NCBI RefSeq assembly: GCF_036013525.1
Contig: NZ_CP107853.1
Location: 124,001 to 188,000 of the forward strand
Source: Nonomuraea sp. NBC_00507
GTDB lineage: Bacteria > Actinomycetota > Actinomycetes > Streptosporangiales > Streptosporangiaceae
Direction of reading: 5' to 3'
DNA: 64,000 bases
In this document: piece after piece, positions 1 to 64,000 of the stretch
Position numbering within the stretch: the stretch's first letter is position 1
Layout: every line of letters begins with the position of its first letter
The notes under the pieces: model-generated
Told to the model about the DNA's origin: nothing
Databases searched by the model: none
Seen by the model: only the letters and a program-made list of their open reading frames with translations
Program-made: the position numbers and the translations under genes

Positions 1-1520
1 GTCTCGATGGAGATGTGCGTACGGCGGGTCAGCACGTCGTTGAGATGCCTGGCGCCCTCGTGGGTGGCGGCGTAGACGATCTCGGCACGCAGGTAGTCGT
101 CGGCCCCGGTCAGCGGCCTGGCCAGCGACGGGTCACCCTCGATCAGCTCCAGCACCTCATCGATCAGCGATCCGTAGCGCTGGAGCAGGTGCTCGATCCT
201 GGCCACGTGCAGGGACGAGCTCTGGGCGAGCCGATATCTGGAGTTCCACAGCGCCTGGTAACCCTCGGCGCCGGCGAGCGCGATGCGGTCGGTGCACGAG
301 CGCGGCACCCGCTGGTCGAGCCCGTGCGCCACGGCGTCCACGGCGTCGCGCGCCATGACCCGGTAGGTCGTGTATTTCCCTCCCGCGATCATCACCAGCC
401 CTGGCACCGGGTGCGCCACCACATGCTCTCGGGACAGCTTGGAGGTCTCGTCGGACTCGCCCGACAGCAGCGGCCGCAGCCCGGCGTAGACGCCCTCGAC
501 GTCGTCGCGGGTCAGCGGGACCGACAGCACGGCGTTCACATGGTCGAGCAGGTAGTCGATGTCCGCCCGAGAGGCCGCGGGGTGGACCTTGTCCAGCGTC
601 CACTCGGTGTCGGTGGTGCCGATGATCCAGTGGCGTCCCCACGGGATCACGAACAACACCGACTTCTCGGTACGCAGGATGATCCCGGTCAGCGAGTGGA
701 TCCGATCGCGCGGCACGACCAGGTGGATGCCTTTGGACGCGCGGACGTGGATCTGGCCCCGCCCGCCCACCAGCTCCTGGATGTCGTCGGTCCAGACGCC
801 GGTGGCGTTGACCACCTGCTGGGCGCGCGCCTCCAGCTCCTCGCCGCACTCCAGGTCCCGCACCCGCACGCCGGTGACCCGCTCCCCCTCCCGCAGGAAC
901 CCCACGACCTGCGACCGGGGCGCGACCAGAGCGCCGTACGTGGCCGCCGTGCGCAGCGTCGTCATCACGTAACGCGCGTCGTCCACCTGGGCGTCCCAGT
1001 ACTGCACGGCGCCGGTGAAGGCGGCCCTCTTCAGCGCCGGTGCCAGCCGCAGCGCACGCGACCTGGACAGGTGCCGATGGCCGGGGACGCCGCGGCTGAG
1101 CCCGGAGGCGAATCCGAGCGTGTCGTAGAGCGCCACCCCGGCGCCCACGTAGGGGCGCTCCCAGCCGAAATGGGTCATCGGGAAGAGGAACGGTACCGGC
1201 CTGACCAGGTGAGGCGCGATCCGCTGCAGCAGGAGCGCGCGTTCCTGGAGCGCCTCGCGTACGAGCTCGAAGTTGAGCTGCTCCAGGTAGCGCAGGCCGC
1301 CGTGGATGAGCTTGGAGGAGCGTGATGAGGTGCCCGAAGCGAAGTCCCTGGCCTCGACCAGCGCGACGTCGAGGCCGCGGGTCGCGGCGTCGAGCGCGAT
1401 CCCCGCGCCGACGATACCGCCGCCGACCACGACCACATCGAGCTCCCGCGCGGCCATGTCCTCCAGTGCCGCGGCGCGCTCCGCGGGCCCGAGCCGCGCC
1501 ACGCTCCTTCCCGACGTCAT
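1..1520 (-). CDS. glpD: Glycerol-3-phosphate dehydrogenase, FAD-dependent (3' end outside window)
   Basis: Oxidises sn-glycerol 3-phosphate to dihydroxyacetone phosphate at the membrane, passing electrons from FAD to quinone. The reverse-strand reading starts at an ATG (1518-1520) preceded by a GGGGGA ribosome-binding site and stays open to the window edge for about 506 codons. Near residues 28-45 it has the FAD-binding VVVVGGGIVGAG motif, then the GlpD signatures SSKLIHGGLRYLEQ and GIILRTEKSVLFVIPWGRH, and later GGKYTTYRVMARDAVD. The C-terminal end is missing only because the window begins there. The DeoR-family gene lies just upstream on the same strand (76 bp gap), so the two may be co-transcribed; that regulator could act on glpD as GlpR does. 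Family assignment is confident. Confidence 0.95.
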   Translation of the reverse strand, partial: MTSGRSVARLGPAERAAALEDMAARELDVVVVGGGIVGAGIALDAATRGLDVALVEARDFASGTSSRSSKLIHGGLRYLEQLNFELVREALQERALLLQRIAPHLVRPVPFLFPMTHFGWERPYVGAGVALYDTLGFASGLSRGVPGHRHLSRSRALRLAPALKRAAFTGAVQYWDAQVDDARYVMTTLRTAATYGALVAPRSQVVGFLREGERVTGVRVRDLECGEELEARAQQVVNATGVWTDDIQELVGGRGQIHVRASKGIHLVVPRDRIHSLTGIILRTEKSVLFVIPWGRHWIIGTTDTEWTLDKVHPAASRADIDYLLDHVNAVLSVPLTRDDVEGVYAGLRPLLSGESDETSKLSREHVVAHPVPGLVMIAGGKYTTYRVMARDAVDAVAHGLDQRVPRSCTDRIALAGAEGYQALWNSRYRLAQSSSLHVARIEHLLQRYGSLIDEVLELIEGDPSLARPLTGADDYLRAEIVYAATHEGARHLNDVLTRRTHISIE

Positions 1521-1596
1521 AGCTCCCCCTATCGCCTGCGCTCCATACCTACCCAAGCCCGGCCCCATACGACCCCTGCCTCCGGTGAGGGCCCCG

Positions 1597-2367
1597 TCAG
1601 GCGCGTACGACCTTGACGCCGGCGTCGGAGAGCTGCCCGGCGAGGGCGTCAGACAGCTGCGAGTCGGTGACGAGCGTGTCGATCTGATTGATGGGGCAGA
1701 TGCGAGAGAACGCCCGTTTACCGATCTTCGAGGAGTCGGCCACCACGACCACCTGGGCGGCCCGGCTGATCATCAGGTGGTTGACGCTGGCCTCGCCCTC
1801 GTGGTGCGCCGACGCGCCCAGCTCGACGTCGAGCCCGTCCACGCCGAGGAAGGCCACGTCCAGCGTCACCTGCTCCAGCACGCCGGACGCCAGCGGCCCG
1901 ATGAGCTCGTACGACTGCTGTCTGGCCACGCCGCCCGTCACCACGATCTTGACGTGCCGGCGTACGGTGAGCTCCGCGGCGATGTTGAGCGCGTTCGTGA
2001 CGATCGTGAAGCCGCTCTCCAGCGTGGACAGCGTGGCGAGGGTGCGCGCCAGCTCGGAGGTGGTCGTGCCGCCATTGAGCCCCACCACGGCCCCCGGCGT
2101 GACCAGCTCGGCCGCCGCGCTCGCGATGCGGTGCTTCTCGTCGGCGTGCCTGGCCGTCTTGTAGCGCAGCGGCAGGTCGTAGCTCACGCTCTGCGCGACC
2201 GCCCCGCCCCGCGTGCGCATGAGCATCTGCTGCTGGGCCAGCTGGTCGAAGTCCCGCCTGATCGTCGCGGTGGAGACGTCGAGCGCCTCGGCGGCCTCCT
2301 CGACCGACAGCCTGCCCTCCTGGGCCAGCAGCTCGAGGATGGCGTTCCAGCGGTCGTAGCGGGACAC
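1597..2367 (-). CDS. DeoR/AgaR-family transcriptional regulator
   Basis: Predicted sugar-phosphate-responsive repressor of 256 residues. The N-terminal winged helix-turn-helix at about residues 6-55 carries the DeoR signature around STATIRRDFDQL, and the rest is a DeoRC sensor domain with the phosphosugar-binding loop GLNGGTTTSELA (about 96-107) and GGVARQQSYELIGPLA. It is divergent from the amino-sugar operon beginning at 2494, which makes that operon its most likely target; glpD downstream on the same strand is a second possible target. Known relatives such as AgaR and GlpR respond to phosphorylated sugars. The actual ligand cannot be read from the sequence. Confidence 0.9.
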   Translation of the reverse strand: MSRYDRWNAILELLAQEGRLSVEEAAEALDVSTATIRRDFDQLAQQQMLMRTRGGAVAQSVSYDLPLRYKTARHADEKHRIASAAAELVTPGAVVGLNGGTTTSELARTLATLSTLESGFTIVTNALNIAAELTVRRHVKIVVTGGVARQQSYELIGPLASGVLEQVTLDVAFLGVDGLDVELGASAHHEGEASVNHLMISRAAQVVVVADSSKIGKRAFSRICPINQIDTLVTDSQLSDALAGQLSDAGVKVVRA

Positions 2368-2446
2368 GAGGCCTCCTAGCGGATGTGGTCAGGAGCAAGC
2401 GTGGCACACCACGACACCCGGAGCCACCACTGCACATTGTTGCGCT

Positions 2447-2470
2447 TTTCTGTTATAAATAATGCAGAAA
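2447..2470. promoter_or_regulatory. Candidate operator: inverted repeat TTTCTG-N12-CAGAAA
   Basis: A short AT-rich island in otherwise GC-rich DNA lies between the DeoR-family gene and the GTG of the SIS gene. TTTCTG at 2447-2452 is mirrored exactly by CAGAAA at 2465-2470, with a TATAAATAAT stretch between them. AgaR and DeoR operators often contain TTTC-type half-sites, so this is the best candidate for the repressor site and overlaps the probable -10 region of the operon. I could not place a convincing -35/-10 pair with standard spacing. Confidence 0.5.
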
Positions 2471-2493
2471 CAATCAATCATGGGAGGCATGCG

Positions 2494-3366
2494 GTGACCA
2501 CCCACACCGAGGCCGAGATCGCGTCCCAGCCGTCGTGCTGGCGGCGGGCCATCGAGGACGTTCCCGTCGACGTGCTCCCCCGCCGGGGCGAGCGGGTCGC
2601 CGTCGTGGGCTGCGGCACGTCGTGGTTCATCGCGATGGCGTACGCGACCCTGCGCGAGCGCGCCGGGCACGGCGAGACCGACGCCTTCGCCGCCTCCGAG
2701 TTCCCCGCCGGCCGCCGCTACGACCGCGTGCTGGCGTTGTCCCGCTCGGGCACCACGACGGAGGTCTTGGAGCTGCTGGCCCGGATCGACACGGCGACCA
2801 CGGCCATCACCGCCGACCCCACGACCCCGATCATGACGGCCGCCGACGAGGTCGTGGTGCTCGACTACGCCGACGAGCGGTCGGTCGTGCAGACCAGGTT
2901 CGCCACCACGCAGCTCGCCCTGCTGCGTGCGGGCCTCGGCGAGGACCTCACGCAGGCGATCGCCGACGCCGAGGAGGCCGTGGCCGCGCCGCTGCCGGAC
3001 ACGCTGGTCGAGGCCGAGCAGTTCAGCTTCCTGGGCATCGGCTGGTCGGTCGGGCTGGCGCAGGAGGCGGCGTTGAAGATGCGCGAGGCGTCCCGATCAT
3101 GGACGGAGGCCTACCCGGCCATGGAATACCGGCACGGCCCCATCAGCATCGCCGCGCCCGGGCGCGTGACATGGATGCTCGGCGCCGCCCCCGGCGGCCT
3201 GCGGGCACAGGTCGAGCAGACCGGCGGGACGTTCGTCGAGAGCGGGCTCGACCCGATGGCCGAGCTGATCCGCGCCCAGCGCGTGGCCGTCGCCAGGGCC
3301 TTCGCGCGTGGGCTGGACCCTGACGAGCCCATGCACCTCACGCGATCTGTGATCCTTTCCTCATGA
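2494..3366 (+). CDS. SIS-domain sugar isomerase / hexosamine-6-phosphate deaminase (AgaS-like)
   Basis: A 290-residue protein with two SIS (sugar isomerase) domains. The first has VVGCGTSWF (about 37-45) and SRSGTTTE (about 83-90). The second has GIGWSVGLAQEAALKMRE and EAYPAMEYRHGP, typical of the GlmS C-terminal isomerase and of AgaS. No glutaminase domain is present, so it should act as a deaminase/isomerase turning hexosamine-6-phosphate into ketose-6-phosphate. I place the start at the GTG at 2494 because GGGAGG sits 6 nt upstream; an ATG 111 nt earlier has poor coding character. It overlaps the deacetylase gene by ATGA. AgaS (galactosamine-6-phosphate) and a NagB-like role (glucosamine-6-phosphate) cannot be separated by eye. 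Confidence 0.88.
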   Translation: MTTHTEAEIASQPSCWRRAIEDVPVDVLPRRGERVAVVGCGTSWFIAMAYATLRERAGHGETDAFAASEFPAGRRYDRVLALSRSGTTTEVLELLARIDTATTAITADPTTPIMTAADEVVVLDYADERSVVQTRFATTQLALLRAGLGEDLTQAIADAEEAVAAPLPDTLVEAEQFSFLGIGWSVGLAQEAALKMREASRSWTEAYPAMEYRHGPISIAAPGRVTWMLGAAPGGLRAQVEQTGGTFVESGLDPMAELIRAQRVAVARAFARGLDPDEPMHLTRSVILSS

Positions 3367-4499
3367 GCCTTACTCTCGCCGACGCCAGGATCGTGACTCC
3401 CGAGGGAGTGCACGAGGGGTGGCTGACCATTGAAGACGGCCGCATCACGCACGTCGGCCACGGATCCGCGCCGGGGCCGGGCCTGAGCCTGGGCGGGCGG
3501 CACATCGTCCCCGGGTTCGTGGACATCCACAACCATGGCGGCGCGGGCGGCTCGTTCCCCACCGGCGAGCAGGACCGGGCCCGCGACGCGGTCGCGCTGC
3601 ACCGGCGGCACGGCACCACGACGACCATGGCCAGCCTGGTCACCGACTCGCTCGACGGGCTGACCCAGGCCGCGGCGGCGCTGGCCGAGCTGTGCGACGA
3701 AGGGCTGCTGGCGGGCATCCACTTCGAGGGCCCCTACATCGCCAGGAGCCGCTGTGGGGCGCACGACCCGACGCTCCTGCGCGAGCCCTCGACGCAGGAG
3801 TTCGCGGGGCTGGTGAAGGCCGGGCGTGGGCACGTACGCATGATCACCATCGCGGCCGAGCTGCCCCGCGCGCTCGACATGATCCGCATGGCCGTGGCCG
3901 AAGGCGTGATCGCGGCCATCGGGCACAGCGACGCCGACTACGACCAGACGATCATCGGCATCGAGGCGGGCGCGAGCGTGGCCACGCACCTCTACAACGC
4001 CATGCCGCCGCTCGGACACCGCGCCCCGGGGCCCGTGGCGGCGCTGCTCGACGACGAGCGCGTGACGGTCGAGCTGATCAACGACGGGGTGCACGTGCAC
4101 CCGGCCATGTTGCGGCTGGCGTACGAGGTGGCAGGGCCCGGCAGGACCGCGCTGGTCACGGACGCGATGGCGGCCACCGGGCTGGGCGACGGCGACTACG
4201 CTCTCGGCTCCATGCAGGTACGCGTGGACGGCGGTGTGGCCCGGCTCGTCAAGAGCGGCTCCATCGCGGGCTCCACGCTGACCATGGACGTCGCCTTCCG
4301 GCGCGCCGTACGGGAAGTGGGCATGTCGCTGCCCGACGCCGTCCAGGTCGCCTCGCTGACGCCGGCGCGGGTGCTGGGGCTGTCCGACAGGATCGGCTCG
4401 ATCGCCGTCGGCAAGGCGGCCGACCTCGTGGTGCTCTCCGATGAGCTGGAGGTGGCCGGGGTGATGAAGGACGGCGTCTGGGTCACGGAGCCCCGATGA
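3363..4499 (+). CDS. nagA: N-acetylhexosamine-6-phosphate deacetylase (NagA/AgaA family)
   Basis: An amidohydrolase of 378 residues that removes acetate from N-acetylglucosamine-6-phosphate or N-acetylgalactosamine-6-phosphate. Family landmarks are in order: metal-binding DIHNHGG (H56, H58), HFEGPY with E122, IGHSDA (H188), THLYNAMPPLGHR (H209), DGVHVHP, and the catalytic aspartate in LVTDAMAATG (D267). Length is normal. The start overlaps the SIS stop by 4 bp and its own stop overlaps the kinase start by 4 bp, so translation is probably coupled through the operon. NagA is the safer name; the AgaS-like and aldolase neighbours make a galactosamine substrate equally possible. Confidence 0.92.
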   Translation: MSLTLADARIVTPEGVHEGWLTIEDGRITHVGHGSAPGPGLSLGGRHIVPGFVDIHNHGGAGGSFPTGEQDRARDAVALHRRHGTTTTMASLVTDSLDGLTQAAAALAELCDEGLLAGIHFEGPYIARSRCGAHDPTLLREPSTQEFAGLVKAGRGHVRMITIAAELPRALDMIRMAVAEGVIAAIGHSDADYDQTIIGIEAGASVATHLYNAMPPLGHRAPGPVAALLDDERVTVELINDGVHVHPAMLRLAYEVAGPGRTALVTDAMAATGLGDGDYALGSMQVRVDGGVARLVKSGSIAGSTLTMDVAFRRAVREVGMSLPDAVQVASLTPARVLGLSDRIGSIAVGKAADLVVLSDELEVAGVMKDGVWVTEPR

Positions 4500-5446
4500 T
4501 CCTCACCGTGACGCTCAATATGGCGCTCGACGTGACCTATGAGGTGCCTTCCGTCGACTGGGACGGGGTCAACCGGGTCGGCGCCGTGCACCGGCGCGCG
4601 GGCGGCAAGGGCGTCAACGTGGCCCGCGTGCTGGCCGCGCTCGGCCGGCAGGTGCTGGTCACCGGCCTGGTGGGCGGGCCCACCGGCCGGGCCATCGAGG
4701 AGGACCTGGCGTCGGCGGGACTGCGGAGCGAGCTGTGCCGCATCGCCGGCGACTCCCGCACGACGCTGGCCGTCTGCGAGACCGCCGGCCCGGCCGCCCC
4801 GCAAGAGCCCGCCGCCCCGCATGAGTCGGCCGCCCCGCACGAGAAGGTCGCGACCCGCCGCACGGCCCTGTTCAACGAGCCCGGGCCCGACGTCACACCC
4901 GACGAACTGGCCGGCTTCGTGCGGCGCTACACGTCCCTGGCGCGGGAGGCGGACGTGGTGGTCCTCTCGGGCAGCCTGCCGCGCGGTGTGCCCGCCGACA
5001 TCTACGCCACGCTCGCCGGCATCCCCGACGCGCCCGTGATCGTGGACGCGGACGGCGACCCCCTGCGCCACGCGCCCAAGGGCCGCCCCGCCGTCGTCAA
5101 ACCCAACGCCGAGGAGCTGGCCAGGGCCTTTCCCGGCGGACAGGGCGCGCAGGAGGTGCGTAGCCAGGGTGCGGAGGCCGTGGTCGTGTCCATGGGCGCC
5201 GACGGGCTGCTGGCCGTGACCGGGGAAGGGACATTCCGGGCGCGGATGCCGTACACCGTGGTGGGCAACCCGACCGGGGCCGGCGACGCCCTCGTCGCGG
5301 GACTGGCGATGGACGTGGGGCGGCCGTGGCCCGACCGGCTCAGGAGGGCCGCGGCGCTCGGCGCGGCGGCCGTGGCCGCGCCGGTGGCCGGCGCATTCGA
5401 CCGTGACGTCTACGCCGCCATCCATCCACAGATCGTCATCACGTAA
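4496..5446 (+). CDS. PfkB-family sugar-phosphate kinase (1-phosphofructokinase/tagatose-6-phosphate kinase type)
   Basis: A ribokinase-fold enzyme of 316 residues. It shows the PfkB signature GGKGVNVARVLAALG at about 36-50 and the C-terminal ATP-binding/catalytic motif GNPTGAGDALVAGL with D264. In this operon it should phosphorylate the ketose-6-phosphate made by the SIS enzyme, giving a 1,6-bisphosphate for the aldolase. Residues about 98-117 form an Ala-Pro-His-Glu low-complexity insertion with near-repeats of PAAPHES, absent from typical family members as I know them. The start overlaps the nagA stop (ATGA). Fructose and tagatose substrates cannot be distinguished here. Confidence 0.88.
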   Translation: MILTVTLNMALDVTYEVPSVDWDGVNRVGAVHRRAGGKGVNVARVLAALGRQVLVTGLVGGPTGRAIEEDLASAGLRSELCRIAGDSRTTLAVCETAGPAAPQEPAAPHESAAPHEKVATRRTALFNEPGPDVTPDELAGFVRRYTSLAREADVVVLSGSLPRGVPADIYATLAGIPDAPVIVDADGDPLRHAPKGRPAVVKPNAEELARAFPGGQGAQEVRSQGAEAVVVSMGADGLLAVTGEGTFRARMPYTVVGNPTGAGDALVAGLAMDVGRPWPDRLRRAAALGAAAVAAPVAGAFDRDVYAAIHPQIVIT

Positions 5447-5456
5447 GGAGCCCACC

Positions 5457-6281
5457 ATGCCCCTCGCCGCCATCGGCGACATCGTCCGCCAGTCGCCCGC
5501 GGGGGTGGGCGCCTTCAACGTGATCCAACTGGAGCACGCCGGCGCCATCGTGGCCGGCGCCGAGGCGCTCGGCCTGCCGGTCGTCCTGCAGATCAGCGAG
5601 AACTGCGTGCGTTACCACGGCGCGCTGGAGCCGATCGCGCTGGCCTCGCTCGCAGTGGCCCGGCGAGCCGACGTGCCGGTCGCCGTCCACCTCGACCACG
5701 CCACCGACCGCGCGCTCGTCGAGGAGGCGGTGAAGCTGGGGCTCGGCTCGGTCATGTACGACGCCTCCGCGCTGCCCGACGAGGACAACGTCCGCACGAC
5801 CGCCGAGGTGGCGGCCTGGTGCCACGAGCGGGGCGTGTGGGTGGAGGCCGAGCTCGGTGAGGTCGGCGGCAAGGACGGCGTGCACGCGCCCGGCGCCCGG
5901 ACCAAGCCGCACGAGGCGGTCGGCTATGTGGCCAGGACCGGCGTGGACGCGCTGGCCGTGGCCGTGGGCACCTCGCACGCGATGACCAGCAAGGACGCGG
6001 TGCTGGACCTGGAGCTCGTCGCCGAGCTGCGGGCAGCCGTGCCGGTGCCGCTGGTGCTGCACGGCTCGTCGGGCGTGCCGGACGACGTGCTGCGCGAGGC
6101 CGTCCGGCGCGGCATGAAGAAGATCAACATTGCGACGCACCTGAACAAGGCGTTCACCGGCGCCGTACGCGACTACCTGGCCCACGACGAGCGCGTCGTC
6201 GACCCCCGCAAATACGTCAAGGCCGGCCGCGACGCGGTGGCGCGCGAGGTCACGCACCTGCTCGGCGTGCTCACGAGCTGA
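5457..6281 (+). CDS. Class II fructose/tagatose-bisphosphate aldolase
   Basis: A 274-residue zinc-dependent aldolase that cleaves a ketose 1,6-bisphosphate to dihydroxyacetone phosphate and glyceraldehyde 3-phosphate. Class II motifs are clear: HLDHATD at 78-84 (catalytic D80, zinc ligand H81), AELGEVGG near 131-138, AVGTSHAM with H174, LHGSSGV with H202, and KKINIATHLN in the phosphate-binding region. The start is the ATG at 5457, preceded by AAGGAG with 6 nt spacing, which also overlaps the kinase stop region. It completes the amino-sugar catabolic operon. Its 3' end overlaps the convergent GNAT gene by 11 bp. The short form resembles GatY/KbaY as much as FbaA. Confidence 0.9.
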   Translation: MPLAAIGDIVRQSPAGVGAFNVIQLEHAGAIVAGAEALGLPVVLQISENCVRYHGALEPIALASLAVARRADVPVAVHLDHATDRALVEEAVKLGLGSVMYDASALPDEDNVRTTAEVAAWCHERGVWVEAELGEVGGKDGVHAPGARTKPHEAVGYVARTGVDALAVAVGTSHAMTSKDAVLDLELVAELRAAVPVPLVLHGSSGVPDDVLREAVRRGMKKINIATHLNKAFTGAVRDYLAHDERVVDPRKYVKAGRDAVAREVTHLLGVLTS

Positions 6282-6705
6282 GCTCCTTCCGCATCATCAC
6301 GGCGGAGCGGCCCTTGACCCCTTCCCTTCCGGTCTCGACGTAGCCCAGCGACGTGTACAAGGCGATGTTGGAGGCCATCTTGACGTTCGTGTAGAGGCGC
6401 AGCGCGGGCAGCCCCAGCCGGCGCGCCTCCTCCTCGGCGTACGCCAGCAGCCCCCGCCCGATGCCCTTGCCGTGGCTCTCGGGCCGTACGGCGACATTGT
6501 CGACCAGCAGGACCCCGTCCTCGGGCACGAGCACGATCAGCCCTTGGAGGTCGTCGGTGACGTGCACCCGCCCGGCCTCGATGAGCGCGCCGTAGTCGGC
6601 CTCCATCGGGACCGGCCGCATGCCGACGACCTCGATCCACGGCTCGTAGGCGGCGTGGACCAGCTGCTCCACGCCGGCTCTGTCCTCGGGCCCGGCAAGT
6701 CTCAT
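6271..6705 (-). CDS. GNAT-family N-acetyltransferase
   Basis: A 144-residue acetyl-CoA-dependent acetyltransferase. It has the GNAT motif A region VRPESHGKGIGRGLLAYAEEEA (the Q/RxxGxG/A type acetyl-CoA loop) and ends with LYTSLGYVETGREGVKGRSAVMMRKEL, the usual last strands. The ATG at 6705 overlaps the stop of the upstream APH-like gene (ATGA), so the two are probably co-translated. A longer open frame exists upstream but belongs to the shadow of the APH gene. Substrate is unknown; pairing with a small-molecule kinase hints at modification of an antibiotic or metabolite, but this is only context. Confidence 0.88.
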   Translation of the reverse strand: MRLAGPEDRAGVEQLVHAAYEPWIEVVGMRPVPMEADYGALIEAGRVHVTDDLQGLIVLVPEDGVLLVDNVAVRPESHGKGIGRGLLAYAEEEARRLGLPALRLYTNVKMASNIALYTSLGYVETGREGVKGRSAVMMRKELSS

Positions 6706-7478
6706 GCGGCCAATATTGCCAGCACCCGCTCCACCTGCCGCCGGAAGGTCCCCGGCGGATTGCGAGGGCTCTCGTGCGACAGCAGGAACAACCAGGTCAT
6801 CCCGTGCAGTTTGCGGTAGTCGCGCATCAGCCGCTCCTCCGGCCGGCTCAGCTCGAACCGCCCCACGATGTCCACCTCGCCTTCCACCCACATGGACACG
6901 TGCTCGGCCATCTCCGCCAGCTCCCACACCCGGTCGCTGCGTCCGGAGTCCTCGAAATCGACCCTGCGGACGCGGGCGCCGTCCCACAGGAAGTTCGCCA
7001 GGTTGCCGTCGCCGCCCCCGAACACCGGTGTCACCCCGGACTCGCCGGGAGTCCAGCTCTCCAGCCACCGCAGGCCCTCTTTCACGGCCCGGTCCGCCAG
7101 CGGATCCCGCGACCGCCACTCCGCGCCCCGCCGCCGGACCCAGTCGCGGACCGCCGCACGCTGCCACGGGCGTATCGGGACGGTCTCGAGCACGGCAGGC
7201 GGCACCGCCGCATGCAGCACGTCGAGCGTCTCGGCCATGGCCGCGACCTGGGCATCCCCCACGGACAGCCCACGCAGCGACACCCCGTCGATCCTCGTCA
7301 TCGACACCGCGCCGGCCTCGAACGCGATCGGCTCCGGTGCCAGCCCTGGAGCGTGCTCGGCCAGCAGGGTCAGCGCCCGCCATTCCCGCTCCGCCCCGCC
7401 CTGCTTGCCGTCCACATACCGTTTGGTGACGACATCCCCGTCGAAGACCAGCTCGTGCGTATGTTGAAGATCAGCCAC
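6702..7478 (-). CDS. APH-fold phosphotransferase
   Basis: A 258-residue kinase-like protein of the aminoglycoside/choline phosphotransferase superfamily. The catalytic loop reads GGGDGNLANFLWD at about 154-166, so the aspartate (D157) and asparagine are kept while the usual histidine before the Asp is glycine. The metal-binding VDFEDSG follows with D174, and an N-lobe with VVTKRY supplies the probable ATP lysine. The stop overlaps the start of the GNAT gene. The GDGNLANFLW variant resembles an actinobacterial subfamily of unknown substrate; calling it an antibiotic-resistance gene is not supported. Confidence 0.8.
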   Translation of the reverse strand: MADLQHTHELVFDGDVVTKRYVDGKQGGAEREWRALTLLAEHAPGLAPEPIAFEAGAVSMTRIDGVSLRGLSVGDAQVAAMAETLDVLHAAVPPAVLETVPIRPWQRAAVRDWVRRRGAEWRSRDPLADRAVKEGLRWLESWTPGESGVTPVFGGGDGNLANFLWDGARVRRVDFEDSGRSDRVWELAEMAEHVSMWVEGEVDIVGRFELSRPEERLMRDYRKLHGMTWLFLLSHESPRNPPGTFRRQVERVLAILAA

Positions 7479-7553
7479 ACGTCAGGGTAGCAACCGCTCC
7501 ACCCGCCACCGGCCTGACCGGCACCGGTCATGCCCTACTCCCGTGGACCCCCG

Positions 7554-8234
7554 TCACCAGGGGAGGGGCCGCCCGTCGCGGAAGAAACCGCCGGTCGGCC
7601 CGTTATCCGGCAGATCGACGCCCCACAGCACGCTCCTCGCCCCCTCGGCGACGGGCCGCCCGCCCGGACCGCCCATGTCCGTCGCCGACCAGCCCGGACA
7701 GACGGCGTTCACCAGGATCCGGTCCTGCCGCAGCTCGGCGGCAAGCATCTTCGTCAGCGCGTTGAGCGCGGCCTTCGACACCGCGTACGCCGGGGTGCCC
7801 GCCCCCATGGACGCCAGGGACCCGATCTCGCTGGACACGTTCACCACTCTTCCGCCTCGCAGGAGGGGCAGGAGCGCCTGCGTCACCCGCCACGCCCCCA
7901 GCAGGTTCGTCTCCAAAGCCTCCCGCACCACGCCCAGATCCGCGTCCACGGCCCGCTGCCAGGTGTCGTAGTGAATGGCCGCGTTGTTGACCAGGACGTC
8001 CACTCGCTCATGGGACTCCCGCACGCCCTCGGCGAACGTGTCCACGGACTCCTGGTCCGAGACGTCCAATCGCGTCGGCACCACCTCACCGCCCAGCCCC
8101 TGAGCCGCCGTCTCGGCCTTGGCCAGGTCCCTGGCGGCGAGCAGCACCGTGTCACCGGCCAGTGCGAGCTGCCGGGCCACCTCCAGCCCGATCCCCCGAT
8201 TGGCCCCCGTGACCACGCATACCCGACCCGCCAT
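7554..8234 (-). CDS. Short-chain dehydrogenase/reductase (SDR)
   Basis: A classical SDR oxidoreductase of 226 residues. It has the NAD(P) motif TGANRGIG at residues 9-16, NNAA at about 83-86, the active-site serine in VVNVSSEIG, and the catalytic YAVSK (Y150, K154), followed by PGWSATDM. ARD after the beta-2 strand suggests NADPH preference. I use the ATG at 8234, which overlaps the last base of the sigma-factor stop codon (TGATG); a TTG one codon earlier is also possible. The coupling to an ECF42 sigma factor is notable. Substrate unknown. Confidence 0.9.
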   Translation of the reverse strand: MAGRVCVVTGANRGIGLEVARQLALAGDTVLLAARDLAKAETAAQGLGGEVVPTRLDVSDQESVDTFAEGVRESHERVDVLVNNAAIHYDTWQRAVDADLGVVREALETNLLGAWRVTQALLPLLRGGRVVNVSSEIGSLASMGAGTPAYAVSKAALNALTKMLAAELRQDRILVNAVCPGWSATDMGGPGGRPVAEGARSVLWGVDLPDNGPTGGFFRDGRPLPW

Positions 8235-9445
8235 CAATGCCCCTGCTCATTTGCCTCGCGCCTGCGTCGCAGGAAATCGCGCTCCACCTCGTTGCCCGCC
8301 CGGTCGATGGCCGCCCCGTACGCCTGCGCCGCCTCCTCATGCCGCCCCAGCCGCCGCAACAGGTCGGCACGCACGGCGTGGAACAGGTGATAGCCCGCCA
8401 CGTCGAGCCCGTCGACCAGGGCCAACGCCTTCTCGGGCCCTTCCGTCTCGGCCACCGCCACGGCCCGGTGCAAGCCCACGACCGGGCTAGGGTCGTACGT
8501 CAGGAGCTGATCGTACAGCCGCAGGATCTGATCCCAGTCGGTGTCCGCCACGCTCGGCGCGTCGCTGTGCACCGCGTTGACCGCGGCCTGGATCTGGTAC
8601 GGCCCCGGCCGGTCGATCCGCAGGCAGCTCCGCACGAGGACCTGTCCCTCCTCGATGAGCCCGCGGTCCCAAAGCCCTCGATCCTGCTCGGCCAGGGGCA
8701 CCAGCTCGCCCGCCGGCCCCATGCGCGCGGCCCGCCGCGACTCGATGAGCAGCATGAGCGCGAGCAATCCCATGACCTCGGGCTCCTCTGGCATGAGCGC
8801 GGCCAGCAGCCGCCCGAGTCTGATGGCCTCCGCGCAGAGCTCCTCGCGCACGAGCCGACCGCCCGAGCTGGCCGTATACCCCTCGTTGAAGATCAGATAG
8901 ATCACGGTCAGCACGGCGTGCAGCCGCTCAGGCAGATCGCGTTCCTCCGGCACCCGGTACGGGATCTTCGCAGCGCGGATCTTGTTCTTGGCCCGGACCA
9001 GCCGCTGTGCCATGGTCGGCTCGGGCACCAGGAACGCCTGTGCGATCTCCGCCGTGATCAGGCCGCCGAGCAACCGCAGCGTCAGGGCGACCTGGGCGTG
9101 GACGGCGAGCGCGGGATGGCAGCAGGTGAAGATCAGTCGCAGCCGGTCATCGCGTACCGGCCCCTCCTCCGGAGGCTCGTCGCGGACCTGCAGCAGCGCG
9201 GCCTGAGCATGTTTGTCCTGCCGCACCGACTCCCTGCGCAGCCGGTCGAGGGCCCGGTTGCGGGCGGTGGTGATGATCCACCCGGCCGGGCTCGGCGGCA
9301 CCCCGTCCACCGGCCAGCGCCGCACCGCGACCGTGAACGCCTCCTGCACGGCCTCCTCGGCCACGTCGATGTCCCCGAAGGCACGCACCAGCACGGCCAC
9401 GGCCCGGCCGTACTCCTCCCGGAACACCCGCTCGATCTCGGGCAT
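8234..9445 (-). CDS. ECF42-type sigma factor with DUF6596/TPR-like C-terminal extension
   Basis: A 403-residue extracytoplasmic-function sigma factor. Residues about 1-75 form sigma region 2 (AEEAVQEAF, then [18 protein letters not shown]). Region 4 at about 110-160 includes [44 protein letters not shown] long C-terminal part with [16 protein letters not shown] and TPR-like helices follows, the hallmark of the ECF42 group. ECF42 sigmas are usually encoded next to a YCII/DGPF protein, but none is adjacent here. Instead the SDR gene overlaps its stop and a small L7/L12-like gene lies 9 bp upstream. A second, complete ECF42 pair is at 18327-19906. Confidence 0.9.
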
Positions 9446-9454
9446 GAACCCGCC

Positions 9455-9694
9455 TCAACGCCCCCGGCGCGCCATCGACTCCACCGTGTTCTTGGCCTCC
9501 AGCAGGGACGCCCCGGTCGCCTCGCGGTAGATCTTGATGGCCAGGATCGTCTTCCTCCTCTCCAAGGCGTGGTAGAACTCCGGCGGCAGGAACGGGCCGC
9601 CGGAGTTCGCGAGCTCGGGATCGATGCCGAGATGCCGCTGAAGATCCGCCACCTGCCGCTCAAGCCGGGCAATTCTGTCCTCTACGGATTCCAT
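9455..9694 (-). CDS. Small protein with ribosomal L7/L12 C-terminal-domain-like segment
   Basis: A 79-residue protein starting at ATG 9694 (MESVEDRIARLERQ). Residues 1-20 are a predicted short coiled coil. The second half, around KTILAIKIYREATGASLLEA, follows the pattern of the L7/L12 C-terminal domain (IKxVREATGxGLKEAK), a known motif outside the ribosome in actinobacterial small proteins. It is not the ribosomal stalk protein: the hinge and N-terminal dimerisation domain are missing and it is far from rplJ. It sits 9 bp upstream of the ECF42 sigma gene on the same strand, so they are probably co-expressed. Function unknown. Confidence 0.72.
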   Translation of the reverse strand: MESVEDRIARLERQVADLQRHLGIDPELANSGGPFLPPEFYHALERRKTILAIKIYREATGASLLEAKNTVESMARRGR

Positions 9695-9919
9695 GGTCGA
9701 AACACTACGCGTCCGGATCAAGCAGCACGCGCATGAGTTGCCGCGCTAACTCCGCCCGGCCGCTCGGTGCAGCCCCGTGCCCGCCCCTGCGGAGGGGCGC
9801 GGAATCCTTGGCATGGCAAAAATGCGGATAAATGCAACGGTCTGCATGATCCTGAGTACAGTCAGTAAGCAGGGCCTCTACGATGACGGGAGCTGACCGT
9901 GAGGGAGGAGTCACAAGAA

Positions 9920-10585
9920 GTGACAGCAGTCGCCAGATTGCCAGAGGAGCTTCGCTTCATCCTGCCCAGCTCGCCCTATCAGATGTGGGTCGACGGCGAG
10001 CTTCAGGACTATCTCCACATCCCATACGACGGCACCCGAGTCGAAATCATCGATGGAGAGATCGTCGTGTCCCCCGCCGCCCGCCTGATGCACAACATCA
10101 TCTGCACGCAGATCGCCAACTTCGTCGATCGCGCGCTTGTCAAAGACCCGTCCTACCGATGGCGCAGCGTCTCCGGCAACGGCCTGACCTTCGTCGCCGA
10201 GGAGAACGGCTACATTCCGGATCTCATCGTCATGGATTGTGAGGTCACGCAGGAGGCGTTGAAGCTCAACCAGATGCACTTGATGACCGACCAAGCCGAA
10301 ATGGTCGTCGAAGTGACATCTCCCTCGACGGCAAACCGAGACCGCCCCCCGGCCGACAAGCAGTCAGGCAAGGGCAAGTGGTGTGGATATGCGCGGGCCG
10401 AGATCCCCTACTACCTGCTCGTCGATCTCGACCCGGCTGTCTCCGCCGTCACCCTTTACTCGATACCCGACCAGGCCTCCGCCGCCTACCTCCACAAGGA
10501 GAACTGGAGCCTCGGAGAGACGATCACCTTGCCCGACCCGATCGGGATCGAGATTCCCACGGACGACTGGAAGCCCTGGGAATGA
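9920..10585 (+). CDS. Uma2-family (DUF820) PD-(D/E)XK nuclease-fold protein
   Basis: About 221 residues with the Uma2 layout: VEIIDGEIVVSP in the first third, the YIPDLIVMD strand with the candidate catalytic Asp, MVVEVTSPST with the candidate Glu, and AEIPYYLLVDLDP near the end. The family has a restriction-endonuclease-like fold, usually of unknown role and often in many copies in actinobacteria and cyanobacteria. I choose GTG 9920 because GGAGGAG ends 9 nt upstream; GTG 9899 is a less likely earlier start. The gene ends just before a 13-bp hairpin. Confidence 0.82.
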   Translation: MTAVARLPEELRFILPSSPYQMWVDGELQDYLHIPYDGTRVEIIDGEIVVSPAARLMHNIICTQIANFVDRALVKDPSYRWRSVSGNGLTFVAEENGYIPDLIVMDCEVTQEALKLNQMHLMTDQAEMVVEVTSPSTANRDRPPADKQSGKGKWCGYARAEIPYYLLVDLDPAVSAVTLYSIPDQASAAYLHKENWSLGETITLPDPIGIEIPTDDWKPWE

Positions 10586-10589
10586 GGCC

Positions 10590-10620
10590 CGGTCTCGGGA
10601 AGCCGACCTTCCCGAGACCG
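10590..10620. terminator. Hairpin terminator between convergent Uma2 and guaB3 genes
   Basis: CGGTCTCGGGAAG at 10590-10602 is perfectly complementary to CTTCCCGAGACCG at 10608-10620 with a 5-nt loop. It lies 5 bp after the Uma2 stop and 8 bp before the guaB3 stop, so it can serve both strands. No long U-tract follows, which is common for actinobacterial terminators. Confidence 0.8.
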
Positions 10621-10627
10621 GTCAGGG

Positions 10628-11749
10628 TCAGCGCTGGGTCGGCGCCACCACGACCTCGACCCGCTGGAACTCCTTGATATCGGAGTAACCGGTGGACGCC
10701 ATCGTCCGCTTCAAAGCACCCATCAGGTTCATCGACCCGTCCGCCACGCTCGACGGCCCGTGCAGGATCTGCGCCAGCGTCCCCACGGTCCCGAACTCGA
10801 CCCGCCGCCCCCTGGGCAGATCCGGGTGGTGCGCCTCCGACCCCCAGTGGAACCCGTGCCCCGGCGCCTCGGCGGCCCGCGCCAGCGGCGAGCCCACCAT
10901 CACGGCGTCCGCCCCGCACGCGATCGCCTTCGCGATGTCCCCCGAGGTCCCCATGCCACCGTCGGCGATCACGTGGACGTAGCGCCCGCCCGACTCGTCC
11001 ATGTAGTCCCGCCGCGCCGCCGCGACGTCCGAGATCGCGGTGGCCATCGGCACCGCCACCCCCAGCACGTTACGCGTGGTGTGCGAGGCGCCGCCGCCGA
11101 AGCCCACCAGCACCCCGGCCGCGCCCGTGCGCATGAGGTGCAGGGCGGCCGTGTAGGTGGCGCAGCCGCCCACGATGACCGGCACGTCCAGCTCGTAGAT
11201 GAACTGCTTGAGGTTGAGCGGCTCGGCCCGGCCCGACACGTGCTCGGCGGAGACCGTGGTGCCGCGGATGATGAAGATGTCCACGCCGGCGTCGATCACG
11301 GCCTTGTGGTATTGGACCGTGCGCTGCGGCGACAGGCGTACGGCAGTCGTCACGCCTGAGGCGCGGATCTCCTCGATGCGCCGCCCGATCAGGTCCTCCT
11401 TGATCGGAGCCGCGTAGATCTCCTGGAGGCGCTTGGTGGCCGCCGCCGCATCCAGGGCAGCGCACTCCTCCAGCAGCGGCGACGGGTCCTCGTAGCGCGT
11501 CCAGAGCCCTTCGAGGTCGAGCGGGGCCAGCCCGCCGAGCCGCCCGATCTCGATGGCGGTGGCCGGCGACACCACGCTGTCCATGGGTGCGACGACCACG
11601 GGCAGCTCGAACCGGTAGGCGTCGATCTGCCAGGCGATCGAGACCTCCTCCGGGTCACGAGTGCGCCGCGAGGGCACCAGGCCGATCTCGTCAAGCGCGT
11701 ACGCCCGGCGCCCGGTCTTCCCCCGGCCGATCTCCACCTGCTGAGTCAT
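10628..11749 (-). CDS. guaB3: GuaB3-family IMP dehydrogenase-related protein
   Basis: A 373-residue TIM-barrel protein of the IMP dehydrogenase/GMP reductase family without CBS domains, the form paired with guaB in actinobacteria. Landmarks are PVVVAPMDSVVSP, VIVGGCATYTAALHLM, VHVIADGGMGTSGDIAKAIACGADAVMVG. At the position of the IMPDH catalytic cysteine loop it reads FGGGASHTTR, so histidine replaces cysteine and normal covalent IMPDH catalysis is unlikely. It begins 4 bp after guaB ends and is clearly in the same operon. Its true reaction in actinobacteria is not certain. Confidence 0.9.
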   Translation of the reverse strand: MTQQVEIGRGKTGRRAYALDEIGLVPSRRTRDPEEVSIAWQIDAYRFELPVVVAPMDSVVSPATAIEIGRLGGLAPLDLEGLWTRYEDPSPLLEECAALDAAAATKRLQEIYAAPIKEDLIGRRIEEIRASGVTTAVRLSPQRTVQYHKAVIDAGVDIFIIRGTTVSAEHVSGRAEPLNLKQFIYELDVPVIVGGCATYTAALHLMRTGAAGVLVGFGGGASHTTRNVLGVAVPMATAISDVAAARRDYMDESGGRYVHVIADGGMGTSGDIAKAIACGADAVMVGSPLARAAEAPGHGFHWGSEAHHPDLPRGRRVEFGTVGTLAQILHGPSSVADGSMNLMGALKRTMASTGYSDIKEFQRVEVVVAPTQR

Positions 11750-11753
11750 GAAC

Positions 11754-13274
<1,521 letters not shown>

Positions 13275-13318
13275 CTAGGGCCTGCGTCCAAACCGAGTCT
13301 CCGCGCCTGGGAGGTCAC

Positions 13319-13410
13319 GATGCCGGGAGGACGATGACCCCCACGGCCCGTCGTACTCCCGGCATCAAAAGTGCCAGGAGATGGGACGGTCGGTGATCCG
13401 TCCCATCTCC
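13319..13410 (-). terminator. Tandem strong hairpins in a divergent promoter region
   Basis: Hairpin A pairs 13377-13389 (GGAGATGGGACGG) perfectly with 13398-13410. Hairpin B pairs GATGCCGGGAG at 13319-13329 with CTCCCGGCATC at 13356-13366, extended by ACGA/TCGT after one mismatch. Read on the minus strand, hairpin A is followed by CTTTT before hairpin B, as in an intrinsic terminator. They do not follow any annotated gene on either strand, so they may end a short unannotated minus-strand transcript or insulate the guaB promoter. Confidence 0.55.
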
Positions 13411-13553
13411 CGGCCACCGGCATCCGCTGTGGTGACGCGACGCGCCCACCGAACCCCCCTCCGCGTTCTGATGAGCGGCGCGACCACTGCTTCTTGACGA
13501 TGCCGACGCTAAGTAAAGACTGCGTTACTCAACGGAACATCGCAAGGTAAAAA

Positions 13554-13567
13554 CGTGCAATTGCACG
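13554..13567. promoter_or_regulatory. 14-bp perfect palindrome CGTGCAATTGCACG, candidate operator
   Basis: A perfect palindrome about 105 bp upstream of the LuxR-type regulator start, followed by a further TTGCA at 13571-13575. Position and symmetry fit a dimeric regulator site, perhaps for autoregulation. No match to a named operator is claimed. Confidence 0.4.
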
Positions 13568-13670
13568 AAGTTGCATCGCAGAGGCTGCGAGTCGACGCAA
13601 GGAGCGGACACCAGCGGAATGCGGCGTTATTCTCGCGGCACGCCGTGAACCCCCTACGGAGTCGCAAACA

Positions 13671-14681
13671 ATGCGCAACGAGTCCCGCATTCGGTCAGAT
13701 CCCTTCGAGACGCTGGGCCTCGATCCTGCCCAGCGTGCGCTCTACACGGCCATTCTGCGGCTGCACAGAGCAACGCGCACGGATCTCGCGCAGGCCATGG
13801 ACGGGCCGGTGGAGAGCGTAGGCCGCCAGCTCGACGCCCTCGTCAAGCTGGGGGTGGTCGACGAACGATCGGGCGAATACCTGGCCAGGCACCCGGCCGC
13901 GGCGCTCGGCCGGCTGATCGCCGAGCGCCTGGACCGGTTGGCCGAGGAGAGCCGCATGATCGACTCGGCGCTCGGCTCGATCCGGGCCCTGATCCACGAC
14001 TACGACGCCGGCCGGGATTACCAGAGCGGCCCGTTCACCGTGGAAATGGCGAGCGGCGCGGACGTGCTCTACGAAAGCGTGGTCGGCATAGCCGTGCAGT
14101 TGCCCGGGATGGAATTGCTGACCGCCATTCCGGATGAGCGCACAATGACCGACTTTGTCCGTAAATTTGCGGACCCGTGGATAGATGCGCAAAAACGAAA
14201 GCTTCTCACGGTTCGCGCTGTCATCCCGGTCGCCACCCTCACCCTGCCCGGCGTCCGCGACCAACTGATCGAACTCGCCGAGACCGGCGGCAGCGTACGC
14301 ACGCTGCGCCGCGTTCCGAGCTGGTTCATGACCGCCGGGCCGGAGGTCGCGGGCCTGCCCGCGCTCTGGGGCGGCAACCTGCCCGACCACGCGTACAACT
14401 TCTATCTCGTCCGCACGCCGATCGTGGTCGGCGTGCTCCACACGCTCTTCGGCGAGCTGTGGGCCCGGGCCGTGCCCCTCCCCTGGGGGCGCAAGGGAGA
14501 CGGGATGGTGCAGGTCCTGCGCCTGGCGGCGCAGGGCATGTGCGACGAGTCGATCGCCCGCCAGCTGGGCGTGTCGGTCAGGACGGTACGCGCCAGGTTC
14601 GCCGACGCCATGGCCGAGCTGGGCACACAGTCGCGCTTCCACGCAGGTGTGGAGGCCACCCGGCGCGGATGGCTGAGCTAA
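13671..14681 (+). CDS. TrmB-like/LuxR-type helix-turn-helix regulator
   Basis: A 336-residue regulator with two DNA-binding modules. Residues about 10-80 form a winged helix of TrmB type (LYTAILRLHRATRTDLAQAM, then VGRQLDALVKLGVVDE). The C-terminal 55 residues form a LuxR/GerE helix-turn-helix (VLRLAAQGMCDESIARQLG, SVRTVRARFADAMAELG). The middle part resembles a sensor with no recognised ligand motif and lacks a receiver domain, so it is not a classical response regulator. It is divergent from guaB and lies in the conserved guaB-shbA neighbourhood. ATG 13671 has CGGAG upstream at slightly long spacing. Confidence 0.85.
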   Translation: MRNESRIRSDPFETLGLDPAQRALYTAILRLHRATRTDLAQAMDGPVESVGRQLDALVKLGVVDERSGEYLARHPAAALGRLIAERLDRLAEESRMIDSALGSIRALIHDYDAGRDYQSGPFTVEMASGADVLYESVVGIAVQLPGMELLTAIPDERTMTDFVRKFADPWIDAQKRKLLTVRAVIPVATLTLPGVRDQLIELAETGGSVRTLRRVPSWFMTAGPEVAGLPALWGGNLPDHAYNFYLVRTPIVVGVLHTLFGELWARAVPLPWGRKGDGMVQVLRLAAQGMCDESIARQLGVSVRTVRARFADAMAELGTQSRFHAGVEATRRGWLS

Positions 14682-14720
14682 TACTCTCCGCTCGGGCCGC
14701 ATCGGTCATATGGTGGGAAG

Positions 14721-15098
14721 GTGCTGGAAGACGTCCCCCGCGACCCGTTCGCGGACGACCCGAACGACCCTTCCTCGGCGATGGGCGCGCTCGACGACGC
14801 GGAACCATTGACCGCGCAAGAGCGTGACGAGGCCATCACCGACCTCGCCGACGTCGAGGTCTTCCGCTCTCTGCTCGAACCGCAGGGGGTGCTGGGTCTC
14901 GTGCTCGACTGCCCGGAATGCGGCGAGCAGCACTTCTTCGACTGGGAGCTGCTGCGCGGCAACCTACGACAAATGATCGAGAAAGGCCAGCCCCAGGTCC
15001 ACGAGCCGGCCTTTCACCCCGACCCGGCCGACTACGTCACCTGGGAGTACGCCAGAGGCTACGTCGATGGCGTCATCGACACGGAGGAACGCCGCTGA
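14721..15098 (+). CDS. DUF5319 family protein
   Basis: A 125-residue acidic protein starting at GTG 14721 after GGGAAG. It begins with DVPRDPFADDPNDPSSA, contains a single CPEC pair (C64, C67) in DCPECGEQHFFDWELLRGNL, and ends with [16 protein letters not shown]. These are the features of the actinobacterial DUF5319 family, usually found beside shbA and guaB, as here. The two cysteines could bind a metal with the following histidine. Function unknown. Its 3' end overlaps the convergent small ORF downstream of shbA by about 40 bp. Confidence 0.88.
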   Translation: MLEDVPRDPFADDPNDPSSAMGALDDAEPLTAQERDEAITDLADVEVFRSLLEPQGVLGLVLDCPECGEQHFFDWELLRGNLRQMIEKGQPQVHEPAFHPDPADYVTWEYARGYVDGVIDTEERR

Positions 15099-15364
15099 CC
15101 GACACCACCGAGCACGGATGAGCCGGCTCGGTCACCGTCACCGATCGCGGAAGAGCCCAACCCGCCACCCCCGAACACGGAAGAACGCCGGAGATCACTC
15201 TCGTCACCGTCAAGCACATCTATGACGAGAGCGGCCAGCAACCGCACAGCCGGATCGCCGTGGCGGACCGAGCCTCGGTGGAGCATGCTCTGACGGACCC
15301 TCTGAGGATCCTCTCCACGGCCGAGCGCTTCGAGCAGCGCGTCGGTCTCCTCCTCTGACGTCAA
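15059..15364 (-). CDS. Hypothetical 101-residue ORF translationally coupled to shbA
   Basis: Reading begins at a TTG (15362-15364) that overlaps the shbA stop as TTGA. The first 60 residues look protein-like ([20 protein letters not shown], then [18 protein letters not shown]), while the C-terminal 40 are Gly/Ser-rich near-repeats ([18 protein letters not shown]). It overlaps the 3' end of the convergent DUF5319 gene. No family is recognised. The coupling supports reality, but the low-complexity end and TTG start keep confidence low. Confidence 0.4.
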
Positions 15365-16026
15365 GCCGACTCCAGCTCGACCATCTGCCGCAACCTGGCC
15401 AACGCCCGATGCTGGGCGACGCGGACCGCACCTGGTGACATACCGAGTACATTACCGGTCTCCTCCGCGGACAGCCCTGAGACCACTCGCAAGAGCAACA
15501 ATTCCCGCTGGTTATCGGGCAGCCGGGCCAGCAGCCTGCGCGCGTGCTCGACCTCGATGTAGCGGACCACGGTCTCCTCGGGTCCGGGCCCGTCGTCCGG
15601 GCCGTCCGGCAGATCCTGGGTCGGCACGGCCGACCGCACTGAACTCCGCAGCGCATCGGCCACCTTGTGCGAGGCGATCCCGAAGACGAAGGACGCGAAA
15701 GGCCGCCCCATGTCCCGGTACCGCGGCAGCGCGGACAACACCGCGATGCACACCTCCTGGGCAACGTCATCGGCAATGTGATATTGCCCTGAAACCCTGC
15801 CCAGCCTGGCGCGGCAATACCGCACCACCATCGGACGCAACTCACCGAGCAGAGATTCGATCGCACTGCGATCCCCCTGCACGGCGAGACTGGTCAGTTC
15901 CCTAAGGTCGGAGTCATCCGTCCGTGCCGGAAGTCTCGACGCGAGCCTTACCCCAATTTTGGCGTCGGCGACGCTTCCCTCGCTCACGATAGGCATGATG
16001 CCCGCGTTGATCCTGCATGTCGTCAT
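15361..16026 (-). CDS. shbA: ShbA-type ECF RNA polymerase sigma factor
   Basis: A sigma factor of up to 221 residues. Region 2 (about 60-125) has [20 protein letters not shown] and [18 protein letters not shown]. Region 4 (about 165-215) has [21 protein letters not shown] and [18 protein letters not shown]. Location next to DUF5319, a HTH regulator and guaB matches ShbA, which in Streptomyces drives the principal sigma gene hrdB. The annotated ATG at 16026 lacks a clear ribosome-binding site; the ATG at 15996 (MPIVSEGS) is an alternative start. Confidence 0.87.
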
Positions 16027-16351
16027 GGCGAACGGCTACGGATTGGTCACATTGAAGCGACGATAACGAGCAGTAATCAATCGGCCACACTAAGGCTTTA
16101 TTGCTCGACATAATATTTCACTACACAACCCGAAATGCGCGACAATTGTCAGACCATAGACGCTTATCACCCACTGCCGGTTTACTCCATTAATCCACCT
16201 TTTCCGCCCACTTCTCCCCATGTCCGACCAGGTCACCCCGTGCGAAGGACTCGGCGATGAGGGTTCGGCGCCGGTCCGCGTGCCGCGCTACGCGGCGGGA
16301 ATCATCAGGAGGGAGAGGCCCCTCAGCGCTCTACGGGAGGCGCGGATCGTC
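16027..16351. other. AT-rich upstream region of shbA
   Basis: About 325 bp with low GC for this genome. It contains the palindrome GACAATTGTC at 16141-16150. On the minus strand, TTGTCG within it followed after 16 nt by TAGTGA is a plausible shbA promoter, giving a leader of roughly 90 nt. The right part could also be translated as an N-terminal extension of the next gene from ATG 16220, which has no ribosome-binding site. Confidence 0.45.
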
Positions 16352-16768
16352 ATGCATTGGCACGCCTACCAGTGGACGGGTGCCGGCGCCGATCGCGACA
16401 ACGAGGCCGAGCGGCGGCCGGATTCGCCCGACTTCCGGGCGTCCGCCCTGCCCCCGATGCGGACGGGCGATTGGCTGGCCAAGCCCGCCTCCCGGATCGC
16501 GGCCACCTTCGACGACGTCGAGGCGGCGGTCGACTGGCTCGCGGCCGCGTACGGCGACATAGGCGACGCACTCCTCGTCCCCGACCGCATCCCCTTGGAG
16601 GATCGGCTGGCCGGGGCCAGGGACCTGCTGCCGCGCGGTGTGGACGTGCAGTGGGGCGAATGGCTGCAGGGTGGCCGGTTCGCCACCATCGGCATGATCT
16701 GCTGCCCGAACCGGCACGCTGCCCATCCCTGCCCGATCCGGCGCAGCGCCGGGGTGGCCGCCCTATAA
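16352..16768 (+). CDS. Hypothetical protein, unrecognised
   Basis: A 138-residue reading from ATG 16352 (MHWHAYQWTGAGADRDN), with GGGAGG 11 nt upstream; ATG 16220 gives a 182-residue version. The middle (IAATFDDVEAAVDWLAAAYG) looks like a regular helix-rich domain and the end contains GGRFATIGMICCPNRH with adjacent cysteines. Codon use agrees with neighbouring genes. No family or membrane segment is recognised. It is convergent with the next gene, 4 bp apart. It may be a lineage-specific protein. Confidence 0.55.
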   Translation: MHWHAYQWTGAGADRDNEAERRPDSPDFRASALPPMRTGDWLAKPASRIAATFDDVEAAVDWLAAAYGDIGDALLVPDRIPLEDRLAGARDLLPRGVDVQWGEWLQGGRFATIGMICCPNRHAAHPCPIRRSAGVAAL

Positions 16769-16772
16769 AGGA

Positions 16773-17366
16773 TCATTCATCGCGGGCGTCGAGCAACTCC
16801 AGATACCCCTGAACGGCCTCCCACAGGTGATGCTCCGGATACCGGCCGATCCCCCGGTGCTCTCGCCGCCACTGCCGCTCCCAGTACGAGCGATGCACGG
16901 CACGCAGGTGCTCGAGAGCCGCTTCGAGCTCGCCGGCGACCTGCGTGCGCTCCTCCTCGGCTCCGGCCGTCACCCGGCGCAGCCGATCGAAGCGCCGCTC
17001 GCCCAGCGCGTCGAGCACACCCCTGTCGGGCCCGTCCAGCGACCAGAACCGGACCGGCCCCCGAATGACGTGGTTCCACACCGGATCCCGGAAAGACCGC
17101 CAGTAGTAGGCGATGCCGCCCTTGTCCAGCCGCAGGAAGTCGACCAGCCACGGGGTGCCGGGCGGTTGAGAGCCCCAGGTCACTTCCTCCGGCGGCAGGT
17201 TCAGTACGAAGACGGCCTCGATGTGATCAATGGGATCGGCGCCCTCCAGCAGGTCACCGAAGACGTACGCCTCGCGCAGGAACGGCTGCGCCGCCGGCAC
17301 CCGTCTGGTCTGGTCACACGCCTCGGCGAGCATCCGCACCCTCTCGACCGCCCGCCGGTACTGCAT
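16773..17366 (-). CDS. Conserved hypothetical protein (possibly DUF7711-like)
   Basis: A 197-residue soluble protein starting at ATG 17366 (MQYRRAVERVRML), preceded by GAGGAGGGGG; the GTG at 17384 overlaps that ribosome-binding site and is unlikely. Features include an N-terminal helix, EAYVFGDLLEG, FVLNLPPEEVTWGSQPPGTPW, and WNHVIRGPVRFWSLDGPD, then a long amphipathic helix. It resembles an uncharacterised actinobacterial family, perhaps DUF7711, from memory only. No catalytic motif can be named. Confidence 0.65.
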   Translation of the reverse strand: MQYRRAVERVRMLAEACDQTRRVPAAQPFLREAYVFGDLLEGADPIDHIEAVFVLNLPPEEVTWGSQPPGTPWLVDFLRLDKGGIAYYWRSFRDPVWNHVIRGPVRFWSLDGPDRGVLDALGERRFDRLRRVTAGAEEERTQVAGELEAALEHLRAVHRSYWERQWRREHRGIGRYPEHHLWEAVQGYLELLDARDE

Positions 17367-17427
17367 CGTGCGCCCCCTCCTCACGTTCGGCTCGCGACCA
17401 GCGTACGAGTTGCGCTCGGCGACGCGG

Positions 17428-17817
17428 CTACAGCGGCGGCTCCTGCTGGGTGGCGCCCCAGTCCCAGAGGGCTTGGAGGACGGGGCCGAGGCGGCGGCCG
17501 TGCGGCGTCAGCCTGTAGCGAGTGCGGGGCGGCCAGCCGGGCTCCCGGCGCCGATCCACGACGCCTGCTTCGGCAAGATGGGCCAGCCGATCGGACAGGA
17601 CCTTGTCGGACAGCGCGGGCAGCACCCGGCGAAGTTCGGTGAACGTGCGCTCGCCCTGCAGGAGCTCACGAATCACCAGAGTCGTCCAGCGGCCCCGCAG
17701 GGCGGCGAGGGTGATCTCGACCGGGCAGGACGAGGTCGGTTCGGTGACGGCCGCGCGCGGGTCGTTGGGCAGGCCCGGGCGGGTCGTGGGACGGTGACCA
17801 ACCGTTTGGTGAGTCAC
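17428..17817 (-). CDS. HxlR-family transcriptional regulator
   Basis: A 129-residue winged-helix regulator. The HxlR signature is complete: CPVEITLAALRGRWTTLVIR (31-50), LLQGERTFTELRRVLPALSDKVLSDRL, and the wing TRYRLTPHGRRLGPVLQALWDWG. The start is GTG 17817 with AGGAGG 7 nt upstream; a longer frame is the shadow of the divergent NTF2-like gene. It faces away from the NTF2/YCII/ECF42 genes and likely controls them or itself. The ligand is unknown; many HxlR proteins sense electrophiles or redox state. Confidence 0.9.
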   Translation of the reverse strand: MTHQTVGHRPTTRPGLPNDPRAAVTEPTSSCPVEITLAALRGRWTTLVIRELLQGERTFTELRRVLPALSDKVLSDRLAHLAEAGVVDRRREPGWPPRTRYRLTPHGRRLGPVLQALWDWGATQQEPPL

Positions 17818-17855
17818 GAAGGCGCCTCCTAGCGTTGCCGCGTCCCCTACTTCTA

Positions 17856-17867
17856 CCTTCTGGAAGG
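17856..17867. promoter_or_regulatory. Inverted repeat CCTTCTGGAAGG, candidate HxlR operator
   Basis: CCTTC and GGAAGG arms lie in the 57-bp space between the HxlR gene and the NTF2-like gene. The right arm is also the ribosome-binding site of the latter. HxlR regulators commonly bind palindromes in such divergent gaps, so this is a reasonable but untested site. Confidence 0.35.
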
Positions 17868-17874
17868 ACATGCG

Positions 17875-18294
17875 TTGAGAATGCGAGAACTCGCCGAGCG
17901 CCCGCAGGACGTGCCGCTGGTGTTCGCGGAGCGGTTCAACAGCGGCGATCCGGCGGCGGTGGCCGAGGTGTACGAAAGCGGAGCCGTGTTCGTGCCCGAG
18001 CCGGGCACTCCGCTGACCGGGACGGAGGCTCAGGTGGCCAACGCGCGGTTCGTGGGTCTCGGGGTGCCGATCAGCGTCCGGCCCCGGCACGTCTACGCCA
18101 CAGCCGACATCGCGCTGCTGATCGTGGACTGGCTCATCGAGGGCACCGACCGCGACGGGCAGCCGGTACGCATCGAGGGCACCGCCACCGACGTGGCCCG
18201 TCGCGGTCCGGACGGGCGCTGGCGGTACGTCATCGACAATCCCTTCGGCACAGAGCTGTCGAATTCCGGCCGGCCGTCCGACATAAGGGTGTAG
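17875..18294 (+). CDS. NTF2-like (SnoaL/DUF4440-type) protein
   Basis: A 139-residue cone-fold protein. It opens with VPLVFAERFNSGDPAAVAEV followed by YESGAVFVPEPG, continues with ADIALLIVDWLIEGTD and ends with DGRWRYVIDNPFG, the pattern of DUF4440/YybH proteins. The probable start is TTG 17875, 7 nt after GGAAGG; ATG 17881 is the alternative. Members are often small hydrolases or isomerases or have no enzyme role. It precedes the YCII-sigma pair by 32 bp and may be in the same operon. Confidence 0.8.
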   Translation: MRMRELAERPQDVPLVFAERFNSGDPAAVAEVYESGAVFVPEPGTPLTGTEAQVANARFVGLGVPISVRPRHVYATADIALLIVDWLIEGTDRDGQPVRIEGTATDVARRGPDGRWRYVIDNPFGTELSNSGRPSDIRV

Positions 18295-18326
18295 GTACGA
18301 AGTCCACCACTGAAAGGAAGACCCCT

Positions 18327-18665
18327 GTGGCCCAGTACGCGATCCTCCTGTACGCAAAGGCCCCCGCCGATGCCGACGATCTGACCCCCGAGCAGCGCGA
18401 GGCGCACCAGCGGCACGCCGACGAGCTGGGCGACGCCATGCTCACGGCGTTCGCGCTCCAGCCCAGCACCACCGCCACCTCCATCCGCGGCGACGCCGTC
18501 ACGGACGGGCCTTTCGTCGATGCCAAGGAGGTCGTCGCCGGGATCTGCGTGATCGAGGCCCCGGACCTGGACGCCGCCCTGGAAATGGCCCGCCGCAATC
18601 CCATCACCCAGCTGGGCGGCGGCGTCGAGGTGCGGCCCGTGGCGAGCGGGTTCGTCAGGGGATGA
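18327..18665 (+). CDS. YCII-related (DGPF-domain) protein, ECF42 partner
   Basis: A 112-residue protein starting at GTG 18327, with GAAAGGAAG upstream. It contains MAQYAILLYA-type strand one (here with initiator GTG) and the family motif TDGPFVDAKEVVAGICVIEA, then ALEMARRNP. DGPF proteins are the characteristic neighbours of ECF42 sigma factors and are thought to take part in their signalling, although the mechanism is not settled. Its stop overlaps the sigma-factor start by 4 bp, a strong sign of a functional pair. Confidence 0.9.
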   Translation: MAQYAILLYAKAPADADDLTPEQREAHQRHADELGDAMLTAFALQPSTTATSIRGDAVTDGPFVDAKEVVAGICVIEAPDLDAALEMARRNPITQLGGGVEVRPVASGFVRG

Positions 18666-19906
18666 CGGACGTCGAAGCGGCGGTCGCGGACGCGCACCGC
18701 CGCCGGTGGGCCCTGGTCCTCGCTTCCACGGCGCGCGTGGCCGGGGACCTGGACCTGGCCGAGGAGTGCGTGCAGGAAGCGTACGCCGCGGCGCTGACCG
18801 GCTGGGCACGCGACGGCATCCCTGACAACCCGGCGGCCTGGCTCACCACCACGGCCAGGCGCCGCGCCATGGACGCGGTGCGGCGCGAGCGGGTGTTCCG
18901 CTCGAAGCTGCCGCTGCTGATCGAGCCCGAGCCGGAGGAGCCGGCGGACGAGGACGACATGAACGGACCCGAGGACGCGGTGCCGGACGAGCGGCTGCGC
19001 CTGGTCTTCATGTGCTGCCACCCGGCGCTGGCGCAAGAGGCGCAGCTGGCGCTCACCCTCAGGCTGGTGTGCGGGGTGTCCACCGGGGACATCGCCCGCG
19101 CGTTCCTGGTGCCGGAGACGACGATGGCCGCCCGGCTGACCCGGGCGAAGAAGAAGATCTCGGTCGCCAGGATCCCGTACCGGGTGCCGGGCGCGGCGGC
19201 GTTGCCCGACCGGCTGCGCGGGGTGCTCGGTGTGATCCATCTGCTCTTCACCACCGGGTACACCGCGCCGTCGGGCGCGTCGCTCATGCGTACGGACCTG
19301 ATGGACCAGGCGCTGCACCTCGCGCGCATGCTGCGCGAGTTGATGCCCGACGAGCGGGAGGTGTGGGGGCTGCTCGCCCTGCTGCTGGTCACCGACGCCC
19401 GGCGGGCCACCAGGGTGGACTCCCGCGGCCGGTTGCTGCGGCTGGAGGAGCAGGATCGGTCGCGATGGAACCGGACCGCGATCGCCGAGGCGCACGAGCT
19501 GATCGTGGGCGGCCTGCGCGGCGGGCGGCCGGGGCGCTATGTGCTGCAGGCCGCGATCGCGTCCCTGTACGCCGAGGCGTCGGCTTACGACCGGACGGAC
19601 TGGCCGCAGATCGTGACCTTGTACGACGAGCTGCTGAAGGTATGGCCGTCCCCGGTGGTGGCGCTGAACCGCACGGTGGCCCTGGCCCGCGTCTGCGGCC
19701 CGGCGCAGGCTCTCGCCGAGGTGGAGGAGCTGGAGAAGGACACCCGCCTCGCGGGATACCAGTATCTGCCCGCGATCAAGGCGGACCTGCTGCGCGAGCT
19801 CGGCCGCACCGAGGAGGCGTCGGCCGCGTACCGGAAGGCACTGGAGCTCACCACGAACGAGGCCGAGCGGGAGTTCCTGACCGGACGCCTCGCGGAGCTC
19901 CGGTAG
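18662..19906 (+). CDS. ECF42-type sigma factor with DUF6596/TPR-like C-terminal extension
   Basis: A 414-residue sigma factor, the second of its kind in the window. Region 2 has AEECVQEAYAAALTGWARDG and WLTTTARRRAMDAVRRER. Region 4 has LRLVFMCCHPALAQEAQLAL and VPETTMAARLTRAKKKI. The C-terminal extension contains LGVIHLLFTTGYTAPSG and helical repeats near the end (ALAEVEELEKDTRLAGYQYL). It overlaps the DGPF gene by ATGA. In ECF42 sigmas the extension, not an anti-sigma factor, is reported to control activity; no anti-sigma gene is seen here. It is followed by a 42-bp palindrome. Confidence 0.92.
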   Translation: MTDVEAAVADAHRRRWALVLASTARVAGDLDLAEECVQEAYAAALTGWARDGIPDNPAAWLTTTARRRAMDAVRRERVFRSKLPLLIEPEPEEPADEDDMNGPEDAVPDERLRLVFMCCHPALAQEAQLALTLRLVCGVSTGDIARAFLVPETTMAARLTRAKKKISVARIPYRVPGAAALPDRLRGVLGVIHLLFTTGYTAPSGASLMRTDLMDQALHLARMLRELMPDEREVWGLLALLLVTDARRATRVDSRGRLLRLEEQDRSRWNRTAIAEAHELIVGGLRGGRPGRYVLQAAIASLYAEASAYDRTDWPQIVTLYDELLKVWPSPVVALNRTVALARVCGPAQALAEVEELEKDTRLAGYQYLPAIKADLLRELGRTEEASAAYRKALELTTNEAEREFLTGRLAELR

Positions 19907-19910
19907 AACG

Positions 19911-19952
19911 CCGTACGGCCCGCGTCCCATGCGCATGGGACGCGGGCCGTAC
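19911..19952. terminator. 42-bp perfect palindrome, bidirectional terminator
   Basis: The 20 bases at 19911-19930 are an exact reverse complement of 19933-19952, with CG in the centre, giving an uninterrupted 42-bp palindrome. It sits 4 bp after the ECF42 stop and 14 bp before the convergent groEL stop, so it should end both transcripts. Confidence 0.88.
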
Positions 19953-19966
19953 GACGGACGGACGGG

Positions 19967-21658
<1,692 letters not shown>

Positions 21659-21970
21659 TTACTTCTCGATGATCGCGAGAACATCGCGGGCGGAGAGCAC
21701 GAGGTACTCCTCGCCGCCGTACTTGACCTCGGTGCCGCCGTACTTGCTGTAGAGGACGATGTCGCCCTCCGAGACGTCGAGCGGAATCCGCTTGTCTCCG
21801 TCCTCGTCCCAGTTGCCAGGGCCCACCGCGAGGACCTTGCCCTCCTGCGGCTTCTCCTTGGCGGTGTCTGGAATGACCAGACCGGAAGCGGTCGTCTGCT
21901 CAGCCTCAAGCGGCTGAACCACGATGCGGTCGCCGAGCGGCTTAACGGGAACCTTAGTGGCGGTCGTCAC
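21659..21970 (-). CDS. groES: 10 kDa co-chaperonin GroES
   Basis: A 103-residue co-chaperonin that caps GroEL. It contains [21 protein letters not shown] and the mobile-loop region [18 protein letters not shown], ending with [16 protein letters not shown] 21970 has GGGGAGG 7 nt upstream. It is the first gene of the groES-groEL1 operon, with a sigma-70-like promoter and CIRCE operator about 90-150 bp upstream. Confidence 0.97.
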
Positions 21971-22059
21971 GATCGGACCTCCCCTTCAGATATGAATGAT
22001 CTAGAAGAGGCGACCAGCTGGGCCTGCCGTCGCGGGTGTCAGACCTGCCTCGTCGCACG

Positions 22060-22086
22060 TTGGCACTCTCAAGGTGAGAGTGCCAA
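22060..22086. promoter_or_regulatory. CIRCE operator (HrcA site)
   Basis: TTGGCACTC at 22060-22068 and GAGTGCCAA at 22078-22086 form a perfect inverted repeat with the standard 9-nt spacer. It differs from the classical TTAGCACTC by one symmetric substitution. It is just downstream of the groES -10 element, where HrcA would block transcription. Confidence 0.93.
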
Positions 22087-22091
22087 CAGGA

Positions 22092-22120
22092 AACATATGC
22101 AAGAGGGGCTTGACAGTCAA
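22092..22120 (-). promoter_or_regulatory. groES-groEL1 promoter
   Basis: On the minus strand TTGACT (22115-22120) and TATGTT (22092-22097) are separated by 17 nt. This is a good match to a housekeeping sigma promoter and puts the transcript start within or beside the CIRCE element. Confidence 0.75.
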
Positions 22121-22151
22121 CACGAACGCGTCTGCTCAGAGCGATCAGGCC

Positions 22152-23009
22152 TCATTCGGCGTACGAACCCCGCGTGAGGTCGGCCAGGATGCCGGGCCGG
22201 ACGGGGCTCCAGCCGAGGGCCTGGCGGGTGCGCGCCGCGCCGACCCGCTGGCTGATCGACAGCGCGTGCGCGAAGCCCTCCCCGAGCAGCTCGGCGGCCT
22301 CCTCGAGCGGCCAGGGCTCGGCCGCCTCCTTGACGCCGGCCGACCTGGCCGCCGCCTCGGCCACGGCGGCCACGGGCACGGCCTCCTCGCTGACGGCGTG
22401 GTAGACGGTCGCCACGCCCTTCTCGACCGCGGTCACGATCAGCTCGGCCAGGTCATCCACGTGCACGAACGTCCACGTCGGCGCCTCGCCGCCGGCCGAG
22501 ACGTACACGCCGGTCCCGCGCTGGGCGGCCTGGCCGCGCAGCAGCGCCGGGATGCCCGCGCCGCGCCCGTGCACGACGCCGGGGCGCACCACGGAGCCGC
22601 CGCCGTCGAGTATCAGCCGCTCCACCTCGTGCCGGTACGCCACGAGCGGAATCGGATTCGCCGGGCTGTCCTCGTCCGCGCCGTCGGTCTCGCCGAGCAC
22701 CCAAACGCCGCTCACATAGACGACCCTCTTGCCCGACCCGGCCAGAGCGGCGATGGTCGCCAGGTCGGTGCCCTGCTCGCCGGTCAACTGGCCCGCGTGC
22801 ACGATCGCGTCGATGTCGGGGGTGATCGCGGCCTGCAGGGTCAAGGCGTCCGCCAGGTCTCCGTGCCGCTCCTCGGCCGCGGCCGGCACCCGTCTGGCTC
22901 CGCCGGCCGCGGGCCGTACGAACGCCGCCACCTCATGACCCCGCTCGATCAGCCGCTCCACCACGGCCGCGCCGATGTAGCCCGTTGCCCCAGCGACCAG
23001 CACCTTCAT
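22152..23009 (-). CDS. NAD(P)-dependent epimerase/dehydratase (extended SDR)
   Basis: A 285-residue Rossmann-fold protein with the nucleotide motif GATGYIG at about 7-13, HGDLAD, IVHAGQLTGEQGTD, VYVSGVWVLG, and WTFVHVDDLAELIV, typical of extended SDR sugar epimerase/reductase proteins. At the place of the catalytic YxxxK it reads VAYRHEVE, so Tyr is present but Lys is replaced by Glu or shifted; catalysis may differ. It is divergent from a MarR-type gene with paired operator-like boxes between them, suggesting that this regulator controls it. Substrate unknown. Confidence 0.82.
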   Translation of the reverse strand: MKVLVAGATGYIGAAVVERLIERGHEVAAFVRPAAGGARRVPAAAEERHGDLADALTLQAAITPDIDAIVHAGQLTGEQGTDLATIAALAGSGKRVVYVSGVWVLGETDGADEDSPANPIPLVAYRHEVERLILDGGGSVVRPGVVHGRGAGIPALLRGQAAQRGTGVYVSAGGEAPTWTFVHVDDLAELIVTAVEKGVATVYHAVSEEAVPVAAVAEAAARSAGVKEAAEPWPLEEAAELLGEGFAHALSISQRVGAARTRQALGWSPVRPGILADLTRGSYAE

Positions 23010-23028
23010 TGTCCCACCTCAAAAATTT

Positions 23029-23085
23029 CGACATTGAACATTTCCACGCAGAAGGTATAACACGCCGTCAAACATTTCAATGTCG
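23029..23085. promoter_or_regulatory. Paired inverted boxes CGACATTGAA / TTCAATGTCG, candidate MarR operator
   Basis: CGACATTGAA (23029-23038) and its exact reverse complement TTCAATGTCG (23076-23085) flank the 37-bp centre of the 89-bp divergent gap. Each box has an extra ACATT unit beside it, and the right one contains ACATTTCAATGT, whose ACATT/AATGT arms are symmetric. Two symmetric sites over divergent promoters are typical for MarR-type autorepressors. Confidence 0.6.
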
Positions 23086-23098
23086 TACGATTAGCCGC

Positions 23099-23599
23099 AT
23101 GGACGACGTGGTCGACGCGATGCTCGGACAGTGGGCGTGCGCCCGGCCCGACGTCGACGTGTCCCCGCTGGGTGTGATCGGCCGGGTGTCGCGGGCGTCA
23201 CGGCTGCTGGAGCGGGGGGTCAAGGAGTTCCTGGCCGAGCACGGGCTGGAGGCGTGGGAGTTCGACATGCTGACCACGCTGCTCAGGAGCGGCGATGACG
23301 CCACCATGTGCATGAAGGACGTGTCGGCGGCCGCCATGATCAGCCCGGGCGCGCTCACCAACCGAATGGACCGCCTGGTGGAGCGCGGCCTGGTGGAGCG
23401 CCGGCCGGCGCCGGACAACCGCAGGATGACGCTGGTCACGCTGACGGACGAGGGGCGGCGGGTGGCCAACGACCTGCTGGAGCGGCACACGGCCAACGAG
23501 GACCACCTGCTGTCCGGGCTCTCCGCCCCCGACCGCGACGCCCTGGCCGGCCTTCTCCGCAAGCTCCTCCTCTCCCTCGGCGACACCGCACCCGTGTGA
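23099..23599 (+). CDS. MarR-family transcriptional regulator
   Basis: A 166-residue winged-helix regulator starting at ATG 23099. It shows LLERGVKEFLAEHGLEAWEF (helix 1-2), CMKDVSAAAMISPGALTNRM (recognition helix region), and LVERGLVERRPAPDNRRMTL with the DxRxxxV/L-type wing typical of MarR. It is transcribed away from the epimerase gene and lies 14 bp after the right operator-like box. It probably represses both itself and the epimerase gene; no ligand can be inferred. Confidence 0.9.
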   Translation: MDDVVDAMLGQWACARPDVDVSPLGVIGRVSRASRLLERGVKEFLAEHGLEAWEFDMLTTLLRSGDDATMCMKDVSAAAMISPGALTNRMDRLVERGLVERRPAPDNRRMTLVTLTDEGRRVANDLLERHTANEDHLLSGLSAPDRDALAGLLRKLLLSLGDTAPV

Positions 23600-23667
23600 C
23601 ATGGCCGCGCCCCGAGGTCGCGGGAGCCGTCTCGAGGGGTCTCGAGGGCGCGATAACGTCGTGTGAC

Positions 23668-24831
23668 GTGGACCTCGACGCGTTCAACGAGCTGCTGACG
23701 ACGCGCGGCCAACGGGCGCTGGCCGAGGCCGGTGAGCTCACCGGCGCGGACCCGGTCGCCGCCGCCACGAAGCTGCGCAAAACGTACGACGCCCCCCTCA
23801 CCTCGGCCGCGCTGACCCAGGCCGGCCTGCGAGAACGCGCCAAGGCCAAATTCGGCGAGGACGCCCGGGGGATGTACTTCACGCACCATGGCCTGGAGCA
23901 GTCCACACGGGCGGAGGTGGCGGAGCACCGCGCCCGCCGCCTGGCCGGGGCCTCGGTCGTCGACGCCTGCTGCGGCATCGGCGGCGACTTCCTGGCACTG
24001 GCCCGCGCCGGCTGCACGGTGACGGCCGTGGACATCGACCCCCTGACGGTCGCCGTGGCCAGAGCCAACGCCGAGGCGCTCGGGCTGGCCGACCGGGTGA
24101 CGGTGACCATTGGGGATGCGGCCGCCGTCCGGCCGGAGGACTACGACGTGCTGTTCGCCGACCCGGCACGGCGGACGAGCCGGGGCAGGACGTTCGACCC
24201 CCTGGCTTACTCGCCGCCCTGGCCCGTGGTGCTCGGCCTGGTCTCCAGGGCCGAGCGGGCCTGCCTCAAGGTCGCACCGGGCATCCCGTACGAGTTCATC
24301 CCGGCGCAGGCCGAGGCCGAGTGGGTCTCGTACAAGCGCGAGGTCAAGGAGGCCAGCCTCTGGACCGGGACCGGGGAGCGGCCGACCCGCCGCGCCACGC
24401 TGCTGCCCGGCGGTCACACCCTGACCTCCGCCGACGTCAGGGCCCCGGTCGGCGCGATGGGACGCTACATCTACGAGCCTGACGGCGCCGCCATCCGGGC
24501 TCACCTCGTGGGCGAAGTGGCTGAGCTGGTCGGCGGCCGCCTGCTCGATCCGCTGGTGGCGTACATCGCGGCCGACGAGCCGGTGGACACCCCATGGGCC
24601 TCGAGATACGAAGTCGAGGACATCATGCCGTTCTCGCTGAAAAAGCTACGTGCGGCCCTCCGTGAACGGCAAATTGGAAATGTCACCATCAAAAAACGCG
24701 CCTCCGCCCTCGACATCGAGCGCCTGCGCCAAGATCTGCGACTCAATGGGGAAAAGTCGGCAGTAATCATCTTGACGCGGATCATGGCGCGGCCATATGC
24801 CCTCATCTGCGACACCTCCCCACCTGCCTGA
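23668..24831 (+). CDS. Class I SAM-dependent methyltransferase with THUMP-like domain
   Basis: A 387-residue protein starting at GTG 23668 (no strong ribosome-binding site). The Rossmann methyltransferase core has motif I VVDACCGIGGDFLALA (97-112), the acidic VDID at 121-124, and DVLFADPARRTSRGRTFDP as motif IV with a DPAR instead of the DPPY of DNA methylases. The C-terminal quarter (DIMPFSLKKLRAALRERQIG, NVTIKKRASALD) is the THUMP-like module of actinobacterial RNA-methyltransferase-like proteins. An RNA substrate is the best guess. Length is normal for the family. Confidence 0.85.
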   Translation: MDLDAFNELLTTRGQRALAEAGELTGADPVAAATKLRKTYDAPLTSAALTQAGLRERAKAKFGEDARGMYFTHHGLEQSTRAEVAEHRARRLAGASVVDACCGIGGDFLALARAGCTVTAVDIDPLTVAVARANAEALGLADRVTVTIGDAAAVRPEDYDVLFADPARRTSRGRTFDPLAYSPPWPVVLGLVSRAERACLKVAPGIPYEFIPAQAEAEWVSYKREVKEASLWTGTGERPTRRATLLPGGHTLTSADVRAPVGAMGRYIYEPDGAAIRAHLVGEVAELVGGRLLDPLVAYIAADEPVDTPWASRYEVEDIMPFSLKKLRAALRERQIGNVTIKKRASALDIERLRQDLRLNGEKSAVIILTRIMARPYALICDTSPPA

Positions 24832-25027
24832 ACAGGGAAACCGGCCATTCTTGCGTTAACCGCGATCTTTCAATTTCAGCCCTGACGGACCTTGATCGAA
24901 AGGCTAAGGTGGACGGGCGGGAGTTCTCCCCCGAATGCGGTTACCCGCGTTCTCGCCTTTTCATCTGCAAACCGGACCTACCCCACCGCTGCGCGGCAGA
25001 CCGTCGGCGACGCGAAGGAGCCTTTCG

Positions 25028-26983
25028 GTGGACAATTCCAATCACACCACCCTTCTTCTTCAGGCAGGAGGCCACTCCCCCATCTCCGAAAGGATGCGCG
25101 ACCTGCTCCAGCGCGCCGCCCAGGATCACGTCTACGAGCAGCGCACGCAGGGCGCCGTGCTCGACGAGATCCGCCAGCGGCTCGAGGGCATGGAGTGGCT
25201 GCTTCGCGAGGTACGCGAGCGCGAGCTGGGCGGTCTGAGCGGCACCCTGGAGTCGGTCAACGGGCGGCTGGAGGACATCACCATCAAGCCGCCGATGTGG
25301 GCGGAGGGCCTGGCCCAGCACGTGGAGGCGGTGCGCGACCACGTCGACGCCGTCGACGAGCGCGTGGGCCAACGCCTGCAGTCCGTGCTCGACACCACCG
25401 ATGGCATCACCAAGGGCATGTCCGATTTCGCCACACTGCTGGCCGGCCTCAACGCCAGCATGGAAGCCGCCGCCAGCCGCTTCACCAGACTCGACAAGTC
25501 GGTGGCCGAGCTCGTCACTCGGACCGACCGGGTGGAGTCGGCGGTCGGCGCGCTGTCCGAGGACGTCAACGATCGGCTGGCCGGCGCGGTCGAGCAATTG
25601 GCCGGCAAGGTAGACGCGGCCGAGCAGCGCCTGACGACCCGCCTGGAGGCGACCGGCGAGCACCTGACCTCCCGGCTGGACGAGACCGACCAGAGCCTCA
25701 CCCTCAGGCTCGACGACACCCACCACCGCCTGACCACCAAACTGGACGAGGCCGACCGCCGCCTCACCACCAAGCTCGACGAGACCGACGAGCGGCTCAC
25801 GGCCCGGTTGGAGGAGAGCCACCGGCACCTGTCCGCCCGGCTCGAGGAGGCGGACCAGCAGCTGTCAGGCCGCCTCGACGCGGCGGACGAGCGGCTGTCC
25901 GGCCGGCTCGACGCGGCGGACGAGCGGCTCACCGCACGCCTCAAGGAGGCCGACGCGCAGCTCAACGACCGCCTGACCGACGTCGAGCAGCGCCTCACCA
26001 CCCGGCTCGACGAGACCGACCAGCACCTGGCCGTGCAGCTCGGCGAGAGCGAGCAACGCCTGGCCGTGCAACTCGGCGAGAGCGAGCAGCGCCTGACGGC
26101 CAGGCTCGACGGCGTGGACTCCAGGCTCGATCGGGTCGAGGGAAGGTTGCACGGGCTCGACACCAAGCTCACAGGGTTCGACACCAAGCTCACGGGGTTC
26201 GACACCAAGCTCACGGGGTTCGACGGCCGGCTGGAGTCCGCCGACGAGTGCCTGGCCGACATCGACGCCAGGCTCGACGGCCTCGACGGCAGGATGGGCG
26301 GCGTCGACAAGCGGCTCGGGGGCATGGACGGCCGGCTCGGCGCGGTGGACGAGCGGCTGGGCACCATGGACGGCCACCTGGGCAGGCACGATGACCGTTT
26401 CGACAGGCTCGACGTACGCATCGACACCCGCTTCACCGCGCTGGACGAGCGCGTGGCCGCCACCGACCAGCGCCTGGGCGAGACCGCCACGCGCAACGAG
26501 GGCCGCTTCAACCGGCTCGACAGCCAGATGGACGCCATGGACGAGCGGCTCAGCGAGGCCGAGGAGCACCTGAGCGACCGCTTCGACGCGATCGACGGCC
26601 ACCTCAGCGGGCTCGACACCCGCTTCAACGGCCTCGCCACCCACATGAACGGCCTGGCCACCCGCGCCGAGCAGGCCGGCGCTCATCTGGAGGCGGTGGA
26701 CGACCGCATCGAGGCCGTCAACCAGCGTGTGGGGCGGCTCCCCGCGGCCCTGGGCTCCGAGCTGCAGTCGCAGGCAGGCGAGCAGGCCGCACGCCTGGCC
26801 GCGGCCGCCGACACGCTGACCGACCTCGTCAGGTCCCGTCCCGACCGCGACGAGCTGGCCCAGACGGTCACCGGCATCGTCGAGCCCGCGGCCACCGACC
26901 TCACCAAGCGCCTGAGCGCCCTGGAGGAGACGATGCTGGTCCTGGCCGAGGCGCTGCTGCGCCCCAGCAGGTCCAAGGACTGA
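25028..26983 (+). CDS. Large repeat-built coiled-coil protein (hendecads then heptads), unrecognised
   Basis: A 651-residue, highly charged protein with no signal peptide or membrane segment. GTG 25028 follows AAGGAG by 8 nt. Residues 1-200 are helical (MRDLLQRAAQDHVYEQRTQG, IRQRLEGMEWLLREV). Residues 205-358 are 14 contiguous 11-residue units of the form RLDEADxRLTx. Residues 359-463 are 15 contiguous 7-residue units (KLTGFDT three times, then RLDGLDG types). Residues 464-542 mix 11- and 7-residue units, and 543-651 are a less regular helical end with LVRSRPDRDELAQTVTG. The pattern implies a long rod whose supercoil changes sense. No known family is recognised; a cytoskeletal, scaffold or chromosome-associated role is possible but unproven. 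Confidence 0.85.
   Translation: MDNSNHTTLLLQAGGHSPISERMRDLLQRAAQDHVYEQRTQGAVLDEIRQRLEGMEWLLREVRERELGGLSGTLESVNGRLEDITIKPPMWAEGLAQHVEAVRDHVDAVDERVGQRLQSVLDTTDGITKGMSDFATLLAGLNASMEAAASRFTRLDKSVAELVTRTDRVESAVGALSEDVNDRLAGAVEQLAGKVDAAEQRLTTRLEATGEHLTSRLDETDQSLTLRLDDTHHRLTTKLDEADRRLTTKLDETDERLTARLEESHRHLSARLEEADQQLSGRLDAADERLSGRLDAADERLTARLKEADAQLNDRLTDVEQRLTTRLDETDQHLAVQLGESEQRLAVQLGESEQRLTARLDGVDSRLDRVEGRLHGLDTKLTGFDTKLTGFDTKLTGFDGRLESADECLADIDARLDGLDGRMGGVDKRLGGMDGRLGAVDERLGTMDGHLGRHDDRFDRLDVRIDTRFTALDERVAATDQRLGETATRNEGRFNRLDSQMDAMDERLSEAEEHLSDRFDAIDGHLSGLDTRFNGLATHMNGLATRAEQAGAHLEAVDDRIEAVNQRVGRLPAALGSELQSQAGEQAARLAAAADTLTDLVRSRPDRDELAQTVTGIVEPAATDLTKRLSALEETMLVLAEALLRPSRSKD
25640..26653 (+). 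repeat. 33-bp and 21-bp coding tandem repeats
   Basis: Within the coiled-coil gene, 25640-26101 is made of 33-bp units (14 copies, diverged, some adjacent copies nearly identical) and 26102-26416 of 21-bp units (15 copies). The units encoding KLTGFDT at 26165-26227 are almost identical at DNA level, implying recent duplication. From 26417 to 26653 33- and 21-bp units alternate. Copy number may vary between strains. Confidence 0.85.
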
Positions 26984-27021
26984 GTGCCGGTCTGCGCTCG
27001 CGCGCCCTGGGCGTGCGGGCG

Positions 27022-28053
27022 TCAGACGTGGACCGTGGTGATCGGCAGGGAGGAGTCAGCCGGGATCTCCAGGCTCGACGGCGCGACACCGGCCACGACC
27101 AGGTCAGAGCCCAGCGCCGCGACCATGGCCCCGTTGTCGGTGCACAGCCCGGGACGGGGCACCCGCAGCCGCACTCCGGCCGCGTCGCACCGCTCCTGGG
27201 CCAGCGCCCGCAGCCGGGAGTTGGCCGCCACGCCGCCCCCGATCAGCAGGTCCGCCACGTCGTACTTCCGGCACGCCTGCAGCGCCTTGCGGGTCAGCAC
27301 GTCCACCACGGCCTCCTGGAAGGAGGCGGCCACGTCCGGCACGTGGATGGACGCGCCCGCCCTTTCGCGGGCCTCGATCCAGCGAGCCACGGCCGTCTTG
27401 AGCCCGGAGAAGGAGAAGTCGAGCGTGCCGTCGTCGATCTTGCCGCGCGGGAAGGCGATCGCCGTGCCGGAGCCCTCGCGGGCGGCCCGGTCGATGTGCG
27501 GGCCGCCGGGGAACGGCAGTCCCAGCACCCGCGCCACCTTGTCGAACGCCTCCCCGGCCGCGTCGTCCACGGTGGAACCGAGCGAGATCACGTCCTCGGC
27601 CACGTCAGGCACGAGCAGCAGCGACGAATGACCGCCGGAGACCAGCATGGCGATGCACGGCTTGGGCAGCGGGCCGTGCTCCAGCTGGTCGACGGCGACA
27701 TGGGCGGCCAGGTGGTTGACGCCGTAGAGCGGGACGCCGAGGCCGAACGCGTAGGATTTGGCCGCCGCGACCCCGACCAGCAGCGCGCCCGCCAGCCCAG
27801 GACCGGCCGTGACGGCGATGGCGTCGAGGTCGGTGAGCTTGAGCCCGGAGGCGGCCAGCGCGGCCTCCACGGTCGGCGTCATGGCTTCCAGATGGGCGCG
27901 GGAGGCGACCTCGGGCACCACGCCGCCGAACCTGGCGTGCTCCTCCATGCTGGAGGCAATGGTGTTGGCCAGCAGCGTGTGGCCCCTGACGATGCCGATG
28001 CCGGTCTCGTCACAGGACGTCTCGATGCCCAGGACCAGTGGTTCGTCAGCCAT
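27022..28053 (-). CDS. tsaD: tRNA N6-adenosine threonylcarbamoyltransferase TsaD
   Basis: Transfers the threonylcarbamoyl group to A37 of ANN-decoding tRNAs (t6A). The 343-residue protein has the ASKHA-fold start [13 protein letters not shown], the metal-binding HLAAH (H114, H118), [20 protein letters not shown], and [12 protein letters not shown]. It works with TsaB, TsaE and TsaC. Its 5' end overlaps the rimI 3' end by 8 bp, so tsaB-rimI-tsaD form one operon. Confidence 0.97.
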
Positions 28054-28492
28054 CCAGGTTCCTTCTCATCATGATCGCATCGGTGCCGTCGTCGTAGTAG
28101 CGGCGGCGGGTGCCGATCTCCTCGAAACCGAAATGCCGGTAGACGGCCTGTGCGCGCGGGTTGTCGGCGCGTACTTCGAGGAAGATCTCCCGCGCTCCCC
28201 TGCGGCTCGCCTCGGCCAGCAGCTCGGTCAGCATCGCGCTGCCGATGCCGGTGCCCTGGTGCTTCTCCAGCACCGCGATGGTCTGCACGTCGGCCTGGTC
28301 GGCCGCGGCGGCGAGCCCGGCGTAGGCGACGATCTCGTCATCGACCAGCGCCACCACGTAGTGGCGTGAGCGCGGCATGTCGGCCAGCTCGCCGCGCATC
28401 ATGCTCTCGCTCCACGCGTCGAGCGGAAACGTGGCCCGCTCGATCTCCATGACGGCCGGCAGGTCGGCCTCGGTCATCGGCCGGAGCTTCAC
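28046..28492 (-). CDS. rimI: Ribosomal-protein-alanine N-acetyltransferase RimI-type GNAT
   Basis: A 148-residue GNAT enzyme starting at GTG 28492, overlapping the tsaB stop (GTGA). It begins [20 protein letters not shown], and has the acetyl-CoA loop [19 protein letters not shown] with [20 protein letters not shown], the RimI signature. In E. coli RimI acetylates the N-terminus of S18; in actinobacteria it often acts more broadly. A longer upstream frame is a shadow of tsaB. Confidence 0.92.
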
Positions 28493-29133
28493 GCCGTCAC
28501 CCTCTTGGGCGCCCCTGGCACCACGGCGTCGGGCCGGCGTAGATAGATCGGGCGGGGCGGGTCGAGCGGAGTGCCCTCCGCGAGCCGCTCGGCCGCGAGG
28601 GACGCCAGGGCCCCGGCGTACGGGTACGGCGGACCGGCGCTCTGCCCGAAAGCCTCGGGATAGAGCTCGGCACCGGCTCCCACCACCGACAGCCCCTCCG
28701 CCGGCACCTGCGCGGGCCGCTCCACGAACGGCCCGTCGAGCCTGGTGCGCATGTCCGCGTAGCGGGCCCAGAACACCTCTTTGCGCCGCGCGTCGGTGGC
28801 CACCAGGAACGGCTCGGCGAGCCCGCTGCCGTAGGCGACCGCGTCGAGCGTGCACATGCCGTACGCGGGCACGCCCAGCGTTGTGGCGAGCCCCTGAGCG
28901 GTCATCAGCCCGACGCGCAGCCCGGTGTAGGGCCCCGGGCCGCTGCCCGCCACGATGGCCGTCACGTCGCGCAGTGTCGCGCGCGCCTCGCCCAGCACCC
29001 GCTCGATGGTGGGGACGAGCAGCTCGCCGTGGCGCCGGGCGTCGATCGTCGTGGACTCGGCGAGCACGCGCTCCCCGTCGTGGAGCGCGGCGGTGACGGC
29101 AGGCGTCGCGGTATCAAAGGCCAGGACCAGCAC
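28489..29133 (-). CDS. tsaB: t6A biosynthesis protein TsaB
   Basis: A 214-residue ASKHA-fold partner of TsaD. It starts VLAFDTATPAVTAAL and carries ARRHGELLVPTIERVL and GSGPGPYTGLRVGLMTAQGL, the strongest TsaB motif, then LVATDARRKEVFWARY. The start is GTG 29133. It is first in the tsaB-rimI-tsaD operon. In many actinobacteria tsaE lies directly upstream; here it is separated by the sortase module and a damaged phosphotransferase gene. Confidence 0.95.
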   Translation of the reverse strand: MLVLAFDTATPAVTAALHDGERVLAESTTIDARRHGELLVPTIERVLGEARATLRDVTAIVAGSGPGPYTGLRVGLMTAQGLATTLGVPAYGMCTLDAVAYGSGLAEPFLVATDARRKEVFWARYADMRTRLDGPFVERPAQVPAEGLSVVGAGAELYPEAFGQSAGPPYPYAGALASLAAERLAEGTPLDPPRPIYLRRPDAVVPGAPKRVTA

Positions 29134-29178
29134 GACTGTTTAGCCTACCTGCAGGAGCCGTCTCAACCGGCCGTATCG

Positions 29179-29966
29179 TCAGTCCCAGCCGGTACGCCGC
29201 CGCAGCCAGTCGAGCGCGACCACGCCCTGCGCCCGCTGGAACTCCCGCACCGTCGGCAGCCCCGGCGGGTCAGGCTGTCGGGCCTGCCGCACGAAGTATC
29301 CCGCCATCGCGGCGACGACGGCGGTCACGGCCGGGTCGGGGTCGGTGAACAGCTCATGCGGCGGCGGCCCGCCCTGCATGCCGACCGACGGCAGCATGCC
29401 CACCCGGTCGAACCACTGCGGGCCGACGCACGCCCACGGCCAGTCCACGACGTAGACCCGCTCGTCGGTGAGCAGGATGTTGTCGGCTCGCAGGTCGGCG
29501 TGGACCAGCGTGTCACCCGCCGCGGCCGCCTCCCAGCCGGACTCCAGCTCGGCCAACTCCTCGAGGTGGCCGAGCGCCCAAGGGTCGAGCCCGCTGGTGT
29601 CCTCCGCCATCAGTTTGCGCCAGCCGTGCAAGTCCGACCCCAGGACCTCGCCGATCGGCGGCGCGTCGATGGGGGTTGGGGTGAGCGCGGCCGACATTCT
29701 GCCCACGGCCTCCAGCACCCGGTCGAGCTGGTCGCGCCGCCACGGCAACTCCGGGTGATCGCCCTCGACGTCCTCGAAGACCAGCGCCACCCAGCCCTCC
29801 AGCTCGAACCCGGTCAGCAGCCGGGGCGCGGGAACGGACGCGGGCAGCGCTGCGGCGATCTTGAGCTCGGAGCGGTAGAGGCGGACGGTGTCGGGGTTCG
29901 GCTCGGGACCGGCGGGTGCGCCTCCTGCCAGGGCACGCGCGTGCCGGCCGCGGGAGGGTGGCTCAT
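29179..29966 (-). pseudogene. APH-family phosphotransferase, probable pseudogene with N-lobe deletion/frameshift
   Basis: The C-terminal part is well preserved: GDTLVHADLRADNILL (catalytic loop) and VYVVDWPWACVG (metal site), ending LDWLRRRTGWD. Going upstream the same frame continues through GPEPNPDTVRLYRSELKIAA with no ATG, GTG or TTG except GTG 29790, which would remove the N-lobe. The expected start is the ATG at 29966, overlapping the sortase stop (ATGA) and encoding MSHPPAAGTRVPWQE, but that frame ends at 29814. From family knowledge about 50 residues normally lie between these parts, so a deletion with frameshift is inferred. An assembly error is the alternative. Confidence 0.65.
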
Positions 29967-30502
29967 ACCTGCGAAGCGTAGACGATGATGTTGTCCAGGT
30001 ATTCGCCCTTGGCGTAGTCGAACTTGCCGCCGCAGGTCACCAGCTTGAGCCCGTCCTCGACGTACACGCGCCTGATCGGGAAGCTGTCCTTGTGCACCTG
30101 CTCGATCGAATCGACCTTGTACGTCACGGTCTTGCCGTCGCTGCGCTCGACCTTCACGGTCTCGCCCTTGCGTAACTGCCTGAGCTTGTAGAACACGGCC
30201 GGCGCGGTCTTGGTGTCCACGTGGCCGATGATCACCGAGGCGCCCTTCTCGCCGGGCACCGCGCTGCCCGAGTACCAGCCGGCCAGCTTGGGCTTCTCGT
30301 ATGGAGGCAGCTCGACGTCGCCGTTCTTCTCCAGGCCGAGCTTCATCAGCGGGGCCTCGACGTCGATGGAGGGGATGTCGATGCTCTTGGGTACGACGTT
30401 CGCGACGGGAGTGGAGTCGGTCTGCTGCATGCCCCTGCCGAACGCGAACAGCAGCAGGCCCGTCACGGCCCCGGCGAGCACCACCCGTCCTGGGCGGGCC
30501 AT
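29963..30502 (-). CDS. Class F-type sortase
   Basis: A 179-residue membrane-anchored transpeptidase-like protein. Residues 5-23 form an N-terminal membrane anchor. The sortase fold has IPSIDVEAPLMKLGL, the catalytic histidine in VIIGHVD (H94) and the nucleophile in LVTCGG (C157). The tail is EYLDNIIVYASQV, and I do not see the usual arginine there, so the third catalytic residue is uncertain. It is 4 bp from the lipoprotein-like gene upstream, and its stop overlaps the start of the damaged kinase gene. The natural substrate is unknown. Confidence 0.87.
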   Translation of the reverse strand: MARPGRVVLAGAVTGLLLFAFGRGMQQTDSTPVANVVPKSIDIPSIDVEAPLMKLGLEKNGDVELPPYEKPKLAGWYSGSAVPGEKGASVIIGHVDTKTAPAVFYKLRQLRKGETVKVERSDGKTVTYKVDSIEQVHKDSFPIRRVYVEDGLKLVTCGGKFDYAKGEYLDNIIVYASQV

Positions 30503-30506
30503 CGTG

Positions 30507-31241
30507 TTATGCCCGGTTACGCCGCTTGACCGCGAAGGCGATGCCGCCGGCCAGGGCCAGGGCGATCAGCACGCCCGCGGGGCCGAGCGGGATCGAGGAC
30601 TCGTCACTGACGTCCTGCGCGTACGTGCCGCCGCCGCCGGCCCTGGGCGCCTTGGTCGGCACGTTGGTCGGCAGCGCCTCGCCCGAGACGACCCGCAGCC
30701 GGGCCGTCCCCATGTCGTTGGTGCCGTCACACTTGACGTCGACGGTGTACGTGCCGCGTCTGACCGTTCCCCCGACCTGCGCCGAGCCGCGCACCCAGGG
30801 TGAGCCGCCGGCGGCGCCGGTCGGTGTGGGGGAGCTCCCGCCCGAGGGCACCGGGTCGAGCGTGGCGCCGCTGACGAACGCCGTGGACGTGGCGGTGCCG
30901 GTGTGTGCGGGACCACCGCTCGGGAGCGGGCAGTTGGCCAGGATCCATACCGTCGAGGTCTGGCCGGCCGTGACACGGTCGGGGTTGAGCTGGACCTGGA
31001 TGGTGGGCCGGGTGACGCTCGGTCGCGGGCTGGCCGAGGTCGGGGTGGCTGTGGGGGTCCCACCCGGGGTGGTGGCCGTGCCGGTGGCTGTGGGTGTCGG
31101 TGTGGCTGTGGGGGTGGGGGTGGTTTCGGCCGAGGCCGTGCAGCCGGTCGTCAGACCGACCATGACGATGGCTCCCGCGTACGCGACTCGCCTGACCCTG
31201 AGCACCGGCCGCACCCCACTTTGCCGTCTTGCCACCAGCAT
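30507..31241 (-). CDS. Secreted Thr/Pro-rich protein with signal sequence and C-terminal anchor
   Basis: About 244 residues from ATG 31241. Residues 15-33 form a hydrophobic signal ending GLTTGC (C34), a weak lipobox because Thr is at -3. A Thr-Pro-Ala spacer of about 40 residues (TPTPTATPTPTAT) follows, then a beta-rich extracellular domain (VQLNPDRVTAGQTSTVWILA; WVRGSAQVGGTVRRGTYTVD). The end is GPAGVLIALALAGGIAFAV and KRRNRA, the layout of a sortase substrate but with no LPxTG or LAxTG motif before it (SSIPLGP instead). The start is uncertain; AGGAGG is 23 nt upstream of this ATG. Adjacent to the sortase by 4 bp. Confidence 0.75.
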   Translation of the reverse strand: MLVARRQSGVRPVLRVRRVAYAGAIVMVGLTTGCTASAETTPTPTATPTPTATGTATTPGGTPTATPTSASPRPSVTRPTIQVQLNPDRVTAGQTSTVWILANCPLPSGGPAHTGTATSTAFVSGATLDPVPSGGSSPTPTGAAGGSPWVRGSAQVGGTVRRGTYTVDVKCDGTNDMGTARLRVVSGEALPTNVPTKAPRAGGGGTYAQDVSDESSIPLGPAGVLIALALAGGIAFAVKRRNRA

Positions 31242-31372
31242 CCACCCAAAATGTGGATGTCGCCCCTCCTGATACCCAGAAAATCTGGGCGAATCCCTAG
31301 CCAACGATCATGATTTACATCATCGGCCCGGTACGTCAAGAGTGCCAGCTTTGCCGGGGATTGATCGCGATT

Positions 31373-31831
31373 TTAATCTTCTAGCCGATCAAACGGCGTG
31401 TCGGCCCATCGCGGGCCCACGGCGCGCAACGTCACGATCCTGACCTCGTCGCCGGCCTCGCGGTCGATGTGGACCTCCAGCCGGTCCTCGGACAGGCCCT
31501 CGACCAGGCCTTCGCCCCATTCGACGACCGTGACGGACTCATCCAGCGAGGCGTCCAGGTCCAGGTCGTCCACTTCCAGGTCGCCGCCCAGCCGGTAGGC
31601 GTCGGCGTGCACCAGCGGCGGGCCCTGATGCAGCGACGGGTGCACCCGGGCGATCACGAACGTGGGCGAGGTGATGGGCCCGCGTACTTTGAGTCCTTCG
31701 GCGAGCCCCTGCACGAGCGTGGTCTTGCCGGCGCCGAGCGGCCCGGACAGCACGACCAGGTCGCCGGCGCGCAGGAACGCGGCCAGGCGGGCGCCGTACG
31801 CGCGCATGTCCTCGGCGCTCGCCGCCCTCAC
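31373..31831 (-). CDS. tsaE: t6A biosynthesis ATPase TsaE
   Basis: A 152-residue P-loop protein needed for cycling of the TsaBD complex. It has the Walker A motif LSGPLGAGKTTLVQGLAEGL, then GPITSPTFVIARVHP, HADAYRLGG and VVEWGEGL, the classic TsaE sequence order. GTG 31831 overlaps the hydrolase stop. The order alr-hydrolase-tsaE is conserved in related actinobacteria. Confidence 0.95.
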   Translation of the reverse strand: MRAASAEDMRAYGARLAAFLRAGDLVVLSGPLGAGKTTLVQGLAEGLKVRGPITSPTFVIARVHPSLHQGPPLVHADAYRLGGDLEVDDLDLDASLDESVTVVEWGEGLVEGLSEDRLEVHIDREAGDEVRIVTLRAVGPRWADTPFDRLED

Positions 31832-32955
31832 TCGTCCTCCACCCGCTTGACCAGGTCGCGCAGCGCGTCGTTGACGACGCCGGGGCGTTCGAGCTGGATC
31901 AAATGGGAGGTGTCGGGCACCTCCGTCAGCTGGGCTTTAGGCAGCGCGGCGGCCATGGCCTTGCTGTGATCGGGCGGGGTCAGCCAGTCCCGGTCGCCGA
32001 CCACGATCGCGGTCGGCACCGGGTCGAGCACGTGCAGCGCGGACAGCTTGTCGTGGTTCATCAGCGCCGGGTAGAAGTCGGCGACCACCTCGGTCGGCGT
32101 CGCCCTGATCATGGACTCGGCGAAGTCGACGACGGTGGGACTGATGTTCTTGGAGTCGCCGAAGCCGATGAAGCGGGTGATCAGGAAGGCGATGTCGCTG
32201 CCGGCGCTGCGGGTCCTGTCGACCAGCGAGCCTCGCTTGCCCAACATCGAGACCGTGGACGGCGCGACCTTGTGCACGACCTTGGAGACCATCGCCGGCA
32301 GGCCCAGCGTCAGCTCGGCCAGCTTGCCCGCCGAGGTCGAGATGAGCGCCACGGCGCGGATCTTCTCGCCGAACAGATCCGGATAGCGGTCGGCGAGCGC
32401 CATGATCGTCATGCCGCCCATGGAATGGCCGACCAGCACGCACGGGCCCGGCACGAACTCCTCGATCACCTCGGCGAGGTCCTCACCCAGCCGGTCGATC
32501 GTGCTGTCGTCGGCGCCGGCACGCTGGGAGCGGCCGTGCGAGCGCTGGTCCCACAGGACGACGCGGTAGTTCTCGCGCAGGTCCTTGCGCTGGTAGTGCC
32601 AGGACTCCAGGCTGAGGCAGTAGCCGTGACAGAGCACGATCGTCAGCGGCGCGGCGTGCTCATGGTCGCGACCGCTTCGGGGCTCGTTGGCATCGTTGCT
32701 CTCGCTCTCTCCCCCCGAGCTCCTTCGCTCCTCGGGACCGTCGATCTCCACATGCAGCGCCACCCCGTCGGAGGTGACGAGCGTGCGCTCCCTGCCTCGC
32801 AGCTCGCCGAACGGCTCGCTGGCCTCGGTGTCGGGGCGCAGCCTGATCCGGCCGACCGCGTAGCGCTTGGCCAGCGCCGCCGCCGCGACACCGGCGGACG
32901 CCGCGCCGACGAGCGCGCCGGCGATCCCTACCCTGCGCCGTGTTGTCGTCGTCAT
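31828..32955 (-). CDS. Alpha/beta hydrolase
   Basis: A 375-residue serine hydrolase. The first 30 residues form a hydrophobic segment (VGIAGALVGAASAGVAAAAL) that may anchor or export it. The fold begins ERTLVTSDGVALHVEIDG, with an acidic Ser/Glu-rich insertion at about 75-95, then LCHGYCLSLESWHYQ (oxyanion), VLVGHSMGGMTIMAL (nucleophile Ser), and VVGDRDWLTP with PDTSHLIQLERP (acid and His). It lies between alr and tsaE, overlapping tsaE. Substrate unknown. Confidence 0.92.
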   Translation of the reverse strand: MTTTTRRRVGIAGALVGAASAGVAAAALAKRYAVGRIRLRPDTEASEPFGELRGRERTLVTSDGVALHVEIDGPEERRSSGGESESNDANEPRSGRDHEHAAPLTIVLCHGYCLSLESWHYQRKDLRENYRVVLWDQRSHGRSQRAGADDSTIDRLGEDLAEVIEEFVPGPCVLVGHSMGGMTIMALADRYPDLFGEKIRAVALISTSAGKLAELTLGLPAMVSKVVHKVAPSTVSMLGKRGSLVDRTRSAGSDIAFLITRFIGFGDSKNISPTVVDFAESMIRATPTEVVADFYPALMNHDKLSALHVLDPVPTAIVVGDRDWLTPPDHSKAMAAALPKAQLTEVPDTSHLIQLERPGVVNDALRDLVKRVEDE

Positions 32956-32969
32956 CTCCCCGATCCTTC

Positions 32970-34097
32970 TTATGCCCGACCCTGGTAAACCCGCGGCACT
33001 CGCGAGCCGATCCTCGTCACGATTTCATGCGTGATCGTGCCGAGCGTATCCGCCCACTCCTGAGCGGTCGGCTCGCCCCCGTCACCGGGGCCGAACAGCA
33101 CGACCTCCTCGCCCGCCGCGAGCGGGTCGTCACCCATGTCGATCATGAACTGGTCCATGCACACCCGGCCGGCGATCAGCCTGCGTCGGCCGCCCGCCAG
33201 CACCTCGGCCCTGCCCGTGGCGTGCCTGAGTATGCCGTCGGCATAGCCGAGCGGGACGAGTCCGAGCGTGGTCTCGCGGTCGGTGACGTAGAGGTGAGCG
33301 TAGGACACTCCCGAGCCCTCAGGGACCCGCTTGACCAGCCCGACCTGGGCGGTGAGCGTCATGGCCGGCCGGAGGCCGAAGTCGCCCAGCTCGGGGATCG
33401 GGCTCAGGCCGTACATCGCGATGCCGGACCTGACCAGGTCGTAGCGGGCTTCGGGGAGCGTCATGATGGCGGCGGAGTTGGAGATGTGCCTGATCACGTG
33501 GGAGCCGGCCGCGCCTCCCTGCTCGGCCAGCTTCAGCGCGGCCTCGAACGCCTCCAGCTGCTGCTGGATCGACGGGTGACCGGGGATGTCGGCGCAGGCG
33601 AAGTGGGACCAGAGGCCGACGATCTCGATGACGCCCTCGGCCCGCAGCTCCAGGGCCCTGGCCAGCAACGGCGGCCAGGTGGCGAGCGGCGAGCCGCCCC
33701 GGCTCATGCCGGTGTCGGCCTCCAGGTGCAGCTTCGCGGTGCGTCCCGTGCGCCGGGCGGCGGCGGCGATCTCGTCGAGCAGCCGCTCGTCGGCGGCCGA
33801 CAGCTCGACGTCCTGCGCCAGCGCCTCATCGAGCGGCTCGCCCGGCGTGATGAGCCAGGCCAGGATCGGCGCGGTCACACCGCCCGCGCGCAACTCCAGC
33901 GCCTCCCTGACGAACGCGGTGCCGAGCCGGCTCGCGCCCCCCTCCAGCACGGCCGCGGAACACGGCACCAGGCCGTGTCCGTAGGCGTCCGCCTTGACGG
34001 CGCCCATCAGCTCGGTGCCGGCCGCCCGCTCCTTGAGCAGGGCCACGTTGTGTCTGATCGCGGCCAGGTCCACCCGTGCCTGCGCGGGCGTGGCCAT
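32970..34097 (-). CDS. alr: Alanine racemase
   Basis: Makes D-alanine for peptidoglycan using pyridoxal phosphate. The 375-residue protein has MGAVKADAYGHG with the PLP lysine (K35), HLEADTGMSRGG, SGVSYAHLYVT with the catalytic tyrosine, and VCMDQFMIDMGD. I choose ATG 34097 because AGAAGG lies 12 nt upstream; the ATG at 34109 abuts that site directly and is less likely. It is followed by hydrolase and tsaE genes in an operon. Confidence 0.95.
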   Translation of the reverse strand: MATPAQARVDLAAIRHNVALLKERAAGTELMGAVKADAYGHGLVPCSAAVLEGGASRLGTAFVREALELRAGGVTAPILAWLITPGEPLDEALAQDVELSAADERLLDEIAAAARRTGRTAKLHLEADTGMSRGGSPLATWPPLLARALELRAEGVIEIVGLWSHFACADIPGHPSIQQQLEAFEAALKLAEQGGAAGSHVIRHISNSAAIMTLPEARYDLVRSGIAMYGLSPIPELGDFGLRPAMTLTAQVGLVKRVPEGSGVSYAHLYVTDRETTLGLVPLGYADGILRHATGRAEVLAGGRRRLIAGRVCMDQFMIDMGDDPLAAGEEVVLFGPGDGGEPTAQEWADTLGTITHEIVTRIGSRVPRVYQGRA

Positions 34098-34197
34098 CGG
34101 GGAGTACATCCTTCTAGTGTGGCAGCTCAGACGTGTGGTCGAGCGCGATTCGCACCGCTCACGCCGCTGCCCCGCGACTTTCGCCCCACATCACCCC

Positions 34198-34305
34198 GCC
34201 TCGCCCGCAGATCGCATGCGCCGGGCACAAGCCGCCTCGCCCGCAGATCGCATGCGCCGGGCACAAGCCGCCCCACCCGCAGAACGCACGCGCCAGGCAG
34301 CCGCC
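34198..34305. repeat. Three tandem 36-bp repeats between alr and nnr
   Basis: Units at 34198-34233 and 34234-34269 are identical; the third at 34270-34305 is diverged. Each contains CCCGCAGATCGCATGCGCC. They fill most of the gap between alr and nnr (both minus strand). A period of 36 bp is a multiple of 3, and both strands are open through them, but no convincing start or family was found. No spacers exist, so this is not a CRISPR. Confidence 0.85.
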
Positions 34306-34334
34306 CGCCCGGCACGGGCAGGGCGTGCGGCCGG

Positions 34335-35786
34335 TCAGGTGTTGTCGGTGCTCACCGCTCGCATGGCCGCCGGGATCGCCGTAGCGACGTCGGCCGCCGC
34401 GAGCGGGGCGCCGTCGGCGGCCATGCGGCCGGCCAGCCCGTGCAGGTATGCCGCACAGGCCGCGGCGTCGTAGCAGCTCAGCCCTTGGGCGAGCAGCGCG
34501 CCCGCCACGCCGGACAGCACGTCGCCGGTGCCGCCGGTGGCCAGCCAGGACGTGCCGGTGCCGTTGACGCGTACCGGCCTGGAGTCCTCGGCGATCATCG
34601 TGGTCGACCCCTTGAGCAGCACGGTCACGCCCAGCTCGGCGGCCGCCCGGCGGGTGTGCTCCAGCCTGGCGGCCTCGATGTCGTCGCGGTCGGCCCGGAT
34701 CAACCTGGCCAGCTCCCCGGCGTGCGGCGTGATCAGCACCGGCGCGCTGCGGAACAGCAGCGAGCGTTCCCTGGCCACCAGCGTCAGCGCGTCGGCGTCG
34801 ATCAGCACCGGCACCTGCGACTCGAGCACCCTGGTCGCCAGCTCGTGCGCCCAGTCGTCGGTGCCGAGTCCCGGCCCGAGCACCCAGGCCTGCACCCGCC
34901 CGACGTCATCGATCGAAGGCCGCTCCAGCTGGGTGATCACCGCTTCCGGCCAGTGCGCGCGCACCTGCGCCACGGGGGCGGCCGGCCCGACGTAGCGCAC
35001 CATGCCCGCCCCGGCACGCAGCGCCCCGCCCACGGCGAGCACGGCGGCGCCCGTGTACAGATCGCTTCCGGCCGCGACGCCCAGCACGCCCCTGCGGTAT
35101 TTGTCCGACTCCTTGCCCGGGCGCGGCAGCAGGACGTCCACATCGCCGTCGGTGAGCGCGGCCACGTCGGGGTCGGGCAGGTAGGACCCGAGCCCGATGT
35201 CCACCAACTCGACCCTCCCCGCGCAGTCGGCTCCGGGATCGACGAGCAGTCCCGTCTTGTAGGCACCCATGGTGACGGTCACCCGGGCGCGCACGGCCGT
35301 CCCCTGCACCTGCCCGGTGCTCGCGTCGACGCCGCTCGGCACGTCCACCGCGACGATCGGGCCGCGGGCCGCGTTCGCCTCCTGGACGAGCTCACGGTAC
35401 GGCTCCCGCAGCGCCCCGCTCGCCCCGATCCCGACGAGCCCGTCGACGATCAGGTCGGCCCGGTCGAGCGCCGCCAGGTCGACCACCCGCCCGCCGGCCT
35501 CCTGGAGCGCCGCCAGGCCCGCCTGGTGCGTCCTGGACCCGGTCAGGATGGCGCCCACCCACGCCCCGCGCCTGGCCAGGCGCTCGCCGGCGTAGAGCGC
35601 GTCGCCGCCGTTGTCGCCGCTGCCGACGAGGAGCACGACGCGTCTGCCGTAGACGCTGCCGAGCAGGTCGGCGCAGACTCCGGCGAGCCCGGCGGCGGCC
35701 CGCTGCATGAGCGTGCCCGGCGGCAGCTTCGCCATGAGCACCTGCTCGGCGGCCCGGATCTGGTCGGCGGTGTAGGCAGTGCGCAT
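34335..35786 (-). CDS. nnr: Bifunctional NAD(P)HX epimerase/dehydratase
   Basis: Repairs hydrated NADH/NADPH. The 483-residue protein joins two domains. The N-terminal YjeF_N epimerase (1-215) has LVGSGDNGGDALYAG and VDVPSGVDASTG. The C-terminal ribokinase-like ADP-dependent dehydratase (220-480) has LGPGLGTDDW, LITPHAGELARL, LLKGSTTMIA and GTGDVLSGVAGALLAQGL. It lies between acpS and alr, a common order in actinobacteria. Confidence 0.95.
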   Translation of the reverse strand: MRTAYTADQIRAAEQVLMAKLPPGTLMQRAAAGLAGVCADLLGSVYGRRVVLLVGSGDNGGDALYAGERLARRGAWVGAILTGSRTHQAGLAALQEAGGRVVDLAALDRADLIVDGLVGIGASGALREPYRELVQEANAARGPIVAVDVPSGVDASTGQVQGTAVRARVTVTMGAYKTGLLVDPGADCAGRVELVDIGLGSYLPDPDVAALTDGDVDVLLPRPGKESDKYRRGVLGVAAGSDLYTGAAVLAVGGALRAGAGMVRYVGPAAPVAQVRAHWPEAVITQLERPSIDDVGRVQAWVLGPGLGTDDWAHELATRVLESQVPVLIDADALTLVARERSLLFRSAPVLITPHAGELARLIRADRDDIEAARLEHTRRAAAELGVTVLLKGSTTMIAEDSRPVRVNGTGTSWLATGGTGDVLSGVAGALLAQGLSCYDAAACAAYLHGLAGRMAADGAPLAAADVATAIPAAMRAVSTDNT

Positions 35787-35795
35787 GATCCGAAG

Positions 35796-36146
35796 CTATC
35801 CTTCCGCGATCACATAGGCCACGGCCACCCCCGCATCGTGGCTGAGCGACACGTGCCAGCGCTTGACCCCGAGGTCGTAGGCGACCTCGGCGGCCTTGCC
35901 GGTGACCCGCAGCTCCGGCTTGCCCAGCTCGTCGCAGCGCACCTCCGCCTCCAGATGCCCCAGGCCCTTGGGTGCGCCCAGCGCCTTGGCTACGGCTTCC
36001 TTGGCGGCGAACCTGGCGGCCAAGGAGTGCACCGGGAGCGGCCGCTCGAGGTCGGTGAACAGCCGCTCGCGCAGCTGCGGCGTACGTTCGAGCGCCGCCT
36101 CGAAGCGGGCGATGTCCACGACGTCCACGCCGATGCCCAGGATCAC
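35796..36146 (-). CDS. acpS: Holo-[acyl-carrier-protein] synthase
   Basis: Transfers the 4'-phosphopantetheine arm from CoA to acyl carrier proteins. The 116-residue protein has [17 protein letters not shown] (with the first metal Asp) and [13 protein letters not shown] (with the catalytic Glu/Lys), then [17 protein letters not shown]. Start GTG 36146. Upstream of nnr on the same strand with a 9-bp gap. Confidence 0.96.
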
Positions 36147-36159
36147 CGTCCCAGGTTAC

Positions 36160-37569
36160 TCAAAACAATCCACGCTCCCACGGGCCCCAGATCGCGATGG
36201 ATCTGCCCTGTTTGGCCTGGACGTTGACGTACAGCGTGTGGCCGCCCGGCCCGAACGTGGAGCCCGCGAACTCGGCGCCCGGGTCGTCAGTGATCGGCTC
36301 AAGACGGCAGAAGTCGAAGATCTGCCCCGACCTGGTGAGCCCGCGCAGGTAGTTGGCACCCTCGCCGTCCTCGCACAACACCAGCGTGCCGCGTCTGCTG
36401 ACCGTCACGTTGTCGGGCAGGTCGAGCGCCGAGGAGCGCGGCGACTCGTAGACGAGCTTGAGCCGGCCGCTCCACGTCTCGTACCCCCACACCTGCCCCC
36501 GGCCCTTGCCGAACCCCGACGGCGGCGGGTCGGCGGGATCGGTGTCGCCGCCCTGCGTGGAGACGAAGTAGACCGTCCCCTGGTGGAAGACCGCGCCCTC
36601 CAGCCTGGAGAAGATCGCCGCCCCCTGGGCCCGCCCCTGGCGGCCGACGGCCTGCACGACCTCGTCGTTGGACGGCTTGCCGCGGAAGTCGGGGTCGGGG
36701 TCGTCGATGTCCACCCAGACGGTCGTGTACGCTGCTCCAGGCTCCTGCCCCAGCGACAGGTCCTTGCGCTTGGCTCCCTTGACGGCGAGCATCTGCAGCC
36801 GGCCGCCGTCGAGCAGCTTCCCGGCCAGGACCGGGTGCTTCGGCGGCAGATACCGGTAGAACCCGGAGGGAAAGCCGAAGTTGTCCTCGGTCAGGTAAAT
36901 CGCGCCCGTCGACGGGTCGAACGCCGCCGACTCGTGCGGGAAGCGCCCCGCCGACCTGATCGGCCTGGCCGTGGCCGCGCGACCGACCGGGACCTCGAAG
37001 ATGTAGCCGTGCTTCTCGGTCAGCCTGGCGTTGTCGCCGCCGGAGAAGTCGTCGGCCACGTCAGGGCCGTTGACCGTCTCCTCGCAGCTCACCCAGGCGC
37101 GCCACGCCATCGGACCGCCCGAGCAGTTCATCATCGTGCCGTTCAGCGAGGGCCCACTCTTGATCACCTCGCCGTAGCGAGTGACGCGCAGGGTCGAGGT
37201 GCCGCCGCCGGCCATCGGGTCGTAGGCCCTGTCCTTGTCGCCGAACGCGCCGACGGGCCCGTTGACCTCATGGTTGCGGATCAGGATCGTGCTGCCGCCG
37301 GGACCGGAGAAGGCCGCCATGCCGTCGTGCCGGCCCGGCACGGCCGACCCGTCGCTGAACTTCTCGCCCGCGGCGCTGAACGAGCGGTATTTGAACCCCT
37401 CGGGCAGGTGCAGCCGCACCTTGCCGTCCCGCAGGTCGCGTACGGGACGCAGCGGCCCGTACGCGCCGGGCGCCGCCTTGGCCCCGCCCTGCGCTCCCGC
37501 GCACGCGACGCCGGCAAAGGGACCGGCGATGCCGGCCACCACATGGGAGAGGAAGCGTCGACGATCCAC
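36160..37569 (-). CDS. PhoX-family secreted phosphatase-like protein
   Basis: A 469-residue protein from GTG 37569 (VDRRRFLSHVVAGIAGPFAG); a longer frame from GTG 37644 lacks a good ribosome-binding site. The twin-arginine-like RRRFL followed by a hydrophobic segment indicates Tat export. PhoX/DUF839 features are DGMAAFSGPGGSTILIRNHE, GGTSTLRVTRYGEV, CSGGPMAWRAWVSCEE, and IYLTEDNF. PhoX alkaline phosphatases use calcium and iron and release phosphate from organic esters. No pho-box was identified. Catalytic activity is assumed from family only. Confidence 0.85.
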   Translation of the reverse strand: MDRRRFLSHVVAGIAGPFAGVACAGAQGGAKAAPGAYGPLRPVRDLRDGKVRLHLPEGFKYRSFSAAGEKFSDGSAVPGRHDGMAAFSGPGGSTILIRNHEVNGPVGAFGDKDRAYDPMAGGGTSTLRVTRYGEVIKSGPSLNGTMMNCSGGPMAWRAWVSCEETVNGPDVADDFSGGDNARLTEKHGYIFEVPVGRAATARPIRSAGRFPHESAAFDPSTGAIYLTEDNFGFPSGFYRYLPPKHPVLAGKLLDGGRLQMLAVKGAKRKDLSLGQEPGAAYTTVWVDIDDPDPDFRGKPSNDEVVQAVGRQGRAQGAAIFSRLEGAVFHQGTVYFVSTQGGDTDPADPPPSGFGKGRGQVWGYETWSGRLKLVYESPRSSALDLPDNVTVSRRGTLVLCEDGEGANYLRGLTRSGQIFDFCRLEPITDDPGAEFAGSTFGPGGHTLYVNVQAKQGRSIAIWGPWERGLF

Positions 37570-37687
37570 AACCTGAGACGGTATCCCGTTCCCCGAACTG
37601 AATCTCGGTAATCCCACGTCTTTATCCACAGCTTGTGGACACACCCCGCCCGACGGCCGGTTTGCCGACGATCGCTACGCTGCCTAG

Positions 37688-38605
37688 GTGAATAACGGCT
37701 ACGTGGAACTGAGCAGGGAGCGGTGGAGCGAGCTCCGCAAGAACACGCCCTTGACTCTCACCGCAGGAGAGCTGGAAGAGCTGCGCGGCGTTGACGACCC
37801 CATCGATCTCAACGAAGTCACCGACATCTATCTCCCGCTGACCCGGCTGCTCAACCTGCACTTCACCGGATCCAAGCAACGCAGCAGCGTGCTGAGCGCG
37901 TTCCTCGGACATCCCGAGCAGCGTGTCCCCTACATCCTGGGCTTGGCGGGCAGCGTCGCGGTGGGCAAGTCGACGACGGCGCGACTGCTGCACACGCTGC
38001 TGGCCCGCTGGCCCGAGCACCCGCACGTGGAGCTGATCACCACCGACAGCTTCCTCTACCCGAACGCGGTGCTGGAGGCCAAGGGGATCATGCATCGCAA
38101 GGGCTTCCCGGAGAGCTACGACCGGCGGGCGCTGGTCAGGTTCGTGGCGGAGGTGAAGGCCGGCGCGGCGGAGATCCACGCCCCTGTGTACAGCCACCTC
38201 GAGTACGACATCGTCCCCGGCACCACCCAGATCGTGAAAAGTCCCGACATTCTGATCATCGAGGGCCTCAACGTCCTCCAGCCCGCCCCGCCCACCTCCC
38301 TCGCCGTCAACGACTACTTCGACTTCTCCATCTATGTCGACGCCAAGGTCGAGGACATCCGCACCTGGTACGTCGAACGTTTCCACAAGCTCCGCCGGAC
38401 GGCCTTCGAGGACCCGAAGTCGTACTTCCGGCACATCGCGGATATGTCCTACGACGAGGCCACCACCTTCGCGGTCAACGTCTGGCGCGACATCAACGAG
38501 CGCAACCTGGTCGAGAACATCGCCCCCACGAGGGGCCGCGCCGACCTCGTGCTGCAGAAGGGCGCCGACCACTCGGTCCGGAGGGTGCGGCTTCGCCGAA
38601 CCTGA
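37688..38605 (+). CDS. coaA: Pantothenate kinase type I
   Basis: First enzyme of CoA synthesis, phosphorylating pantothenate. The 305-residue protein starts at GTG 37688 and has [20 protein letters not shown] (Walker A), [37 protein letters not shown] and IIEGLNVLQ, all typical of the bacterial CoaA type. Divergent from the PhoX gene (118 bp). Confidence 0.97.
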
Positions 38606-38662
38606 GCGCCTCGGATACGCGCATCAAAACGATGTCAACGTTCGATGGACAACAATGGGCGA

Positions 38663-39589
38663 GTGCTACATCTGCGACTGATCAGCCCGCCCGCCCGCAC
38701 CGATGAGGTGACGGCGGTGTTGGAGGACTGCCCCGGCGTCACCAACATCGTCGTCCTGCCCGGAGTCGCCCGCGAGCCGAAGGGCGACATGATCTTCTGC
38801 GACGCGGCCAGGGAGTCGGCGAACGAGGTGATCGGCCGGCTCAAGTGGCTGGAGAACGAGGGCTCCATCGCCATCGAGCGGGTCGATCTGTCGCTGTCGA
38901 AGGCCGCGGAGGAGGCCGTCGAGGAGGCGCCGGGCGAGCCCGACGACGCGGTGATCTGGGAGGAGCTGGCGCAACGCGTCTCCGCCGACTCCCGCATCAC
39001 GTGGGCGTACCTGGCCTTCCTCGCCGTCGCCACACAGATCGCCGGCATCGGCATCCTGCAGAACTCGCCCATTCTGATCGTCGGCGCGATGGTGCTCGGG
39101 CCGGAGTTCGGCGCGGTCGCGGCCATCTGCTTCGGCCTGCTGCAACGCCAGTGGGGCCTGATCACGACCTCGCTCAAGACACTGGCCGTGGGGTTCGCGT
39201 TGGCCATCGCGATCACCTTCGCCTGCGCGCTCGTGTCCACGTGGTTCGGCTGGATCGGCGACACCAACCTCGTCACGAACGCGGAGGTGCAGTTCATCGT
39301 CAAGCCCGACAAATGGTCGTTCATCGTGGCGCTGCTGGCCGGCGCGGCCGGTGTGCTGTCGATCACGGCAGGCAAGTCGTCGGCCCTGGTCGGCGTCTTC
39401 ATCTCGGTCACCACGGTGCCCGCGGCCGGCTATGTGGCCGTCGCCCTGGCGCTGGGCCACTGGCTGGAGGTCGGACCCTCGGTCGGGCAACTCGCGGTCA
39501 ACATCGCCGGAATGATCCTTTCGGGCACGGCGACGCTCGTGATCCAGCGCAGATTCTGGCCTCAAGTAGGACGACGTTCATCCCTATGA
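38663..39589 (+). CDS. DUF389 (TIGR00341-type) membrane protein
   Basis: A 308-residue integral membrane protein from GTG 38663 (VLHLRLISPPARTDEV); an in-frame ATG at 38645 adds six residues. The N-terminal 110 residues are cytosolic, and about six hydrophobic segments follow from ITWAYLAFLAVATQIAGIGI to LAVNIAGMILSGTATLVIQ. SPILIVGAMVLGPEFGAVAAI is the family signature. Function unknown in bacteria. It is 40 bp upstream of the ABC operon on the same strand, but no overlap is seen. Confidence 0.85.
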   Translation: MLHLRLISPPARTDEVTAVLEDCPGVTNIVVLPGVAREPKGDMIFCDAARESANEVIGRLKWLENEGSIAIERVDLSLSKAAEEAVEEAPGEPDDAVIWEELAQRVSADSRITWAYLAFLAVATQIAGIGILQNSPILIVGAMVLGPEFGAVAAICFGLLQRQWGLITTSLKTLAVGFALAIAITFACALVSTWFGWIGDTNLVTNAEVQFIVKPDKWSFIVALLAGAAGVLSITAGKSSALVGVFISVTTVPAAGYVAVALALGHWLEVGPSVGQLAVNIAGMILSGTATLVIQRRFWPQVGRRSSL

Positions 39590-39629
39590 CCGAGGCCACG
39601 GCCCTGATCGCCCAGGTAGGGTCCGGCAC

Positions 39630-40530
<901 letters not shown>

Positions 40531-40538
<8 letters not shown>

Positions 40539-41388
40539 GATTTACGACATCGGCTACCGGCACTACGACGGTCCCCGGTTGGGGCGGGGCTACTCGACCA
40601 GGTCGCTGGCCGTGCACAGCCTGCGTGGCGTCTTCGGGCTGGGCCGCCCGGCCCGCAGCAAGATCATTCCGTTCGCCCTGTTCACCATCATGCTGCTGCC
40701 TGCCGTGGTGAACATCGCCATGATGGCCATGCTCCAGCAGCGCGGCATCCCCTACAGCGGATTCGCGGTCGCCATGCAGCCCGTGGTGGCGATCTTCCTG
40801 GCCTCGCAGGCCCCCACCGTCGTCGCCCCCGACCTGCGCTTCCGCGTCCTGCCGCTCTACCTGTCGCGTCCGGTCTCGATCACCGAGTACGTCGCCGCCA
40901 AGGTCGCCGCAATGACCGTGGCGCTGTTCCTGCTGGTCGCGGTGCCCCTCACTCTGATCTACGTGGGCGAGCTGGTCGTGGACATGCCCGGCCCGCCAGC
41001 CACAGGCGAGTACGCCGGCGCCCTGGTCATGGCCGTGGTGCTGGCGCTGCTGCTGTCGGTGATCGGGTTGGCGCTGGCCTCGTTCACGCCGAGGCGCGGA
41101 CTCGGCGTGGCCTCGGTGATCGTCGTCTACCTGCTGTCGTCGGCGGCGGTCCCGATGGTCTACGGCATCTTGGCCGAGTCCGGCAACGAGGAGGGCGCCG
41201 CCTGGGCGTGGTTGCTGAACCCGTTCTGGCTGGTCGACTCTGTACAGTCCTGGTTGTTCGGCACCCCGTCGCACGCCCTCGAGGGCACCTATCCCAGCGG
41301 CCCTGCCCCTGCGGCCATCCTCGTGGTGCTGCTCGGCCTCGGCCTGGCCGCCCTCGCGCTGCGTTACAGGAAGGCGGCCTCGCGATGA
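40531..41388 (+). CDS. ABC-2 type transporter permease 1
   Basis: A 285-residue permease starting at GTG 40531. It has about six hydrophobic spans, from IIPFALFTIMLLPAVVNIAM to AAILVVLLGLGLAALALRYR. The N-terminal region IYDIGYRHYDGPRLGRGYST is a cytosolic lead found in some ABC-2 permeases. SRPVSITEYVAAK is the coupling helix region. It overlaps the second ATPase gene by ATGA. Pairs with one of the two ATPases; the exact pairing is not shown. Confidence 0.85.
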
Positions 41389-42299
41389 AGATCGAGCTCT
41401 CGCAGGTGTCCCGCTGGTACGGCAACGTGGTGGCGGTCAACGACGTGACGATGACGATCGGCCCGGGCGTGACGGGCCTGCTCGGCCCGAACGGCGCGGG
41501 CAAGTCGACGCTCCTGCACATGATGGCCGGCTTCCTGTCGCCGTCTGGCGGCACGGTGACGCTGGACGGCAGCAAGGTCTGGAAGAACCACCACATCTAC
41601 CGAAATATCGGCCTAGTCCCGGAACGGGAAGGTGTGTATGGCTTCCTGACCGGCTGGCAGTTCGTGCTCTCGGCCGCCCGCCTGCACGGGCTGCCCGACC
41701 CGGTCGAGGCCGCCCGCAAGGCGCTGGCCACGGTCGAGATGGAGGAGCCGAAGGACCGCCGCGTCGAGACGTACTCGAAGGGCATGCGCCAGCGCGTCAA
41801 GGTGGCCGCGGCGCTGGTCCACGACCCGCCGGCGCTCCTGCTCGACGAGCCGTTCAACGGTATGGACCCGCGCCAGCGCCTCCACCTGATGGACCTGATC
41901 CGCGCGATGGGCACGGCCGGCAAGACCATCCTGTTCAGCTCCCACATCCTGGAGGAGGTCGAACGGGTCGCCCAGCACATCGAGGTCCTGGTGGCGGGGC
42001 GGCACGCGGCGTCGGGCAACTTCCGCGAGATCAGGCGGCTGATGACCGACCGGCCCCACCTGTTCATGATCCGTTCGAGCGACGACAGGAGACTCGCCGC
42101 CGCCCTCATCCGCGACCACTCGGCCGGAGGCATCACCCTCCGCCCCGACGGCTTGGAGGTCCAGGCGACCGAGTTCCGCCGCTTCGCCCGCCTCCTGCCC
42201 AAGCTGGCCCAGGCGGAAGGCGTACGCCTGCACCAGGTCTCCCCAGCCGACGAGGACCTGGAAAGCGTCTTCTCCTACCTGATCAACCGGAGCACCTGA
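41385..42299 (+). CDS. ABC transporter ATP-binding protein (exporter type) 2
   Basis: A 304-residue ATPase from ATG 41385. Walker A LLGPNGAGKSTLLHMMAGF (K40), signature ETYSKGMRQRVKVAAALVHD, Walker B LLLDEPFNGMDP and switch FSSHILEEVER are present. It is a paralogue of the upstream ATPase, and the alternation of two ATPases and two permeases suggests a hetero-complex or two related exporters. Its stop is immediately followed by the next start (TGAATG). Confidence 0.93.
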   Translation: MKIELSQVSRWYGNVVAVNDVTMTIGPGVTGLLGPNGAGKSTLLHMMAGFLSPSGGTVTLDGSKVWKNHHIYRNIGLVPEREGVYGFLTGWQFVLSAARLHGLPDPVEAARKALATVEMEEPKDRRVETYSKGMRQRVKVAAALVHDPPALLLDEPFNGMDPRQRLHLMDLIRAMGTAGKTILFSSHILEEVERVAQHIEVLVAGRHAASGNFREIRRLMTDRPHLFMIRSSDDRRLAAALIRDHSAGGITLRPDGLEVQATEFRRFARLLPKLAQAEGVRLHQVSPADEDLESVFSYLINRST

Positions 42300-43013
42300 A
42301 TGAACACAGTGGTTGCGGGGATTACGTACCGCGCCTTGCTGGGCCGCCGCCGGATCATCCTGCTGCTCCTGCTGCCCCTGGCCCTCGTCAGCATGGCCGT
42401 GTTGTTCCGCCTGCTCGGCGAGGGCGACCAGGACACGGCCGTCGTGCTGTCGAAATTCGCCATCGGCACCGTGCTGCCGCTGCTCGGCGTGATCGCGGGC
42501 ACCGGCGTCATCGCCCCGGAGATCGACGACGGCACCATCATCCACCTGATGTCCAAGCCGATCTCTCGCCCGCTGATCGTCCAGACGAAGTTCCTGGTGG
42601 CGGCCTCGGTGCTGGTCTTGTTCGGCGCCGTGCCGACGTACTTCGCGGCCTGGCTCCTGGTCAGCAACGAGGACGGCATCGCCGCTGGCTTCGCGCTGGG
42701 CGCCCTGGTGGCCGGCATCGCCTACGCCGCCGTCTTCCTGCTGCTGGGCATCGTCACCCGGCACGCGGTCACGATCGGCGTCATCTACGCCTTGGTGTGG
42801 GAGACCGTGGTGGGCAATGTCATCACGGGGGCGCGGAAGTTCTCGATTCAGCACTGGGGCACGACGATCGCCGACCAGATCTCGGCCTCGCCGTTCTTCC
42901 GGGCCGACGTCACGCTGAGCTTCGCCGTCCCGGCCCTGATCATCGTGACGGTCGGCGGCGTCTTCTGGGCAGGCCAGCGCCTGCGGGCCTTCTCACTCAC
43001 GGGCGACGAATAG
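42300..43013 (+). CDS. ABC-2 type transporter permease 2
   Basis: A 237-residue membrane protein with about six hydrophobic segments, starting right after the second ATPase. It contains RRRIILLLLLPLALVSMAVL, VIAPEIDDGTIIHLMSKPIS (cytosolic coupling helix) and a last span PALIIVTVGGVFWAGQRL. It ends 4 bp before a strong hairpin and completes the exporter operon. Confidence 0.85.
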   Translation: MNTVVAGITYRALLGRRRIILLLLLPLALVSMAVLFRLLGEGDQDTAVVLSKFAIGTVLPLLGVIAGTGVIAPEIDDGTIIHLMSKPISRPLIVQTKFLVAASVLVLFGAVPTYFAAWLLVSNEDGIAAGFALGALVAGIAYAAVFLLLGIVTRHAVTIGVIYALVWETVVGNVITGARKFSIQHWGTTIADQISASPFFRADVTLSFAVPALIIVTVGGVFWAGQRLRAFSLTGDE

Positions 43014-43016
43014 AAA

Positions 43017-43053
43017 GATCGGGTACGGCACGTCAAACGTGCCGTACCCGATC
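43017..43053. terminator. Bidirectional terminator between ABC operon and glmM
   Basis: A perfect 17-bp stem: 43017-43033 (GATCGGGTACGGCACGT) pairs with 43037-43053, loop CAA. It begins 4 bp after the permease stop and overlaps the first bases of the convergent glmM stop codon, so both transcripts likely end here. Confidence 0.88.
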
Positions 43054-44401
43054 AGGAAGCGCAGGCCTTGCGGACCACGTCCGCGAGGTGGCCCGCCACC
43101 TGCGTGGCGTGCTCCTCCGACGCGGCCTCGACCATGACGCGGATCATGGGCTCGGTGCCGCTCGGCCGGATCAGGACCCGGCCTGTCTCACCCAGCTCCG
43201 CCTCGGCCAGAGCAACCGCTTCGGCGAGCTCGGGCACGGAGGCCTTGCCCTTGTCCACGTCCTTGACGTTGATCAGGATCTGTGGCAGCGGCGTCATCAC
43301 CGAGGCCAGTTCCTTCAGCGGCACCCCTGACTTGGCCACCACGCCCAGCAGGTGGAGCGAGGTGAGCAGGCCGTCGCCGGTGGTGGCGTGGTCCAGCATG
43401 ATGACGTGGCCCGACTGCTCGCCGCCCAGGTTGTAGCCGTCGGACTTCATGCGTTCGAGCACGTAGCGGTCGCCCACCGCGGTCTCCACCACGGTGATGC
43501 CCGCCTCGCGCATCGCCAGCTTGAAGCCCAGGTTGGACATGACGGTCGCGACCACGGTGTCCTTGGCCAGTAACCCTTCGCCGTGCATGGCGGCGGCGAG
43601 AATGGCCATGATGTGGTCGCCGTCGATGATCGCGCCCGTGTGGTCGACCGCCAGGCAGCGGTCGGCGTCGCCGTCGTAGGCCACGCCCAGGTCCGCCCCG
43701 CGCGAGATGACCACCTGCTGGAGCTTGTCCAGGTGAGTGGAGCCGTGGCTTGCGTTGATGTTGAGGCCGTCCGGCCGGGCGCCGATGGCCTCGACCCTGG
43801 CGCCCGCGCGGACCAGCGCCTCGGGAGCCACCATGTGAGCGGCCCCGTGAGCACAGTCGATCACGACGTTGAGGCCGTCGAGTGCGGCGCTCATCGTGGT
43901 CAGCACGTGCGAGATGTAGCGGTCGGCCTCGCCGTACGCGTCCCGCACCCGGCCCACGCCGGAGCCGATCGGGAAGCTCCACTCCTCGCCGAGCCTGCGC
44001 TCGATCTCGTCCTCGACCGCGTCGGACAGCTTGAAGCCGCCACGGGCCAGGAACTTGATGCCGTTGTCCGGCGCCGGGTTGTGCGACGCCGACAACATGA
44101 CGCCGAGGTCGGCGCCGAGCGCGGCCGTGAGGTGGGCGACGGCCGGGGTGGGCAGCACGCCGAGGCGCAGCACATCCACTCCGGACGCCGCAAGGCCGGC
44201 GACCACGGCGGCCTCGAGAAACTCTCCCGAGGCACGCGGGTCCCGGCCTACGACCGCCACCGGACGGCGTCCGGTGGCGGCGAACGCGCCTGCATCGCCG
44301 AGGACGTGGGCCGCTGCCACGGACAGGTCCATGGCGAGCTCGGCCGTGAGGTCGCGGCCTGCGACCCCGCGTACCCCGTCGGTGCCGAAAAGGCGCGCCA
44401 A
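43052..44401 (-). CDS. glmM: Phosphoglucosamine mutase
   Basis: Converts glucosamine-6-phosphate to glucosamine-1-phosphate for UDP-GlcNAc. The 449-residue protein begins at TTG 44401 (read as [15 protein letters not shown]), has the phospho-Ser loop [16 protein letters not shown] (S106), the metal loop [21 protein letters not shown] and [15 protein letters not shown]. The TTG start is supported by the conserved N-terminus. It follows rpsI by 2 bp in the rplM-rpsI-glmM operon. Confidence 0.96.
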
Positions 44402-44403
44402 CG

Positions 44404-44925
44404 TTAGCGCTTGCTGTACTGCGGAGCCTTACGGGCCTTCTTGAGGCCGTACTTCTTCCGTTCCGTGGCGCGGGCGTCACGGGTGAGGAAGCCGGCCTTC
44501 TTCAGCGGCGGGCGGTTGACTTCGACGTCCAGGATCGCCAGGGCGCGGGACAGGCCCATGCGCAGCGCGCCGGCCTGGCCGGTCACGCCGCCGCCGTCGA
44601 TGCGCGCGATGATGTCGAACGCCTCCTCGGCGCCGAGCACCACGAAGGGCTCGTTGACGATCTGCTGGTGGACCTTGTTCGGGAAGTAAGCGTCCAGCGA
44701 ACGACCGTTGATCGTCCACTTGCCGGTGCCGGGGACGATGCGCACGCGGGCGATCGCCTCCTTGCGGCGGCCGGTGCCGTACGAGTTGCCCGTCGTGACG
44801 GGCTTACGCACGGGCGCCTCGGCGCTGGCGGCGGACTCAGTGGTGTACTCGGACGGGAAGTCCTCGCTGGAGATGTCCTCCAGCTCGGCCTCGACGGCCG
44901 TCTCGACACCGGTGGGCTCAGCCAC
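44404..44925 (-). CDS. rpsI: 30S ribosomal protein S9
   Basis: The 173-residue protein has an acidic N-terminal extension of about 45 residues ([20 protein letters not shown]), then the S9 core [31 protein letters not shown], and the invariant C-terminus [12 protein letters not shown] that reaches the ribosomal P site. The extension is longer than in E. coli but occurs in actinobacteria. GTG start at 44925. Between rplM and glmM. Confidence 0.97.
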
Positions 44926-44951
44926 GGTTCTCCTCTAACTCTTTCGAACTA

Positions 44952-45395
44952 CTACTGGGCGATCTGGGTGATCTGGAACGGCACCGGCTGCTGGGCCTGG
45001 TGCGGGTGCTCGGAACCCGCGTAGACCTTGAGCTTCTTGATCATCTTCCGGCCGAGGGAGTTCTTGGGCAACATGCCCTTGACGGCCTTCTCGACGGCCT
45101 TGTCCGGCCGCTTCTCCATGAGCTCGCCGTACGAGACGGAACGCAGACCGCCCGGGTAGCCCGAGTGGCGGTAAGCCTTCTTCTGCTCAAGCTTGTTGCC
45201 GCTCAGCGCGATCTTGTCCGCGTTGATGACGATGACGAAGTCACCGGTGTCGACGTGGTTGGCAAAGATCGGCTTGTGCTTGCCGCGGAGCAGGGTCGCG
45301 ACGTGGCTGGCCAGCCGGCCCAGCACGACATCGGTCGCGTCGATGACGTACCACTGACGCTGGACGTCGGCGGGCTTCGGTGAGAACGTGCGCAC
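44952..45395 (-). CDS. rplM: 50S ribosomal protein L13
   Basis: A 147-residue protein from GTG 45395, preceded by AAGAAGG with 8 nt spacing; a frame extending further upstream is not conserved. L13 motifs are [50 protein letters not shown] and [20 protein letters not shown]. First gene of the rplM-rpsI-glmM operon with a likely promoter near 45567-45596. Confidence 0.97.
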
Positions 45396-45703
45396 GGTCG
45401 TAGCCTTCTTTATGCTCGCGTCTTCGGCGCTGTCGGATGCGACAGCTACATTGGTCGGTCGGTGCGGGCACACGGCAGCCCGGACCTTCCGTCTCCTCGC
45501 TACGGGAGATGACGCCGGACGCGCCGCGCATTGGTCACGCTGGACCTATGCACACAACGAACGATTAGGCTACCCGCCCACAGGCGTGCTGGTCAAAAGA
45601 CCGGTAACCTCGCACGAGTCTACCCGACCGCAGAACGGTTCGATTTCGTTTCCCTGGAACCCCTTCTTTCCCAGGACCCGACATCTCTATCGTTGTCAGC
45701 GGT
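45396..45703. other. 308-bp divergent region upstream of rplM, with leader hairpin
   Basis: No coding sequence is supported here. On the rplM side there is a small perfect hairpin GCTGTCG-GATG-CGACAGC at 45429-45446, about 34 nt before the GTG, and the probable promoter at 45567-45596, giving a 5' leader of about 165 nt. L13 autoregulates through its leader in some bacteria; a similar role here is conjecture. The right side is the upstream region of the CAP-domain gene. Confidence 0.5.
45567..45596 (-). promoter_or_regulatory. Probable rplM-rpsI-glmM promoter
   Basis: On the minus strand TTGACC (45591-45596) is followed after 18 nt by TAGCCT (45567-45572). This matches the housekeeping actinobacterial pattern well. 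Confidence 0.6.
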
Positions 45704-46471
45704 ATGCGGCAGAACTCTCACACCCGGCCAACCCAGCGGGGCGCTCGGCGCCGGAGTCATCTGGGTGTGTTGACCTGCCTCATGGCGGCGGTCTTGTTCA
45801 CCGGCGTGCTGATCGGTCGGCTGACCGACGACACTGAGCCGAACCCGCACATCTACCTCAACGGGACCGCCCCGCCCGCCGCCGCCACGGCCAATCCCGC
45901 GCCGACGACGGCGAAGAAGGCGCTGCAGCAGCTGGAGAGCGTGCCTCGAGAGGTCACGACCACGAAGGTCCCGCGTGGCGCGGGCACCCCGAAGCCCACC
46001 GGCAGGACGTCCGACGGCCAGATCCCCGGCTACGACTCCCAGGACGACCCCACCCAGACGTTCACCGGTGAGCAGCCGTCCGTCGCGGTGATCCCCGGCA
46101 TGGCGTCCAAGGTCGTGTCCCTCACCAACAGTGCCAGGGCCCAGCACGGCTGCGGGCCGCTCAGGGTCGACCAAGGGCTCATGCGCTCGGCGCGTACGCA
46201 CTCGCTGGAGATGGCCAGGATGGGGCAGCTCACGCACAACTCCCCCGACGGCGCCTCCCCGTGGGACCGCATGGAGCGCGCCGGATACCGCTACGGCGCC
46301 GCGGAAAACATCGGCGCCGGATACAGCAGCCCCAACGAGGCGGTGCAAGGGTGGCTCGCCAGCCCCGACCACCGCAAGAACCTCCTGAACTGCCGGTTGA
46401 AGGCCATCGGCGTCGGCGTCGCCTCCGGCCCGAACGGCCCATGGTGGACTCAGGACTTCGGAACCCAATGA
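45704..46471 (+). CDS. Secreted CAP-domain (SCP/PR-1) protein
   Basis: A 255-residue exported protein. Residues 20-40 (LGVLTCLMAAVLFTGVLIGRL) form a signal anchor. A Pro/Thr linker precedes a CAP domain at about 130-255 with LTNSARAQHGCGPLRVD, LTHNSPDGASPWDRMER, AENIGAGY, WLASPDHRKNLLN and WTQDFG. These are the four classical CAP motifs, including the two histidines and the Glu. Function in bacteria is not well known; lipid binding or peptidase-like roles are proposed. It is divergent from rplM and followed by two other membrane proteins on the same strand. Confidence 0.88.
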   Translation: MRQNSHTRPTQRGARRRSHLGVLTCLMAAVLFTGVLIGRLTDDTEPNPHIYLNGTAPPAAATANPAPTTAKKALQQLESVPREVTTTKVPRGAGTPKPTGRTSDGQIPGYDSQDDPTQTFTGEQPSVAVIPGMASKVVSLTNSARAQHGCGPLRVDQGLMRSARTHSLEMARMGQLTHNSPDGASPWDRMERAGYRYGAAENIGAGYSSPNEAVQGWLASPDHRKNLLNCRLKAIGVGVASGPNGPWWTQDFGTQ

Positions 46472-46495
46472 CGCTCATCACGGTAATGTCGCCGC

Positions 46496-47650
46496 ATGGC
46501 TTTTCCCGAGGAACGTGAAAACGGCACGGGCAGCGCCCCCTACGGGATGGGCAACCCACCGCCGTGGTCCGGCATGGGAGGCGCCCCGCAGGCCGACGGC
46601 ATGAGAGGCGCCCCGCCGGCGAACGGAGCGGGCGGCGCCCCGCAGGGCGGCGGTTTCGGAGGCCCTCCGCAGGGCGGCGGTTTCGGGGGCGCCCCGCAGG
46701 GTGGCGGCTTCGGAGGCGCCCCGCAGGGTGGCGGCTTCGGGGGCGCCCCGCAGGGTGGCGGCACGGGAGGCGCTCCACAGGAGCCAGCCGCACCTCTGGA
46801 CGAGACGGCCCCCACCTCGCGTCGCTCCCGCTCTCGTTCCCGCAAGGAAGGGCCGGACTCCCGCAAGGAAGGGCCCGCCGACGAGGCCGAGAAGGCGCCG
46901 CAGAGCAGGATCGGATGGAGCCCGTACGACGAGGGCCCCCGCTCGCGCGCGCCGCTCTGGTTCGCGATCGGCGGCGTGCTGGTGCTCGGGCTGCTCGGCG
47001 GGGGCATCGCGGTGATGTGGAACGCCGGCGGCCCCAGCACCGCCGAGACCGCCACCGCCCGCCGGACGTCAGCGCCACTGCCGTCGCCTCCGCCCGGCAA
47101 GTACGGCTTCGCGGAGTCCCGCACCACGGACCCCGAGGCGATCACGGTCAAGGAGATCTTCGGTTCGAAGAAGAAGCTCACGGTCTCCGGCCGGGGCTAC
47201 GAGATGACGATCACCAGCAAGGACAAGAAGTGCACTGACGGCGCCCTGGGCGACAAGCTGCAGAAGGCGCTCAAGGACGGCAAGTGCAACCAGCTCGTCC
47301 GGGCCAGCTTCCGCGACAAGGACGGCAAGGTGATCGGCACTGTCGGCGTGGCCAACCTGACGACCAGCAAGACCGCGGGCAAGGTGGCCAAGAGCGGCGA
47401 CGAGAAGAACTACGTGAAACCACTGTCGGGTAAGGACAGTGTCACCAAGTTCCTCGGCTCGGGCAGCGGCGGCGCCAAGATCTGGACGCACGGCCACTAC
47501 GCGATCATGGTCTGGTTCCAGAACAAGGACGGCACGAAGCCCGACAAGAAGGGCTCCAAGCGGCTTTTCCAGGCCATCGATGACATCACCCAGGCCACCG
47601 TGTTCAAGGCCTTGGACAACCGTACGCTGACCGGCAGCCCGCTGACGTAA
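46496..47650 (+). CDS. Single-pass membrane protein with GGAPQGGGF repeats, unrecognised extracellular domain
   Basis: A 384-residue protein. Residues 1-100 are Gly/Pro/Gln-rich with five 9-residue repeats (47-91). Residues 105-140 are Arg/Ser/Lys-rich, and one membrane span lies at 153-175 (PLWFAIGGVLVLGLLGGGIAV), which should place the low-complexity part in the cytosol. The extracellular part 200-380 has two cysteines (C246, C264), ALKDGKCNQLVRASFRDKDG, GTVGVANLTTSKTAGKV, and HGHYAIMVWFQNKDG. The next gene encodes a diverged paralogue. No family is recognised. Confidence 0.82.
   Translation: MAFPEERENGTGSAPYGMGNPPPWSGMGGAPQADGMRGAPPANGAGGAPQGGGFGGPPQGGGFGGAPQGGGFGGAPQGGGFGGAPQGGGTGGAPQEPAAPLDETAPTSRRSRSRSRKEGPDSRKEGPADEAEKAPQSRIGWSPYDEGPRSRAPLWFAIGGVLVLGLLGGGIAVMWNAGGPSTAETATARRTSAPLPSPPPGKYGFAESRTTDPEAITVKEIFGSKKKLTVSGRGYEMTITSKDKKCTDGALGDKLQKALKDGKCNQLVRASFRDKDGKVIGTVGVANLTTSKTAGKVAKSGDEKNYVKPLSGKDSVTKFLGSGSGGAKIWTHGHYAIMVWFQNKDGTKPDKKGSKRLFQAIDDITQATVFKALDNRTLTGSPLT
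46634..46768 (+). repeat. 27-bp coding tandem repeats (GAPQGGGFG), five units
   Basis: Five 27-bp units coding GAPQGGGFG or close variants. Three units differ by only a few bases, so copy number is probably unstable. Resembles low-complexity cytosolic tails such as those of actinobacterial membrane proteins with GGFGG repeats. Confidence 0.85.
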
Positions 47651-47750
47651 CCCGGCTTTGCAGGCCTTAAGCACCCAAACGGGATGCCCGATGCTTCTGG
47701 GAACCCTCATACCGACATAACGATCTCGCTACTCTCGCTAGGCTCGCCCT

Positions 47751-49793
47751 ATGCGTGGTCAGGAACCCGGGTCCGAGCACGATCACAGGGAGGCCGCCGG
47801 CTCGGCCAGACCTGCGACGCCACCGCCGAGCTTCGGCCAGACCAACGGGGGAGACGCTCCACCGGCGTTCGCGCCTTTCGAGGAGGCGGACGACGACGAG
47901 ACGCTGTCCGTCGTCCCCCTGCTCAAGGGACCTCCGCCCGAGCTGCCCGGGCCGATACATGAGGACGCGCAGCCGTGGGAGGTGCCCGGCGACGACGCCG
48001 CGCCCTACGACTGGTTCGCCGACCACACCGACACCGATCCCCGCCCCGGTCACCCGCCGACGGCCGGCCCGCCCACCGCCCCCTGGTCCGCGAAGGCACC
48101 GGCCTGGCCGATCGAGCCGGTGGTGCCGGGCGCGCCGCCGTGGGAGCCGCCGCCCGCGTTCACCGCCGCGGCCGCCGGCATGCCGGTGTGGCCGGGCCCC
48201 ATCTCGGACCCGCACGCCTTGCCGCCGTGGCCGGCCGCCACGGGCGAGCTGGTGGCCGAGCCGGACGCCGACGAGCCGGACACCCCCGCCGCCTTCGACC
48301 CCAACGCGACCGAGCCGGACGGCGTCACCCGACCGGCCCACTACTTCGACCCCGAGGCCGCACGACGGGAAGCCGCCCAGCAGCGACCCGATCAGCCGGG
48401 CAGCGGACTCCCTGACGCCGCTGAGCCGGGCAGCGCGCAGAAATCCGCCCCTCAGACAACCGCCCCCCAGACAATCGCCCCCCAGACGATCCCCTTCCCG
48501 GCGACCGCTCCTCAGGCGACCCCTCCGCAGGCACGCGTCACGGAGGGACAGACAGCACCAAGGGAAGCTCACAGCACGCCACACGACGACGCACCGGAGA
48601 CAGGCACGCCGGACCAGGGCGCACCGCAGGGGACCACCCAGCAGCGGACCACCGTCCCCCTCGCCGCGCCCATCGCCCCGGAGCGCGAGGACACCCGCCC
48701 CATCGCCCGCGAGGACACCGCCCAACCGGCCTCCGACGGGACCGAGCTTCCAGGCCAGTTCTTCGACCCCAAGGCGGCCAAGCGGGACCAGCCCCACCCC
48801 GCCACCCCCCACGGGTTCGACCCCAACGCCCCGACCCCGACCCCGGCAACGGCCCGCCCCGCCGAGCCCGGCGACGTACCGGTCTGGCCGCCGCACTCGC
48901 CCGTCACCCAGAAACTCCCGGACCTGCCATTCTCACGGGAGGCCTGGGGCCAGAGGCCTTCGACCGCGCTCGACCTGCCCACGCAGCCCCAAGGCAGCGG
49001 CCCGGCCTTCCCGCCTGGAGCGTTCAAACAACCGCCGTTCCAGACCCCTCCTCCGCCGCCGGCCGCCCAAGGCACGAGCAAACGAGCCCTCCTGGTGACG
49101 CTGGGCGCGCTGGCCCTGGCCGGGGTGGCCACCGGCGGCTTCTTCGCCTGGCAGGCCGTCAGCAACCCCACCTCCACCACGGCCGCCACCACCGGCAGCG
49201 CCGCCCCGTCCACGCCACCCGCCGAAGAGCCGGCGGTCACGCCCTCCGAGGCGCCCGGCGCGTCCGTGCTCAATTCCGAGCAGACCGATCCGCAGAAGTT
49301 GTCGCTGTCGGAGGCGTTCCCGAAGAAGAAGGTCAGCGCGGCGGGCACCACGTTCACCAGGGTCAAGGCCAGCGTGGAGACGACCTGCGACAAGGCCGCC
49401 AGTGGCGCCTTCGCCGAGGCGCTGAAGGAACAGAAGTGCAGCCGCGTCCTACGCGCCACATACGTCGACAACAAGCGCCGCTACGCCGTCACCACGGGTA
49501 TCGCCGTGCTCCCGACCAAGGACGCGGCCACGGCCGTCGACCAGGAGAAGGACCTCGGCAAGAACGTCTGGTTCCGGCCTCTGCCCGGAGCGGACGGGTC
49601 GGGCGGGGAGCGCGTGCACATCGCCGGCGGCTACGCGGCCGGCCTGGTGTGGGGCCGCTACATCGTCTTCAGCTACGCCACCCATGCCGACGGCCACACC
49701 CCGGCGGCCAAGGAGAAGGCGCTGCCGAAGGTCAGCGGCGCGTTCCGCGACCAGCTCTCACTCGTCCTCGAGCGCCGCGCCACCAAGGGGTGA
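47751..49793 (+). CDS. Single-pass membrane protein with long proline-rich cytosolic region, paralogue of upstream gene
   Basis: A 680-residue protein. Residues 1-440 are Pro/Ala/Asp/Gln-rich with little predicted structure, including near-repeats such as [12 protein letters not shown] and two similar Phe-Asp-Pro segments (ending HYFDPEAA and QFFDPKAA). One membrane span lies at 446-467 ([20 protein letters not shown]). The extracellular domain 480-680 shares with the upstream protein the pair C546/C563 in [20 protein letters not shown], then [18 protein letters not shown] and [14 protein letters not shown]. The gene overlaps truA by 36 bp at its 3' end. Function unknown. Confidence 0.82.
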
Positions 49794-50636
49794 CAACATC
49801 CGTACCCGCCTCGTGGCCTCGGCCCGCGCGGCGAGCTCAGGCTCCGGCGGGTAGCCGACCTCTTCCAGGCACAGCCCGCGGGCGGGAGCCACGTGCACGC
49901 CAGAGTCCCGTACAGCGCGGGTCAGCACCTCCCCGGGCCACTCCACCGGCCGCCGCCCGTCACCGACCGCCAGCAGGGAGCCGACCAGCGCCCGCACCAT
50001 CGAGTGGCAGAACGCGTCGGCCACGACGGTGGCCACCAGGACGCCGTCCGGCTCCCGTACCCACTCCAGCCGCTGGAGCTCCCTGATCGTGGTGGCCCCT
50101 TCGCGCTTCTTGCAGAAGGCCGCGAAGTCGTGCTCACCGATCAGCCGCGCCGCCGCCGCATTGAGCGCGGCCAGGTCCAGGGGCCGGTTGTGCCAGACCA
50201 CCTCGTGCCGGCGCAGCGGGTCGACGCCGCCGACGGCGTCGCTCACCCGGTACGCGTACCGCCGGAAGCTGGCCGAGAATCGGGCGTCAAAGCCCTCAGG
50301 AGCCACTGAGACCCGATAAATACGTACATCGGGTGTCATGACCCCACCCAGCCGTCGCACGAGCGCAGAGAGCCGCTCATCCACGCGCAGCGGCCCTCGG
50401 TTCCCGTCCAGTTCGGCCAGCGACCCGTCGGGCACGTCCACGTGGGCGACCTGGCCGCGGGCATGCACTCCGGCGTCGGTACGCCCGGCCACGGTCAGCA
50501 TGGCAGGCTCGCCGAGGCGCAGGATCCGGCCGAGCGCCTGCTCGATCTCGCCCTGGACCGTGCGCTGCCCGGGTTGCCTGGCCCACCCGGAGAAGTCGGT
50601 CCCGTCGTAGGCGAGGTCGAGGCGGAGCCGTACCAC
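49758..50636 (-). CDS. truA: tRNA pseudouridine(38-40) synthase TruA
   Basis: A 292-residue pseudouridine synthase acting on the tRNA anticodon stem-loop. Key motifs are [39 protein letters not shown] (catalytic Asp in the GRTDAGVHA motif) and [20 protein letters not shown]. Start GTG 50636. Located downstream of rplQ, as in most actinobacteria, but separated by a strong hairpin. The C-terminus overlaps the convergent membrane-protein gene. Confidence 0.96.
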
Positions 50637-50658
50637 GATGATCCTCCTTAACCGAAAA

Positions 50659-50689
50659 GGGCCCGAACCCCCCGTGGGGGTCCGGGCCC
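50659..50689 (-). terminator. rplQ terminator
   Basis: GGGCCCGAACCCCC (50659-50672) pairs with GGGGGTCCGGGCCC (50676-50689) with one A/C mismatch and loop CGT. On the minus strand it is followed directly by TTTT. It lies 18 bp after rplQ and 22 bp before truA. Confidence 0.85.
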
Positions 50690-50707
50690 GAATTCTTCAG
50701 CCCGAGA

Positions 50708-51235
50708 TCAGGCCTCGTCCTTCTTCGCCTCGGCCTCGGCGGCCGGAGCCTCCTCGGCGGCGGCCTCAGGAACCTCCGCGGCCTCCTCAGCCTTGGGCGC
50801 CTCGGTCTCCTCCGCAGCCGGCGCGGGCGCCGCGGCGGCGGCCGGAGCCTCGGTGCGGCGGGTGGTGACGGCGTTCAGCGGCTCGGTCACCAGCTCGATG
50901 ACCGCCATCGGGGCGTTGTCGCCCTTACGCGGGCCGACCTTGGTGATGCGGGTGTAGCCACCGGGACGCTCGGCGAACGTCGTCGCGAGCTCGGTGAAGA
51001 GGTGGTGCACGACGCCCTTGTCCTTGACGACGGTCAGGACCTGGCGACGGTTGTGGATGTCGCCCTTCTTCGCCTTGGTGATCAGGCGCTCCGCCAGCGG
51101 ACGCAGGCGCTTGGCCTTCGTGACCGTCGTACGGATCTTGCCGTAGCGGAACAGATCGGTGGCCAGGTTGGCCAGGATCAGCCGCTCATGCGCCGGGCTG
51201 CCGCCAAGACGTGCACCCTTGGTGGGCTTGGGCAT
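50708..51235 (-). CDS. rplQ: 50S ribosomal protein L17
   Basis: The 175-residue protein begins [20 protein letters not shown] and includes [20 protein letters not shown] and [20 protein letters not shown]. An Ala/Glu/Pro-rich tail of about 50 residues follows ([20 protein letters not shown]), common in actinobacterial L17 and absent from E. coli. A hairpin lies between rpoA and this gene. Confidence 0.97.
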
Positions 51236-51363
51236 TTCATCTCTCCTTGTGGATTAACCCGCCCCGGCCGTATCAGGTACCGGAGTCGGGCCGGCGCCGC
51301 GAACGCGCGACACCGTTACTTTCACCCGCACATCCCCACGCCCCGAAAGCTTCCTCGGAGACC

Positions 51364-51391
51364 GAGGAGCGGCGACCTCTCGCCGCTCCTC
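51364..51391 (-). terminator. Perfect 12-bp hairpin between rpoA and rplQ
   Basis: GAGGAGCGGCGA (51364-51375) pairs exactly with TCGCCGCTCCTC (51380-51391), loop CCTC. It is 58 bp after the rpoA stop and 129 bp before rplQ. It may attenuate transcription; no U-tract follows. Confidence 0.65.
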
Positions 51392-51449
51392 TCCTCCCCC
51401 AAGGACCTCAGCCCTCCGAAAGGCGCGGAGACGATCACGCGGGATGTGT

Positions 51450-52466
51450 CTAGTACTGCTCGGTCTCGACGTACGCGCTGTCGTCGTCGTCGTAGCCACC
51501 CCCGGCCACCGCGCTCGGGTCGAACCCGGGCGGGGAGTCCTTGAGCGCCAGCGACATCTCGTGCAGCTTCTGCTTGACCTCTTCGATCGACTTCGCACCG
51601 AAGTTGCGGATGTCGAGCAGGTCCTGCTCGCTGCGCGCCACGAGCTCACCCACGGTGTGGATGCCCTCGCGCTTGAGGCAGTTGTAGGACCGGACGGTGA
51701 GGTTGAGCTCCTCGATCGGCAGCGCGAGGTCGGCGGCCAGGGCGGCGTCGGTCGGCGACGGGCCGATGTCGATGCCCTCGGCCTCGACGTTGAGCTCGCG
51801 GGCCAGGCCGAAGAGCTCGACGAGGGTCTTACCGGCGGAGGCCACCGCGTCGCGGGGCTTCATGGCCGGCTTGGTCTCGACGTCGAGGATGAGGCGGTCG
51901 AAGTCGGTACGCTGCTCGACTCGGGTCGCCTCGACCTTGTAGGTGACCTTGAGCACCGGGGAGTAGATCGAGTCGATCGGAATCCGGCCGATCTCCTGAC
52001 CCGGCTGCTTGTTCTGAGCGGCGGAGACGTAGCCGCGACCGCGCTCGACGGTCAGCTCCATCTCCAGCTTCGCCTTGCCGTTGAGCGTGGCGATGCGCAG
52101 CTCGGGGTTGTGCACCTCGACACCGGCCGGCGGCGCGATGTCGGCGGCGGTGACCTCACCCGGGCCCTGCTTGCGCAGGTACATCACGACCGGCTCGTCG
52201 TGCTCGGAGGAGACGACCAGTTCCTTGAGGTTGAGGATGATGTCGGTGACGTCTTCCTTGACCCCGGGAACGGTCGAGAACTCGTGCAGCACGCCCTCGA
52301 TGCGGATGCTCGTCACGGCCGCGCCCGGAATGGACGACAGCAGCGTGCGGCGCAGCGAGTTGCCGATGGTGTAACCGAAGCCCGGCTCCAGCGGCTCGAT
52401 GACGAATCGGGACCGGGTGTCGTCGATCGACTCTTCGAGAAGAGTCGGGCGCTGAGCGATCAGCAT
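51450..52466 (-). CDS. rpoA: DNA-directed RNA polymerase alpha subunit
   Basis: A 338-residue subunit for polymerase assembly and upstream-element binding. The N-terminal domain has [23 protein letters not shown]-type assembly motif and the C-terminal domain has [20 protein letters not shown] and [20 protein letters not shown]. The acidic tail ends [15 protein letters not shown] 52466. Flanked on both sides by hairpins. Confidence 0.97.
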
Positions 52467-52530
52467 GTGCGGGTCTCCCCTTTTTTCGTGTGGCGCCCGC
52501 TATATGACGCCACTCCGATATAAAGCGTAG

Positions 52531-52556
52531 TCGAGGTGCGGAAATCCGCACCTCGA
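52531..52556 (-). terminator. Perfect 12-bp hairpin between rpsD and rpoA
   Basis: TCGAGGTGCGGA (52531-52542) and TCCGCACCTCGA (52545-52556) form a nearly continuous palindrome 7 bp after the rpsD stop and 64 bp upstream of rpoA. It could act as terminator, attenuator or RNA processing site. Confidence 0.6.
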
Positions 52557-52563
52557 CCAAGGC

Positions 52564-53190
52564 TCACTTCGAGTAGTACTCGACGATGAGCTGCTCTTGC
52601 ACCTGGGTGTCGATCTGCTGGCGAACCGGCAGCTGGTGAACCAGGACGCGGAGCTTGTCCGGCACGACGCCGAGCCACGCGGGAACGGTGCGCTCGCCCG
52701 CGGTCGCCCGAGCGACCTCGTAGGGCAGCAGGTTGCGCTTGTTCTCGCGGACCTCGATGATGTCGTGCTCGCGAACGCGGTAGGACGGGATGTCCACCTT
52801 CTTGCCGTTCACCAGGATGTGGCCGTGGCGCACCTGCTGGCGAGCGGCGTCACGCGACTGCGCGAACCCGGCGCGGTAGACGACGTTGTCGAGACGGGTC
52901 TCCAGGATCTGGAGCAGCACCTCACCCGACTTGCCGCTCTTGCCCGCGGCCTCCTCGTAGTAGTTGCGGAACTGCTTCTCGAGGACGCCGTAGATGCGGC
53001 GGGTCTTCTGCTTCTCACGAAGCTGAAGCTGGTACTCGGACTCCTTGGGGCGTCCGCGGCCGTGCTCACCCGGCGGGTAAGGACGGATCTCGATGGGGCA
53101 CTTGGCGGACTCGCACTTGCTGCCCTTGAGGAAGAGCTTGGTCTTCTCTCGACGGCAGAGCTTGCAGTCCGCGCCCGTGTAACGAGCCAT
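52564..53190 (-). CDS. rpsD: 30S ribosomal protein S4 (zinc-binding form)
   Basis: The 208-residue protein has an N-terminal zinc knuckle with C9, C12, C26 and C31 (ADCKLCRREKTKLF, GSKCESAKCPIE), so it is the C+ form. The S4 RNA-binding domain follows with RLDNVVYRAGFAQSRDAARQ and VRHGHILVNGKKVDIPSY. It nucleates 30S assembly. Follows rpsK by 20 bp in the alpha operon. Confidence 0.97.
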   Translation of the reverse strand: MARYTGADCKLCRREKTKLFLKGSKCESAKCPIEIRPYPPGEHGRGRPKESEYQLQLREKQKTRRIYGVLEKQFRNYYEEAAGKSGKSGEVLLQILETRLDNVVYRAGFAQSRDAARQQVRHGHILVNGKKVDIPSYRVREHDIIEVRENKRNLLPYEVARATAGERTVPAWLGVVPDKLRVLVHQLPVRQQIDTQVQEQLIVEYYSK

Positions 53191-53210
53191 TTCTCTCTAT
53201 CTCCTGGGAT

Positions 53211-53615
53211 TCAGACGCGGCGGCGCTTCGGCGGACGGCAGCCGTTGTGCGGAACCGGGGTGACGTCCTGGATCGAACCCACTTCGAGGCCGGTGGCCTG
53301 CAGCGAGCGGATCGCGGTCTCACGACCGGAGCCGGGACCCTTGACGAAGACGTCGACCTTGCGCATGCCGTGCTCCATGGCGCGGCGAGCGGCGTTTTCC
53401 GCGGCCATCTGAGCGGCGAACGGGGTGGACTTACGGGAGCCCTTGAAACCCACGTGGCCGGCGCTGGCCCAGGAGATCACGTTCCCGCTGGGATCGGTGA
53501 TCGAAACGATCGTGTTGTTGAACGTGCTCTTGATGTGGGCGTGCCCGTGAGCGACGTTCTTCTTTTCCTTGCGGCGCACCTTCTTCGGCGCGCCCTGGCG
53601 GCTCTTAGGAGGCAT
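53211..53615 (-). CDS. rpsK: 30S ribosomal protein S11
   Basis: A 134-residue platform protein. It has a basic start ([20 protein letters not shown]), [20 protein letters not shown], the [20 protein letters not shown] helix, and C-terminal [16 protein letters not shown]. Lies between rpsM and rpsD. Length is normal. Confidence 0.97.
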
Positions 53616-53660
53616 TGTTTGCCATTACTCCTGAGGTCTTCGGTCCCGCGGCTGCGTGGA

Positions 53661-54041
53661 CTACTTCTTACCGGGCTTCTTCTTGCCGGCGACGGTCTTC
53701 TTCTTGCCCTTGCGGGTGCGCGCGTTGGTCTGCGTGCGCTGACCGTGGACCGGCAGGCCCTTGCGGTGCCTGATGCCCTGGTAGCAACCGATTTCGATCT
53801 TGCGACGGATGTCGGCCTGGACCTCGCGGCGCAGGTCACCCTCGATCTTGAAGTTCGCCTCGATGTAGTCACGCATCGGGACGAGCTCGGTGTCGGAGAG
53901 CTGGTGCACGCGGAGGTCGCCGCTGACACCGGTGGCCTGGAGGATCTCCTGGGCGCGGGTGCGGCCGATTCCGTAAATGTAGGTGAGAGCGATCTCCAGC
54001 CGCTTCTCGCGGGGGAGGTCGACGCCAACCAGGCGAGCCAT
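53661..54041 (-). CDS. rpsM: 30S ribosomal protein S13
   Basis: A 126-residue protein from ATG 54041, with GAAGGAG upstream; a longer frame is spurious. It contains [33 protein letters not shown], and [20 protein letters not shown], with a Lys-rich tail that contacts P-site tRNA. First protein gene after the 209-bp structured gap following rpmJ. Confidence 0.97.
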
Positions 54042-54250
54042 GGTCGGGCATTCTCCTTCGTTGTGGCGGAGGTCTTGCGCCTCACTACCCCTCCCCATGC
54101 CCGGGGTGAGGGCCCCGGCCTCCGACCGGGGGTCTCCTGAGCGGTTCGGAACTCCGCCTGCTCAGGTGTGAAACGCTATTTCTCGTTGCAGGCTCCTCAT
54201 GCGTCGAGCCCGCTCCCTCGCGGGGCGGACTCGGAGAAGCCTTGCGGCGA
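54042..54250 (-). other. 209-bp structured leader between rpmJ and rpsM
   Basis: No coding sequence is seen. On the minus strand it can form CTGAGC/GCTCAG enclosing a CGGA/TCCG mini-hairpin, then CCCCGG/CCGGGG. Such a gap inside an otherwise tight ribosomal cluster suggests a promoter or leader of the alpha operon, where S4 autoregulates in other bacteria. No conserved leader family is claimed. Confidence 0.45.
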
Positions 54251-54364
54251 CTAGCCCTGGCGCTGCTTGTGGCGCAGGTTGTCGCAGATCACCATGACGC
54301 GACCGTGCCGGCGGATCACCTTGCACTTGTCGCAGATCTTCTTGACGCTCGGCTTTACCTTCAT
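54251..54364 (-). CDS. rpmJ: 50S ribosomal protein L36
   Basis: A 37-residue protein on the minus strand from ATG 54364 to TAG 54251. The translation is [20 protein letters not shown] followed by [17 protein letters not shown]. It has the C11/C14/C27/H32 zinc ribbon, the C+ form that is replaced under zinc starvation in many actinobacteria. It is 24 bp after infA. Confidence 0.97.
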
Positions 54365-54388
54365 TGTCCTTCGTGTTCCTCAGACGTC

Positions 54389-54610
54389 TTACTTGTATCG
54401 GTAGACGATCCGCCCACGACTCAGGTCGTAGGGGCTCAGTTCAACGACTACCCGGTCGTCAGGAAGGATCCGGATGTAGTGCATCCGCATCCGTCCGCTG
54501 ATGTGGGCCAGGACCTTATGGCCGTTGTCGAGCTGCACCCGGAACATGGCGTTCGGGAGCGACTCAACCACAGTGCCCTCGATCTCGATGGCGCCGTCTT
54601 TCTTGGCCAA
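54389..54610 (-). CDS. infA: Translation initiation factor IF-1
   Basis: A 73-residue OB-fold protein beginning at TTG 54610 ([20 protein letters not shown]), then [20 protein letters not shown] and [18 protein letters not shown]. The TTG start is supported by the conserved N-terminus and by GAGGA just upstream. It occupies the A site during initiation. Followed by rpmJ and rpsM. Confidence 0.96.
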
Positions 54611-54842
54611 AATTCCTCGCGTTTCACTGATCGGTCGTCTGAGGCTCCGGTTCACTACGCAGCCGCGACCTTCACGCTTCGAAGAGAGCGACGGTCAGCA
54701 AAGACCGCCGACGCGTGATAGTCATAGTGAGCCGACTAAGGAGTGTACGACACCTGACTCCAAAACGCGAAACGCGTGCCAGGTGTCCTGACACAACCAC
54801 GTAATAGTGTACCCCAGGATCATCGGGCCCAAGGCGCACAGC
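54611..54842. promoter_or_regulatory. infA upstream region with inverted repeat GACACCTG/CAGGTGTC
   Basis: GACACCTG (54749-54756) and CAGGTGTC (54780-54787) are exact inverted copies enclosing CGCGAAACGCG, about 140-175 bp upstream of the infA start. They could form an RNA hairpin or an operator. The region must hold the infA promoter because the upstream gene on this strand ends in a terminator; I could not fix the -35 and -10. Confidence 0.4.
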
Positions 54843-54880
54843 GGAAGGCCCGCCGAGGGAGAGAACTCGGCGGGCCTTCC
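54843..54880 (-). terminator. Terminator after the small secreted-protein gene
   Basis: GGAAGGCCCGCCGAG (54843-54857) pairs perfectly over 15 bp with CTCGGCGGGCCTTCC (54866-54880), 8-nt loop. It lies 49 bp after the stop at 54930. Confidence 0.85.
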
Positions 54881-54929
54881 AGGGGATAGGGCTCACAGGG
54901 CAGTGCGGTGCCTCGCGACCATGGGCGGA

Positions 54930-55343
54930 CTAGTAGATGCGGTGCGGGGAGCCGCAGTAGGAGAACTTGCCGCCCCAGCAGGTGTAGGTGTAGAGCTTCT
55001 TGATCCCGTGCTTGGACCAGGTCTCGCTGTACGACCCGTCCCACTGACGGTAGAACTTGTGCCAGCTACCGCCGGAGTAGTAGTTGAACCACACGTAGCC
55101 GTGCTTCGAGGTGAACTCCTTGCCGTACCACTTCGTGTAGACCTTGCCGTTCTGCTTCCAGGTCTTGCCGTAGGTGTAGGCCTTGTGGTTGCTGGAGTAG
55201 TACTTGCCCCAGTTGCCCATCGACGTCGCCGTCGAGGCGGCGGTCTGGGTCGCGGTGGCCGCCTGGGCGGCGGGGGCGGCGACGGCGAGGCCGGTGACGG
55301 CGATCGAACCGGCGAGGGCGGCAGCTGCGAGGACCTTGCGCAT
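54930..55343 (-). CDS. Small secreted aromatic-rich protein, unrecognised
   Basis: A 137-residue precursor from ATG 55343 with GGAGG 7 nt upstream. Signal peptide MRKVLAAAALAGSIAVTGLA continues to a likely cleavage after AQA (residue 28). The mature part is rich in Tyr, Trp, Lys and Gly (MGNWGKYYSSNHKAYTYGKT; GKEFTSKHGYVWFNYYSGGS) and has two cysteines near the end (TCWGGKFSYCG). The aromatic spacing resembles secreted cell-wall or carbohydrate-binding proteins, but no family is recognised. It has its own terminator and interrupts the usual map-infA linkage. Confidence 0.82.
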   Translation of the reverse strand: MRKVLAAAALAGSIAVTGLAVAAPAAQAATATQTAASTATSMGNWGKYYSSNHKAYTYGKTWKQNGKVYTKWYGKEFTSKHGYVWFNYYSGGSWHKFYRQWDGSYSETWSKHGIKKLYTYTCWGGKFSYCGSPHRIY

Positions 55344-55445
55344 GAGATTTCCTCCGTGAGTCGTGTTCCCGACACCGCTCACGTTAGGAAGTCGCGCTTA
55401 TCCGTTCTGCGCACGAATCCACACAGTGCACTAATGCACACTGTC

Positions 55446-55874
55446 CTACTTTTTCTTCGGCTGATTGCTGCCGAAAATGGTGCTCACCAGCAATATCACG
55501 CCCCACGGCCCCATCACCCACATCGGCCACGGATAGACCCCGCCGTCCGCCGAAAGGCTCACGATCAGCCAGATGACCCAGTTGATCCCGCTGGCCATGG
55601 CCCAGGCGCCCCAGGCGGCCTTCATGCCCGAATGCATGCCGTCTTTGCTCTCGATGGCCTTGGCCGTCTTGGCGGGCCGGTTGCGCAGGTCCACGTCGGG
55701 CAGGTCGGCCGTCAGCTTGGCGAGCTCACCGTAGGTCTTGCTCTTGTAGAGGTCTTCGAGCCGCTCGTTGAACTCCTCCATCGTGATGCGGCCCTGCGCG
55801 GTGTGCTCGCGAAGGATGGCTGCCACCCGGTCGCGGTCGGAGTCGGATGCTCGCATTTCGGGGCTGTTCGCCAT
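55446..55874 (-). CDS. DUF1707 and 2TM-domain membrane protein
   Basis: A 142-residue protein from ATG 55874. The N-terminal DUF1707 domain has MRASDSDRDRVAAILREHTA and GRITMEEFNERLEDLYKSKT. Two membrane spans follow at about 85-105 (WAMASGINWVIWLIVSL) and 112-132 (WPMWVMGPWGVILLVST), with a lysine-rich tail. Found widely in actinobacteria; function unknown. It lies 15 bp after the map stop and may be read with it. Confidence 0.86.
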   Translation of the reverse strand: MANSPEMRASDSDRDRVAAILREHTAQGRITMEEFNERLEDLYKSKTYGELAKLTADLPDVDLRNRPAKTAKAIESKDGMHSGMKAAWGAWAMASGINWVIWLIVSLSADGGVYPWPMWVMGPWGVILLVSTIFGSNQPKKK

Positions 55875-55889
55875 CCCGCCCACTCCCGG

Positions 55890-56699
55890 CTAGGTCTGCA
55901 ATTGAGTAAGGCGCTCCTTGCCCCCGTCTAGGGCGGTTAGCACCCAAGGACCATTATGTGTCACGGCAACGCTGTGTTCGAAGTGTGCGGAGGCTTTGCC
56001 GTCGATCGTTACCACGGTCCAGTCGTCGGCCAGCACGCGCGTGCGCTCCGTGCCCAGGTTGACCATCGGCTCGATGGCCAGGCACATGCCCTCCTCCAGC
56101 ACCGGGCCCCGCCCCGGCCGGCCGTGGTTGGCGATCCAGGGGTCCATGTGCATCTCGGTGCCGATGCCGTGGCCGCCGTACTCCTGAGGGATGCCGAACC
56201 GGCCTTGCGACCTGACGTACCGCTCGATCTCGTAGCCGATGTCGGACAGGTGCCGGCCGGGCCGCAGCGCCGCGATGCCGCGCCACATGGACTCTTCCGT
56301 GACCCGCATCAGCTCCGTGAGCTTGGGATCCACTTCGCCGACCGCGACCGTGACCGCCGAGTCGCCATGCCAGCCGTCGAGGATGGCGCCGCAGTCGATC
56401 GAGATGATGTCACCCTCCTGCAGCTTGCGGGCGTTCGTCGGGATGCCGTGCACCACCTCGTCGTTCACCGACGCGCAGATCGTCGCCGGAAAGCCCTGGT
56501 AACCCTTGAACGACGGGATCGCGCCCTCGCCCCTGATCGCCTTCTCGGCGATGGAGTCCAGGTCCAGCGGCGTCATGCCGGGCTCGACCGAGCGCTTCAG
56601 CAGGTCGAGCGTGCGCCCGACCACCAGCCCCGCCGCCCGCATCTTCTCGAGCTGCTGCGGTGACTTGATCTGGATTCCGTGGCGGTTCCTCTTGAACAT
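55890..56699 (-). CDS. map: Methionine aminopeptidase type I
   Basis: Removes initiator methionine. The 269-residue metalloenzyme has GFPATICASVNDEVVHGIPT, metal-binding DGWHGDSAVTVAV, YGGHGIGTEMHMDPWIANHG and EEGMCLAIEPM, giving the five conserved metal ligands. Start ATG 56699 (MFKRNRHGIQ). It follows adk by 110 bp with a hairpin between. The usual infA partner lies further on because two genes intervene. Confidence 0.96.
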   Translation of the reverse strand: MFKRNRHGIQIKSPQQLEKMRAAGLVVGRTLDLLKRSVEPGMTPLDLDSIAEKAIRGEGAIPSFKGYQGFPATICASVNDEVVHGIPTNARKLQEGDIISIDCGAILDGWHGDSAVTVAVGEVDPKLTELMRVTEESMWRGIAALRPGRHLSDIGYEIERYVRSQGRFGIPQEYGGHGIGTEMHMDPWIANHGRPGRGPVLEEGMCLAIEPMVNLGTERTRVLADDWTVVTIDGKASAHFEHSVAVTHNGPWVLTALDGGKERLTQLQT

Positions 56700-56760
56700 G
56701 TTCTGCCCCCCTGGGTCTCAACGGGCCACCTGGGGGCCCAATTCCCCCACAATAGCCGCG

Positions 56761-56786
56761 AGGTGGCACGGAAACCCGTGCCACCT
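56761..56786 (-). terminator. 11-bp hairpin between adk and map
   Basis: AGGTGGCACGG (56761-56771) pairs with CCGTGCCACCT (56776-56786), loop AAAC, 22 bp after the adk stop. Probably a terminator or attenuator at the end of the secY-adk unit. Confidence 0.65.
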
Positions 56787-56808
56787 CCGCAGATCGGTGC
56801 CGCCGCAG

Positions 56809-57459
56809 CTAGCCCATGAACGGGCGGATCGCCTCCATGGCTCGCTGGGTGACCTCTTCGACCGGTCCGGTCGCGTCGACCCCCACGAGGATGCCCTCGT
56901 CGGCGTAGTAGGAGACCAGCGGCGCCGTCTGCTCCTGGTAGACCTCCAGGCGATGCCGGACGGTCTCCTCCTTGTCGTCGTCCCGCTGGAACAACGCGCC
57001 CCCGCACGCGTCGCACCTGTCGTCCTTCTTGTCATCGAACTCGACGTGCCAGATGCGGCCGCACTGGCTGCACGTGCGCCGGCCGGCCAGCCGCCTGACC
57101 ACCTCGTCGTCATCCACGACAAGCTCAAGGACGAGGTCCAGCGCCTGGCCCCAGTCCTTGAGCATGTCGCGCAGGATCTCGGCCTGCGCGACATTGCGCG
57201 GGAAGCCGTCGAGCAGGAAACCGTCCTGCGCGTCCGGCTCCGAGAGGCGGTCACGGACCATGGCGATGGTGACCTCATCGGGCACCAGGTCGCCACGGTC
57301 CATATATGTCTTGGCCAGCCTGCCAAGATCCGTGCCACCCGAGACGTTGGCACGGAAGATGTCACCTGTCGAGATCTTCGGGATGGACAGGTTCGATGCG
57401 ATGTACTGAGCCTGTGTCCCCTTACCCGCTCCGGGGGGCCCGACCAGAACGAGACGCAT
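56809..57459 (-). CDS. adk: Adenylate kinase with zinc lid
   Basis: A 216-residue kinase converting ATP plus AMP to two ADP. The P-loop is [17 protein letters not shown], then [10 protein letters not shown] and [13 protein letters not shown]. The long lid contains a four-cysteine zinc site ([13 protein letters not shown] and DRCDACGG). It begins immediately after the secY stop, so they are co-transcribed. Confidence 0.96.
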
Positions 57460-58767
57460 CTACCGCAGGAAGCCTTCGTAATTACGCTGCTGCAGCTGAC
57501 TCTCGACCTGCTTAACCGTGTCCAGACCGACGCCTACCATGATCAGAATGCTCGTCCCTCCGAACGGGAAGTTCTGGCTCGCACCGGCGATCGCCAGCGC
57601 GACGATCGGGACCATGGAGATCAGACCCAGATAGATCGCGCCCGGCGTGGTCAGACGGGTGAGCACGAAGTTCAGGTATTCAGCCGTCGGCCGGCCGGGG
57701 CGGATGCCCGGAATGAAACCACCGTACTTCTTCATGTTGTCGGCGACTTCAGCGGGGTTGAACGTAATGGATACGTAGAAGTACGTGAAGAAGATGATCA
57801 GCAGGAAGAACGTGGCCATGTAGATCGGGGTGTCGCCCGTGGCCAGGTTCTGAGAGATCCACCGGATCACCACGTTGTCGCTCGTCTGGAAGAGCGACGT
57901 GACGAGTTGCGGCAGGTAGAGCAGCGAAGAGGCGAAGATGACCGGGATGATGCCGGCCTGGTTGACCTTGAGCGGGATGTAGGTGGACGTGCCGCCGTAC
58001 ATCCTGCGGCCGACCATCCGCTTGGCGTATTGAACCGGGATGCGCCGCTGCCCCTGCTCGACGAAGACCACTGCGGCGATCATGAAGACGCCGACCACCA
58101 TGACCACCGCGAAGGTGAACTTGTTGGCCTGGAAGATGTTGGCCAGCTCGGACGGGAAGACCGCGACGATCTGGGTGAAGATCAGAATGGACATGCCGTT
58201 GCCGACGCCCCGGTCGGTGATCAGCTCGCCCAGCCACATGATGACGGACGTGCCGGCCGTCATGATGACCACCATCGTGACGATGCCGAAGATGTTGTCG
58301 GGGTCGAGCAGGACGTCCTGCTGGCAGTTCGGGAAGAGCTGGCCGGTGCGGGCCAGCGCGATGAACGCTGTGGACTGCAGGACCGCGAGTCCGATGGTCA
58401 GATAACGCGTATACTGCGTGATCTTGGTTTGGCCGGACTGGCCTTCCTTCTTCAGTGCCTCGAGGCGCGGGATCACGACGACGAGCAGCTGGAGAATGAT
58501 GCTCGCGGTGATGTACGGCATGATGCCGAGCGCGAACACTGAAAGTTTCAGGAGGGCGCCGCCGCTGAACAGCTGCACCATCCCGTAGATGTTGCCGGTG
58601 TCTTGATCAGCGCGCGCCTGGTTGAAACAGGCCGCCAGATTCTGTACGTGAACTCCCGGAGTCGGAAGAACCGAGCCGAGACGGAAAAGCGCGATGATGC
58701 CCAAGGTGAAGAGCAACTTCTTGCGCAGGTCCGGCGTCCGGAACGCCCGGGTAAACGCGGTCAGCAC
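57460..58767 (-). CDS. secY: Preprotein translocase subunit SecY
   Basis: A 435-residue ten-span channel protein of the Sec translocon. It has LTAFTRAFRTPDLRKKLLFT, SVFALGIMPYITASIILQLL, QGQRRIPVQYAKRMVGRRMY and the C-terminal FGGTSILIMVGVGLDTVKQV. GTG 58767 has AGGAGGG upstream. It is separated from rplO by a hairpin and about 170 bp, so it may have its own promoter. Confidence 0.96.
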   Translation of the reverse strand: MLTAFTRAFRTPDLRKKLLFTLGIIALFRLGSVLPTPGVHVQNLAACFNQARADQDTGNIYGMVQLFSGGALLKLSVFALGIMPYITASIILQLLVVVIPRLEALKKEGQSGQTKITQYTRYLTIGLAVLQSTAFIALARTGQLFPNCQQDVLLDPDNIFGIVTMVVIMTAGTSVIMWLGELITDRGVGNGMSILIFTQIVAVFPSELANIFQANKFTFAVVMVVGVFMIAAVVFVEQGQRRIPVQYAKRMVGRRMYGGTSTYIPLKVNQAGIIPVIFASSLLYLPQLVTSLFQTSDNVVIRWISQNLATGDTPIYMATFFLLIIFFTYFYVSITFNPAEVADNMKKYGGFIPGIRPGRPTAEYLNFVLTRLTTPGAIYLGLISMVPIVALAIAGASQNFPFGGTSILIMVGVGLDTVKQVESQLQQRNYEGFLR

Positions 58768-58892
58768 GGTCCCTCCTGCGCGCCTATAAGGCGATGTGAG
58801 TATGCGGCGATGGTGCGGGGATCTGCCATCTGAGTCTCATTGTCAAACGAGCCGGACAGAAGCCTGCCGTCTGCGAACTCTAACGCACTACG

Positions 58893-58925
58893 GGCGTGGG
58901 GGCCCATTGTCAGAACCCCCACGCC
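58893..58925 (-). terminator. 10-bp hairpin between rplO and secY
   Basis: GGCGTGGGGG (58893-58902) pairs with CCCCCACGCC (58916-58925), 13-nt loop, 15 bp after the rplO stop. It marks the probable end of the spc ribosomal unit before secY. Confidence 0.65.
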
Positions 58926-58939
58926 TCGTCATAGCGTTG

Positions 58940-59395
58940 CTACAGCTCGGTAACGGAGCCACCTGCGGCGGCGATCTTTTCCTTCGCGGCGGCCGAGAAG
59001 GCGTGAGCCTGCACGTTCACCGCGACGGAGATCTCGCCGGTGCCGAGCACCTTGACGAGCTGGTTCTTGCGAACAGCACCCTTGGCGACCAGCGTCTCGA
59101 CGGTGACCTCGCCACCCTCGGGGAACAGCTCGCCGAGCCTGTCAAGGTTGACGACCTGGTAGGTCGTCTTGAACATGGCGTTGGAGAAGCCCTTGAGCTT
59201 CGGCAGACGCCTCTGCAGCGGCACCTGGCCACCCTCGAAACCGAGGGGAACCGTCGTACGGGCGTGGCTGCCCTTGGTGCCGCGACCGGCCGTCTTGCCC
59301 TTCGACGCCTCGCCACGACCCTTGCGGATCTTGGCCTTGTTGGCGCCGGGAGCAGGACGCAGGTCGTGAATCTTGAGCGGAGCCTTGTCAGTCAT
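58940..59395 (-). CDS. rplO: 50S ribosomal protein L15
   Basis: A 151-residue protein. It has the basic glycine-rich start [20 protein letters not shown] and [15 protein letters not shown], then [20 protein letters not shown] and a C-terminal alpha/beta part ending [13 protein letters not shown]. It starts 3 bp after rpmD in the spc unit. Confidence 0.97.
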
Positions 59396-59397
59396 GA

Positions 59398-59580
59398 CTA
59401 GTCGACCTCTTCCACCTCGACGAGGTGCGTCACCACGGAGACCATCCCGCGAATCTCGGGCCGGTCCTCCTTGACGACGACATCGCCGATTCGCTTCAGG
59501 CCAAGCGAACGCAGCGAGTCACGCTGGTTCTGCTTGCCACCGATCTTCGAGCGAACCTGAGTGATCTTCAGGCGTGCCAT
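59398..59580 (-). CDS. rpmD: 50S ribosomal protein L30
   Basis: A 60-residue protein from ATG 59580. The sequence [20 protein letters not shown], then [20 protein letters not shown], is a standard L30. The longer upstream frame is the shadow of rpsE. It follows rpsE by 2 bp. Confidence 0.96.
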
Positions 59581-59582
59581 GA

Positions 59583-60212
59583 CTAGCTCACCGCCTTGGC
59601 GGCCGCGGCCTCCGCGATGCCCTCGCGCTGAGCCTTGAGCATCCGGGCCGGAGCCACGTCCTCGATCGGCAGGCCACGGCGGGCGGCGATCTCCTCGGGC
59701 CGGGAAAGGCCCTTCAGAGCCGCCACAGTGGCGTGCACGATGTTGATCGGGTTGTCCGAGCCGAGCGACTTGGACAGCACGTCGTGGATGCCCGCGCACT
59801 CCAGCACCGCACGCACCGGGCCACCGGCGATGACGCCGGTACCGGCCGAGGCCGGACGCAGGAAGACGACGCCGGCCGCCTCCTCGCCCTGCACGGTGTG
59901 CGGGATGGTGCCCTGGATGCGGGGCACCTTGAAGAAGTGCTTCTTCGCTTCCTCGACGCCCTTGGCGATGGCCGCGGGGACTTCCTTGGCCTTGCCATAG
60001 CCGACGCCGACCAGGCCGTTGCCGTCACCGACGACGACGAGGGCGGTGAAGCTGAAGCGACGACCACCCTTCACGACCTTGGCCACTCGGTTGATCTTCA
60101 CTACGCGCTCGATGTACGAGACGCCCTTGTCGGCGGCGCCACCGCGGCGATCGTCACGACGGTCCCGCCGCTCGCCACCGGTGCCGCCACCGCGACGCGG
60201 AGCTGCAGCCAT
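59583..60212 (-). CDS. rpsE: 30S ribosomal protein S5
   Basis: A 209-residue protein involved in accuracy. An Arg/Asp/Gly-rich N-terminal extension ([20 protein letters not shown]) precedes the core [40 protein letters not shown] and [23 protein letters not shown] 60212 with GAGGA upstream. In the spc order between rplR and rpmD. Confidence 0.97.
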
Positions 60213-60237
60213 CAGTGGTTCCTCATCTCAGTTGCCA

Positions 60238-60621
60238 TCAGAATTCGAGCCCGCCTTCGCGGGCGCTGTCCGCCAGGGCCGCGATGCGACCGGCGTAGCG
60301 GTTGCCACCGCGGTCGAAGACGACCGCCGTGATCCCGGCTTCCTTGGCCCGCTGAGCGAGGAGCTCGCCGACCTTCTTGGCCTTCTCCGTCTTGTCCGCC
60401 TCCAGGGAGCGCAGCGAGGGGTCCATGGTGGACGCGCTCACCAGCGTGTGGCCGACGGTGTCGTCCACGATCTGGACGAACATGTGACGGGTCGAACGGT
60501 TGACGACCAGGCGCGGACGCGCGGTCGTGCCGACGACGTTCTTGCGGACGCGGCGGTGACGGCGGGCCCGCGAGACGGTGCGGGCAGCCGTGTGCTTGCT
60601 GAACGCAGTCTTCGGAGCCAT
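60238..60621 (-). CDS. rplR: 50S ribosomal protein L18
   Basis: A 127-residue 5S rRNA-binding protein. It has [40 protein letters not shown], and [20 protein letters not shown]. The start follows rplF by 2 bp. Length normal. Confidence 0.97.
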
Positions 60622-60623
60622 GC

Positions 60624-61166
60624 CTACTTACCAGCCTTTCCGACCTTGCGGCGGATCTGTTCGCCCTGGTAACGCACGCCCTTGCCCTTATACGGGTCAG
60701 GCTTGCGCAACTTTCGGATGTTGGCCGCGACCTCGCCGACCTTCTGCTTGTCGATGCCGTCCACGTGGAACACGGTGGGCTTCTCGACGCGGAAGGAGAC
60801 GCCCTCAGGGGCGTCGACGATGACCGGGTGACTGAAGCCCAGCGAGAACTCCAGCTGCGACGGGCCCTTGGCCTGAACGCGGTAACCGACGCCGACGATC
60901 TCCAGGGACTTCGAGTAGCCCTGGGTGACGCCCTGCACCATGTTGGCGATCAGCGTCCTGGACAGGCCGTGCAGCGCACGCACCTTGTTCTCGTCGTTGG
61001 GCCGGGTGACGGCGATGGAGCCGTCCTCGTCCCGAGCCACCTTGATGGGCTCGGCGACCGTGTGACTGAGCGTGCCCTTCGGGCCCTTGACCTGGACATC
61101 CTGGCCGTCGATCGTGATGTCTACGCCACTGGGCACAGGGATGGGCAGCCGTCCGATTCTCGACAT
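60624..61166 (-). CDS. rplF: 50S ribosomal protein L6
   Basis: A 180-residue protein from ATG 61166. It begins [20 protein letters not shown] and has [40 protein letters not shown] and the C-terminal [20 protein letters not shown]. The upstream longer frame is not conserved. It is 16 bp after rpsH. Confidence 0.97.
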
Positions 61167-61182
61167 GCTGTGTTCCTCCCCT

Positions 61183-61581
61183 CTACCAGACGTAGGCGAG
61201 GACTTCCCCGCCCACACCACGCTTGCCGGCCTGCTTGTCGGTCATGAGGCCGTGGGACGTCGAGATGATCGCGACGCCCAGTCCGCCCAGGACTCGAGGC
61301 AGGTTGTCCTTCTTCGCATAAACCCGCAGACCGGGCTTGGAAACCCGGCGCAGGCCCGCGAGCGACCGCTCACGGGTGGGCCCGAACTTGAGCTCCACCA
61401 CGAGGTTCTTCCCAACCTTGGCGTCTTCGACGGTCCAGGCCTGGATGTAGCCCTCCTGCTGGAGGATCTCGGCGATGTGCGCCTTGATCTTCGAATACGG
61501 CATCGACACGCTGTCGTGGTACGCCGAGTTCGCATTGCGCAGACGAGTCAGCATGTCTGCAATCGGGTCGGTCATCGTCAT
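61183..61581 (-). CDS. rpsH: 30S ribosomal protein S8
   Basis: A 132-residue protein from ATG 61581 (a second ATG is two codons later). It has [34 protein letters not shown] and the C-terminal [20 protein letters not shown] plus [10 protein letters not shown]8 binds its own operon mRNA in E. coli. A 145-bp gap with a hairpin separates it from rpsN. Confidence 0.97.
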
Positions 61582-61695
61582 GATGGCCAGTGGCCTTCCT
61601 CGCCGCGGTTTCCAGTCGGCCAAGCGGAGCTCTGCCGGTGGACCTTCGGCGCGGTCACGGACGCAAAGCGCGTCCTGATCTTCTTGATATGTACG

Positions 61696-61718
61696 GGGGG
61701 CGACGCGGGGCCGCCCCC
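61696..61718 (-). terminator. Hairpin between rpsN and rpsH
   Basis: GGGGGCG (61696-61702) pairs with CGCCCCC (61712-61718), starting 8 bp after the rpsN stop. The stem is short but pure G/C. It lies in an unusual 145-bp gap inside the spc cluster, so an attenuator or new promoter may be there. Confidence 0.5.
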
Positions 61719-61726
61719 TAGGGTAT

Positions 61727-61912
61727 CTACCAGCTGGACTTGGTGATGCCGGGCAGTTCGCCCCGGTGCGCCATCTCGCGGAAGCACACGCGGCAAAGCC
61801 CGAACTTGCGGTAGACGGCGCGCGGCCGGCCACAACGCGTGCACCGGGTGTAGGCCCGGACCTCGAACTTCTGCTTGCGCCCCGCCTTGGCGATCAGCGA
61901 CTTCTTCGCCAT
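61727..61912 (-). CDS. rpsN: 30S ribosomal protein S14 type Z
   Basis: A 61-residue zinc-binding S14 (type Z). It has [20 protein letters not shown], then [26 protein letters not shown] CxxC pairs (four cysteines) and ends [11 protein letters not shown]. The start is 4 bp after the rplE stop. This zinc form often has a non-zinc paralogue elsewhere. Confidence 0.96.
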
Positions 61913-61916
61913 TGGA

Positions 61917-62492
61917 TCAGGCCTCCTTGAAAGGGAAGCCGAGGAGCTTCAGCAGCGCCCGGCCCTGGTCGTCGTTCTTCGCGGTGGTCACGATCGTGAT
62001 GTCCATGCCCCGCGGCCGGTCGACCTTGTCCTGGTCGACCTCGTGGAACATGACCTGCTCGGTCAGACCGAAGGTGTAGTTGCCGTTGCCGTCGAACTGC
62101 TTGGGCGACAGGCCGCGGAAGTCCCGGATACGGGGCAGCGCCAGCGCCAGCAGCCGGTCCAGGAACTCCCACATGCGGTCGCCGCGCAGCGTGACGTGCG
62201 CGCCGATCGGCATGCCCTCACGCAGCTTGAACTGCGCGATGGACTTGCGGGCCCGGACCACGGCCGGCTTCTGGCCGGTGATCGCGGTGAGGTCGCGGAC
62301 GGCGCCCTCGATGAGCTTCGAGTCGCGAGCCGCCTCGCCGACGCCCATGTTGACCTTGATCTTGGTCAGGGCCGGGATCTGCATGACGTTCTCGATGCCG
62401 AACTGCTCGCGAAGCTGCTGCGCGATCTCCTCGCGGTACTTCGTCTTGAGTCGCGGCGTCGGACGCTCGGTCTCAGTGGTCGTGGCGGTCAT
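61917..62492 (-). CDS. rplE: 50S ribosomal protein L5
   Basis: A 191-residue 5S rRNA-binding protein. It has [40 protein letters not shown], and [20 protein letters not shown] with [22 protein letters not shown] overlaps the rplX stop (ATGA). Normal length. Confidence 0.97.
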
Positions 62493-62800
62493 CAGCTGTC
62501 CTCACCCGTCTTCTCGTCGGCCTTCTTCTCGTCGGCCTTCTTGTCGGCGGGCTTGTCGTCCTTGAGCTTCTTCACGTTCGAGACGTGGATCGGGGCCTCC
62601 ATGGTCTGCACGCCACCCGTCTTGGCGCCGCGCGGACCCTGGTTGGACTCCTTCTCGTGCTTCTTGATCATGTTGACGCCCTCGACCACCACGCGGTCCT
62701 CGCGCGGGAGAGCGGCGATCACACGGCCCTTGGCACCCTTGTCCTTGCCCGCGATGACCTGAACCAGGTCACCCTTCTTCACATGCAACGACTTCGGCAT
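62492..62800 (-). CDS. rplX: 50S ribosomal protein L24
   Basis: A 102-residue protein from ATG 62800, overlapping the rplN stop. It has the KOW motif [20 protein letters not shown] and [20 protein letters not shown], and a charged Lys/Asp/Glu tail ([20 protein letters not shown]) that is longer than usual. The tail is low complexity. Confidence 0.97.
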
Positions 62801-63171
62801 CACAGCACCTCCGGGGCGAGCGAGATGATCCGCATGAACTTCTTGTCACGCAGCTCGCGACCGACCGGGCCGAAGATACGAGTGCCGCGAGGGTCACCGC
62901 TGTCCTTGATGATGACGGCGGCGTTCTCGTCGAAGCGGATGTAGGAGCCGTCGGGCCGGCGGCGCTCCTTGACCGTGCGGACGATGACGGCCTTGACCAC
63001 GTCGCCCTTCTTGACGCCAGTGCTGCCGGGCAGCGCGTCCTTGACAGTGGCGACGATGACGTCGCCGATACCGGCGTAGCGTCGGCCCGAGCCACCGAGA
63101 ACACGGATGCAAAGGATCTCCTTTGCGCCCGTGTTGTCGGCGACCTTGAGCCGCGACTCCTGCTGGATCAC
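62800..63171 (-). CDS. rplN: 50S ribosomal protein L14
   Basis: A 123-residue protein from GTG 63171. It begins [20 protein letters not shown] and has [40 protein letters not shown]. First gene of the spc unit; a 190-bp structured gap separates it from rpsQ of the S10 unit. Confidence 0.97.
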
Positions 63172-63361
63172 GTTGAACTCCTGTTAGTCGCGCCGGTTCT
63201 CATTTCTGAGCCTGGCGGAACCGTCGTTGTCTTGTTCCCACGGCCACAGCCCTCGCTGAGGGCCGCACCGCAGGCGACGCGGGACCAGGTGGCCCCGCGT
63301 CCTTGGACGCCGTCGTGGGGGCTCTGAGAGCCCCCACGAGGCGCGGTATATCCGAGAGGGC
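63172..63361 (-). other. 190-bp structured gap between S10 and spc units
   Basis: On the minus strand a 12-bp perfect hairpin (63313-63339, loop TGA) follows the rpsQ stop after 22 bp and should terminate or attenuate the S10 transcript. Downstream is GCCCTC/GAGGGC (about 63249-63263 on plus) and other G/C stems, then the leader of rplN with an AACAGGAG ribosome-binding site. A spc promoter probably lies here. Confidence 0.6.
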
Positions 63362-63652
63362 CTACTTGGCCTTCTCGAGGATCTCCACGACCCTCCACCG
63401 CTTGGTGGCGGAGAGGGGGCGGGTCTCCATGAGCAGCACGCGGTCGCCGACGCCGCAGGCGTTGGCCTCGTCGTGTGCCTTGTACTTGGTCGTACGGCGG
63501 ATGACCTTGCCGTACAGACGGTGCTTCACGCGGTCCTCGACGGCGACGACGACGGTCTTGTCCATCTTGTCGCTGACGACCAGGCCCTCGCGGACCTTGC
63601 GGAAGTGCCGCGCGTTCTCGGTGGTGTTCTCAGTGGTCTCGGTCTCAGCCAT
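63362..63652 (-). CDS. rpsQ: 30S ribosomal protein S17
   Basis: A 96-residue protein with a Thr/Glu-rich start ([20 protein letters not shown]), then [40 protein letters not shown] and [20 protein letters not shown]. It overlaps rpmC by 8 bp. Last gene of the S10 unit. Confidence 0.97.
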
Positions 63653-63881
63653 CGCTCGTCTCCTTCTCGACCGTGACGATGCCGAGCTCGCGCTCGCGCA
63701 TCACGGTGTAGATACGGGCGATCTCGCGGCGGACGGCACGCAACCGCCCGTGGCTCTCCAACTGACCGGTCGCCGCCTGGAAGCGGAGGTTGAACAGCTC
63801 CTCCTTGGCTTCCTTGAGCTTCTGGACCAGGGTGTCCTGGTCCTCCACTCGCAGCTCGCCGGCGGTCAGGCCCTTAGCCAT
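63645..63881 (-). CDS. rpmC: 50S ribosomal protein L29
   Basis: A 78-residue protein from ATG 63881. It has [40 protein letters not shown] and [19 protein letters not shown]. It overlaps the rplP stop by ATGA and rpsQ by 8 bp, the tight S10 arrangement. Confidence 0.97.
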
Positions 63882-64000
63882 CACGCCTCACCCACTTCAC
63901 GCTTAACGATCTTGCACTTCATCGGGAGCTTGTGAATCGCCCTGGTGAGCGCCTCACGCGCCACCGACTCCGCCACGCCGGACAGCTCGAACATCACGCG
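63881..64000 (-). CDS. rplP: 50S ribosomal protein L16 (C-terminal fragment, cut by window edge)
   Basis: The last 39 residues of L16: [20 protein letters not shown], then [19 protein letters not shown] and TGA at 63881-63883. This is the conserved end of L16, followed by rpmC as expected. The gene continues beyond 64000. Confidence 0.95.

Follow-up and report, generated by a model that had tools for sequence, protein, structure and literature searches.

Both ends of the 651-residue protein described here are strongly conserved, and between them lies a rod of 7- and 11-residue units whose number and order differ between species. The gene is located in a 64,000-nucleotide stretch of the genome of Nonomuraea sp. 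NBC_00507 (contig NZ_CP107853.1, positions 124,001 to 188,000), referred to here as the window, and its features are collected in Table 1. An earlier sequence-only reading had described a coiled-coil rod of two periodicities in which neither an enzyme domain nor a membrane domain was visible. This description is supported by the present analysis; on a simple hydropathy scale the highest Kyte-Doolittle mean over 19 residues was 0.82, and no stretch resembled a membrane span. The change from 11- to 7-residue units at residue 359 is the commonest state of a changing pattern and not a conserved design. The protein may be a cytoplasmic, parallel, and most likely dimeric coiled-coil rod that serves as a scaffold or builds filaments, much as FilP and intermediate filaments do; we place the probability of this reading at roughly one half.

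Table 1. Positions in the window of the coiled-coil gene, its protein segments, and adjacent features.
Feature	Coordinates	Strand	Details
SAM methyltransferase with THUMP-like domain	23593..24831	+	Upstream gene; PF18096, 69.4 bits
Candidate promoter, CTGACG, 17 nt, TAAGGT	24882..24910	+	Leader of ~115 nt follows; proposed from conservation only
Ribosome-binding site AAGGAG	25015..25020	+	7 nt before GTG; conserved across genera
Coiled-coil gene	25028..26983	+	651 aa; GTG start, TGA stop
Conserved head, residues 1-110	25028..25357	+	Core 17-86 (SERMRDLLQRAAQDHVYEQR...EGMEWLLREVRERE); PPxWAE at 88-93
Second conserved block, residues 144-170 (SMEAAASRFTRLDKSVAELVTRTDRVE)	25457..25537	+	46-sequence alignment
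Hendecad block, residues 183-358	25574..26101	+	16 units; self-similarity, periodicity, segmentation
Heptad block, residues 359-463	26102..26416	+	15 units; self-similarity, periodicity, segmentation
Mixed 7/11 region, residues 464-570	26417..26737	+	Self-similarity, segmentation
Conserved tail, residues 604-651 (RPDRDELAQTV...LSALEETMLVLAEALLRPSR)	26837..26980	+	46-sequence alignment
TsaD gene, convergent with the coiled-coil gene	27022..28053	-	PF00814, 310.4 bits

The repeat architecture of the window protein was delimited in several ways. Relative to 300 shuffles, self-similarity reached z = 16.8 at lag 11 over residues 205-358 and z = 11.9 at lag 7 over residues 359-463, while the strong hydrophobic residues had a peak period of 3.663 in residues 183-358 (11/3 = 3.667), 3.500 in residues 359-463, and 3.55 in residues 464-560. 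A rule based on core positions gave a run of 17 11-mers from residue 183, 16 of them before residue 359 and the last overlapping the heptads, and a run of 15 7-mers from residue 359; among 2000 shuffles, no run exceeded three and five units, respectively. Dynamic-programming segmentation, with unit profiles made from the window protein's own units, returned the same boundaries, with 16 elevens from residue 183 and then 15 sevens. The 14 elevens that had been counted at residues 205-358 are therefore exact units, but the count was slightly low, as the block extends back to residue 183. The 15 sevens previously assigned to residues 359-463 are exact, and the ordered mixture said to follow residue 463 is real, being segmented as 7, 11, a gap, two 7s, 11, and three 7s.

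Each 11-mer is composed of a 7-mer, RLDxxDx, and four further residues, RLTx; in coiled-coil terms, every unit is a heptad carrying a stutter. Among the 14 elevens that start at residue 205, Leu is present at positions 2 (a) and 9 (h) without exception, and position 5 (d) is Ala, Thr, or Ser in 13 (Ala in five). This arrangement fits the small-core-residue rule for dimeric hendecads in FilP and Scy (PMC9858780). The 15 sevens all have Leu, Met, or Phe at position 2, and 13 of them have Val, Leu, Phe, Met, or Ile at position 5. Pro is absent from residues 183-570.

Heptads favor a left-handed supercoil and hendecads a nearly straight one (PMC9858780), and the earlier reading, which took hendecads to be slightly right-handed, had proposed that two geometries are joined at residue 359. 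No special joint was found at this position. Between residues 356 and 360 the core stripe keeps its normal spacing of four, so that nothing is broken there, and a single helix predicted for residues 216-390 runs through residue 359. The AlphaFold2 model (monomer, 46 sequences) is mainly helical, with breaks near residues 87-89, 121-126, 209-215, 391-401, 571-578, and 603-606. Most of the 11-residue units, which had been assumed to be helical, are predicted to be so, with pLDDT values of 86-94 over residues 231-340. The first hendecads are modeled less well (pLDDT below 50 for residues 207-217, around the break at 209-215), and pLDDT declines from 81 to 43 between residues 341 and 400, the value of 43 at 391-400 falling in the KLTGFDT heptads. 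A second AlphaFold model, of the 386-residue relative P0032, is also mainly helical. Both models are of monomers and have low pTM values (0.27 for the window protein and 0.25 for its relative), which counts against the scaffold reading.

The conserved ends are defined by an alignment of 46 sequences. The head contains both invariant and nearly invariant columns and has the N-terminal consensus DRMRxLLxRAxxDHVxEQR. In the second conserved block, A148, R151, F152, R154, D156, and L162 are invariant, and M145, E146, R165, and E170 are nearly so. The tail, for which the family motifs are LEETMLALAEALLRP and LSALEETMLVLAEALLRP, has invariant residues at L629, L632, E633, E634, L637, L639, A640, E641, L643, R645, and P646. 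The exact tail pattern is missing from nine of 69 family proteins, one of which is truncated, and this counts against the scaffold reading. Selection was estimated from four within-genus comparisons of the window protein with its relatives, in which the rod alignments are uncertain and the rod values rough. The dN/dS ratio was 0.05-0.16 for the head, 0.44-0.67 for the hendecads, 0.28-0.56 for the heptads, 0.25-0.77 for residues 464-570, and 0.13-0.48 for residues 571-651 (0.13 in one comparison and 0.37-0.48 in the others); it was thus below 1 in every block and comparison. The number of unaligned residues was 11-26 in the hendecads, 7-14 in the heptads, 0-7 in residues 464-570, one in the head, and none in residues 571-651. 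In all four comparisons residues 571-651 were less constrained than the head, a further observation that weighs against a scaffold.

A search of a large protein collection with the head (residues 1-110) identified 113 relatives at E ≤ 1e-3. Named relatives from this and another protein search include Nonomuraea, Streptosporangium, Sphaerisporangium, Acrocarpospora, Planobispora, Actinocorallia, Actinomadura, Actinoallomurus, and, in the other search only, Allonocardiopsis; the nearest named heads, from Nonomuraea, are 87-88% identical. Of 200 genomes from the order Streptosporangiales, 187 encode the head, with one match in each except for a single genome with two. Elsewhere in the window genome, the rod has two further matches, both weak (E 9e-11 and 1.2e-9).

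Sixty-eight loci and the window gene made up a family set of 69 proteins of 226-899 aa; one of 248 aa (L071) is cut by a contig end. Block order was scored beyond residue ~132 from similarity at lags 7 and 11 in 44-residue windows. Both types of block are present in the rods of 49 of the 69 proteins: 30 have elevens and then sevens, nine have the order 11-7-11, six have sevens and then elevens, two have 11-7-11-7, and two have 7-11-7. Of the others, 13 contain only sevens and seven contain neither. Within the window's genus, 14 of 21 proteins, including that of the window, have elevens and then sevens, and the longest unbroken runs comprise 2-16 hendecads and 2-15 heptads by a segmentation that uses the window protein's own unit profiles and misses divergent units. 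As block type, number, and order vary over the family, the fixed 11-to-7 design suggested earlier does not hold, and the switch at residue 359 represents one state of this pattern.

The genomic context of the family gene is fixed. The methyltransferase gene lies upstream on the same strand at all 68 loci, tsaD lies downstream on the opposite strand at 60, and GroEL is encoded on the opposite strand at 66. Four of the eight loci lacking tsaD stop at a contig edge (L050, L071, L093, and L101), and at the other four (L102, L120, L123, and L124) it was absent from the ~2.9-4.3 kb examined past the tail. The convergent orientation of tsaD and the coiled-coil gene excludes a shared operon of the two. 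All 13 genomes of the order without a head match contain tsaD, and in eight of these the methyltransferase gene and tsaD are retained with no head match between them. The two matches are separated by ~50-120 bases in five of the eight (L176, L177, L179, L181, and L182), and an unrelated-looking frame lies between them in three (L178, L183, and L184). Of the other five genomes, one has a contig break together with a tail match (L180), and in four (L185-L188) either the contig is short or no methyltransferase gene could be seen. Retention of both neighbors in eight genomes without the gene indicates that it is dispensable in several lineages, implying that it is not essential where it has been lost. 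The neighbors, a methyltransferase, TsaD, and GroEL, do not indicate a role in cell shape, which counts against the scaffold reading.

More distant relatives were sought in the class, the phylum, and named contigs. When 394 genomes of the class were searched with a single sequence, 11 that lie outside the order gave weak matches (E 3.8e-6 to 9e-4). All 11 proteins have the head and a tail of the DxAVxALAExL type; their rod is shorter, and a long acidic stretch closes the chain. The Frankiales-type relatives (L105-L115 and L164-L166) have the head sequence S[DE]RMQxLLSxAVEDQxxEQRQ, the tail DEAVLALAEALLRR, and an acidic C-terminal extension that often ends in WWRPGD/G. A tail profile made only from proteins of the order was run on 1282 open frames from 16 loci (the 11 and L162-L166); its ten best matches were ten of the 16 head-bearing frames, at modest E values of 8e-4 to 0.11, and the remaining six were not among its better matches. 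The agreement of head and tail makes homology of the Frankiales-type proteins to the family of the order likely. Among the 24 named contigs encoding the distant type of head, 21 carry Frankiaceae or Frankiales MAG titles. Fourteen of the distant loci have a different address, with a DUF gene at all 14, MoeZ at 13 (the fourteenth ends at a contig edge), and Ku at nine. Two further genomes, of family f48 (L162 and L163), encode a more divergent version with the sequences FDRMRNMLxRAAExxESEQQQ and LDEAMATFAELML, and nucleoside-metabolism genes lie beside the version at L163; the link of these two to the family, at E ~1e-6 to 1e-7, is tentative. Because genes of the family are found at different genomic addresses, a role bound to TsaD is improbable. 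A phylum-wide search with the head profile matched 10 of 296 genomes besides that of the window, one of them of the same class (best E 3.9e-6). In the four strongest (L167-L170), the head profile matches one frame each (E 7e-7 to 1e-5), the tail profile has no match (best E 0.29), and a motif screen, which also missed L162 and L163, revealed nothing convincing.

The view that the protein belongs to no named family withstood the tests applied. The N-terminal GYDxxEVD-like motif that is the hallmark of DivIVA, GpsB, FilP, and Scy was found in none of the 69 family proteins and none of the 16 distant relatives, and the 20 Pfam matches of the window protein do not include DivIVA (PF05103). This motif connects FilP and Scy with polarity and division, and its absence from the family counts against the scaffold reading. 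Two other genes of the window genome carry a DivIVA-like motif. The absence of this motif, the different gene context, and the presence of other DivIVA-like genes in the genome argue that the protein is not a FilP, and by the motif test it is placed outside the DivIVA/FilP/Scy family. It does combine small-core hendecads with heptads, as the DivIVA-like superfamily does, a feature that is common to many coiled coils and is weak evidence of membership.

Named models were examined against their curated cut-offs. Scores were too low for the Crescentin rod (PF19220, 25.6 bits against 100), Apolipoprotein A1/A4/E (PF01442, 79.2 against 90), SMC (TIGR02168, 61.4 against 567.35, with its best stretch, residues 386-630, in coiled coil), and the NCBIfam models SpiroCoCo_N (53.9 against 75) and SpiroCoCo_C (47.6 against 125); a ZorA-like annotation likewise scored below the curated cut-off. 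Five Pfam models, Baculo_PEP_C (59.6 bits, cut-off 38), DUF1664 (50, 34.6), Exonuc_VII_L (42.3, 35.9), NPV_P10 (39.5, 29.8), and CC_BshC (27.2, 27), and the NCBIfam model LA_3659 (53.9, 36) passed theirs. They are unrelated to one another, several of them overlap, and all lie on coiled-coil stretches; they were judged to be cross-matches. When 14 heads of 54 residues were compared alone with Pfam, only two DUF models matched, each to one head (best E 0.0037). A match to phage tape-measure proteins (PHROGs, best E 3.2e-8) was set aside as coiled-coil resemblance because the gene has fixed chromosomal synteny. Matches in the PDB were likewise taken as coiled-coil resemblance: for the whole protein, these were reovirus sigma-1, a designed spike mimic, apolipoprotein A-IV, and a phage tail needle (E 1.7e-4 to 0.0034), and for the head profile, designed single-chain coiled coils (E down to 1.7e-8), with nothing biological better than 2.7e-4. 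The spread of the Pfam and NCBIfam matches over unrelated coiled-coil models was counted in favor of a scaffold.

Rods of mixed heptads and hendecads are already known, and the absence of precedent suggested earlier was not sustained: FilP, Scy, and intermediate-filament rods use heptads, hendecads, or both (PMC9858780; PMC7824274). The FilP rod begins with N-terminal heptads that are expanded by hendecads, and Scy consists almost entirely of hendecads (PMC9858780). FilP has a head, an interrupted coiled-coil rod, and a tail and forms filaments (PMC6599971). The family resembles FilP and Scy in that all are coiled-coil rods of actinobacteria, contain hendecads, and have small residues in the core, and the window protein shares with FilP the joining of heptads to hendecads and a head-rod-tail plan. 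The family differs in lacking the GYDxxEVD-like motif, in its gene neighborhood, in the separate DivIVA-like genes elsewhere in the window genome, and in that its rods mostly proceed from elevens to sevens whereas the FilP heptads are N-terminal. Intermediate-filament rods mix heptads and hendecads, resulting in different superhelical pitch (PMC7824274), and like the family they combine both repeats in one chain with flanking head and tail; the conserved ends and predicted helical rod of the window protein conform to this plan. Its blocks, however, are longer and exactly repetitive. No sequence relationship to lamin A/C was seen with the head profile (E 0.3 or worse). In subunit G of the rotary ATPase peripheral stalk, hendecads give way to quindecads along the chain (PMC6131620); the family shares the hendecad coiled coil with these stalks, which belong to a membrane enzyme and occur in an unrelated context. 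The Frankiales-type proteins are related to the family by both head and tail, but their rods are shorter and mostly less periodic, they carry the acidic C-terminal extension, and their genes lie between the DUF gene (often Ku) and MoeZ instead of between the methyltransferase gene and tsaD.

The scaffold reading draws on the conserved ends, the variable helical middle, and the lack of a visible membrane span or a convincing catalytic domain, as well as on a dispensable gene present once per genome. Intermediate-filament-like scaffolds have this appearance, and FilP is the best functional analog. If the protein works in this manner, its N-terminal head would bind a partner or another rod, its C-terminal helix would do likewise or close the oligomer, and the middle of the rod would serve as a spacing or elastic element for which the exact 7/11 tiling matters little. 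The rod would be remodeled by gain and loss of repeats and by changes of four residues (12 nt). We infer that the protein is cytoplasmic, dimerizes and self-assembles, and participates in cell shape, polarity, or septation, and that it may, like its analogs, form filaments. The literature searched reports no filament formation, localization, or phenotype for the family, which counts against this reading.

The main rival is a two-ended tether or ruler, in which a rod that does not polymerize would hold the partners of head and tail apart at a length tuned in each lineage. This is possible though unlikely. The conserved ends and free middle are what a tether would require, and the Frankiales relatives keep head and tail on a shorter rod with a long acidic extension. 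In genus g18, moreover, length is fairly constant (frames of 551-596 aa in 17 of 21 among the matches listed), and, unlike the window protein, the three proteins examined from that genus (L080, L104, and L116) have hendecads in a C-terminal block. Lengths of 520-698 aa among 20 relatives in the window's genus, and down to 226 aa elsewhere, nevertheless disallow a strict ruler, and no partner is known. The remaining two explanations are less likely than a tether. The rod could be nearly neutral filler, with selection acting on the ends while repeats drift by slippage and unequal crossing-over and serve no geometric role. Adjacent units share up to 85% DNA identity among the 33-nt hendecads and up to 95% among the 21-nt heptads, and neighbors this similar would be typical starting material for slippage and unequal exchange. 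Members of one genus already differ in the number and order of units, the highest dN/dS values are 0.67 for the repeat blocks and 0.77 for the mixed region, and the gene is lost in several lineages. The core Leu in every hendecad, the lack of Pro throughout the rod, and dN/dS values below 1 everywhere nonetheless make filler distinctly unlikely. Very improbable, finally, is a lipid- or surface-binding 11-mer of the apolipoprotein or LEA type, whose hendecads would form single amphipathic helices that coat membranes or counter drying. Apolipoprotein PF01442 is the best Pfam match (residues 200-357, E 4.2e-22), three relatives bear the name of this domain, and there are weak matches to two apolipoprotein A-IV chains of solved structure (E 0.0023 and 0.0032). 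The Pfam score is nevertheless under its cut-off, the units mostly have two large hydrophobic residues per 11, at fixed a and h with a small d, which forms a narrow coiled-coil stripe and not the broad face expected for lipid, and the register continues into classical heptads, for which such a design has no obvious place.

In the open-access full-text literature searched, no account was found of the family, its end motifs, or its re-tiled rod. It has been considered that these proteins constitute an unrecognized actinobacterial cytoskeletal superfamily, independent of DivIVA, FilP, and Scy and defined by the conserved head and tail, in which the rod is re-tiled with left-handed heptad and near-straight hendecad blocks, in numbers and orders that differ from genus to genus, and the ends are kept, so that stiffness, pitch, or spacing of a filament would be tuned with the interaction sites unaltered; this tentative proposal is somewhat doubtful. 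Should the protein assemble, the Streptosporangiales would possess a nearly order-wide scaffold protein new to the open-access literature searched. The natural series of rods with the same ends (elevens then sevens, sevens then elevens, only sevens, and almost none) would then offer a ready experiment on the effect of coiled-coil periodicity on filament mechanics. The two end motifs provide a handle for annotating proteins that are at present entered in databases as "hypothetical," "chromosome segregation ATPase," "Apolipoprotein A1/A4/E domain-containing," and "t-SNARE coiled-coil."

The GTG start of the coiled-coil gene is backed by relatives, which have the same first residue; a longer ATG frame from position 24935 was rejected because relatives do not show that start. 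Two structured-RNA matches in the conserved leader were both far under the gathering score. A scan for a sigma-70 consensus upstream of the gene found no promoter, which counts against the CTGACG-17-TAAGGT reading. Located ~120 bases 5' of the start, a CTANNGT element has its C, T, and A and its later G and T each conserved in 90% or more of the upstream regions aligned (26 sequences). Its conservation across genera suggests that the gene may have its own promoter. The element is strongly conserved in the window's genus, the only one in which strong conservation of the leader was seen.

Two further features of the window accompany the coiled-coil gene, a leader preceding it and an open frame on the opposite strand. 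The leader contains a small inverted repeat (GGGAGTTCTCCC), and a search of Rfam with this region returned no convincing family match. The antisense frame is probably a by-product of the repeated high-GC codons and not a gene.

Leader and antisense frame of the coiled-coil gene (window coordinates)
Feature	Position	Strand	Basis or relation
Conserved leader, ~115 nt, after TAAGGT element	24882-25027		Strong conservation within the window's genus
Open frame, 509 aa	25132-26661	minus	Antisense to repeats of the coiled-coil gene

Beyond the class, four genomes (L167-L170) each contain a single frame that matches the profile of the conserved N-terminal head (E 7e-7 to 1e-5), with no match to the tail. 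More divergent head-tail coiled-coil proteins occur in another family of the same class (L162, L163); in L163, the frames adjoining the gene presumably encode adenosine deaminase-like and thymidine phosphorylase-like proteins. Frankiales-type genomes (L105-L115, L164-L166) encode head-tail coiled-coil proteins that are uncharacterised and whose acidic tails frequently end in WWRPGD/G; the gene order at these loci is a DUF (often Ku) gene, the coiled-coil gene and a MoeZ gene.

Within the order, the coiled-coil gene is absent from L183 and L184, where the gap between the methyltransferase gene and tsaD is occupied by another frame, which, from its sequence, we take to be aminoglycoside-phosphotransferase-like. 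The 899-aa relative at L122 contains several near-identical coiled-coil units of ~60 residues each (TQLEQRITDTAASLSQ...LTARLDEQRETLDETR); here a longer repeat has recently expanded in tandem.
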